From Terriglobia bacterium (GTDB lineage Bacteria; Acidobacteriota; Terriglobia; Bryobacterales; Bryobacteraceae), in NCBI GenBank assembly GCA_020073615.1, contig JAIQEX010000065.1, positions 1 through 36,986 of the forward strand: a DNA stretch of 36,986 nucleotides, in the 5' to 3' direction. The notes below the pieces were generated by a model. It saw only the letters and a list, made by a program, of their open reading frames with translations, was not told where the DNA came from and did not search any database. Of the stretch, positions 1 to 36,986 are shown one piece after another. Position numbers and translations under genes: made by a program. Each line of letters begins with the position of its first letter. Position 1 is the stretch's first letter.

Positions 1-395
1 TTGTAGATCTGCGACCAGCCGGTGAAATCCGGGTCGCGGCGCATGATGGTCAGGTAGCACTTCACGACATACGCGGCGTTGTCGCGAAACTCGGGGGCGT
101 TGAACAGGGTGGCGACGATCTCCGCCCGTGAGGTGGTGCCGGCGTGGAGCGCGCTCAGGTGGCCTTCCACCTCGCTGGCGATGGGGGAGCGGCCGTAGAG
201 GTCCTGGAACACGCGGCTCAGGAAGATGTCGTCGGCCACGCCGGTGCGAGCGCGGCTGTCGGCCACGGCAGTCCCATGGGTGGAGACGTTGGCTGCAACC
301 GCGGTCTCGGGGCTGTTCTCGTTGGCGCCGGCGGCCCAGAGGGATCCGGAAGCGGCGAGAAAGGCGGTTGCGAAGATCGTCTGCAATTTGTTCAT
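1..395 (-). CDS. Secreted DUF4214-like protein, N-terminal part (cut by window edge)
   Basis: An open frame on the minus strand starts at 395 (an in-frame ATG also lies at 401) and runs off the left edge. An SD-like AGGGTG sits 6 nt upstream of the 395 ATG, which favours that start. The protein begins with a signal peptide (short Lys-containing start, hydrophobic LQTIFATAFLAASGSL, cleavage near WAAGA). After a low-complexity linker comes a helical segment with DDIFLSRVFQDLYGR, then TTSRAEIVATLFNAPEFR, then a CYLTIMRRDPDFTGW repeat. This is the pattern of DUF4214 domains, which occur in secreted or S-layer-like proteins and have no known catalytic role. The C-terminal part is outside the window, so full length and additional domains are unknown. 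Confidence 0.75.
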   Translation of the reverse strand, partial: MNKLQTIFATAFLAASGSLWAAGANENSPETAVAANVSTHGTAVADSRARTGVADDIFLSRVFQDLYGRSPIASEVEGHLSALHAGTTSRAEIVATLFNAPEFRDNAAYVVKCYLTIMRRDPDFTGWSQIY

Positions 396-531
396 GTTCA
401 TCACCCTGTTAACACTTTGTCAGGGGGCGCGAAAAAAGGAGTTATGGGGATGTGAAGGATCTGTAAAAGCGCGCCTATCCCGTTAAAACGATTAGGCCTT
501 GCAGGGTTTTCGCGGCAGGTAATCCGTGATA

Positions 532-1116
532 CTACGGCAGCTCACGAAGCGCCAACGCGACAATGGTCTGGCCACCGGCGCCGGAGGTCGTTTCGAGCTC
601 GCGCAGGAGCCGCGATTCCAGCTCGCCGAAGTCGGCTTCCACTTCGCAAGCGGCGATTTCCTCATCGCTTGCACCACGAAAGCAGAGTGCGCACACGCCC
701 ACGGCATCGGACGGGCGGCGCACCGGCGGGCCAAAGAGACGGCAGGTGATCGGGCGCGCGGCGTAGAGGTCGCAGGTGCCGCTCGCCGGATCGAGTGCGG
801 GACACGGTTCTTCCTCGGCGAAGGCAGCGTCCTCATCGGACAAAACGCCGGTAGCGGGATCGCCCGGGAAATCGGGCAGAATGCGGATCACCGACTCGCG
901 GGCGCGCCCCCGGACGCGGGCGGCGCGGGCGGGATCGCGCGCGGTCAACTCGGAGAGCCCCTCGCGCAGCCGCCGCGCGTCAAGTTGGGTGATGGGAAAC
1001 GGGCCGATGCAGCACTCCGCGCAACCGGGCCGGCACACCAGCCAGGCGCCGCTCCGGCGCACGGCTTCAGCCAGCGCGGCGTCCACGATCTGCACCAGGT
1101 CGCCATCGCCGGACAT
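532..1116 (-). CDS. YkgJ-type cysteine cluster protein
   Basis: This 194-aa protein has the cysteine pattern of the zinc/iron-chelating YkgJ family (CxxxCxxCC). C28, C32, C35 and C36 lie in CRPGCAECC. They are followed by an ITQLDARRL helix, a CPALDPASGTCDLYAARPITCR segment around residue 110 and a further CALC. The middle segment (C-x-L...C-x-Y-x-x-R-P-x-x-C-R) is diagnostic of the family. Family members bind a metal or Fe-S cluster; their reaction is mostly unknown. The frame stays open to 1329, but I chose ATG 1116 because the N-terminus then lands just before the conserved domain and avoids overlap with the divergent radical SAM gene at 1136. Confidence 0.8.
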   Translation of the reverse strand: MSGDGDLVQIVDAALAEAVRRSGAWLVCRPGCAECCIGPFPITQLDARRLREGLSELTARDPARAARVRGRARESVIRILPDFPGDPATGVLSDEDAAFAEEEPCPALDPASGTCDLYAARPITCRLFGPPVRRPSDAVGVCALCFRGASDEEIAACEVEADFGELESRLLRELETTSGAGGQTIVALALRELP

Positions 1117-1135
1117 GCTTCGAGCATAGCGCAGC

Positions 1136-2164
1136 GTGTTACCATCGCTGTTCTTCGAGGCATATCGTTTGCGCAAGGTCCCCCTGGGAGAATCGCTGCG
1201 GATTATCGGCCGCGGGTCGCTGAACTGGCTGGCCGAGCGCCCCATCGTGGTCTCGTTCGAAATCACGGACGCGTGTACGTGCTGGTGCAAGCACTGCGAC
1301 CACGGCGGCCCGCGCGACGAATCGCGCAACCTTGCGCCGGCCGATTACCGCCGCTACATGGACGCCCTGCGCCCGTGCGTGGTACAGGTATCGGGCGGCG
1401 AGCCGCTGCTGCGCGGCGACGTGGTGGACATCGTCCGCCAGATCAAGGGCGGATCGAAGCTGCCGTACACCATCCTGGTTTCCAACTGGTCGCTCATGAC
1501 GGAAGCGAAGTACCTCGACCTGCGCGCCGCCGGCATCGACCAGTTTTCCGTGAGCCTGGATTTTCCCGACGAGCGGCACGACGAGTTCCGCGTCTACCCG
1601 GGGCTGTTCCGCCAATTGGAAGACCTGATTCCGCGCCTGGCGAAGCTGGGGCACGACGATATCGTGTTGAACAGTTGCATTACGAGCGAGAACGTCGCCG
1701 AGATCGGCGCCATCGCCGGCAAGGCGCGCGAGTGGGGCGTGAACCTGTGCTACAGCGCGTACTCGGCGCGGCGCACGGGATGCCGCGACTACTTTCTGAA
1801 CACGCCCGAGCAGCTCGCCCAATTGAACCAGGGGCTGGATGCCGTGGAGGCGCGCCGCGACTCCAGTAACTGGATCGTCAACGCGCCCACCACGCTCGAG
1901 GCCACGCGCCGCTACTTCGCCAACCAGGGCGCGCCCGGATGCAAAGCGGGGCTGCGCTTCCTGGTGGTGACGGCGGATGGGGCGCTGCAACCGTGTTCGA
2001 TGCAGTTCCAGCGCTATCCGCTCGCCGAACGCGCGCGCATGGTCTCGGAATTCACGCACACCAACCAGTGCGGCGAATGTTACGTTTCCATCCGCTCGTA
2101 TCTCGACAAGAGCTTCCCGCAACTGCTTTGGGAAAACGTGAGCGGCTTTCTCTCCTTCAAGTAA
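1136..2164 (+). CDS. Radical SAM protein
   Basis: This 342-aa protein carries the radical SAM signature CxxxCxxC (C47, C51, C54 in ACTCWCKHC), which binds the [4Fe-4S] cluster that cleaves S-adenosylmethionine. An extra cysteine, C49, lies inside the motif. The SAM-binding VSGGEPLL motif follows near residue 95. Late cysteines (GCKAGLRFL, LQPCSMQF, NQCGECYV) resemble a SPASM/twitch-type auxiliary cluster region, so a peptide- or cofactor-modifying enzyme is plausible. The substrate cannot be told from sequence. The start is a GTG, with no in-frame ATG before the catalytic motif. Only 19 nt separate it from the divergent YkgJ-type start, so the promoters of the two genes must overlap or lie within coding sequence. 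Confidence 0.85.
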   Translation: MLPSLFFEAYRLRKVPLGESLRIIGRGSLNWLAERPIVVSFEITDACTCWCKHCDHGGPRDESRNLAPADYRRYMDALRPCVVQVSGGEPLLRGDVVDIVRQIKGGSKLPYTILVSNWSLMTEAKYLDLRAAGIDQFSVSLDFPDERHDEFRVYPGLFRQLEDLIPRLAKLGHDDIVLNSCITSENVAEIGAIAGKAREWGVNLCYSAYSARRTGCRDYFLNTPEQLAQLNQGLDAVEARRDSSNWIVNAPTTLEATRRYFANQGAPGCKAGLRFLVVTADGALQPCSMQFQRYPLAERARMVSEFTHTNQCGECYVSIRSYLDKSFPQLLWENVSGFLSFK

Positions 2165-2935
2165 TCAGTTCAAATGGAAGGTCACGGTGATGCGCGTGAC
2201 TACTTCCACCGGCACGCCATTGAGGCGCGTAGGCTTGTAGACCCATTGGCGGACGGCGCCCAGCGCCGCGCCCACCAGCAGCGGATGGCCGCTCATCACG
2301 CGCAGCTCGCGCAGATGGCCATCGATTCCAATCACGCCTTCCAGCTCGACCACGCCCGAAACACGCGCCGTTCTCGCCAGCGGCGGATAGGGCGGATCGG
2401 GATGATAGACCGGCGCACCCGGGTCCACGACCCCACCCCGCACGCGCTGCGGCACGGCGGGCGCGGGGGCCACCGGAGCCGCGCGGACTTCGGGCGGGCG
2501 CACGGGTGTTGGCACGGCGCGCGCGTCGGGCCGCAGAATGCTATCCAGGAACGCGCCCGGCACGCCGTTCCGTTCGCTGCCGGGCATGCCGCCGGTGACG
2601 GCGGTGAAGGCGATTTCAGCCGGCGGGTCCACGAAGACGACGGGTTTCGCGGGATAGCGAACCGGGTAGATCAGTTGGTTGGCGACGATTTGCCGCGCCG
2701 GCTGCGCGGCCGTACGGGTACGCGGACGGAGGCCAGGATCGGGCGGCGCCGGCGCTGGCGGCACGGGCGGCAGAAGAGCGGTCCGGAACGCTTGCAGGGG
2801 CGGCATGACCTGCGGAAACACCATGGGCGCGAGCACCGCGCAGGCCAGCAGCAGCGTCTCTCCGGTGAGACCGGCGCACGTGTTCCAGAGCCGCCTGGCG
2901 GGCGGGCCGTATGAGATAGTCGACTGTTCGAACAT
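2165..2935 (-). CDS. TonB-family energy transducer-like protein
   Basis: This 256-aa protein has a short cytoplasmic start, one hydrophobic segment (about residues 22-42, TLLLACAVLAPMVF), a proline-rich periplasmic linker (about 45-175) and a C-terminal TonB domain (YPPLARTARVSGVVELEGVI ... VRQWVYKPTRLNGVPVEV). TonB proteins couple the inner-membrane proton motive force to outer-membrane receptors. Many Acidobacteriota encode multiple such proteins without neighbouring ExbBD, as here. The start at 2935 is well supported: AGGAGG lies 7 nt upstream. The frame stays open to 3034, but that extension lacks similar support. The gene ends directly at the end of the convergent radical SAM gene (2164/2165), leaving no space between the two stops. 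Confidence 0.85.
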   Translation of the reverse strand: MFEQSTISYGPPARRLWNTCAGLTGETLLLACAVLAPMVFPQVMPPLQAFRTALLPPVPPAPAPPDPGLRPRTRTAAQPARQIVANQLIYPVRYPAKPVVFVDPPAEIAFTAVTGGMPGSERNGVPGAFLDSILRPDARAVPTPVRPPEVRAAPVAPAPAVPQRVRGGVVDPGAPVYHPDPPYPPLARTARVSGVVELEGVIGIDGHLRELRVMSGHPLLVGAALGAVRQWVYKPTRLNGVPVEVVTRITVTFHLN

Positions 2936-3075
2936 AGTGGTGCCTCCTGTCTTTAGGCGGGGTGGGTGTCCCGGCCTGCCTCCGCGCAGAAGGCGTGCGC
3001 CGCGCGGCGGCGGGTGGATCAACCTCCACCCCAATAGACACCGGGCCGGAAAAGAAGTTCCTCTAAGATGAGAGG

Positions 3076-3993
3076 GTGCAATTGCCGGCGGAGGTGCTTC
3101 GCAACATCGAGGAGCGAGCCGCAGCGGTGGGCTTCCCCGCGCTGAAGCGCGCGGCGGCGGAACTATCCGCCGCCTACCGCGCAGGACGCGCGCTCCACGC
3201 GGGCAGCCCCGCCAACGTCGCTGCCTACCTGGTGACGCGCATGCCCGCGACCTACGCGGCGGCGTACGCCGCGCTTCGCGGGGTGCGCGAGCGCGTGGGC
3301 GCGGTCGCGAGTGTGCTCGATATCGGCGCGGGGACCGGCGGCGCTTCGCTGGCCGCCCGCCAGTGGTTCCCCGATGCCGCGATCACTATGATCGAGCGCG
3401 ATCCCGATAGGGTGGCAGCGGCGCGCGCCTGGCTCCCCGATGCCGCCGTGACCGTCGCAGACGTCACGCGCATGGACGCCTTGCCGCCGCACGACCTGGT
3501 GATGGCCGCCTACTCGCTGGGCGAGCTCGGGCGTTTCCCCGCTGCGCGATTGTGGCAGGCGGCGCGCGTGGCCCTGGTGGCCATCGAGCCCGGCACGCCG
3601 CGCGGCTTTGCCCTGATCCGCGGGCTCCGCCAGGAACTGCTGGACGCGGGCGCGCGCATGGTCGCGCCCTGCCCCGCCGAAACCGCGTGCCCCATGGCGC
3701 AACCCGGCTGGTGCCATTTCGCCGCGCGCGTGGAGCGTTCCTCCCTGCATCGCCGGATCAAAGATGCGGAGCTGGGTTACGAAGACGAGAAGTTCAGCTA
3801 CGTAGCCCTGGCGCGGGCGCCGGTGGAACTGCCCGCGGGGCGCATCATACGCCACCCGCAGCACCGGCCGGGGTTGATCGTGATCGAGACCTGCACGCCC
3901 GCCGGATTACGCCTCGAGCGGATCTCGCGGCGCGAGCGCGAGCGTTTCCGCGCGGCGCGAAAAGCGGCGTGGGGCGACGCCGTTATATCATGA
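3076..3993 (+). CDS. Rsm22-type rRNA methyltransferase-like protein
   Basis: This 305-aa protein has a class I SAM-binding motif ([14 protein letters not shown], about residues 80-93), acidic loop IERDPDRV and a GEL motif near 150. The later part matches the Rsm22/METTL17 family, proposed to act on the small ribosomal subunit. Cysteines C199, C205 and C213, plus C273 further on, have the spacing of the four [4Fe-4S] ligands of that family. The [19 protein letters not shown] segment is also typical. Bacterial members are uncharacterised, and some homologues appear to be assembly factors rather than active enzymes. The start is GTG at 3076. The TGA stop overlaps the ATG of the HD-domain gene (ATGA), so the two are probably translated together. 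Confidence 0.8.
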
Positions 3994-4589
3994 TCTCCAT
4001 GCCCGATCGCGAACAGGCCTGGAACATTCTGTGCGAATTCACCAAGACCGAGGGGCTGCGCAAACATGCCCTGGCCGTGGAAGCCTGTGTGGCGGCGTAT
4101 GCCGCGAAGCTCTCCGCAGACCAACAGAAGTGGCGCGTGGCCGCGCTGCTGCACGATTTCGACTGGGAGATCCACCCCACGCTCGAGGAGCATCCGCAGA
4201 AAGGCGAGCCCATTCTGGCGGAGCGCGGCGTGGAGGAAGAGATCCGGCGCGCCATTCTCTCGCACGCCAATCACACCGGCGTCGAGCGGCGGTCGCCGCT
4301 GGAAAAAACGCTGTACGCGTGCGACGAGCTGGCCGGCTTCATCACCGCCATCTCCTACGTGAAGCCGCACCGCAGCGTCTTCGAAGTGGATGTGGCTTCG
4401 GTGAAGAAGAAGATGAAAGACAAGGCCTTCGCGCGCAGCGTGAACCGGCAGGATATTATCGAGAGCGCCCAGGAGCTGGGCGTGCCGCTCGACGAGCACA
4501 TCGATTTCTGCGTGAAGGCGATGCAGGCCCACGCCGGCGAGTTGGGGCTGCAAGGCAGCGCGGACGCGTCGGGAGCGGTATCGCGCTGA
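3990..4589 (+). CDS. HD-domain phosphohydrolase-like protein
   Basis: This 199-aa protein of the HD superfamily shows H26 in RKHALAVE, the HD pair H55-D56 in [10 protein letters not shown], and a downstream ILSHANHTG histidine segment, matching the metal ligands of HD hydrolases of the HDIG type. Such proteins hydrolyse phosphate esters of nucleotides or related molecules; the substrate here is unknown. The start at 3990 overlaps the TGA of the preceding Rsm22-type gene (ATGA); a second in-frame ATG lies at 3999. The protein is entirely soluble by sequence, with a Lys-rich stretch ([10 protein letters not shown]) after the HD core. It ends 44 nt from the end of the convergent histidine kinase gene. 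Confidence 0.8.
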
Positions 4590-4633
4590 GAACACCGGGT
4601 CCCGCGGCCGGAAAATGAGCGCGCCGGCCGGCG

Positions 4634-7585
4634 TCAGGCCCGGACCGGAACTTGCGGGTACACTACGCGTTCGATGGCGGCGAACAACTCGGCGGGCTGG
4701 ATCGGTTTCTGGACGTAGCCGTCCATGCCGGCCGACAGGCAGCGGTCGCGATCGCCGGACATGGCATGGGCGGTCATGGCGATGATGGGCGTTCGCCGGC
4801 CGGTGTCGCGTTCGCGGGCGCGTATGGCGGAGGTCGCCTCGAAGCCGTTCATAACGGGCATTTGCACGTCCATCAACACGGCATCGAAGGGCCGCTCGGC
4901 GAACGCGGCCACCGCCTCGGCGCCGTTGGCGGTCACCACCACGCTGTGCCCGCGCTTCTCGAGCAGGCGCACGGCGAGCCGCTGGTTCACCGCGTTGTCT
5001 TCGGCCAGCAGGATGGCGAGCGGCCGGGCTGGCGCCGCGGCCAGGTCTCTCGTCATGGCCCCTCCGCCCGCCAATGGGGCGGTGCTCCCCAGGTCGGCGG
5101 CCGCCGCCGCGAGGGCTGACAGGCCTTCCAACGCCTGGCGGGGAAATGCGGCATCCGGAATTGTGGAAGAAGGCGCGCGCCGGAACCGGGCGGTGAAGTG
5201 GAATTGGCTGCCGTTGCCCGGTTCGCTCTCGACCCAGATGCGCCCCCCCATCATTTCGACGTACCGCGCGCAGATGGTCAGGCCCAGACCGGTGCCGCCA
5301 TAGCGGCGCGTGTGCGATCCATCGGCCTGCGAAAACGCCTCGAACACGAAGGCCTGCTTGTCCGGCGGGATGCCGATGCCGGTGTCCGTTACCGTGAAAT
5401 GCAGCAGCGGGCTCTCCGCCTGCTCCTCCAGCCGCACCTCCACCATCACCCGCCCCCGCTCGGTGAACTTGACGGCATTGCCCATCAGGTTGATCAACAC
5501 CTGGCGCAGACGCAGGGGATCGCCCACCAGGCGGTTGGGCACGCCGGAGTCCACAGCGCAGAGCAGTTCCAGGCCTTTCTGGCGCGCGCGCAGGTCGAGG
5601 ATGCTGGCGGAGGTATGCACCGCTTCGCGCAGGTCGAAGGCCACGGCATCGAGATCGAATCGGCCGGCTTCGATTTTGGACAGATCCAGGATGTCGTTAA
5701 TGATGCGCAGCAGCGAATCCGCCGAACCGCGGACCGTAGTCAGATATTCGCGCTGCTCCGCCGTCAGCGGCGTGTCCAGGGCCAGTTCGGTCATGCCGAT
5801 GATGCCATTCATGGGCGTGCGGATTTCATGGCTCATGTTGGCCAGGAATTCGCTCTTGGCGCGGTTGGACGCTTCGGCCTCTTCTTTGGCGGCGCGCATG
5901 GCTTCCTGCGCGGCCTTCTGCGCGGTGATTTCGCGTGAGAACGCAAAGGAGAACTCCTGGCCTCCGAACTCGAGATATTTGGCGATAACTTCAACGGGAA
6001 AAACACGGCCCGTCCGGTCGCGGTGCCGGGTTTCAAAGGACAGGGAACCAGACGCCTTTTGAGCCTTCCAGGACGCCTGCCACTGGTCCGCCCCAAAATC
6101 GGGATCGAAATCCGATACCGTCATGGAAAGCAGCTCCTGCCGGGAACAGCTCAGCTCCTGGGCGGCCGCTTCATTGGCATAGACGATCCGGCTGCCGGGG
6201 TCGAGCCACATGACCGAGATGGGAGCATGCTCCACCGAGAACTGCGTCAGGCGCAGCGATTCCTCGGCGCGCTTGTGATCGGATATGTCGCGGAAGGTAA
6301 CTACCGCGGCGACGATTTTCCCTCCCTTTACGGCCGGGTGAGACCAATACTCCGCCGGGAAACTGGTTCCATCGGCCCGCCACAGCACTTCGTCGTCGGA
6401 GTGCGCCCCTTCGCCCTGCCGGATTGCGCAGTGAATGCGGCACTCGGTCATGGCATAGGGCTCTCCCCCGGCGTGACTGTGGTGTATCAGGGCGTGAACG
6501 TTCTTGCCCAGCAGGTCTTCGGCGCGCTCGTACCCCAGCAGGCGCAGGCAGGTGCGATTGGCGAACGTGCAATTGCCATCCAGATCCATGCCGTAGATCG
6601 CTTCCGCGGTCGAGTCCAGCAGCAGGCGGATTCGTTCGTCGCTCTCCCGCAGGGCTTCTTCGCCCCGCTTGCGCTCGATGAACTGCGCGATGTTGCCGGC
6701 CACTGAGGCGAACGTCTGTAGGGCGACCCCGGTCAGGGGGTGGCGCGCGAATGCCGCCGCCACGCCAACTACATGGTCCCCTACCTTCAGCGGGTAGCCG
6801 GCGAAGGCCACCATGCCTTCGCGGCGGGCCCACTCCTGGTCGCCCACCCAGGAATCCTGGGTGACCTGGTTGCTCAAATGGGGCTCGCCTTCCTGGGCGA
6901 TGCGCCCGATTTTGAACCGGCCGACCGGCACGCGCGCGTGGCCGCCGTCGATATGGGTATACATGCCCGCGCTGGCCTCGAGTTCAAGCATGTTATCCGC
7001 GTGGTTCAAGGTCCAGATCCGGGCGAAAGCCCCGCCCATCTGGCGTACCAGGATCTCGGCACACTGCTGCAATCCGGCGCGCAGCGTTTCCGCCCGGCTG
7101 ATGGCGACCGCCGTTTCGGCCACCATTTCCGCCATGCGATGCTGCTCCGCCATCTCCGCCTGCATGCGGAGCCGCTCCGTGACGTCGAGGGCGAAGATCG
7201 CTTCTGCGCGCCGGCCCTGAAACAGCACCGGGCTGGCAACGATCTCGACGCTGATGAGGCTGCCGTCTTTCTTGCGGTGGCGCCAGATGCCCGCCGAGTA
7301 GCTCGACGGTCCGGCCGGCTCCAACCCTTCGACCAGCCGGGGAACATCCTCCGGAGGCCGGATGTCCGCGATGGTCATGGACAGGAATTCCGCGCGCGTG
7401 TATCCATATTGGCGCACCGCGGCGTCATTGACCTCCAGAAACCGCAGGGTTTCGAGACAGTACACCCACATGGGCAGCGTGGTCGTCTGAAACATCTGCC
7501 GACACACCGACTCCTGCTGCCGCCCGGCTTCGTCGTCGCCGTCCGCCAATACGCGCAATGGGCTACTGCCTGGAAGGGAATGCAT
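4634..7585 (-). CDS. Hybrid sensor histidine kinase (PAS-GAF-PAS-PAS-HK-REC)
   Basis: This 983-aa hybrid kinase has no obvious membrane segment. Domains in order are PAS (about 25-140), GAF (about 150-305), PAS (about 310-440), PAS (about 445-560), HisKA with phosphoacceptor His586 in [12 protein letters not shown], HATPase (N box in [11 protein letters not shown] boxes TDTGIGIPP and GGTGLGL), and a C-terminal receiver with Asp906 in VLMDVQMP and Lys in YVQKPI. It is probably a cytoplasmic sensor in which PAS/GAF domains detect a small ligand or redox state and phosphate moves from His586 to Asp906. No HPt domain or response regulator gene is adjacent, so an unlinked partner must finish the relay. 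It is divergent from the ROK kinase gene. Confidence 0.95.
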
Positions 7586-7670
7586 AAACCAGCCCCCAGC
7601 GCTCGGCCGGGTCCGCCTAACTTCTTATCGGCCGCGTTTGCGGATTCCTAAACGATGGCCAGCCGGGCCA

Positions 7671-7740
7671 CGGCAAGCATGCCCCACCGCTGCGAAGATC
7701 GGCCGGTTTGGTGGGGCATGCTTTAGCTTGCCGATTTTTT
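7671..7740. repeat. Palindromic element with 14-bp perfect arms
   Basis: Arms 7675-7688 (AAGCATGCCCCACC) and 7710-7723 (GGTGGGGCATGCTT) are perfectly complementary around a 21-nt loop. A second pairing, CGGCAAGC (7671-7678) with GCTTGCCG (7726-7733), overlaps the first. A run of six T follows (7735-7740), giving terminator form on the plus strand. The element lies between two divergent genes, where no terminator is needed, so a dispersed REP-like palindrome is an alternative. Confidence 0.65.
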
Positions 7741-7811
7741 CCCCGGCGCCTGGGCAGGCGGTATGCGGAGCACTACAAGAATGTGACAGACTTGCGGGAG
7801 CGGGGTGGCGC

Positions 7812-8738
7812 ATGAGCGTGTTCGGTGCGGTTGAGGCGGGCGGGACCAAGTTCGTGTGCGGCGTGGGAACCGGTCCGGACGACCTGATCACCGCCAGCTT
7901 TCCGACCACGTCGCCGGAAGCTACGGTCGAAGCCATCGGCCGGTTCTTCGAGCGGCAGGCCGGCGCGGAGCTGGCCGCCATGGGGATCGGGTCGTTCGGT
8001 CCGGTCGATCTCGACCCGGGATCGGCTACCTTTGGCTATATCACTTCCACTCCCAAGCTGGAGTGGCAGCAGTATGACCTGGCCGGAGAGGTGGGACGCA
8101 TGCTGGGCGTGCCGGTGGGCTTCGATACCGATGTCAACGCGGCGGCATTGGGCGAAGCGCGCTGGGGCGCGGGGCGGGGAATTAGCGACTTCCTCTACCT
8201 GACGGTGGGCACCGGCATCGGCGGCGGCGCGATGGCGCACGGCAAGCTCCTGCACGGCCTGGTGCATCCCGAGATGGGGCACATCCCCATCCCCCACGAC
8301 CGGGCGGCCGATCCGTATCGCGGCGGGTGTCCGTACCACGGCGATTGCCTGGAAGGGCTGGCCTCGGGACCGGCCATGGAGGCGCGCTGGGGCATGCCCG
8401 CGCAGGAGTTGCCGGCCGGTCATCCGGGCTGGGCGCTCGAAGCGCACTACCTGGCCCTGGGCCTGGCCACGTGGGTGTGCACGCTGTCGCCGCGGCGCAT
8501 CATACTGGGCGGCGGCGTCATGCAGCAGCCCGCGCTGTTCCCCCTGGTACGGCGGGAGCTGGCGCACACCCTCAACGGCTACATCCGCGCCCGCGAGCTG
8601 AGCGAGAACCTCGACCGCTACGTGGTGCCGCCGCAGCTTGGCAGCCGGTCGGGCGTGCTCGGCGCCCTGGTGCTGGCGGAAGAGGCGCACCGGACATCGC
8701 GTGCGCGAATCACGGCCAACGCCGCGGCGGAGGAATAA
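7812..8738 (+). CDS. ROK-family sugar kinase (fructokinase-like)
   Basis: This 308-aa ROK kinase phosphorylates a hexose, most likely fructose or a related sugar, with ATP in the cytoplasm. Visible motifs are the N-terminal phosphate loop AVEAGGTKF (about residues 6-14), catalytic Asp107 in DTDVNAAALGEA, the ATP-binding GTGIGGGA (133-140), and a zinc-binding-type cluster from HPEMGH (H157) through GGCPYHGDC (C173, H176, C179). The PYHGDCLEGLASGPA stretch resembles the YdhR/GmuE fructokinase branch more than the glucokinase branch, but the substrate is inferred. ATG 7812 follows a purine-rich GGGGTGG. The TAA stop overlaps the start of the MFS gene (TAATG at 8736-8740), implying translational coupling with a sugar importer. 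Confidence 0.9.
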   Translation: MSVFGAVEAGGTKFVCGVGTGPDDLITASFPTTSPEATVEAIGRFFERQAGAELAAMGIGSFGPVDLDPGSATFGYITSTPKLEWQQYDLAGEVGRMLGVPVGFDTDVNAAALGEARWGAGRGISDFLYLTVGTGIGGGAMAHGKLLHGLVHPEMGHIPIPHDRAADPYRGGCPYHGDCLEGLASGPAMEARWGMPAQELPAGHPGWALEAHYLALGLATWVCTLSPRRIILGGGVMQQPALFPLVRRELAHTLNGYIRARELSENLDRYVVPPQLGSRSGVLGALVLAEEAHRTSRARITANAAAEE

Positions 8739-10072
8739 TGACGCTCAACGCGACACTGGTGAAGAGCACCGTGGTGGCGGCCCTCGGCGGCCTGCTGTTC
8801 GGCTTCGATACGGCGGTGATCGCCGGCGCCACCAGCGCGCTGAGCGGTTTCTTCCAACTGACGCCGGGCGGCCTGGGACTGACCGTCTCCATCGCGCTGT
8901 GGGGCACCGTGGTGGGGGCGCTGGCGGCGGGCATTCCCGGCGACCGCTACGGCCGGCGCGACAGCCTGCGCGTCACGGCAATCCTGTACCTGGTTTCCGC
9001 CCTCGGCTGCGCCTTCGCCTGGAACTGGAGCTGGCTGGTGTGCGCGCGGTTCGTGGGCGGCCTCGCCATTGGCGCATCCTCTGTGCTGGGGCCCATGTAC
9101 ATCGCCGAGATCGCGCCCGCGAAGTGGCGCGGCCGCCTGGTGGGCTGTTTCCAGTTCAACGTGGTGGCGGGAATTCTGCTGGCGTATTTTTCCAACTACG
9201 TGGTCGGCCTGGCGGCGCCCGGCGCGGCGGAATGGCGCTGGAAGCTGGGCGTTTCGGCGGCGCCGGCGGCCCTGTTCTTCGTGATGCTGTTCCTGATCCC
9301 GCGCAGCCCGCGCTGGCTGGCCGAGAAGGGCCGTACGGCGGAGGCGCGCGCCGTGCTGGTACAAATCGGTGAGGAAAGAGTAGACGAGGAATTGAACGAC
9401 ATCGTCGCCGCCGCGCAACTGGAACGCCAATACGGGCAGGAGCGGCTGTTCTCGGCGCGCAACCGGTTCCCGCTGTTCCTGGCGGTCTCCATCGCCATGT
9501 TCAACCAGCTCTCGGGCATCAACGCCATCCTCTATTACCTGAACGACATCTTCGCGAAAGCGGGATTCACCAAAGTCTCGGGCGACCTGCAGGCCGTGGC
9601 CATCGGCGCCACCAACCTGCTGTTCACCATGATCGCCATGTCGATCATCGACCGCGTGGGCCGGCGGACCCTGCTGGCCATCGGGTCGGTGGGCACGGCC
9701 GCCGCGCTGGCGGGGGTGGCGGCGGTCTTCTGGAGCGGCCGCCACGAAGGCCTGCTGGTGTGGCTGCTGATCGGGTTCATCGCTTCGTTCGCATTCTCGC
9801 AGGGGTCGGTGATCTGGGTGTACATCAGCGAAGTATTTCCCACGGCGGTGCGCGGCAAGGGGCAGAGCCTGGGCAGCTCTACGCACTGGATCATGAACGC
9901 GCTCATCTCCTGGGGATTCCCCATCGTGGCCGCAACTTCCAAGGCGGCGCCCTTCGTCTTCTTCTCGGCGATGATGGTCGTGCAGCTTATCGTGGTCCTC
10001 AGCGTCTATCCCGAAACCAAAGGTGTGACCCTGGAGGACATGGAGCGGAAACTGGCGGCGGGCCGGGGGTAG
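8738..10072 (+). CDS. MFS sugar porter
   Basis: This 444-aa integral membrane protein has about 12 hydrophobic segments and the sugar porter signatures: GDRYGRR after TM2, ARFVGGLAIGASSVLGPMYI, IPRSPRWL between TM6 and the central loop, QLSGINAILYY in TM7, DRVGRRTLL after TM8, and YPETKGVTLEDME at the C-terminus. These define the major facilitator sugar porter family (proton-sugar symport or facilitated uptake across the inner membrane). The ATG at 8738 overlaps the ROK kinase stop, with GGAGGA just upstream, so uptake and phosphorylation of the same sugar is the likely unit. The transported sugar is not determined; fructose, xylose or glucose would fit. Confidence 0.93.
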   Translation: MTLNATLVKSTVVAALGGLLFGFDTAVIAGATSALSGFFQLTPGGLGLTVSIALWGTVVGALAAGIPGDRYGRRDSLRVTAILYLVSALGCAFAWNWSWLVCARFVGGLAIGASSVLGPMYIAEIAPAKWRGRLVGCFQFNVVAGILLAYFSNYVVGLAAPGAAEWRWKLGVSAAPAALFFVMLFLIPRSPRWLAEKGRTAEARAVLVQIGEERVDEELNDIVAAAQLERQYGQERLFSARNRFPLFLAVSIAMFNQLSGINAILYYLNDIFAKAGFTKVSGDLQAVAIGATNLLFTMIAMSIIDRVGRRTLLAIGSVGTAAALAGVAAVFWSGRHEGLLVWLLIGFIASFAFSQGSVIWVYISEVFPTAVRGKGQSLGSSTHWIMNALISWGFPIVAATSKAAPFVFFSAMMVVQLIVVLSVYPETKGVTLEDMERKLAAGRG

Positions 10073-10090
10073 GGGAGTGCTACGATAGGA

Positions 10091-10453
10091 ATGGCTATGC
10101 AGACCCTCGCCGTGATTGCCCCCGAGATTTGGCGTCACGCGTTAGATACATTCAGCACAGAGGAACGAGCGTTGCGCTGGATGCGCCAATCCCTCGCGGA
10201 ACTGGGAAACCTTACACCCGAGAACGTACTTCTCGAAGATCCTCGTAGCAATGCCGTCGAGGCCATCCTGGAGCGAATCGATTACGGCGTGTACCCGCCG
10301 ACCCTGACACTCGAAGCCTTCCGGCGCGAGCAACAGAAGCAGGCCGGCGCGCAACCACTGACGCCGGATTCGTTCATGGAGTCCTTAAGGAAGCAGTCCG
10401 CGCCTGTGACGAAGGAACCACCGCGAGTCCTGCCCCCGCCGCCGAAGCCCTGA
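10091..10453 (+). CDS. ParS/MbcA-like (DUF2384) antitoxin-type protein
   Basis: This 120-aa protein has a central segment, ERALRWMRQSLAELG then NLTPENVLLEDPRSNAVEAI and LERIDYGVYP, that matches the Xre/MbcA/ParS toxin-binding domain (DUF2384). These domains neutralise RES-type NAD-degrading toxins. No RES toxin is visible next to it; the next gene encodes a HEPN-like protein after a 66-nt gap. The C-terminus is Pro-rich (PPRVLPPPPKP), which is unusual for the family. The protein may be an orphan antitoxin, or may have a non-classical partner. The start is ATG 10091; a second ATG lies two codons downstream. Confidence 0.6.
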   Translation: MAMQTLAVIAPEIWRHALDTFSTEERALRWMRQSLAELGNLTPENVLLEDPRSNAVEAILERIDYGVYPPTLTLEAFRREQQKQAGAQPLTPDSFMESLRKQSAPVTKEPPRVLPPPPKP

Positions 10454-10519
10454 AACGCGTTACAACGTAGAAGTGACCCCTCAGACCCGCCCCTTCAGGT
10501 CTGCGATCATGAAACCTGC

Positions 10520-10960
10520 ATGGATGACTACGCCCGAGATGCTCATCAATGGCGACTGACATCTGAAAGCATGTTCTCGGGAGCTATGATGCTTTTTCGG
10601 TCGAGCAACTTCATGCTTTGGTTTCCGGCAGCGATTCTAGCGCATCTCGCTCTTGAGCAGTTACTCAAATCGGCACTTCTTCAAGCGGGATGTCCGATAG
10701 CCCAAGGCAAGCCACAAGCTGGTTATGCATGGGGTCACAAACTCGTGGAACTCGCGCAACTCCTTGCGTCCAAGCGGCGAGAGTTCCCTTCCGACATATT
10801 GAACGGTCTTGCGGTTTTCGATGCTTACTTCGATGAGCTGCGGTATCCCCAAGCCGTCAAGAAAGTCGAAGAATTGGGGCAGGAGGAAGGAATCCTGCTC
10901 TCTCGCCTTATGGGATGTATCCGGCCATTTGCGGCTCCTCTGCCAGCCCCGTTTGGGTAG
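10520..10960 (+). CDS. HEPN-domain-like protein
   Basis: This 146-aa helical protein has the look of a HEPN domain: a long helix AILAHLALEQLLKSALLQAG, a short loop, GHKLVELAQLLASKRREF, and a closing FDAYFDELRYPQAVKKVEEL. HEPN proteins occur as RNase toxins or as partners of nucleotidyltransferases. I do not see the RNase signature Arg-x4-6-His at the expected place, so catalytic activity is doubtful. No nucleotidyltransferase (MNT) gene is adjacent. The composition is noticeably less GC-rich than the preceding metabolic genes, in keeping with accessory DNA. A link to the upstream DUF2384 gene is only suggested by proximity. Confidence 0.6.
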   Translation: MDDYARDAHQWRLTSESMFSGAMMLFRSSNFMLWFPAAILAHLALEQLLKSALLQAGCPIAQGKPQAGYAWGHKLVELAQLLASKRREFPSDILNGLAVFDAYFDELRYPQAVKKVEELGQEEGILLSRLMGCIRPFAAPLPAPFG

Positions 10961-11026
10961 GTAGACGAGGTAGACAGTACCGCCATCACCCCCGCGGCCG
11001 CTGGAGGCATTACAATCAATATAAGG

Positions 11027-11347
11027 ATGCCGAAGGAATACATCGAAGAGCGGGGCGGCAACTACTACGTCGCCGGCACCCGGATATCCCTGGACTCGAT
11101 CGTCCATGCATTCCGGCGCGGCGAATCCCCTGAGGCCATCGGCCAGAATTTCGAGCTTCTCCGGCTCGAAGAGGTCTACGGCGCCATCGCGAACTACCTG
11201 GCGAACCAGGCCGCCATCGATGCCTATCTCATCCGCCAGGACGAGAAATGGGCGGAAGGAAGGCGTAACGCCGAACCGCTACCGGGCAATCTTCGCGACA
11301 GACTGATGCGCGCTCGGGACGAGCTGCAAACGACTCGCCAATCGTGA
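11027..11347 (+). CDS. DUF433 (VapB45-like) antitoxin
   Basis: This 106-aa protein matches DUF433: GGNYYVAGTRISLDSIVHAF (winged helix start), RRGESPEAIGQNF, and LRLEEVYGAIANYLAN. DUF433 proteins are DNA-binding antitoxins usually paired with PIN-like DUF5615 toxins. Here the stop codon overlaps a GTG (GTGA at 11344-11347) that opens the expected DUF5615 frame, which is truncated (see 11344-11505). AAGG directly precedes the ATG, with a GGAGG some 20 nt further upstream. This antitoxin looks intact while its toxin is not. Confidence 0.85.
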   Translation: MPKEYIEERGGNYYVAGTRISLDSIVHAFRRGESPEAIGQNFELLRLEEVYGAIANYLANQAAIDAYLIRQDEKWAEGRRNAEPLPGNLRDRLMRARDELQTTRQS

Positions 11348-11505
11348 AGGTCCGATTTCTGGCGGACGCCGATCTGAACAGAGCCATCGTGAGTGGGGTT
11401 CTGCGCCGGGAGCCGTCGCGAGGCGGCAACGCCCGTCGTAGCGGATGCCGATTCGATTGGTTGCCTACTCGATCTCTTTACCGAACGCCACCATTCCTTT
11501 CGTAA
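11344..11505 (+). pseudogene. Truncated DUF5615 PIN-like toxin remnant
   Basis: The GTG at 11344 opens a frame whose first 24 residues (MKVRFLADADLNRAIVSGVL then RREP) are the classical N-terminus of DUF5615 PIN-like toxins, including the first acidic residues of the active site. After RREP the sequence changes abruptly to an Arg-rich tail without family features and stops at 11505 (53 aa in all). Intact members are roughly twice as long and carry later acidic motifs, which are absent. The break near 11416 lies about 50 bp from the end of the oppositely oriented 81-aa gene, so a deletion or insertion probably removed the rest. The GTGA coupling with the DUF433 gene is retained. Confidence 0.75.
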
Positions 11506-11710
11506 GCACCGTCCGGGGATACTCTCCGGAGCCACACAGTTTGAACGAGCCGAAATCCTTATACCAGTGGCCGTCGGGCGCGTACGGTTCTGATTTGACC
11601 CACACCTGCAGCCTGGTAAGATCCGCGAGCGAGATCTCGCGTTTCTGAACGCGTTCGAGCAAATGTTGCCATAGGCCGCGAGGAAGGTCAGAGAATCGTA
11701 TCTTCGGCAA
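11465..11710 (-). CDS. 81-aa protein, downstream partner of an RHH-like gene
   Basis: I do not recognise a named family. The protein starts PKIRFSDLPRGLWQHLLERV, continues with a charged helix (KREISLADLTRLQVWVKSE), then YAPDGHWYKDFGSFKLCG and GEYPRTVLTKGMVAFGKE. The second half is rich in aromatic and glycine residues and looks folded, like a small nuclease-type or binding domain. It starts inside the end of the upstream ribbon-helix-helix-like gene (23-bp overlap), the standard layout of a type II antitoxin-toxin operon with the toxin second. A toxin role is an inference from layout and size only. Confidence 0.65.
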   Translation of the reverse strand: MPKIRFSDLPRGLWQHLLERVQKREISLADLTRLQVWVKSEPYAPDGHWYKDFGSFKLCGSGEYPRTVLTKGMVAFGKEIE

Positions 11711-11996
11711 TCGCGTCCTTCCCGAATACCGCGCGGACCAGATCCTTCCCGGCCTCGTTCTTACGAGCGGGCTCTTGCTCGTCCATGAACCGTTTGTAGG
11801 TGGTCTTCAGATTCTCTTTGGCATCGAGCTCCGCGCGAACGCCACGTTCGGCGAGGGAGACCAGAGCGCCGCTCAACGTGAGGTGGCGCTCTTGCGCCGT
11901 GCGGCGCACGGCCGCCGCTAGCGGCGCGGGTATCGTGACGCTCTGGCGCACGGCCTTCCCTTTGGGAGTGCGCGGCGCCTTGGTTCGGGTCGGCAT
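11688..11996 (-). CDS. Ribbon-helix-helix-like antitoxin candidate
   Basis: This 102-aa protein has a basic N-terminus (TRTKAPRTPKGKAVRQ) followed by VTIPAPLAAAVRRTAQERHL and TLSGALVSLAERGV, the strand-helix-helix pattern of CopG/RHH DNA-binding proteins. The tail (LKTTYKRFMDEQEPARKNEA, then LVRAVFGKDAIAEDTIL) is helical and could bind a partner. It overlaps the start of the 81-aa gene by 23 bp. An autoregulating antitoxin is the natural reading, but no known family pairing was recognised. It runs opposite to the DUF433/DUF5615 remnant. Confidence 0.65.
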   Translation of the reverse strand: MPTRTKAPRTPKGKAVRQSVTIPAPLAAAVRRTAQERHLTLSGALVSLAERGVRAELDAKENLKTTYKRFMDEQEPARKNEAGKDLVRAVFGKDAIAEDTIL

Positions 11997-12078
11997 AATC
12001 CATTGTAATGCCGCTGAACCACTGTGGTGCTGTGTGGGTCAGTCTGCGCGAAGACTGCACTGGCCGCCGGTACGATGA

Positions 12079-12822
12079 TCAGATCCGCAGCCGGTCGCGG
12101 TACGCCCGGCTCAAAGTCAGCCGCCGGCCGTCGCGCAGGATGACGGCGTAGTCGCCGCGAAACATGGGGTGCAGCTCCTTCACCAGCCCTACATTGACGA
12201 TCGCCGAGCGATGGATGCGCGCGAAGCGGTCGGGGTCGAGCGCGGCCTCCAGGCGCGAGAGCGTCTCGCGGTGCAGGTATTCCTCGGCGCCCGCGTGCAG
12301 GCGGACGTAGTTGCCGGCCGCTTCCACCCAGTCGAGCTCGTCCACGCGCAGGAAGAAGACGCGGCCGCCGGAGCGGATCACCAGGCGGTCCAGATACCGT
12401 TTGCGTCCCCGCCACTCCTCCAGGACGCTGCGCAGGCGCGCGCCCAGATCGCCAGCCGAGCGCCGCTCGAATTCCATGCGGCCGCGGGCCAGCGCCTTCC
12501 GGAAGCGCTCGCGGTCGAACGGTTTCAGCAGGTAATCGAGGGCGCAAACCTCGAATGCCTTGATGGCGTACTGGTCGAAGGCGGTCACGAAAATGACCAC
12601 CGGCATGGCGGCGCGTTCCACCCGCTCCAGAACGGCGAAGCCATCCATCTCGGGCATCTGCACATCGAGAAATACCAGGTCGGGCGCCAGGTCGCACATG
12701 GCCGCCACCGCGGACTTTCCGTCGTGACATTCGCCGGCGATCTCGATCCCCGGCTGGCCGGCCAGCAAGGTGCGAATGCGCTCGCAGGCCAGCGGCTCAT
12801 CATCCACGATCAGGATTCGCAT
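12079..12822 (-). CDS. LytTR-family response regulator
   Basis: This 247-aa regulator has an N-terminal receiver domain (acidic pair D7-D8 in IVDDEP, phosphoacceptor Asp53 in LVFLDVQMPEMDG, Lys100 in YLLKPFD) and a C-terminal LytTR DNA-binding domain (about 145-245). The latter shows FFLRVDELDWVEAAGNYVRL, YLHRETLSRLEAAL, FARIHRSAIVN and LTLSRAYRDRL. LytTR regulators bind pairs of short direct repeats near promoters. The start overlaps the end of the upstream LytS-type kinase gene by 23 bp, so the two form one two-component system. Confidence 0.95.
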   Translation of the reverse strand: MRILIVDDEPLACERIRTLLAGQPGIEIAGECHDGKSAVAAMCDLAPDLVFLDVQMPEMDGFAVLERVERAAMPVVIFVTAFDQYAIKAFEVCALDYLLKPFDRERFRKALARGRMEFERRSAGDLGARLRSVLEEWRGRKRYLDRLVIRSGGRVFFLRVDELDWVEAAGNYVRLHAGAEEYLHRETLSRLEAALDPDRFARIHRSAIVNVGLVKELHPMFRGDYAVILRDGRRLTLSRAYRDRLRI

Positions 12823-13888
12823 GCAAAGCTTCCGAGTGTGCGGGAATAATCAGGCGGGCGAGAAACCCGCCTTGCGGGCCGGCGACCAACTCCAGGCGGG
12901 CGCCGCCGCCGTACAGGTTCTCCAGCCGCGCGCGCGTGCTGGAGAGCCCGAGTCCCTCGCGGATCTCGCCGGCCGTTCCCGGCCCGTCGTCCAGCACCTC
13001 GACGGCGAGGGCGCCCTGTTCCATGCGCGCCGCCACCTCGATGCGCCCACCGGCGGCGCGGGGTGCGATGCCGTGGCGGACGGCGTTCTCCACCAGGGGC
13101 TGGAGCACCAGATTGGGAAGCAGCAGGTCGAGCGTTTCGGGCGCGATGCGGCGGCGCACCTGCAACCGCTCGCCGAAGCGGACCTGTTCGATCTCCAGGT
13201 ACTTGTCCAGATACTCCATCTCGCGCTGCAGGGTGACTTCCTGCACTCCGGCGCTATCCAGGGTGAGCCGCAGGAAATCGCTGAGGCGGCTGATCATGCG
13301 GTCGGCGCCCTCCACATTACGATACATGAGCGCGGAAATGGCATGCAGGGTATTGAACAGGAAATGCGGCTGGAGCTGCATTTTCAGCACCTCCAGTTGC
13401 GCCACCGCCAGCTCCGCCTCCAGGCGGCTGGCCTTCCATTCGCGCAGGCGAAACTGCCGATAGTACTCCACGGCGTGGCGGATGCCGTAGAGCACCCAGC
13501 AGGCCAGCAGGTTGGAATGGAAGCGGGCGAGAAACAACGATTGCAGCAGGCGCGGCGAGGTGCGGTATCCGATCCAGGGCAACAACCGTACGAAGATGGC
13601 GAGATGAAGCAGGGCGAAGCCGACGCCCGCGGCCAGCAGCAGCGGCACCGCGTACCACCAGTTGGCGCGGCGCACCACCAGGCGGCCGGCCACCAGGAAA
13701 ACCAGGGGCGTGATGGCGGCCCACGCATAAGCCTCGAGCAGCGCATACAGGAAGGCCGGCTTCCATTCGACGTGCGCGCTATAAGCGCGCGAAAGGTAAT
13801 TCTGACTGGCCGAAAAGAGCGCGAACAGCGTCCACGCGCCCCAGATCAGCAGGGCCCGCGCGGCGATTCTGCCGGTTCGGGAAGCCAT
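12800..13888 (-). CDS. LytS/YehU-type sensor histidine kinase
   Basis: This 362-aa membrane kinase has four or so hydrophobic segments in the first 140 residues, then a coiled stretch (LREWKASRLEAELAVAQLEV). The His_kinase domain follows, with phosphoacceptor His175 in LQPHFLFNTLHAISAL, and then an HATPase domain (PLVENAVRHGI as N box, DDGPG as G1). This is the PF06580 architecture that pairs with LytTR regulators. The ATG at 13888 directly abuts the stop of the cytochrome gene (TAGATG), so the kinase is probably cotranscribed with, and perhaps responds to, the redox protein. The stimulus is unknown. Confidence 0.95.
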   Translation of the reverse strand: MASRTGRIAARALLIWGAWTLFALFSASQNYLSRAYSAHVEWKPAFLYALLEAYAWAAITPLVFLVAGRLVVRRANWWYAVPLLLAAGVGFALLHLAIFVRLLPWIGYRTSPRLLQSLFLARFHSNLLACWVLYGIRHAVEYYRQFRLREWKASRLEAELAVAQLEVLKMQLQPHFLFNTLHAISALMYRNVEGADRMISRLSDFLRLTLDSAGVQEVTLQREMEYLDKYLEIEQVRFGERLQVRRRIAPETLDLLLPNLVLQPLVENAVRHGIAPRAAGGRIEVAARMEQGALAVEVLDDGPGTAGEIREGLGLSSTRARLENLYGGGARLELVAGPQGGFLARLIIPAHSEALHANPDRG

Positions 13889-14662
13889 CTATAGCTGCTG
13901 CGGAGGCAGGCTCTGCGGCTTGGCCTGCCCGCGATGGCAGGTCCAGCAGGTCACCGGACCCGTGCCGGGGAAGTTGTCCTGGTTGATGGCGCGCACCATC
14001 TTGAACATGTTCCTGGCGGTCTGCTTGGGCGCCTTGTCGTCTTTCTCGAATTCGTTCACCACGTGGCAGTGATCGCATTTGACCCCCAGCCAGACCGTGA
14101 GATTGGTCATCACCAGGCGCAGCCGGGGAGCGGGAACCCCTTTCATGATCTGTATATTCTTATACACCTCTTCGGCCAGTTTGGGCGGCGCGTCCGGCTC
14201 CCAGCTACTGGCGGGCCGCCGGTCGAGCACGTGGGTGTCCTCCTCTTCGGGCGAGTCGCCGAACTGGTGGCGTTCCACGAAGGTCAGCGTGTTGCCATCC
14301 GGCGACAGGCTCCACCGGTCGTTCAGCCGTAGTTCCTTGCCCGAGAAAACGGCCACCGAACGAACCACCAGGGTGGCGCCATCCCACTCGGTGTGGCTGG
14401 TCATGGGCGCGCCGTGCATCTGGCTCTTGGTTTCCTGCCCGGCCACCAGTGTCCGCGACTCCTGCTGCGTCTCGCCGCGCACGACGTTGCGGAAGGTCAT
14501 GGCCAAGTCTTGCCCCTGATGATCGATTTTGATTCTCATATTGCCGTCCGGCCTGGCGGGGCGCGATTTTGCCGGATTCAACTCCCAGACGCCGGTAAAG
14601 TTGGGGGTGGTCTGGGCGGCAGCCCAGGAAACGAGCGCGAGCCATACAGCGAGTTTGGTCAT
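13889..14662 (-). CDS. Diheme c-type cytochrome (reaction-centre cytochrome-like)
   Basis: This 257-aa exported protein starts with a signal peptide (MTKLAVWLALVSWAAAQ). The first part (about 20-150) is a beta-rich region, NFTGVWELNPAKSR to LTFVERHQF. The C-terminal part carries two heme attachment sites, CDHCH (196-200) and CWTCH (239-243), in the context of KNIQIMKGVPAPRLRLVM and KQTARNMFKMVRAINQDN. This context is typical of the photosynthetic-reaction-centre-like cytochrome domain found in many non-photosynthetic Acidobacteriota. It probably transfers electrons in the periplasm. The fusion of the beta-rich domain to the cytochrome is characteristic of this lineage. It is the first gene of an operon with the LytS kinase and LytTR regulator. 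Confidence 0.88.
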   Translation of the reverse strand: MTKLAVWLALVSWAAAQTTPNFTGVWELNPAKSRPARPDGNMRIKIDHQGQDLAMTFRNVVRGETQQESRTLVAGQETKSQMHGAPMTSHTEWDGATLVVRSVAVFSGKELRLNDRWSLSPDGNTLTFVERHQFGDSPEEEDTHVLDRRPASSWEPDAPPKLAEEVYKNIQIMKGVPAPRLRLVMTNLTVWLGVKCDHCHVVNEFEKDDKAPKQTARNMFKMVRAINQDNFPGTGPVTCWTCHRGQAKPQSLPPQQL

Positions 14663-14784
14663 GGCGGCAGTATGCGCGACCGCCGGATTCCCGCCAACCG
14701 ATTTGGGACGGGAGCGGCGTTTTCCGATGCGGAAGCGGCGGATTTGGGGGCAGGGAAGGAGTTCGTCCCTCCGCCCGCGCGCGG

Positions 14785-15405
14785 TTATCCCTTTACAGCC
14801 ATGGGCGACAGATCGCGGCTGGCGATCACGCGATCGATCATGCCGTAATTCACCGCTGCGTCGGGCTCCATGATGTAGTCGCGATCTACGTCCTTGGCCA
14901 CGCGTTCCACGGGCTGTCCGGTGGCCGCCGCCAGGCGGGCGTTCAGGATCTCGCGCATGCGCAGGATCTCGCGGGCGTAGATGTCGATGTCGGCGGCCTG
15001 TCCGGCCAGGCCCTGCATGGAGGGCTGGTGGATCATGATGCGCGAATTGGGCAGGCTGAAGCGTTTGCCCTTGGTGCCCTCGGCCAGCAGGACGGCGGCC
15101 ATGGAAGCGGCTTGGCCGACACAGATGGTCACGATATCGGGTCGGATGAAAGCCATGGTATCCAGGATCGCCAGGCCGGCCGTGATGGAGCCGCCGGGAG
15201 AGTTGATATAGATCGAGACATCTTTTTCCGGATCCTCGGCTTCGAGGAACAGCAGTTGGGCGATGATCAGGTTGGCGACCTGGTCGTCAATCGGCGTTCC
15301 CAGAAAAATGATGTTCTCTTTTAACAGTCGTGAATAAATGTCGTACGCGCGTTCCCCTCGGGAGGTCTGTTCGACCACCATGGGGACCAGGACTGATTGT
15401 CCCAT
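14785..15405 (-). CDS. clpP: ATP-dependent Clp protease proteolytic subunit
   Basis: This 206-aa serine peptidase forms the barrel-shaped protease of ClpXP/ClpAP. The catalytic triad is visible: Ser101 in GQAASMAA, His126 in MIHQP, and Asp176 in DVDRDYIM. The handle region and the [14 protein letters not shown] loop (about 68-80) are normal. Length is as expected. It lies 50 nt downstream of an Rrf2-type regulator gene on the same strand, not next to tig or clpX as in many bacteria, so it may be a second or specialised ClpP. Proximity suggests it may share the promoter of the regulator. Confidence 0.95.
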
Positions 15406-15455
15406 CGTGCCTCCGGATTACTTTTTAGGATAGAGACCGGGCAGACCCGGCCGGT

Positions 15456-15932
15456 TCAGGCCCGTTTTGCGGTTACCGCCCGCCTGGATTTGCGCTGCTT
15501 GGTCATGGCCAGGGACTTCTTCTTCTGATCCAGCGCCTTCGCCAGGTCCGCGATGGTGTTCCGCCCCAAGTAATCCATGATACGCGAACGGAGGGCGACC
15601 CAGCTATCGTGCATGGAGCACGGCATATCGTCGTTGCACTCGGAAAGGCCGCTGGCGCACTGCTGGTAAGGAGCCAGGCCGTCCAAAGCCTCGACGATAT
15701 CCAGCAACCGGATCTCGGTTGGTTCCACACGCAGGGCGAAGCCACCCGTGGGACCCTTGCTGGAGCGCAGCAGGCCCTTGCGCGCCAGTTGTTGCAGAAT
15801 CTTGGCCAGAAAGTGAGCGGGAATGTCTTCCTGCTCCGCAATGTTCTTGACCATGGCGTATTTGCCTTCCTGCACCTGGGCCAGGTGCACAAATGCGCGA
15901 ATCGCGTACTCGGCCGAACGAGAGTAGATCAT
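15456..15932 (-). CDS. Rrf2-family transcriptional regulator
   Basis: This 158-aa winged-helix regulator of the Rrf2 family (IscR, NsrR, RirA, CymR relatives) starts with IYSRSAEYAIRAFVHLAQVQ. The recognition region EDIPAHFLAKILQQLARKGL and the wing KGPTGGFAL follow. A cysteine cluster, C-x7-C-x5-C, in CASGLSECNDDMPC (about 92-105) fits an Fe-S-binding regulator. The C-terminal tail is rich in Lys/Arg. It probably senses iron-sulfur, nitric oxide or redox state. A perfect 18-bp palindrome lies just upstream of its start (15952-15969) and is a good autoregulatory operator. Confidence 0.9.
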   Translation of the reverse strand: MIYSRSAEYAIRAFVHLAQVQEGKYAMVKNIAEQEDIPAHFLAKILQQLARKGLLRSSKGPTGGFALRVEPTEIRLLDIVEALDGLAPYQQCASGLSECNDDMPCSMHDSWVALRSRIMDYLGRNTIADLAKALDQKKKSLAMTKQRKSRRAVTAKRA

Positions 15933-15951
15933 CCTGTTTCCCCCGGTAAAT

Positions 15952-15969
15952 CGGAGTAACGTTACTCCG
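15952..15969. promoter_or_regulatory. Perfect 18-bp palindrome upstream of the Rrf2-type gene
   Basis: CGGAGTAACGTTACTCCG reads the same on both strands. It lies 20 nt upstream of the Rrf2 start codon at 15932, where a self-regulated promoter would be. A dimeric winged-helix protein would bind such a site. No other gene starts on that side within 180 bp. Confidence 0.7.
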
Positions 15970-16154
15970 TTATCTTAAAATGTTCGCTGCCCGTACGCAA
16001 GCCCTTTATTTCTGCTTTTATACGTTTGCGCAACGCATCCCGCGACACCGCAGGCGGCATTCTGTGCCCTTGGATACACGATTCGGGTCTGAAACTGCTT
16101 TCGACCTGTTAGACGCGCGGACCGGTGAAAAAGATACATTCATAGGAGACCAGC

Positions 16155-16958
16155 ATGCTGCACCTGATGGAAGAGTTGGCCGCCGGGTCGCGCGTCCTCG
16201 ATCTGGGAGCCGGCGCCGGGAGTTTTCCGGGCGCCAAAGCGGGCTTGTGCCTGGTTAGGCTGGACCTGCAGGCGCCGGCGGCGGGATGTTCCGGATCGTA
16301 CGTCCGCGCCGATGCCGCCCGCATGCCGTTCGCACCGGGCGCATTCGACCTCATCATCGGCAATCACAGCCTCGAGCATTTCTGCGAGCTGGAGGCGACG
16401 GTGCGCGAGATCGGCCGGGTGCTGAAACCGGGCGGAGCCCTCTATGTCGCCGTTCCCGATGCCACCACCCTGACCGACCGCATCTATCGCTGGATGGGGC
16501 GGGGCGGGGGACACGTCAATCCGTTCCGCTCGCCCGAGGAAGTGGTGGGCCTGATCGCGAGGCTGACCGGGATCGAACATCGCGCCACGCGCGAGCTCTA
16601 CAGTTCGCTCTCGTTCCTGAACGCCCACAATTTCGTGGGCCGCCCGCAGAAGAAGACCATCCTGTTTGCCCGTGGCAACGAGCGCTTTCTGGCCGTTTTC
16701 ACCTGGCTGCTGCGCTGGTGGGACCGGCGCTTCGCCACGCGCCTGAGCCGCTACGGCTGGTCGTTCTACTTCGGCGGGTGGGGCGCGCCGGAAAGCGCCG
16801 AGCCGTGGGTGAACGTGTGCGTGCGCTGCGGGTCGGGCCACTCCGAAGCGTTCCTGCAGAAGGCGGGCGGGATACGCCCCGCGCTGGGCGGCTGGCGAAG
16901 CTACCGCTGCCCGGCGTGCGGCGGATTCAACCTGCTGGTTACAGGGATGAGCCGGTAG
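16155..16958 (+). CDS. Class I SAM-dependent methyltransferase with C-terminal zinc ribbon
   Basis: This 267-aa protein has the methyltransferase core: SRVLDLGAGAGSF (motif I), DAARMPFAPGAFDLIIGNHS (motifs II/III), LEHF, and REIGRVLKPGGALYVAVPD. A second part (about 130-220) is rich in aromatic and Arg residues. The C-terminus has CVRCG and CPACG pairs, suggesting a bound zinc. Methyltransferases of the Methyltransf_11 type act on many small molecules, quinones, or cell-surface glycans; the substrate is unknown. AGGAGACC lies just upstream of ATG 16155, a good ribosome-binding site. The downstream gene encodes a secreted protein, with no obvious functional link. Confidence 0.85.
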   Translation: MLHLMEELAAGSRVLDLGAGAGSFPGAKAGLCLVRLDLQAPAAGCSGSYVRADAARMPFAPGAFDLIIGNHSLEHFCELEATVREIGRVLKPGGALYVAVPDATTLTDRIYRWMGRGGGHVNPFRSPEEVVGLIARLTGIEHRATRELYSSLSFLNAHNFVGRPQKKTILFARGNERFLAVFTWLLRWWDRRFATRLSRYGWSFYFGGWGAPESAEPWVNVCVRCGSGHSEAFLQKAGGIRPALGGWRSYRCPACGGFNLLVTGMSR

Positions 16959-17107
16959 CCCCATCGAGCCCCTGCTGCAACGTGGCCATCGGTGGTGGTT
17001 TTCGGCCACCGGACGGCTTGCGGAATCATGCGCAATCCATTGAAACTGCGCCAGATCCCGTTTGGCCCGATCCGTGCTGTTGAGCGGGTGCAGTTCGGGA
17101 GGCCCTT

Positions 17108-19051
17108 ATGGAACGCGTGCATCATTCACGGTTGTTGGCTCTGGCGGGATCAGTGCTCCTGGCCGCCGGCGTGTTCACCCCGGCCCGCGCGCAGGATCCC
17201 GACGATCAACAGCGGGCGGTGGCCCGCATCAGTTTGATGAATGGCGAGGTGTCGGTTCGCCGCGGCGATTCGGGCGAATGGGTGGCGGGCGTGATCAACG
17301 CGCCGCTGCTGGCCGACGACCGCATCTCCACCGGTCCCAATTCGCGCGCCGAGGTGCAGTTGGACTCGGCCAACATGCTGCGTATGGGCGGCAATGCCGA
17401 AGTGCGGTTGACCTCGCTCGAGTACGGGCGCTATCAGATGGAAATTGCCCGCGGCACGGTCACCTACCGCGTCCTGCGGCCGTCCTCCGCTAATGTTGAA
17501 GCGGATACTCCGAATGTTTCCGTACGTCCCTCCAAGCAAGGCACTTACCGCATCACCGTGAACGACGCCGGCGAATCCGAAATCACCGCCCGCGCGGGCG
17601 ACGTGGAGGTGTTCACCCCGCGCGGCTCGCAGTGGGTTTATGCGGGCCAGACGATGCTGGCGCGCGGCTCTTCTTCCGACCCCGAATTTCAGGTCGCGAG
17701 CGCCATCCCCTATGACGACTGGGATCGCTGGTCCGACAGCCGGGATCGCGCCCTCACGCAATCGGCCAGCGCGCGCTATGTCCCGCCCGGCGTCAACGGC
17801 GCCGAGGACTTGGATTCCTACGGCACCTGGACCGACAATCCGCAGTACGGTAATGTCTGGCGTCCGGCGGTGCCGTTGGGCTGGGCGCCGTACCAGGCAG
17901 GCCGCTGGGTTTGGCTCGACTGGTATGGGTGGACTTGGGTAAGCTACGACCCTTGGGGCTGGGCGCCCTACCACTATGGCCGCTGGTTCTGGGACGCGGG
18001 GTGGTGCTGGTATCCCGGCGCCTTCGGGGTCCGGCACTTCTGGTCTCCCGCGCTGGTCGGCTTTTTCGGGTTCGGCCATGGCGTGGGATTCGGCTTCGGG
18101 TTTGGCCGCGTCGGTTGGGTGCCGCTGGCGCCCTTCGAGGTCTTCCATCCCTGGTGGGGCCGCGGCTTCTACGGCGGACGCTCCTTCGAGCGAAACGTGA
18201 ATATTACTAACGTAAATATCACGAATAATTTCAGAAACGCGCGCGCCTTGAATGGTGTCTCCGCCGTCAGCGCGGAGGATTTCCGGGGCGGCCGCTTCAA
18301 CAATATTCAGCGCGTTTCCGGCGCCCAGGTCGGGGAGGCGGGCTTGATTCGCGGGCGTGTGCCCATCACGCCCACCAGCGCCAACCTGCGCTTCTCCGAC
18401 CGTGCTGCGGCCAACGTTCCGCGGTCCAGTGAGAACACGCGGTTCTTCACGCACCAGCAGCCGTCCCAGGTGCAGCGCGTCCCGTTTGCCCAGCAACAGC
18501 GGGCTATGGAGCAGGGAAGCCGCGCAGCGCAAGCGCCCGCCCGCGGGGCAGCCGCTCCCGCCCCCGGCGGATTCCGCGGCGCGCAGGGACAGTCCAACGC
18601 CGCGCCAAGGGGCGGCGAGAATGGCGCGTCTGGCGGCTTCCGCCGCTTCGGCGAGTCCCCGGCGCAGAACACCACCCCGCGCGCCAACGACCGGCCTCCG
18701 GCAGCTACCCAGGCGCCCGCCCAGCGGGGCGGTGGTTGGAACCGCTTTGGGGCACCGGGTGGCAATCAGGCGCCGCCGCGCAGCGTAGAGCGCCAGGCGC
18801 CCCCGCAATCGAACGGTGGCTTCAACCGCTTCGGGAGCCCCGGCTCCTCGAATAATGCGCCACGGCAGCAGTATTCGCCGCCCCCGCGTTCGGAATCCCG
18901 GAGCAACCCGGGCGGCAGCCCGCCGCGCTCCAGCGCCCCGAGCTACAGCGCTCCGCGTTCGTCCGGTGGTGGCGGCGGGGGCGGCGCCCGCTCCTCGGGC
19001 GGTGGCGGCCACGCCTCGGGCGGCGGCAGCAGCCGGGGAGGCCACAAGTAA
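17108..19051 (+). CDS. Secreted FecR-domain, Trp/Tyr-rich protein (DUF6600-like)
   Basis: This 647-aa secreted protein has a signal peptide (about 1-28, ending TPARAQ), then a FecR-like domain (about 37-180, with RISLMNGEVSVRRGDSGEW, ISTGPNSRAEVQLDSAN, RMGGNAEVRLTSLEYG). A Trp/Tyr repeat region (about 225-335) contains repeated WxPYxxGRWVWxDxYGWTWVSYDPWGWAPYHYGRW-type units, as in DUF6600. Residues 440-647 are a low-complexity tail rich in Gly, Ser, Pro, Arg and Gln that ends in Gly/Ser repeats. Such proteins are seen in Acidobacteriota and related phyla; their function is unknown. GGGAGG lies 5 nt before ATG 17108. A strong terminator follows at 19092. The tail is probably disordered and may interact with the cell surface. 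Confidence 0.85.
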   Translation: MERVHHSRLLALAGSVLLAAGVFTPARAQDPDDQQRAVARISLMNGEVSVRRGDSGEWVAGVINAPLLADDRISTGPNSRAEVQLDSANMLRMGGNAEVRLTSLEYGRYQMEIARGTVTYRVLRPSSANVEADTPNVSVRPSKQGTYRITVNDAGESEITARAGDVEVFTPRGSQWVYAGQTMLARGSSSDPEFQVASAIPYDDWDRWSDSRDRALTQSASARYVPPGVNGAEDLDSYGTWTDNPQYGNVWRPAVPLGWAPYQAGRWVWLDWYGWTWVSYDPWGWAPYHYGRWFWDAGWCWYPGAFGVRHFWSPALVGFFGFGHGVGFGFGFGRVGWVPLAPFEVFHPWWGRGFYGGRSFERNVNITNVNITNNFRNARALNGVSAVSAEDFRGGRFNNIQRVSGAQVGEAGLIRGRVPITPTSANLRFSDRAAANVPRSSENTRFFTHQQPSQVQRVPFAQQQRAMEQGSRAAQAPARGAAAPAPGGFRGAQGQSNAAPRGGENGASGGFRRFGESPAQNTTPRANDRPPAATQAPAQRGGGWNRFGAPGGNQAPPRSVERQAPPQSNGGFNRFGSPGSSNNAPRQQYSPPPRSESRSNPGGSPPRSSAPSYSAPRSSGGGGGGGARSSGGGGHASGGGSSRGGHK

Positions 19052-19091
19052 GAGTTCTCGTTCCTTAGCAAAGCGTCAGTTTCTTCCCATA

Positions 19092-19129
19092 GGCCCGGTC
19101 CCATTCAGCGGGGACCGGGCCGTTTTTTT
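19092..19129 (+). terminator. Rho-independent terminator of the FecR-domain gene
   Basis: A perfect 11-bp stem, GGCCCGGTCCC (19092-19102) with GGGACCGGGCC (19111-19121), an 8-nt loop, then G and seven T (19123-19129). It lies 40 bp after the stop codon at 19051. Confidence 0.9.
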
Positions 19130-19156
19130 GAATTCCATGCCTTCCTCGCCACGATG

Positions 19157-19166
19157 GTTTGCAAAC
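19157..19166. promoter_or_regulatory. Short palindrome upstream of higB remnant
   Basis: GTTTGCAAAC is a perfect 10-bp palindrome, followed by GTAAAC, 14 nt upstream of the higB remnant start at 19181. HigA-type antitoxins bind short palindromes over their own promoter, so this is a plausible HigA site, but short palindromes also arise by chance. Confidence 0.35.
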
Positions 19167-19180
19167 TGTAAACTGAACGT

Positions 19181-19536
19181 GTGCGCGTGATCAGCAGGAA
19201 GGCGATCCGCGAATTTGGAAAAGCTTCACAGCGACGCCGTACCCTCCTTGTGGAACTGCGCAAGCCACGCGGAAAGCGCAGTGGCAGTGCTTCGCACAAC
19301 TCCGTGCCGATTTCCGGAGCGCGGACCAGGTGGGCCGTCGAACGGTCTTCAACATCGGCGGTAACAAGTACCGACTGGTCGCGCGCGTGAACTGCCGGAG
19401 CCACCGGTTCTTCATACTGCACATCATGCTGCACGCCGATTACAGCAAGGGGATTGGAAGGTTTGACATCAGCGGCGGATTTGCCGATGATGCAGTCATG
19501 CGGCACGCCCAATACAGGAAAGGGGACGGGAACTAA
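19181..19536 (+). pseudogene. higB: Frameshifted HigB-type toxin
   Basis: The frame beginning at GTG 19181 gives MRVISRKAIREF, the typical HigB start. The family match then jumps frame to LEKLHSDAVPSLW (from 19215) and again to QWQCFAQLRADFRSADQVG, RRTVFNIGGNKYRLVARVN and HADYSKG, ending at 19536. Two frameshifts thus separate three pieces of one mRNA-interferase-like toxin of about 95 residues. The last piece also carries a second copy of its end: HADYSKG near 19430-19450 and HAQYRKG near 19502-19522 arise from a 72-nt in-frame duplication. The stop TAA overlaps the ATG of the antitoxin (TAATG), the normal toxin-first HigBA layout. The toxin cannot be made as a single chain without recoding. 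Confidence 0.8.
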
Positions 19537-19949
19537 TGCCTCTAAGAGCGCGCCGCAAGCCGATTGACCCGGAGAAATACGCACGGCTCGCTGCCGCATC
19601 GTTGCCGATTCCACCGCGTAGCGAAGCCGACAATGATCGGCTGATCGAACTTCTGTCCAGCCTGGACGAGCGGGAACACCTCACTCCCGAGGAGACGGCT
19701 TTCGCCGAGTTGCTGGCGATCGTCATCGAGGATTTTGAAGACAAACACTACCCGCTACCGGCCGTACCGCCGCACGAAGCGCTGAAAGCGCTCATGGAAG
19801 ATCGCGCCCTGCGCCACAAAGATGTATGGCCTGTTGTGGGGAACAAGGGACTCACCACGGAGATCCTGAACGGCCGGCGCAAGATCAGTTCCGCACTGGC
19901 GAAGCGCCTTGCCACCCATCTCCACGTCCCCGTGGAACTGTTCCTGTAG
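19536..19949 (+). CDS. higA: HigA-type antitoxin with Xre helix-turn-helix
   Basis: This 137-aa protein has a charged N-terminal part (about 1-75, including LTPEETAFAELLAIVIEDFE) and a C-terminal Xre-like helix-turn-helix (about 80-137). The latter shows ALKALMEDRALRHKDVWPVV, NKGLTTEILNGRRKISSALA and KRLATHLHVPVELFL, as in HigA antitoxins of the toxin-first type. It is intact although the toxin in front of it is frameshifted. The ATG overlaps the toxin stop (TAATG). It may persist as a DNA-binding regulator or as protection against other HigB copies. Confidence 0.85.
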   Translation: MPLRARRKPIDPEKYARLAAASLPIPPRSEADNDRLIELLSSLDEREHLTPEETAFAELLAIVIEDFEDKHYPLPAVPPHEALKALMEDRALRHKDVWPVVGNKGLTTEILNGRRKISSALAKRLATHLHVPVELFL

Positions 19950-20148
19950 GGGAAGTACGCGCCAGTTGCGGCGCTTCCACTCCGTCGATTGCACACCGGT
20001 CAAATGTGATCACCTGCGTTCCGGCCGCCTCGGCAACCGGCCAGGCAGCTGGCCGAACTCAATTAGTTGACATAATATCCGTTATCAGAAGTTAGAGAAA
20101 CGGCCGCCGCATTCGCCACCCTCTTGACATATTTTTCTACATCGTGCA

Positions 20149-20162
20149 ATCTATGCATAGAT
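20149..20162. promoter_or_regulatory. Palindromic operator candidate for PadR
   Basis: ATCTATGCATAGAT is a perfect 14-bp palindrome 16 nt upstream of the PadR ATG at 20179. TTGACA lies at 20124-20129, about 20 bp before it, and GATAAT, a -10-like hexamer, overlaps its right end (20160-20165). The TTGACA-GATAAT spacing is too long for a classical promoter pair, so the exact promoter is unclear. PadR proteins bind palindromes overlapping their own promoter. Confidence 0.6.
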
Positions 20163-20178
20163 AATCTTGGCATAATAC

Positions 20179-20520
20179 ATGGCGGCTCCTCCCCAAGGCG
20201 ACCTCCTCCCCGGCACCCTCGAGATGCTCATCCTGCTGACGCTCCGCCGCGAGCCGCTTCACGGCTACGCCATCGCGCAGCGCATCCAACAGACCTCCGC
20301 CGATCTCCTCCGCGTCGAAGAAGGCTCGCTCTATCCGGCCTTGCAACGCATGCTGATCGAGGGCTGGGTCTCCGCCGAATGGGGAGTGTCGGCGCGCCAC
20401 CGCCGCGTCCGCATCTACACGCTGACGCCCGCCGGCCGCAAACAACTGACCCTCGAAACGGAGCGCGTGGGCCGTGTGCTCGACGGAATCGCCCGCGTGA
20501 TGCGGCTGGCGGAAGCATGA
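20179..20520 (+). CDS. PadR-family transcriptional regulator
   Basis: This 113-aa winged-helix regulator has GTLEMLILLTLRREPLHGYA, IAQRIQQTSADLLRVEEGSL, YPALQRMLIEGWV and a basic wing RHRRVRIYTLTPAGRKQL, all diagnostic of the PadR family. PadR proteins repress nearby genes, often in response to phenolics or toxic compounds. In Acidobacteriota, PadR genes are typically placed just before ADOP permeases. Its TGA overlaps the ATG of the permease (ATGA at 20517-20520), so it is translationally coupled. A 14-bp palindrome lies just upstream. Confidence 0.93.
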   Translation: MAAPPQGDLLPGTLEMLILLTLRREPLHGYAIAQRIQQTSADLLRVEEGSLYPALQRMLIEGWVSAEWGVSARHRRVRIYTLTPAGRKQLTLETERVGRVLDGIARVMRLAEA

Positions 20521-23132
20521 AACGCATCCTGCGGTACTTCCGGGCGCGCCAGTTCGAACGCGATCTCGCCGCCGAGCTCGAGGCTCATCTCGACGAGAAG
20601 ATCGCTGAGCTGATTGCCGCAGGCATGCATCCGGACCAGGCGCGAGCCCACGCCCTTCGCCACTTCGGCAACCGTACCCGTCTCCTCGAACGCTGCCGCG
20701 AGAAATGGGCCTTCATGCCGCTCGACGAGATCGGCCAGGACGTGCGCTACGCCCTGCGCATGCTTCGCAAGAGCCCGGTATTCACCGCCGTGGCGGTGTT
20801 GTCGCTGACCCTGGGCATCGCAGCCAACATCCTGATCTTTAGCGCCGTGGACAACGTCCTCCTGCGTTCCCTCCCCTACCCCCAGCCCAGACGCCTGTTC
20901 GCGCTGTGGTCCCGCTCCGCGCCGCACGGCGCCGAACCCATGCACGTGTCGGCCGCCGACTTTTACGACTGGCGGGCGCAGTCGCACGCCTTCGAATCGC
21001 TCGCCGCCTACGCAAGCTGGCCGATGAACCTGACCGATATCGACGAGCCGCGCCGCCTCGCGACCGAGCTCGTCTCGGCGAGCCTGTTCGCCACCCTCGG
21101 CGTCCAGGCGCACATCGGCCGCACCTTCGCCCCCGACGAGGATCGCGAGCAGAGCGCCCCCGTGGTGGTCATCAGCCACCGCTTGTGGCGGGAGCTCGGC
21201 GCACCTTCCGAAATCGCCGGCCGTGAACTGACCATCAACGGCTCGCCGGCGACGGTGATCGGCGTCATGCCCGCCGGCTTCGCCTTCCCCTCGCCAGAGA
21301 CCGACGCCTGGGTGCCGCTCGCGTTGAATACCGCCAATCGCTCCAACCGGGAAGGTCGTTGGCTCAAGGTGATCGGCCGGCTCCGCCCCAACATCACCGG
21401 GCGCGATGCGGCCACGGAGATGGACGTGATCTCCCGGCGCCTGGCGGCGGCGTACCCGGCGATCAACACCGGATGGAGCGCGTCCCTCGTACCCTTGCAG
21501 GAGGAGCTGGTGGGCAAAACCCGTCCGATTCTGCTGACGCTCCAGGCCGGCGGCCTGCTGCTGCTTCTCATCGCCTGCGCCAATCTCGCCAACCTGCTGC
21601 TCGCCAGGGGCGCGTCCCGCAGCCGGGAGATCGCCGTGCGGGCGGCCCTCGGAGCAGGCCGCGCGCGCATACTCCGCCAACTGATCGTGGAGAGCCTGGT
21701 GCTGGCCACCCTCGGCGGCGGCTTGGCGCTCGCCCTCGCCACACAAGGCATCGCGCTCGTGAGGACGTTCGGCGCCGGCCTCATCCCGCGAGCCGAAGAC
21801 ATCCACATGAGTAGTCCGGTCGCTCTGTTCGCCCTGGCCGCGACGGTGTTCACCGCGCTGATCTTCGGCCTGGCGCCGGCACTCGACGCCGCGCGCGTCG
21901 GCCTCCGGGCGCATCTCGCTTCGGCGGCGCGCGGGACGCCCCGCGACCTGGAACACAAGCGAGGACTGCTGGTTTCGATCGAGATCGCGCTGGCATCCAT
22001 CCTGCTGGTCGCAACCGGTCTGCTGGGCGAGAGCCTCGTGCGCCTGCTCGCGACCGCACCGGGATTGCAAACCGGCCACGTGCTCACCATGCGGCTCGCC
22101 TTGCCGCGATCGAAATACCCCACCAACGCGGCGCAGATTGCGTTCTTCCAGCAGCTTCTCGAACGCGCGCAGAGCCTGCCGGGCATCGCCGCCGCCGGGG
22201 AGATCAGCGATACCCCGCTCGCCGGCAACAACCCCACCTTCGAGTTTGTGGTCCAGGGTGCGGTCCGCGGCCCATCCGATCCGCCGCTCCAGGCCGGCCT
22301 GCGCGTGATCAGCGCGGGTTATCTGCGCGCCGCGGGAATCCCGCTGCGCAAGGGCCGCGACTTCACCGCCGCCGATCGTCCCGGCAGCATGCCGGTCGCG
22401 ATCGTCAACGAAACCATGGCGCGCCGCTGCTGGCCCGGCGCCGATCCTTTGGGGCGCGCCGTACGCCTCAAGGAAGACCAGCGCTGGATGACCGTCGCCG
22501 GCGTGGTCCCCGACATCAAACACATGGGCCTCAAGGCCGACGAAGGACCGGTCGTCTATACTCCGTACGCGCAGAAGACCCAGGAGTGGCTGGCGTGGAC
22601 AACCCTCCTGGTGCGCACCGCGGGCGAGCCCATGGATTTCGTGCCCGCCGTCCGCAACGCCATCCGCGGCCTCGACAAGAATCAGCCCGTGGCGGAGATC
22701 TCCACGCTCGAACGGTCGCTCGCGCGCTCGACCGCGGTGCCGCGCTTCACTACCCTGGTCATCGGCGTAGTGTCCGGCTTGGCCCTCCTGATTGCGGTCG
22801 TCGGGGTCTACGGCTTGCTGGCCTACACGGTGGCGCGGCGCATGCCCGAGCTGGGGATCCGGCTGGCGCTCGGCGCATCGCCGCGGCAACTGTCCTGGCT
22901 CCTGCTGCGGCAGGCGATGGTGCGCGTGCTCGGCGGAGTCGCCGCCGGCCTCGCCGGCTCCTGGTGGTTGGCACACTGGCTGGAAAGCCTGCTCTTCGGT
23001 GTGCGCCCGCACGACCCCGCGACCTTCGCCGGTGTCGCGGCCGTCCTGCTCCTCGCCTCGCTGGCCGCGGTCCTGGCCCCCGCCCGCCGTGCCATGAAGA
23101 TCGACCCGACGGCCGCTCTGCGGGCCGAGTGA
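20517..23132 (+). CDS. ADOP-type ABC transporter permease (MacB/FtsX-like)
   Basis: This 871-aa protein has the acidobacterial ADOP architecture. An N-terminal soluble prefix (about 1-80, RYFRARQFERDLAAELEAHL, HALRHFGNRTRLLE) is followed by a first membrane helix (about 88-112), a MacB-like periplasmic domain, an FtsX permease region (about 335-450), a second periplasmic domain, and a final FtsX region (about 745-865). The C-terminus reads LFGVRPHDPATFAGVAAVLL to RRAMKIDPTAALRAE. These permeases work with ABC ATPases in macrolide or lipid/peptide efflux. No ATPase gene is adjacent, so an unlinked ATPase must supply energy. A 144-bp near copy of its 3' end recurs at 27528-27671. Confidence 0.93.
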   Translation: MKRILRYFRARQFERDLAAELEAHLDEKIAELIAAGMHPDQARAHALRHFGNRTRLLERCREKWAFMPLDEIGQDVRYALRMLRKSPVFTAVAVLSLTLGIAANILIFSAVDNVLLRSLPYPQPRRLFALWSRSAPHGAEPMHVSAADFYDWRAQSHAFESLAAYASWPMNLTDIDEPRRLATELVSASLFATLGVQAHIGRTFAPDEDREQSAPVVVISHRLWRELGAPSEIAGRELTINGSPATVIGVMPAGFAFPSPETDAWVPLALNTANRSNREGRWLKVIGRLRPNITGRDAATEMDVISRRLAAAYPAINTGWSASLVPLQEELVGKTRPILLTLQAGGLLLLLIACANLANLLLARGASRSREIAVRAALGAGRARILRQLIVESLVLATLGGGLALALATQGIALVRTFGAGLIPRAEDIHMSSPVALFALAATVFTALIFGLAPALDAARVGLRAHLASAARGTPRDLEHKRGLLVSIEIALASILLVATGLLGESLVRLLATAPGLQTGHVLTMRLALPRSKYPTNAAQIAFFQQLLERAQSLPGIAAAGEISDTPLAGNNPTFEFVVQGAVRGPSDPPLQAGLRVISAGYLRAAGIPLRKGRDFTAADRPGSMPVAIVNETMARRCWPGADPLGRAVRLKEDQRWMTVAGVVPDIKHMGLKADEGPVVYTPYAQKTQEWLAWTTLLVRTAGEPMDFVPAVRNAIRGLDKNQPVAEISTLERSLARSTAVPRFTTLVIGVVSGLALLIAVVGVYGLLAYTVARRMPELGIRLALGASPRQLSWLLLRQAMVRVLGGVAAGLAGSWWLAHWLESLLFGVRPHDPATFAGVAAVLLLASLAAVLAPARRAMKIDPTAALRAE

Positions 23133-23361
23133 GCGCCATCAGTAGGGTAGCCTGCCCTCGCCCCAAAGGCGCGCTCCGCGTGAGGCCAGGCCGCGAGCCC
23201 CATCAGCGCCGACCGCGCTGATTCCTGGCGAGACCTATCTATCGGTGCCGCAGCACATGTCAGTAACGCGCGTTATACGACCAAGTGACCTTGCGAGGTT
23301 TGCGCTGGACTCCTAAACGCTACGCGACTACTCGCGGGTAATCGGACACGATGCGACGCTT

Positions 23362-26300
23362 TCAGGTTCGTGCTGCCTTGCGGGTAGCGTCGGCTGTCGC
23401 TGTGACAAGCACCTCAGACAGGCCCTCTTCCTCCTCAATCTTGAGTTGTCGTTCGATCGCTCTTTCTGTCCTGCGAACGGCATCTTGCGCCCACTTTCGT
23501 ATCCACGGATCTTGCTCGTTCGCCCAACTCTGGAGGACATCGCGTTGCCTCTTTAGACGTTCCGAGTAGGGGCCCCACCAGATACCCGTCCCCAGACTTG
23601 CGAGCACAGAGTTCAAGAGCTCCTGGTCGTCTGGAAAAGCCTTCAACATCGCGCGGAGCCTCTCGGGCATTGGTGCTCCGTCAACTACTATCAGCCTTGC
23701 CGCCATTGACCGCGCCAACGGCGAGTGTGATTGCGCCCACTGGACAAGAGTTTTGGGGGATACGAGATCGCCATACCAGTGCTCGAGAGCGAATAGGAGA
23801 CGGTAACGACCAGGCTGGCGGTCGAGCAATGCGCTGGACACCACGCCAAAGACGCCCTCGGCGTCAGCCGCAGTCGCAGCGGCGAGAACGGCGCGGCCGG
23901 TCGCGCGAAAGTGTACCCAGGACGACTCCTCCTCCATCCTGCGAAGCGCCAATGTAGCTGCTCGCTTCGGCTCAACCCGGGCGAGGGTTTTTGCAAGTTC
24001 ACCCCAGTGCCACTCACCGGCAAAACGCGACATTGTAACTGGCCTCTCCAGCGCATCCCAGATAAGATTGCGGTAATCGTCGGCGGCACGGGGTCCCTTT
24101 GTCACCCAGTCGTGCAGAATTGACAACGCTACAGCCGTCAGAGCCTCGTCGTTCCGGTCGAGCAATCTCTTCACGAGTGCGCACCTTTCGGAGACCGGAA
24201 GGGAAGCGGCCCAGCCACCGAGCATCAGGAATTGAAGGGCCTGGCAAGGTACCTGGCCGCCGTCGATCAAGTTCAAGATACGCTCGCCCGCCGCTCTCGT
24301 GGCAGGACCTCGACAGGTGGCGCCGAAGGCCAGTATAGGCCGGATGCCGGCCAACTCGTCGCACACCTGGTCCCACAATGACTCTTTCGAAGATCCAAGG
24401 CCGGCAGCGTAAGCGGCAAGAAACACACAATTCACATCATCTGGAGAGATCTCAATAATTCTTTCGAGGTAGCGTTGGTCAGTGTCAAGCTCGCCCAAGC
24501 GCCTGCCGAACGGCCATACATTCTCCGCCTCTCGCGAGGCTAGCCATTTCAGCTCTGCATCCCCAAGTCCTTGTTGGTATGCCCTGTCCGCCAGCCTCAC
24601 TACGTTCGAGTCGGCATTGGCATAGCCTTCCCCACCTGCCAAGTCGAAGTCGGCCTGCAACCGGGGTCCCACCCATCGCTTCAATTGACCATCGAGGTCC
24701 TCGCCGAACGCGGCGTTCAGCCATCGCTGTAGAGCAGCCTGCTGCAGTTCGGAAAGATCGGGCCCACCGTGCTGGAGAATCCAGCCAGCGGCGTCTGCCC
24801 TTGATCGAACCTGTTCGGGAGATCGTGGCGTAGCGGCTTCGAGAACTTCGACAGCATCATCTGCCAGACCATCCATCGCCAAATCAGAGGCGCTGTCGAT
24901 TAACGCCTGACGGGCGGAGTCGGATGCCTCGTCTGAACCGTTGGACAACCCAACGAGATAACGAACCGCAGCCCGGCAGGCGTTTCGAAACTCCTCGGTC
25001 GTGTGCGGACGCCACTCGCGTGGATAGTGCCGACGTGAAACTGAATCCTCGTCGCCTCCGATTCGGATTACATGTCTCGACAAAGCGGCGGCGGCGGCCT
25101 TCACCGCAAGTTGCCGGGCAAACGAATCGTTAGATCCCGCAAGCTCGTCGAGAAGCACCAGACGCTCAAAGAACGGTATCGGACTTCCGCTCAAAAAGGG
25201 ATGAAAGTATCGGCAAAAAATGGCTGTGGCGTTATTGGCGAAGTTCTCGGTTTCCGCCAGGGCGAGTTCACGAAGGCAACGAGCCGCTTCCAGGGAAGTT
25301 TCGGGCCACCGCAGTAGCGACTCTAATGCCCACATAACATTGCGGCGGCCGGAATTAAAAGAAAGAAGCCTCGATTTGGGTGTGCCGGCCAGTATTTTGG
25401 TCAAGACCTCGATGGCGGCCCGTGGCAGGCCTGCGCTTAGAATCGAGAAGATTTCGCTCAGGAACTGCTGGTCGAGGTCCTCAATGGTCTTAAAGAGACC
25501 GTCGTCGGCAAGCATTCGCTCCACCGCTTTTCGGACTTCCCGGTGTTCGGCCATCATCACCAGCCGCAACAACAGATGCCGCCGAGGTTGGTCACCCGGC
25601 AAATCGCCGGCGATGCGAATCAAGTCGGCCCCGCGTTCGTCCCATAACTCTGCCGCCGCCTTGATCGCCAGAAGGTCGGGCGAAACGTAAAGGTACCGCC
25701 CGCGGGGGAGTACAATGCCTTGATCTTTCAACTCTCTGACACTACGCTGCATTTCGCCAAAGTCCAAGCCCACGGCTTTGGCAAGCGCTTTGGCCTCTTC
25801 ACGAACCTCATCTTCCCAACCGACCCGCGATAGCAGCGAAAGTGCCTCAAGCGTCTGCGCGGTTCCCTTTGGCACGAACTTCTTGAGAACCTGCCGCACG
25901 TCGCCGATTTGACGCAGCTCTACAAGAGGTACATTTTGCTTGGCGAGGATTCGCGAGACGAAAAGGGCTAGTTTGACGTAACCGCCGGATACCCGGACGG
26001 TGGTGCTCACGATTTCCAGCGGGAACCGATCGGCTGCCCCTTGCAAGATGGTCCTGATATCGCCATCGCCGAGTGGAAGCACCTGGTAGATCTTGGTCAG
26101 TCCCGAACGCAAGGGCGCAAGGATCTCGGCCGGCCCAACACAGATGAGCCTTAGCCTGGGGCCCGCAAGCCGCGCGTAGCGCATGAGCACTTCCTGCCGG
26201 TCCGACGTGCACTCATCGACGACCATGATTCCCCGCGTGGAGACATCGGATTGAACTGACGCAAGGAAATCCTGCACCTGTGGTGCCTCGGCATCCGGTG

Positions 26301-27027
26301 CGTACAGGGTAGCCTCAGAGACACCTCGTTCCGAGAGCGATTCCAAAACCAGACGGGATTTCCCAACCCCAGCCATGCCTTCTATTCGCAGAATGTTTTC
26401 CTCACCTGGCGATGAGACGAAGCTACGAACAGCGTCAATGATTTCCTTCCGACTGGGGTCGGCAAAGTATTCATTTTGGAACAACGGGTCCTGCTTCCAC
26501 TGATTGACGGTCGCGAATCCGTGAAGAGGTTTTCCAAACTCCGGCAGGATCGGGATCGCCAGATGCCGGGACGCCCAGCGAGCCATCTGATCTCCATACA
26601 GGATCTTGCACCGCGAGACCGGGAGTTTCCTTAGCCTGCAAAGTCGTGCGATCTCTTTTTGGTGCTTATCGCGGGTGGGAACTACGTAGTCGTGAGCAAC
26701 CAGGAGGAGATAGTTTCCGCCTCCGCGAAGGGTCCGCCGCACTCCCGGTTTGCCAAATTCCGTTGCCAGTTGGGCCACGGTGAGTCGGCCGGATTTATAC
26801 TGTAAAGCGGTCTGGCCAGCGGCCAAGGGGTCATGTGGCGCAGACACTGGCCATTGGACACGCGCGTCGATTCCGGCATCAGGATCAGTATCGCGCGTGT
26901 TTAGTTCGAGGTCCGCCAGTGGAACGCCGTTTTCATTGGCCTCTACTATAAGCAGAGCATTCATTACTTTCCGAAGCTGATGATTGTTCAGCTTGGCTAC
27001 ATCGTCGCCGTCAAGGTGCATACGCAT
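23362..27027 (-). CDS. Avs-like antiviral STAND NTPase with N-terminal nuclease domain
   Basis: This 1,221-aa protein appears to combine three parts. Residues 1-160 resemble a PD-(D/E)XK nuclease: DPDAGIDARV (Asp54) then QYKSG (Gln76, Lys78), with the spacing expected of the D...(E/Q)xK motif. Residues about 190-450 form a P-loop STAND-type NTPase, with Walker A GMAGVGKS (217-224) and Walker B GIMVVDECT (D271). The rest (about 450-1221) is almost all short helices (for example AALSRHVIRIGG, AAYAAGLGSSKES, ALSILHDWVTKG), like HEAT/TPR-type sensor repeats. Nuclease-STAND-repeat proteins of this plan are the Avs antiviral family, which bind a phage protein and then cut DNA. Antiphage function is inferred. 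Composition is less GC-rich than flanking genes. ATG 27021 is an alternative start, and no clear SD is seen. Confidence 0.7.
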   Translation of the reverse strand: MRMHLDGDDVAKLNNHQLRKVMNALLIVEANENGVPLADLELNTRDTDPDAGIDARVQWPVSAPHDPLAAGQTALQYKSGRLTVAQLATEFGKPGVRRTLRGGGNYLLLVAHDYVVPTRDKHQKEIARLCRLRKLPVSRCKILYGDQMARWASRHLAIPILPEFGKPLHGFATVNQWKQDPLFQNEYFADPSRKEIIDAVRSFVSSPGEENILRIEGMAGVGKSRLVLESLSERGVSEATLYAPDAEAPQVQDFLASVQSDVSTRGIMVVDECTSDRQEVLMRYARLAGPRLRLICVGPAEILAPLRSGLTKIYQVLPLGDGDIRTILQGAADRFPLEIVSTTVRVSGGYVKLALFVSRILAKQNVPLVELRQIGDVRQVLKKFVPKGTAQTLEALSLLSRVGWEDEVREEAKALAKAVGLDFGEMQRSVRELKDQGIVLPRGRYLYVSPDLLAIKAAAELWDERGADLIRIAGDLPGDQPRRHLLLRLVMMAEHREVRKAVERMLADDGLFKTIEDLDQQFLSEIFSILSAGLPRAAIEVLTKILAGTPKSRLLSFNSGRRNVMWALESLLRWPETSLEAARCLRELALAETENFANNATAIFCRYFHPFLSGSPIPFFERLVLLDELAGSNDSFARQLAVKAAAAALSRHVIRIGGDEDSVSRRHYPREWRPHTTEEFRNACRAAVRYLVGLSNGSDEASDSARQALIDSASDLAMDGLADDAVEVLEAATPRSPEQVRSRADAAGWILQHGGPDLSELQQAALQRWLNAAFGEDLDGQLKRWVGPRLQADFDLAGGEGYANADSNVVRLADRAYQQGLGDAELKWLASREAENVWPFGRRLGELDTDQRYLERIIEISPDDVNCVFLAAYAAGLGSSKESLWDQVCDELAGIRPILAFGATCRGPATRAAGERILNLIDGGQVPCQALQFLMLGGWAASLPVSERCALVKRLLDRNDEALTAVALSILHDWVTKGPRAADDYRNLIWDALERPVTMSRFAGEWHWGELAKTLARVEPKRAATLALRRMEEESSWVHFRATGRAVLAAATAADAEGVFGVVSSALLDRQPGRYRLLFALEHWYGDLVSPKTLVQWAQSHSPLARSMAARLIVVDGAPMPERLRAMLKAFPDDQELLNSVLASLGTGIWWGPYSERLKRQRDVLQSWANEQDPWIRKWAQDAVRRTERAIERQLKIEEEEGLSEVLVTATADATRKAART

Positions 27028-27527
27028 TCACTGGTACCAGCATAGCGGTTCCAATCAACGGTCCGCTTGCCCCCGACATAACGCACCGCTCATGTTTGGG
27101 CGCGATCTGAATGTATTTACGAGCCCTTGAAACGATGAACGGGTACCGCCTGGATGTCTCCTGCGAATGATGGGCAACAGGCTTTAATTTAACCGCGGCC
27201 GAACGGATTCACTCACAGGAGCCGCTGAACAAGTTGCGGGTCGGGCGAGCGTCGGATTGATCGGCTGGCACGCGCCCTGCAACGCCCGTTGCTCACCACT
27301 GGTACGGGGCCAGATCCTCCCTGACAATAGGACTCAATCGGGAGTACCCCGGCGCGATGAAGCCTGAGGAACAAGGTGAGGCTGAACGCCGGGTCACTCC
27401 CGATTGAGCCGTTCTGACGGCGTAGCGTTTACAAATCCAAGTTGACGGGTTGTCGACTCGCGGATGTGCCTGCGACCGGCGCCTGGGAGCTGAACGCGCG
27501 GCAGCCCGCGAACGCGGCCACTCGCTG
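27028..27527. other. 500-bp gene-free stretch beside the Avs-like gene
   Basis: I see no gene with family features here. The stretch holds the putative promoter of the Avs-like gene (minus strand) and the inverted repeat at 27333-27408, and it ends at the ADOP-like fragment. Small open frames are present on both strands, but none has recognisable family sequence. Confidence 0.6.
27333..27408. repeat. Inverted repeat, 13-bp perfect arms
   Basis: CTCAATCGGGAGT (27333-27345) and ACTCCCGATTGAG (27396-27408) are perfect inverse complements, 50 nt apart. No transposase gene lies between them. It could be a folding RNA structure, a recombination site or the relic of a mobile element border. It lies between the Avs-like gene and the ADOP fragment. 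Confidence 0.6.
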
Positions 27528-27671
27528 CTGCTCTTCGGTGTGCGCCCGCACGATCCCGCGGCCTTCGCCGGTGTCGTGGCCGTCCTGCTCCTCGCCTCGC
27601 TGGCCGCAGTCCTGGCCCCCGCCCGCCGTGCCATGAAGATCGACCCCACAGCCGCTCTGCGGGCCGAGTGA
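27528..27671 (+). pseudogene. 3'-end fragment of an ADOP permease gene
   Basis: These 144 bp match 22989-23132, the end of the intact ADOP gene, with six mismatches by my count (about 96% identity). They encode the same C-terminus, LLFGVRPHDPAAFAGVVAVL to RRAMKIDPTAALRAE, including the stop codon and a few bases after it. Upstream of 27528 the similarity ends abruptly, so the other 95% of a permease gene is missing. It may be a relic of a second permease copy, or a duplication made when the Avs-like gene entered. The fragment has no start and is not expected to be translated. Confidence 0.88.
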
Positions 27672-27750
27672 GCGCCCCCGGCAGTGCACCGCCGCCGCGC
27701 ATGTCTGCCCGCTTGAGACTTCGCGGTAGAATGCCTTTGCAGGACAACCC

Positions 27751-30402
27751 ATGCATGTGCGACTGACTCGGGCCGCCGCCGGCTGCCTGGTCGCGGCCTG
27801 GATGCTGGCGGCCGCGAATCCCCCGGCAACCGTCGCCGGCCTCCATCGCGGGTTCGTGCATCCTCCCGACGACGCCCGGATCATGGTCCGCTGGTGGTGG
27901 TTCGGCCCGGCGGTGGAGAAGCCCGAGCTCGAGCGCGAGCTGCGCGCCATGAAAGAAGGCGGCATCGGGGGCGTCGAAGTGCAGCCGGTTTACCCGCTGA
28001 CCCTCGACGATCCCTCGCGCGGCCTGCGCAACCTGCCGTATCTTTCCGATGAGTTCTTGGACCAACTGCGCTTCGCCGCCGCCAAGGCGCAGGAGCTCGG
28101 CCTGCGCACGGATCTGACGCTGGGGAGCGGGTGGCCCTATGGCGGGCCGTACACCCCCGCCGCGCTTTCCTCTTCGCGGCTGCGCATCGAACGCGTGGCG
28201 CTAAGCGCGCGGGCCGCGGCTGTGCCGCTTCCCAGGATACAGGAGGGCGAAAAGCTGATCGCGGCGTTTCTGGATACCCGCCGCCTCGACATCGTGGACG
28301 GCGCCGCGCGCGTGCCGGACGATGCCGGGGAGGGCCGCGTGGTGCTGTTTTTCATCTCCAGCCGGACCCGCCAGATGGTGAAGCGCGCGGCCGTGGGCGC
28401 CGAAGGCCTGGTGCTCGATCACTACGACCGAGCGGCCATCGAACGGCATCTGAAGCTGGTGGGCGACCGGCTCATGCAGGCGTTTGCCCAGCCGCCTTAC
28501 GCCGTCTTCAGCGACAGCCTGGAAGCTTACGGCGCCGATTGGACCGGCGATTTCCTGGCGGAGTTTCAAAAGCGCCGCGGCTACGATCTGACGCCGCATC
28601 TGCCCGCCCTGGCCGATGACGTGGGCGGCGAAGCCGCAGCCATCCGCCACGATTGGGGCCAGACCTTGACGGAGCTGGCCAACGAAAACTACCTCGCGCC
28701 CATCCAGCAGTGGGCCCAACAGCATGGCACGCGATTCCGTTCGCAAACCTACGGCACGCCCCCGGTGAACCTTTCGAGCAACGAACTGGTGGACCTGCCG
28801 GAAGGCGAGGGCTCCGGCTGGCGGCGCTTTGCGGCCACGCGATGGGCCTCCTCCGCCAGCCATCTATCGGGGCGTCCGGTGACGTCTTCGGAGACGTGGA
28901 CCTGGCTCCATTCCCCGGCGTTTCGCGCCACCCCGCTCGATATGAAGGCCGAGGCCGACCGGCATTTTCTCGCGGGCGTCAACCAGCTCATCGGGCACGG
29001 CTGGCCGTATTCGCCGCCGCAGGCCGGCGAGCCGGGCTGGCATTTCTACGCGGCGGCGGTGTTCAACGACCACAACCCCTGGTGGCTGGTGATGCCCGAT
29101 ATCGCCCTCTACCTCCAGCGCGTCAGTTTTCTGCTACGGCAGGGCCGGCCGGCCACCGACGTCGCGCTCTATCTGCCCACCGATGACGCCTACGCCCTAT
29201 TCTCCCCGGGCCACGCTTCGGTCAATGGCGCCATGGATGAACTGCTCGGGCCCAAGGTGATTCCGCAAATTCTCGATGCGGGGTATGCCTTCGATTTCAT
29301 CGACGACGGCGCCATCGCGCGCCGCGGAATTCCGTATCCGATTCTGATCCTGCCCGGCGTGGAGCGCATTTCGCCGGCCACCTATCGGAAGATCGCCGAG
29401 TACCTGCGCCAGGGGGGGAACGTCATTGCCACGCGGCGCGTTCCCAGCCTGGCTCCCGGCTTCAAAGATGTGCAGTCCGGCAGCGCCGGAATCCGCGAAT
29501 TGTCGCGATCGCTGTTCGCCGCGCCGGCCCGCGGAAAGCTGGTGACCGATGAAACCCGGCTCGGCGAGGCGCTGCGCGCGTCGCTGGCGCCGGATGCCGT
29601 GAAGGCTCCGGAGATCGGCTTCGTCCACCGCAAGCTGCCGTTCGCCGACGTCTACTTCCTGGCCAATACCAGCAACCGGCGCGTCCAAAGCCAGGCGGCG
29701 TTCCGCGCCGCGGCACCGCACGCCTCCTGGTGGGATCCGTTCACCGGCAGGATTGCCAGCGCCGGGGGCCCATCGCGCATCGAGCTGGATTTCGCTCCCT
29801 ACGAATCGCGCGTCCTGGTGTTTTCCCGGGAGCAGGCCGCTCGCACACCGGACTTCCCCGCCCCGGCCGCGGTCGATCTCAGCGGTGCATGGCGAGTCAC
29901 CTTCGCGGGTTCCCCGCAGCCGGTCACTCTGCTCCGGTTGATTCCCTGGAGCGAAGTGGAGGGCCGGCGATTCTTCTCCGGCCAGGCGACCTACGAGAAG
30001 ACGTTGGCGATCGATGCTCCCCGCGCCCGTCGCCGGCTGTTCCTCGATTTCGGCGAAGGAACGCCCGTGGATGCGCCCGAGCGGCCAAGCGGCTCGGGCA
30101 TGCGCGCCCAGCTCGAAAGCCCGGTGCGCGAGTGCGCGGTGGTTTATGTGAATGGGCGGCGGGCCGGCGCCGTGTGGCATCCGCCGTATGCGGTCGAGGT
30201 GACCGGCCTGCTGCATGCCGGCGAGAATCGCATACGGGTGGTAGTGGCGAACCTGGCCATCAACCGGCTGGCACAAGAGCCGCCGCCGGACCATGCCGCA
30301 TTAATTGCCCGGTACGGCGACCGGTTTCAGGACCAGGACATGCGCGACGTGCAGCCGCTGCCCGCGGGCTTGCTCGGTCCGGTCCGCCTGATTGTGCGGT
30401 GA
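27751..30402 (+). CDS. GH106-like alpha-L-rhamnosidase
   Basis: This 883-aa protein has an N-terminal signal peptide (about 1-29, with [15 protein letters not shown]) followed by a TIM-barrel-like region: [53 protein letters not shown]. Later come [20 protein letters not shown] and [13 protein letters not shown]. The C-terminal part contains beta-sandwich segments, including [17 protein letters not shown] and [18 protein letters not shown]. These features match GH106 rhamnosidases, which remove terminal L-rhamnose from plant polysaccharides such as pectin side chains. It probably acts in the periplasm or at the surface. Catalytic Glu residues were not assigned by me. AGGA lies before ATG 27751. 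Confidence 0.85.
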
Positions 30403-30445
30403 TGATTGCACGGCGATCGCGCCGCGACCGACCGCCTGCCCTCGC

Positions 30446-30763
30446 TCACTTGACCGCCGCCGCGAACACCTCGCTCGGAAGGCGGCGTCCCCCGCCGCCA
30501 GCCTGCCCGATGTGCAGACCCGCCTCCAGTAGCATGGCTAAATCGGCGCGATCGTTGACGATCAGCATCGCGCCCGCTTCGCGGCGCACCATCGACACCC
30601 GCCGAGCCGCTTCGGAAAATGTCACGGCTCCAGTGCTCCTTGTGGCGAATCTACAGGATGCCCGCGCCGCCCTCCAGCAACGCCGCTGCCGTCGCGGGCG
30701 CCGCGCCGCCAACGATTCCGTGTCCAGGATCGGGTACACCCGCGGCAGCGTCAGGAAGGTCAT
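30446..30763 (-). pseudogene. Degenerate thiamine-phosphate synthase (thiE-like)
   Basis: The minus-strand frame from ATG 30763 starts MTFLTLPRVYPILDTESLAA, then shifts frame. In the shifted frame the family sequence continues LLEGGAGIL, then hits TAG (30653-30651) exactly where the conserved Gln of the QIRxK motif should be, then RHKEHWSRDIF. The original frame resumes with SEAARRVSMVRREAGAMLIV and NDRADLAMLLEAGLHIGQ. These are the ThiE/TenI landmarks. The gene ends at 30446 just after the HIGQ motif, so the second half of the barrel is missing. At least two frame changes, one nonsense change and a 3' truncation make this a pseudogene. It lies between the rhamnosidase and jetD. Confidence 0.75.
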
Positions 30764-30852
30764 TCGGTCGATCCATAATACATCACCACCCACGCCGGCC
30801 CCCCCACGGGAGGCCGTAGGTAGTTTGAAAGAGCTGCCGCACGATCCTGTCG

Positions 30853-32172
30853 TCACGCAGGCGAGCGAGACTCGCTGAAGTGTTCCTGCTCGATCTTCAC
30901 GCCCCCCTGGAGCAATTGGCGAATAAGACTCAGGAGTACTGGAATATCGTCACCAGCCAGACCAGAGACTTCCGTTTGCATCTTCCGTAGCGCCCCTCGT
31001 TCTGTTTGGGTCAATGGGCTTCCTTCCGAGCATTCCGCCGCAATCCATTCCGCTGTGCTCCGAAACACATAGAGTGGCCGGCCCAAACGCGATCGCAGGT
31101 GCAAGAGAATTCGCAGACCACCCACGTCGGCGTCGCCCCAATGACGGAAAATCGCCTGCGGATTCCGCTGTCCGAGCGATACCAGCGCGGAGGTGAGGGC
31201 AGGTGTGGGAAACCCGCCCGTGTAGACGACCAGTTCTCCAGTGCTGCCCACGGCCGCGGACCCGCCGTGGGACTCGATATACGAAAGAAACGGGTATTCG
31301 TTTTCAACGGTGGTCACGGTTGCAAGACCGGCGTTCGTAGCCGCTTCGACAAATGCCTCCGTCCAGGATTCTGGCAGATGAGCAACGGGTGTGAAATCGT
31401 CTAACTCATACGTCCGGCCGTTTATGTGAAGCGAGCCGCGGCCCGCGCACTGGATGAGTGCAGGACGTCGGCGTACCCCATAGGCTTCCAGAAGGTCTGC
31501 CGTTGAGATCTGTGATACGCCCTCCCATCGCGGATCCATGCGGACGAGCAAACTCGCAGTCAAATCCCGGACTCGGCTCAGTGTTTTCGAGTTGCCGAAG
31601 ATGCGGTCACTGATAATCCGCTCGTATGCCGGCGCGACGCCATTGGCAAGCGCCACGGCCGCGGTCAATGCCCGGCAAATGTTGGGGTACTCCAATTTGA
31701 GGCGCTGGCGGCTCACTCCAAGTAGCGACGCGTCGAGCCTCCGCAGTGCTGGCACGAGTTCGTGAAAATATGCGAAGACGAAACCAGGACCGCTCAGAAC
31801 GGATGCTACCGAGCTAATGGCTTCGAACGCCTGTGCCAAGCGGAAGTATCCTAGCGAATCCGCCGCCCGGTAGGCCGCATCCAGTTGCGCTGAACCCAAA
31901 CGTAGTTCTTTCGGCTCGCCGCGGAGAGGCCCACGTGAATGCCGCACAATTCGGAGGCAGCCGTTAGCTTCCAATTGCGCCGCCGCCGCGGACAGCGTCG
32001 TCAGGAGTTCGTAGCCCTCCGGAGCGAAGGCGTCCGGAAAGGACCGTTCGTCCCAGAAGAGGGTGGGTTCCCGCGCCCACCCGGATGGCTGGCCAAAACA
32101 GACGCCCCGTTCGTAGCGATCAAGAAGACCGAACAGAAGTCTGCGGTGCGGTTGATCCGGAGAAATCGTCAT
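30853..32172 (-). CDS. jetD: Wadjet system protein JetD (Toprim-like nuclease)
   Basis: This 439-aa protein has the JetD layout: an N-terminal helical part (DUF3322-like, about 1-220) and a C-terminal Toprim-like domain (DUF2220). Toprim residues are visible: Glu290 in TTVENEYPFLSYIE and the D347-x-D349 pair in FRHWGDADVGGLRILLHLR, with YTGGFPTPAL between. In Wadjet, JetD is the nuclease that cuts circular plasmid DNA once JetABC has extruded it. The gene seems intact, and its start at 32172 overlaps the end of jetC by about 53 bp. It is the last gene of the operon jetA-jetB-jetC-jetD. Confidence 0.9.
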   Translation of the reverse strand: MTISPDQPHRRLLFGLLDRYERGVCFGQPSGWAREPTLFWDERSFPDAFAPEGYELLTTLSAAAAQLEANGCLRIVRHSRGPLRGEPKELRLGSAQLDAAYRAADSLGYFRLAQAFEAISSVASVLSGPGFVFAYFHELVPALRRLDASLLGVSRQRLKLEYPNICRALTAAVALANGVAPAYERIISDRIFGNSKTLSRVRDLTASLLVRMDPRWEGVSQISTADLLEAYGVRRRPALIQCAGRGSLHINGRTYELDDFTPVAHLPESWTEAFVEAATNAGLATVTTVENEYPFLSYIESHGGSAAVGSTGELVVYTGGFPTPALTSALVSLGQRNPQAIFRHWGDADVGGLRILLHLRSRLGRPLYVFRSTAEWIAAECSEGSPLTQTERGALRKMQTEVSGLAGDDIPVLLSLIRQLLQGGVKIEQEHFSESRSPA

Positions 32173-34295
32173 TCGGCACGAAGTCCTTCGTGAAGTCCTC
32201 GACGGAGGCGCGCCCGCTTACGGGATTCTTGTATATAAGAAGAGACCGTTCCACAGCGGGATCCACCAGTTCACATTTTTCCGTAGGTGTCGCAATTACG
32301 AGTTGCAGCCCGAGGCCGCGGGCAAATGAAAGGGCCGCCCCAATGCGGGTGCCGTCCATTTTGGAAAACGCTTCATCCAGCAGAACCAGTCCGCACGAGG
32401 GCCGCCCGCCGCGGGAGCGGCTGCGATACAAGCGAAACATCGAGGCGAAGATCGCGACGTAATACGGCGTCTGGGTCTCTCCCCCGGATGGCGGCACGGT
32501 GCTCGCGAAGTTGTTGCTCGTTATCGACGCACATCACATCCCCGAGAAGGTAATCGCAGTACGTCCGTGCGTACGCGTCTTCAGTGGCCACTTTTTCCGC
32601 CAGTGACCCCTTTTGCGCCCGAAGTCCGGCGCGCTGGAGTTTTTCGATATCAACCAGGCCGACGCCGGAAATAAAGATATCCCGGCCCTGCCACGAATAG
32701 CGCGACTTGTGGCGCTCATAGAGCATCAGGGCCCGACGATAATCTTCTGGAGAAACGATGATGTCGAAACGGCGAGTATGAAGGTAGCCCTCGATGGCGT
32801 CGATCCACCGCAACTCCGCGATCTCGATCAGTTCGCACAAGGGCTTCGGTTGGCGCAGGCCCTGGAGATTTCGCGAGAGCAGGTCCAGCAACGCGGCAGC
32901 GCCATCGGGATAAACCGGGCGGCCTTCTTCCAGTCCCTTCATCTCGCGTCTCAGCTCGCCCGCCTCGTAATCGATGTCGCTGAGTTCGCGCTGTCTTTCC
33001 GCTCGAAGAATATATAGCTGAGCCACGCTCTTCGTAAACGTCTGTTCTAGAAGTCGAATGTCGGCATCAGTCAGGTTTCTCATTGCAGCCACCGCGGCAT
33101 CGAGGCGGGCCAGTGTCTCTGGGGTTGCGCCTCCACCGAAGACTTCCAAACCGCCAAATAATGCACGTAGTGCCTCTCTTTGTTGCACCAATACACCGTT
33201 GAGTTCCTCTTCGTGCGTCCGCGCATCGCGAAGCTGCCGTTCCGTGAACTCCAGGTCTCTATTGATTTCGTTGAGGCGATGGAAGCTTTCGTAGCCTTCC
33301 AGTTGGGTCCTGAGACGAATCAATTCGCGCTCATGTTCCCCAAGCAGGTCTGCAAGACGGGTGACCTCACGTTCCTGCAGTTCGCGCGTGCGGCCCACCT
33401 CTATGATTTCGGCCTCGAGTTTCATGCCGAGTAGTGCCGACTCCTCGTAGTGCGCCCGCAGTTCCTGGTACTTGTGACTGATGGCGACCCGGCGCTCGGC
33501 TTCGATCTTCTCCCCCATCGCCACAATCTGGTTTAGCTCTTCAATCCTGCGCTGCGCATCTCGCGCTTCTGCCTCCAGCCGCTTATAGTGTTCCAGGTTC
33601 GCCTGCAAAGCCGCGGTATCGACCGGTTTTGGGTCTAAGAGATAATCGAACACAAACTGCCGCACCTGTCCAAGGGGCTTGAATGCCAGCGCCTTGACGA
33701 GTAGCCGGTGGAAGGTCGCGGGCAAAGCCCCGAGGCGGTGCCGAAGTTCCTCCCGGTAACTTCCTACGTCGTTCCACAACACAACATGCCGGGTGCGCAG
33801 CCACATCCGGAAATCCTTGAGGGGAACTACCCGCGGCGCGCCGGAGACAAGATCCGGGATAACCGCTTCGATATCGGCTATTCCAAGATCCGGCTCGATG
33901 AAACACGTCTTGGCAATGGATTGCTCTGAATCCCCGGATTCAAAGCCGATTCCGCAGGTAAATCCGGTACCATCGTCCCCATCGTCGCGGAACTGGAGCA
34001 GCACATAGGAGGTGCATGGATCGCGCCCGTATCGGACTGCGCCCGGTCGAGCCTCGTCTTCCGAGCTCTGCTTCCAGCGCAGATATCCGTATAGAGTCCG
34101 TTTGCTGTGTTCATTCGCGGCGCGATTGAGACGGAAGTCGTTTCCATCGGCTACCAGGGCCACCTGAATCGCGTCCAGAACGGTGCTCTTGCCGCAGCCG
34201 TTGTCTCCGAAGAGCAGGCAACTGCGGCCCACCGGAAGAGTCTGGTCCGCAAAGTGATACCACTGGATCAGACGCACAGCTTCAAGCAGTTTCAT
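32120..34295 (-). pseudogene. jetC: Wadjet SMC-like protein JetC, internally deleted and frameshifted
   Basis: From ATG 34295 the frame gives 603 residues with the SMC Walker A (LLFGDNGCGKST, about 28-38), a long coiled coil (about 240-420) and part of the hinge side (ISGVGLVDIEKLQRAG), up to LREHRAAI (32489-32487). The sequence then jumps to another frame, which continues SGGETQTPYYVAIFASMF, the SMC signature motif, Walker B GLVLLDEAFSKMD, and a tail to the stop at 32120 (122 residues). An intact JetC has about 1,100 residues, so about 380-400 residues (the return coiled coil) are missing at the junction near 32486-32490, in addition to the frame change. The first frame would end at 32373 without the signature motif and Walker B. 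JetC is therefore presumably non-functional. Confidence 0.85.
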
Positions 34296-35013
34296 CGGCT
34301 TCGCCCTCCGAGCCGGATGACTCTGCGTCGGCTTCCGGAGACAGGTTGAGCGCGCCTTCGGACGCAAGCGAGCCGGCATACTCCCGGAACCGCTGTTCCA
34401 ATTCCTCGATGAGGTGCGGTGGCAGGACTTTCTCGATGAGAGGAGCGATAAAGATCTTCTCGTCGTCCCGTGCTTCGAAACCTCGTGGAAGCCGCACGAG
34501 CGAGTGCCGGGCGAACCGGCGCAGTGGATCCAAAATAACGTTTCGTGAAAGCTGTGTGGCCCGCCGGCCGGCCTGCGCCAATCGCTCGCGAAGCATTCCC
34601 ACCGCAATCTCGCAATCCAAATCCTCGGATTCGGAAAGGGTCCGCATCTGCTCGTGATAGTAGAGACGGAGAAAACAGAGGAGAAGGCTTTCGAATTTCG
34701 AGAACCGCACGCGCTGCGCACCGGCCTCGTGGCGGGCACGGGCGAGGCGCAACGTTGCATCGTACTCCAGTTGCCATCCGCCAATCCGCAGATACGAGTC
34801 GATCAGCGTCGAGTAACGCTCCGCGAATCGCCAGTCCGGATCGGGTTTCATGGGGCTGCCGGGTGTCAAGACCTCGCCGCTCAGTAGGCGCGTGACGGCC
34901 TTGCGGAACTGTTCTCGCTGCGCGCTTTCTAGATTGGGAAAGTGGTCGAGGAATTCCAAATCAACGCTCCCGGCCCTTTGAGCCCGCTGCGATATGGCCC
35001 GCCGGGTATTCAT
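34282..35013 (-). CDS. jetB: Wadjet system protein JetB (kite-like)
   Basis: This protein of about 243 aa matches JetB (DUF4194-like, a KITE-type winged-helix protein). Landmarks are FRKAVTRLLSGEVL, YLRIGGWQLEYDATLRLARA, FSKFESLLLCFLRLYYHEQM, and VRLPRGFEARDDEKIFIAPL. JetB binds JetA and JetC to complete the loop-extruding motor. The C-terminus is acidic (ESSGSEGEADETA). The ATG at 35013 gives a 53-bp overlap with the end of jetA; the frame is open to 35136, but the extension lies inside jetA and lacks support. The end overlaps the jetC start by 14 bp. The gene is intact. Confidence 0.85.
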   Translation of the reverse strand: MNTRRAISQRAQRAGSVDLEFLDHFPNLESAQREQFRKAVTRLLSGEVLTPGSPMKPDPDWRFAERYSTLIDSYLRIGGWQLEYDATLRLARARHEAGAQRVRFSKFESLLLCFLRLYYHEQMRTLSESEDLDCEIAVGMLRERLAQAGRRATQLSRNVILDPLRRFARHSLVRLPRGFEARDDEKIFIAPLIEKVLPPHLIEELEQRFREYAGSLASEGALNLSPEADAESSGSEGEADETA

Positions 35014-36460
35014 AAAGACCAGACCGAAGCCGTCCCTCTTGATGGACGACGTGGAATGAAGACCGGCCATCGAGGCCATACTGAGTGATGAACAGAAGGC
35101 GCAGATACTCTTCGTCGCTGGCCACTGGCAGCTCATCGATTCCGATGCTGCTTCGGCCGTCCAATAGAGTTGTCACATACTCCTGAACGCGTTTGCGGCT
35201 AAACCGGCGCTGTATCCTTCCAGCCATTCGGCGGCGGATTTCGTGCGGGCTTGCAGCCGGCGACACATCCAGCAACTGCGCACCGGCAGCGACGCGCTGG
35301 CGCGGGGATCTATACAAGAAGTCGTCCCCGATTAGCTCGCAGCGATAGAGGTCGACGTCTAGTTCGAATGTGGGCGTAGAGTCTCGCACAAGCATTTCGA
35401 CGAGGTATTCGAGTTGAGATTCGATGAGGCGATCCTGATACAGAAGATAGCGCAGCCGGCGGAGGGCAACCCCGGAGAAGCGGGCGTTCCGGACGTCGAT
35501 GCTGTCAAGTAGTGCGGGCACCGCGTCGAACTGCGAACGTATCAGGTCCAGATCGTGGCGGACTTCGGCCGCGGCCTGGGCGAGGGACAAACCACGCTGC
35601 TCTGCAAGCCATTCGGCGGCGCTGTTCAACGCCAGGTCGTCGCGCTCGATCTCGGAAAGACGGCGGAGGATAGCGGAGCGTTGGCGGTAAACATTGTCAA
35701 CTGTCTTGAGCCGGTGATAACTCGCCATGATACTCCGCTGATAGCGGTCCAGTCCTTCTTCCAATACCGCGAAGGCCGAGGCGGCTTCATCAAGCACCCG
35801 TTGCGTGAAAAGGTGAATGTTGCGTTCGAGAATCTTGAGTTCCCTCACCAGTTCCAGAGTCTGCTTTCGTGCCTCGCCCAGAGCAATGCCTGGTTGGCGC
35901 GCGAACGAGGGGCCATCGAGGACCGCGGCAATCGCATGGACATATCCCTGAAAAATCGGCTGCTCGTCGCGGGCCACCCTGAGCAGAGCTTCCATGATGC
36001 GGGCCGCGGCCGGATGGAACCCCATGATATCGCCGACGCCGCTGCGGTATTGGAAGTGGATCCACCCGCTGCGCTCCAGTCGGCCAATCAAGCGCCGCGC
36101 CAATTGACGGATAAGTTGTTGTTCTTCGGTAAGCCCTGTATCCGCTGCCGCCGATCGGTTTCCGGAGAGCATGGACGTACGCAATCCGGTTCGCGGCTGC
36201 GCGGGATCCACTTCCCCGGCCATCGGTTCTCGGGCCAACTGTTCCAATTCCTCACGCCGCGCTTGCCATGTCGAAGATTCGCGGATAATCCGTTCCGCCA
36301 TTTCAACCGTGCTCGAACGAGTAACAGGAAGCGGCTCGCCTTCGAATTCGCGGCAGTAGAGGGCGGCCAGGATCTCCCAATAGAGCGCCGCGTGCGGGTC
36401 GCTCAGTGGCCCGAAGAATCCCCGGTTCACGCGATCAAAGAGATGGGGAACGAAATCCAT
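34961..36460 (-). CDS. jetA: Wadjet system protein JetA (kleisin-like)
   Basis: This 499-aa protein is the first gene of a jetABCD-ordered operon. It has the JetA (MksF-like kleisin) features: N-terminal MDFVPHLFDRVNRGFFGPLS and HAALYWEILAALYCREFEG, a long helical middle (about 150-380, with LERNIHLFTQRVLDEAAS and RQRSAILRRLSEIERDDL), and a C-terminal winged-helix-like part. ATG 36460 is favoured since the N-terminus then matches the family start; the frame is open to 36517. JetA bridges the JetC heads. I could not assign a Wadjet type. The gene is intact. Confidence 0.85.
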   Translation of the reverse strand: MDFVPHLFDRVNRGFFGPLSDPHAALYWEILAALYCREFEGEPLPVTRSSTVEMAERIIRESSTWQARREELEQLAREPMAGEVDPAQPRTGLRTSMLSGNRSAAADTGLTEEQQLIRQLARRLIGRLERSGWIHFQYRSGVGDIMGFHPAAARIMEALLRVARDEQPIFQGYVHAIAAVLDGPSFARQPGIALGEARKQTLELVRELKILERNIHLFTQRVLDEAASAFAVLEEGLDRYQRSIMASYHRLKTVDNVYRQRSAILRRLSEIERDDLALNSAAEWLAEQRGLSLAQAAAEVRHDLDLIRSQFDAVPALLDSIDVRNARFSGVALRRLRYLLYQDRLIESQLEYLVEMLVRDSTPTFELDVDLYRCELIGDDFLYRSPRQRVAAGAQLLDVSPAASPHEIRRRMAGRIQRRFSRKRVQEYVTTLLDGRSSIGIDELPVASDEEYLRLLFITQYGLDGRSSFHVVHQEGRLRSGLYEYPAGHIAAGSKGRER

Positions 36461-36648
36461 CCGCAATAGTGTATCTAACCACAACCGTGCCATCGGACGC
36501 TCGGGCCCAGGGGTCAAACTCGGTCACAAGTTTCTTTCCCTTCATTTCCATTGCCTTGCCCGCAAACCGCGCCACCCTCCCCAGCCCCCGTGCTAACGTG
36601 AAATCGTGGAAGAGGCCTTGCGCACCACCGCATCGCCCCGACAAGTTT

Positions 36649-36664
36649 TTTGCCGGCCGGCAAA
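36649..36664. repeat. Perfect 16-bp palindrome
   Basis: TTTGCCGGCCGGCAAA reads the same on both strands. It lies about 190 bp upstream of the jetA start, so it could be a regulatory site, but distance and GC-rich base content make chance plausible. Confidence 0.45.
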
Positions 36665-36767
36665 CGTCGCAACTCAGGTGGTACTGAACTCCCCGGCGGC
36701 CTTTAAAGCCATGCGGCATGCACCTATATGGATGGTGTCGACGGGGGGACGGTTGGGTGTCCGGCGT

Positions 36768-36825
36768 CAACTATTTCTTCGCATTGACGACAACTATTTC
36801 TCCCGATCAACGACAATTACCTTTT
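36768..36825 (+). repeat. Two and a half 23-bp direct repeats
   Basis: 36768-36790 and 36791-36813 both begin CAACTATTTCT and end ACGA (18 of 23 positions identical by my count), and 36814-36825 begins a third, poorer copy (CAATTACC). Tandem short repeats of this kind occur as transposase-binding sites at the ends of some insertion sequences, for example the IS21 family. No transposase is visible inside the window. Confidence 0.6.
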
Positions 36826-36854
36826 AACTCTTAAGCGGCGCGGAGCGCCCGCCG

Positions 36855-36894
36855 CCGGGCGGAGGGCGAAGCCCGCCCGCGGCCCGGTTTTTTT
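36855..36894 (+). terminator. GC-rich hairpin with T run
   Basis: CCGGGCGGAGGGC (36855-36867) can pair imperfectly with GCCCGCCCGCGGCCCGG (36871-36887), followed by seven T (36888-36894). On the plus strand this has terminator form. No plus-strand gene in the window needs it, so it may belong to an element continuing to the right. Confidence 0.45.
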
Positions 36895-36986
36895 GTTCTT
36901 GAGATCTATATAGATTCGGGGCGGTGGGAAAGTGGGAAACCTGCTTTTGGTGTTCCACTTTTCCATCCGCCCTCGTCGTCGGAGCT

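Follow-up and report, generated by a model that had tools for sequence, protein, structure and literature searches.

What does the large protein encoded at positions 23362-27027 of this DNA do, and does it act by itself or as one part of a larger system? The window, meaning the whole stretch of 36,986 nucleotides that was analysed, contains an ORF that spans exactly these positions on the minus strand. It has an ATG start, no internal stops and encodes 1221 amino acids. An earlier note on this DNA had placed the ORF correctly, with no strand given, and had described a nuclease, a STAND NTPase and helical repeats in the layout of Avs proteins. D54, Q76, K78, the Walker A sequence GMAGVGKS and the Walker B sequence MVVDECT are all there, in accordance with its description. 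The layout was borne out by a profile alignment to Mrr_cat, by the ranks of Avs3 and Avs4 in a Foldseek search, and by a model of the solenoid. The gene probably encodes an NLR-like receptor that stands alone and acts against phages (or mobile elements); triggered by an invader, it would cut DNA and cause abortive infection. The gene and its parts are as follows.

23362..27027, minus strand: STAND gene, 1221 aa, with an Mrr-type nuclease, a STAND NTPase and an alpha-solenoid; a PD-Lambda-4_A homologue by profile match.
26533..27006, minus strand: putative nuclease domain, residues 8-165, PD-(D/E)XK type, Mrr-like by alignment A6, hhalign and the helix/strand order in the model.
26866..26868, minus strand: codon of D54, the last residue of DxGxD, directly before a predicted strand.
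26794..26802, minus strand: codons of Q76, Y77 and K78, where the following predicted strand ends.
25858..26472, minus strand: STAND NTPase, residues ~186-390, matched to STAND/NLR proteins both by fold and by profile.
26356..26379, minus strand: Walker A GMAGVGKS, residues 217-224.
26206..26226, minus strand: Walker B MVVDECT, residues 268-274.
24892..25848, minus strand: family signature, residues 394-712, consisting of a winged-helix-like part and the first solenoid repeats, with the motifs RR...WALE, AExExxxNNAT and WxPxT.
23365..25590, minus strand: alpha-solenoid (HEAT/ARM-like), residues 480-1221, the presumed ligand sensor.

There is no domain over the Pfam cut-off in the 1221-residue protein and no NCBIfam match to it. 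A search of PDB sequences with the single protein gave chance matches only. Promoter and terminator scans gave no signal above shuffle level, Rfam gave no match, and ARAGORN reported no tRNA.

The N-terminal domain appears to be an Mrr-type nuclease. A profile check of this part, as the earlier note had proposed, aligned it with Mrr_cat in hhalign (N-terminal alignment, E 4.4e-6, probability 86.7%, 114 columns), with DGGxD and QxK in register. The longer alignment A2 gave E 3.8e-5 and a probability of 70.9%, and the sensor alignment, used as a negative control, gave a probability of 0.25%. In the predicted model, DGGxD...QxK falls on the succession of helices and strands that marks the PD-(D/E)XK core. 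The motif was counted in 37 aligned rows, including the window protein, with L054 and L062-L064 removed beforehand and gapped rows excluded at each position. D50 and G52 were each kept in 33/35 rows, D54 and K78 in 32/34, and Q76 in 31/34. These rows had been retrieved by a Walker-A pattern, so that the invariance of G217, G220, G222 and K223 is circular, being part of the selection. Conservation of the nuclease motif is unaffected by this and, as counted in the alignment, exceeds chance. QxK had been taken for an unusual variant. It is instead the usual Mrr motif, and Mrr_cat domains of the same bacterial family carry the same DGGxD...QxK. None of the Pfam nuclease models was clearly matched, the best being Mrr_cat at E 0.15 in one of 30 N-terminal domains. 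The N-terminal profile found no nuclease among PDB sequences; it found the short chain NF3 (E 0.0019), a match confined to the latter half of the domain and outside the motifs. The window protein shares its motif and a co-linear profile with the Mrr_cat nucleases (PF04471), but it fuses the domain to a STAND switch and a solenoid and is too divergent for the Pfam model. Mrr-like effectors of the REase fold within NTP-dependent conflict systems have already been described in the available text of PMC7159879.

The middle of the protein has the Walker A/B P-loop and the fold of a STAND/NLR NTPase. The predicted model of residues 1-480 has a pLDDT of 90.6 and a pTM of 0.90. In Foldseek, these residues gave Avs3 first (8dgc, E 1.1e-8), the STAND sensor 6mfv second and Avs4 third (8dgf, E 3.4e-8). 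The first three rows of a profile search of PDB sequences were the STAND/NLR chains 6mfv, NRC1 and NRC3, in agreement with the STAND assignment of the earlier note. With VIA-align, whose list hardly probes the nuclease domain, residues ~165-480 matched 6mfv (Z 14.4, rmsd 5.7, 267 aligned), NRC1 (Z 14.2, rmsd 4.9, 270 aligned) and Apaf-1 (Z 12.6, rmsd 4.9, 283 aligned). The NTPase core is common to the window protein, plant NLRs (NRC1/NRC2), Apaf-1 and the archaeal sensor 6mfv (Z 12.6-14.4), but the effector and the sensor differ, and the resemblance is confined to the switch. This list also contains 8bob, an entry for MalT of maltose-system regulation (Z 11.3, rmsd 5.7, 283 aligned), and the protein could be a MalT-like regulatory STAND protein with a decayed nuclease domain. 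This is very improbable, as the motif residues are intact and 31 or more of the 34 ungapped rows keep each of D54, Q76 and K78. The Pfam search recognised no DNA-binding regulator domain, and the distribution is patchy (9 of 200 genomes of the window's bacterial family).

The remainder of the protein is the likely sensor. The predicted model of residues 375-1221 has a mean pLDDT of 86.6 and is almost entirely helix, as had been expected of a helical repeat region. The C-terminal sensor of Avs proteins is of the TPR type. In the window protein an alpha-solenoid is predicted. Its fold lists are headed by HEAT/ARM proteins, and these matches are generic, with a best Z of 11.4 against a tool warning level of ~13 for helical repeats. 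Avs3 and Avs4 (8dgc, 8dgf; Foldseek ranks 1 and 3) share with it the N-terminal nuclease, the STAND NTPase and the helical-repeat sensor, but their chains have 2028 and 1541 residues, compared with 1221 here. A PADLOC scan to E 10, with filters that remove most matches above ~0.1, matched three families, none of them Avs; the PADLOC library contains Avs models. Since no PADLOC Avs model matched, the protein is Avs-like in layout, with its effector N-terminal to the STAND NTPase, and membership in Avs1-5 was not found. According to the available text of PMC12931631, the trigger of Avs1-4 is a phage protein, be it terminase, portal or another one.

PADLOC did identify a family. Of the two PD-Lambda-4_A models, PDLC03991 was matched at E 1.7e-31 and 107 bits, and PDLC03990 at E 6.8e-11. 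The matches to PD-Lambda-4_A cover both the N-terminal and middle parts of the protein, with the best in the signature region (residues 394-712). They are co-linear, in that profile positions 6-327 and then 423-744 are matched, and the 1221 aa compare with 1283 positions. However, the likeness is distant, with 107 bits as against 773 for the relative L017 and 600 for L065, and a quick tree places the window protein across a well-supported split from these two. All ten members of alignment A1, including the window protein, match PD-Lambda-4_A; one of them, L022, had been retrieved with that model. Judged by sequence, the window protein and PD-Lambda-4_A are distantly homologous. The suggestion of a new, unfamiliar branch does not hold, and a new Avs type was rejected as a family claim, as the family is already in the PADLOC catalogue.

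A PD-Lambda-4 system requires both A and B genes, and PADLOC has separate models for the two. An A-family protein is present here. PD-Lambda-4_B (PDLC03992) was found in none of 15 genomes, including the window's own, in none of three viral records, and in none of 31 genomes or plasmids that partly overlap the 15 genomes. The E. coli control was positive each time. As no tested genome with A yielded B, the window protein can be regarded as an A-type protein that stands alone and does not form a PD-Lambda-4 system, and the E. coli PD-Lambda-4 may be an invalid model for it. The gene content of PD-Lambda-4 was taken from PADLOC model names and a table in the available text of PMC10952713. PD-lambda-4 was not found by name in the available text of Vassallo et al. 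(PMC9519451).

Relatives are spread over many bacterial phyla and haloarchaea. In Enterobacter, L065 matches PD-Lambda-4_A at 264-1359 and a different model, DUF626_VIII (E 6.5e-20), at 18-266. By these model matches, L065 shares the core but has another N-terminal domain in front of it, as expected for a sensor with an exchangeable effector. Single-sequence scans of genome contigs and viral contigs gave no relative, nor did tblastn against phage records, and a DNA search found no E. coli copies of two relatives.

The neighbours of these relatives were also explored. No partner gene recurs across the family among 144 + 6 flanking ORFs. Six similar pairs were present at E 1e-5 or better. The strong pair (66% identity) comes from two Rhizobium plasmids, where it adjoins the relative, another is inside L028, and four are weak (24-29% identity), at least one being restriction-subunit-like. 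PADLOC gave 84 families in 102 flanking ORFs and 25 families in 88 control ORFs, which is not clearly above control; since the output counts families instead of ORFs, it allows a rough, indecisive comparison. The flanking set comprised 102 of the 144 ORFs, the two nearest per side, with loci L032, L050, L056, L062, L063 and L064 left out beforehand. The control ORFs were taken from the window's genome, at 20 stretches; this genome differs from the relatives' genomes, and they also gave defence-like names (DpdF, ShosA and PsyrT). The last PADLOC scan covered seven long ORFs, two relatives and five neighbours. For a neighbour at L060, the label of SIR2-STAND protein, given by eye, was withdrawn, as PADLOC gave only a weak LmuA match (E 3.6e-6).

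Mrr is a restriction enzyme for modified DNA. The N-terminal domain is Mrr-like and two of the 102 flanking ORFs match type IV restriction models, so the protein could carry out NTP-dependent, type IV-like restriction. The solenoid would then read modified or structured foreign DNA, the Mrr-type domain would cut directly, and the cell would survive. This seems unlikely, as the NTPase matches STAND switches best and no DNA-reading domain was recognised. The stand-alone receptor is the preferred reading, and the surroundings of its gene are as follows.

20124-23132: MacB-type neighbour gene.
22989..23137, plus strand: direct repeat, copy 1, the final 144 bp of the MacB-type gene (including the stop) and 5 nt beyond.
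27528..27676, plus strand: direct repeat, copy 2, an orphan copy of 149 bp, 96% identical.
30853..36517, minus strand: Wadjet operon with jetA, jetB, a broken jetC and jetD.

The earlier note had called the gene alone, without accessory genes. It was right insofar as no operon partner turned up. However, the 149-bp direct repeat brackets the gene and the Wadjet operon is 3.8 kb off. No close third copy of the repeat was found in the genome. The STAND gene has a foreign GC3 of 0.63; apart from the Jet genes, seven others were scored and lie at 0.78-0.85. The gene looks as if it sits in an inserted cassette of 4.4 kb between duplicated MacB-type 3' ends. We infer horizontal acquisition of the gene and, with it, the mode of insertion. 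A 12-bp inverted pair is present inside the cassette (23314-23325 and, reversed, 27420-27431). Its candidacy as transposon ends is unsupported; by eye there is no target-site duplication alongside, and the genome has a single occurrence of a 16-base extension of the left copy. The Wadjet operon is a second foreign-looking block, separate from the STAND gene.

Wadjet is an anti-plasmid system, and here it adjoins the STAND gene. Relatives were found in 27 plasmid records, some typed as conjugative, and five in IMG/VR contigs. The target could then be mainly plasmids or other mobile elements, or the protein could be an element-borne guard against rivals. This is quite unlikely, as carriage by an element does not show the target, and the catalogue names the family, as PD-Lambda-4_A, after a lambda-selected system.

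For the preferred receptor, we infer that the window protein is active against phage, and its resting state, nuclease activity, trigger, oligomer and outcome for the cell may be as follows. At rest, the protein would be kept inactive by its STAND NTPase and would probably be a monomer with ADP bound. The HEAT/ARM-like solenoid would bind a ligand made by the invader, probably a phage protein. ATP binding would then lead to oligomerisation, and this would assemble the Mrr-type nuclease domains of the N termini, whose D54 and K78 would participate in metal-dependent DNA cutting. Phage DNA, and probably host DNA, would be destroyed and the infection stopped (abortive infection).

No description of the mechanism of PD-Lambda-4 A was found in the literature searched. 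The analysis ties an uncharacterised gene, probably from a member of the Acidobacteriota, to a catalogued defence protein with a domain logic of Mrr nuclease, STAND switch and ARM-like sensor, and it offers defined residues as targets for testing. It can be proposed, tentatively, that the PD-Lambda-4_A-like proteins of bacteria and haloarchaea form a very broad class of NLR-like receptors, each encoded by a single gene. These would have a conserved STAND switch and an ARM-like sensor, would be mostly Mrr-armed, with the effector swapped in certain lineages (L065 of Enterobacter and possibly L058 of Prevotella), would be independent of B, and would have a ligand outside the terminase/portal set. 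The window gene would be a horizontally moving cassette of this class. The findings suggest that the PD-Lambda-4 'A' protein can work alone. If this is true, there would be a large single-gene receptor class, with swappable effectors, that is open to trigger screens.

The minus-strand frame at 27027..23362 holds 1221 open codons. The plus strand has stops all along in the same frame. The open reading frame at 23362-27027 claimed by the earlier note, which named no strand, is borne out, and D54, Q76, K78, GMAGVGKS (217-224), and MVVDECT (268-274) all lie where it had placed them. The encoded protein has a predicted N-terminal Mrr-type nuclease domain, a STAND NTPase switch, and a predicted C-terminal alpha-solenoid as presumed sensor.

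In PADLOC, the protein matched models of PD-Lambda-4_A (E 1.7e-31 and 6.8e-11). The sole further row up to E 10 was JetD (15.7 bits, E 0.0014, 55 residues). One of the A models, PDLC03991, was matched by 10/10 members of the alignment A1, a number that counts the window protein as well as L022, which was itself retrieved with this model. Strong members of PD-Lambda-4_A include L017, from the same class (773 bits), and L065, from an Enterobacter plasmid (600 bits). In a quick tree of 47 rows, for which the tool warned of long branches and odd letter make-up, the window protein falls beside L026 (100) and the IMG/VR contig L060 (89), and a starred split separates it from L017 and L065. Judged by sequence, the gene is a homologue of the PD-Lambda-4 A protein. 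The B gene, PD-Lambda-4_B, was sought in A-bearing genomes and records and was found in 0/15 genomes, 0/3 viral records, and 0/31 genomes or plasmids, the samples of 15 and 31 overlapping in part. As B was found in none of these, the tests performed make the gene an A homologue and not a PD-Lambda-4 system.

The nearest relative is a copy in an Acidobacteriia MAG (L002 of genome G186, and L026), with 53-54% identity. The N-terminus of this copy is missing from its contig, and another G186 contig holds a 182-aa piece resembling residues 2-180 (56% identity). All relatives beyond this copy have only about 20-29% identity. A match is present in 9/200 genomes of the same bacterial family, the window's own included. 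The relatives with names span Acidobacteriota, Cyanobacteriota, Chloroflexota, Planctomycetota, Nitrospirota, Pseudomonadota, Bacteroidota, and Actinomycetota, as well as haloarchaea and other groups.

Several loci of relatives have features of their own. The relatives on a Haloarcula plasmid (L013, 7929-11766) and in a haloarchaeal MAG (L046, 5983-9710) each lie in two overlapping frames. The break falls inside the NTPase domain in the former (about residues 300-345) and near residue 545 in the latter. These could be either natural two-piece forms or frameshifts. On L060 (1173-5486), a 1438-aa repeat-rich ORF adjoins the relative, and its sole PADLOC match, to LmuA, is weak (E 3.6e-6). Each of the four IMG/VR contigs L061-L064 carries a relative, and the match does not differ between them. 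The copy in L061 (5872-9579) is flanked on both sides by a 39-bp direct repeat (95%), and over its first 1294 bases that contig is identical to phage records of Mycobacterium abscessus. On two Rhizobium plasmids, the gene immediately upstream of the relative (L015, 3801-7919; L016, 3883-7947) carries an HTH-regulator annotation and is ~1350-1370 codons long. The two genes share 66% identity and are possibly partners of the relative in that lineage.

The nuclease motif is kept in most ungapped rows of a 37-row alignment: D50 (33/35), G52 (33/35), D54 (32/34), Q76 (31/34), and K78 (32/34). This conservation does not stem from how the relatives were picked, because that was done through a Walker-A pattern. 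A profile comparison of the N-terminal part with Mrr, as proposed in the earlier note, agrees with a nuclease. The 30-row alignment A6 was compared by hhalign with 18 Mrr_cat domains from the same bacterial family (20 were extracted, and the two least motif-like, L114 and L122, were left out). It matched over 114 columns (E 4.4e-6, probability 86.7%), with DGGxD and QxK in register. The longer alignment A2 gave E 3.8e-5 and probability 70.9%, and the sensor alignment, as a negative control, gave a probability of 0.25% against the same set. In this domain, the model of residues 1-480 (pLDDT 90.6, pTM 0.90) has helix 15-32, strands 40-42, 55-59, and 71-78, helices 84-91 and 94-101, strand 105-110, helix 116-132, and strand 140-143. 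D54 precedes one strand and QxK ends the next. PD-(D/E)XK nucleases have a characteristic order of helices and strands, and the order predicted by the model is theirs. No nuclease model in Pfam was clearly matched by the 30 N-terminal domains, no nuclease was found with the N-terminal sequence profile among solved structures, and the fold search was hardly a test of this domain.

The STAND part, which the earlier note had likewise proposed for a profile search, gave 6mfv (E 0.0011), NRC1 (0.0016), and NRC3 (0.008) as the top three rows among PDB sequences. Foldseek with residues 1-480 listed Avs3 (E 1.1e-8), the STAND sensor 6mfv (1.1e-8), and Avs4 (3.4e-8), followed by a wheat NLR, with Orc/Cdc6, CED-4, clamp loaders, and Apaf-1 intermixed in the same list. 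VIA-align matched 6mfv (Z 14.4, rmsd 5.7, 267 aligned), NRC1 (Z 14.2, rmsd 4.9, 270 aligned), NRC2 (Z 13.5, rmsd 4.9, 271 aligned), and Apaf-1 (Z 12.6, rmsd 4.9, 283 aligned), and then further AAA+ proteins such as ClpA (Z 11.6 and lower). Residues 375-1221 are predicted to be a nearly all-helical solenoid (pLDDT 86.6, pTM 0.71). Both fold lists for the sensor were filled by HEAT/ARM proteins, with a top Z of 11.4 that unrelated helical models can attain. A family signature, RR...WALE, AExExxxNNAT, and WxPxT, lies in residues 394-712.

Other features of the window are as follows.

22989-23137: direct repeat copy 1, the last 144 bp of a MacB-type gene (20124-23132) plus 5 nt
27528-27676: direct repeat copy 2, 143/149 identical (96%) to copy 1
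30853-36517: Wadjet operon, JetA, JetB, JetC, and JetD

The STAND gene sits between the two 149-bp copies, which form the only repeat listed when the window is compared with itself at E 1e-3. No close third copy was found in the genome, whose next best places match at 76% (79 nt) and 68%. The STAND gene has a GC3 of 0.63 and the Wadjet genes one of 0.64-0.70, against 0.78-0.85 in the remaining seven genes that were scored. A sister genome has the same MacB end followed by sequence unlike the window. It is compatible with an empty site and no more, because the match (L095) stops at 1554 and the rhamnosidase gene is on a separate contig of that draft. Capture of a circle by a single crossover, or integration with restoration of the 3' end, would produce such a pattern. 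Some flank-to-flank match (39-124 nt, 70-95%, one inverted; L061 and L062 are alike) occurs in 8 of the 37 loci of relatives for which both flanks are present, and none equals the window repeat in both length and similarity. A perfect 12-bp inverted pair lies just within both cassette ends (23314-23325 and 27420-27431; 17/20 with its surroundings). It was spotted after the fact. The window has two such places, where shuffled sequence gives a mean of 0.07. The MacB-type permease gene has many paralogues per genome, and the genome of the window gave no fewer than 40 matches.

JetC of the Wadjet operon is broken. Against the best model, its ORF covers positions 1-591 of 1097, and a different frame contains a C-terminal head-like stretch. 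Either true decay or a mistake in the assembly could account for this. Neighbors of the relatives matched PADLOC models for type I and IV restriction, AbiEii, Dsr2, and others. These matches point to defense surroundings and are not relied on, because control ORFs matched PADLOC as well.

The effector appears to be exchanged in some relatives. In L065 (6059-10180), the PD-Lambda-4_A match spans residues 264-1359, and the stretch before it (18-266) is matched by DUF626_VIII, a different model of PADLOC (E 6.5e-20). QxK is missing from the Prevotella relative L058 in alignment A6, where this protein fits poorly, and a CAP12/Pycsar TIR model is weakly matched (E 0.0062) by one N-terminal domain out of 30. 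A swapped effector, with switch and sensor conserved, would be expected of a receptor that couples a trigger to an effector. In the general STAND scheme, ligand binding leads to ATP-driven oligomerization and then to effector activation. Going by its modules, the window protein would follow the same steps. REase-fold Mrr-like effectors of NTP-dependent conflict systems have already been published (PMC7159879), and Avs1-4 are described as recognizing phage packaging proteins and cutting phage and host DNA (PMC12931631). Less expected are the B-less state and its wide spread, the exchange of effectors, and the repeat-bracketed cassette.
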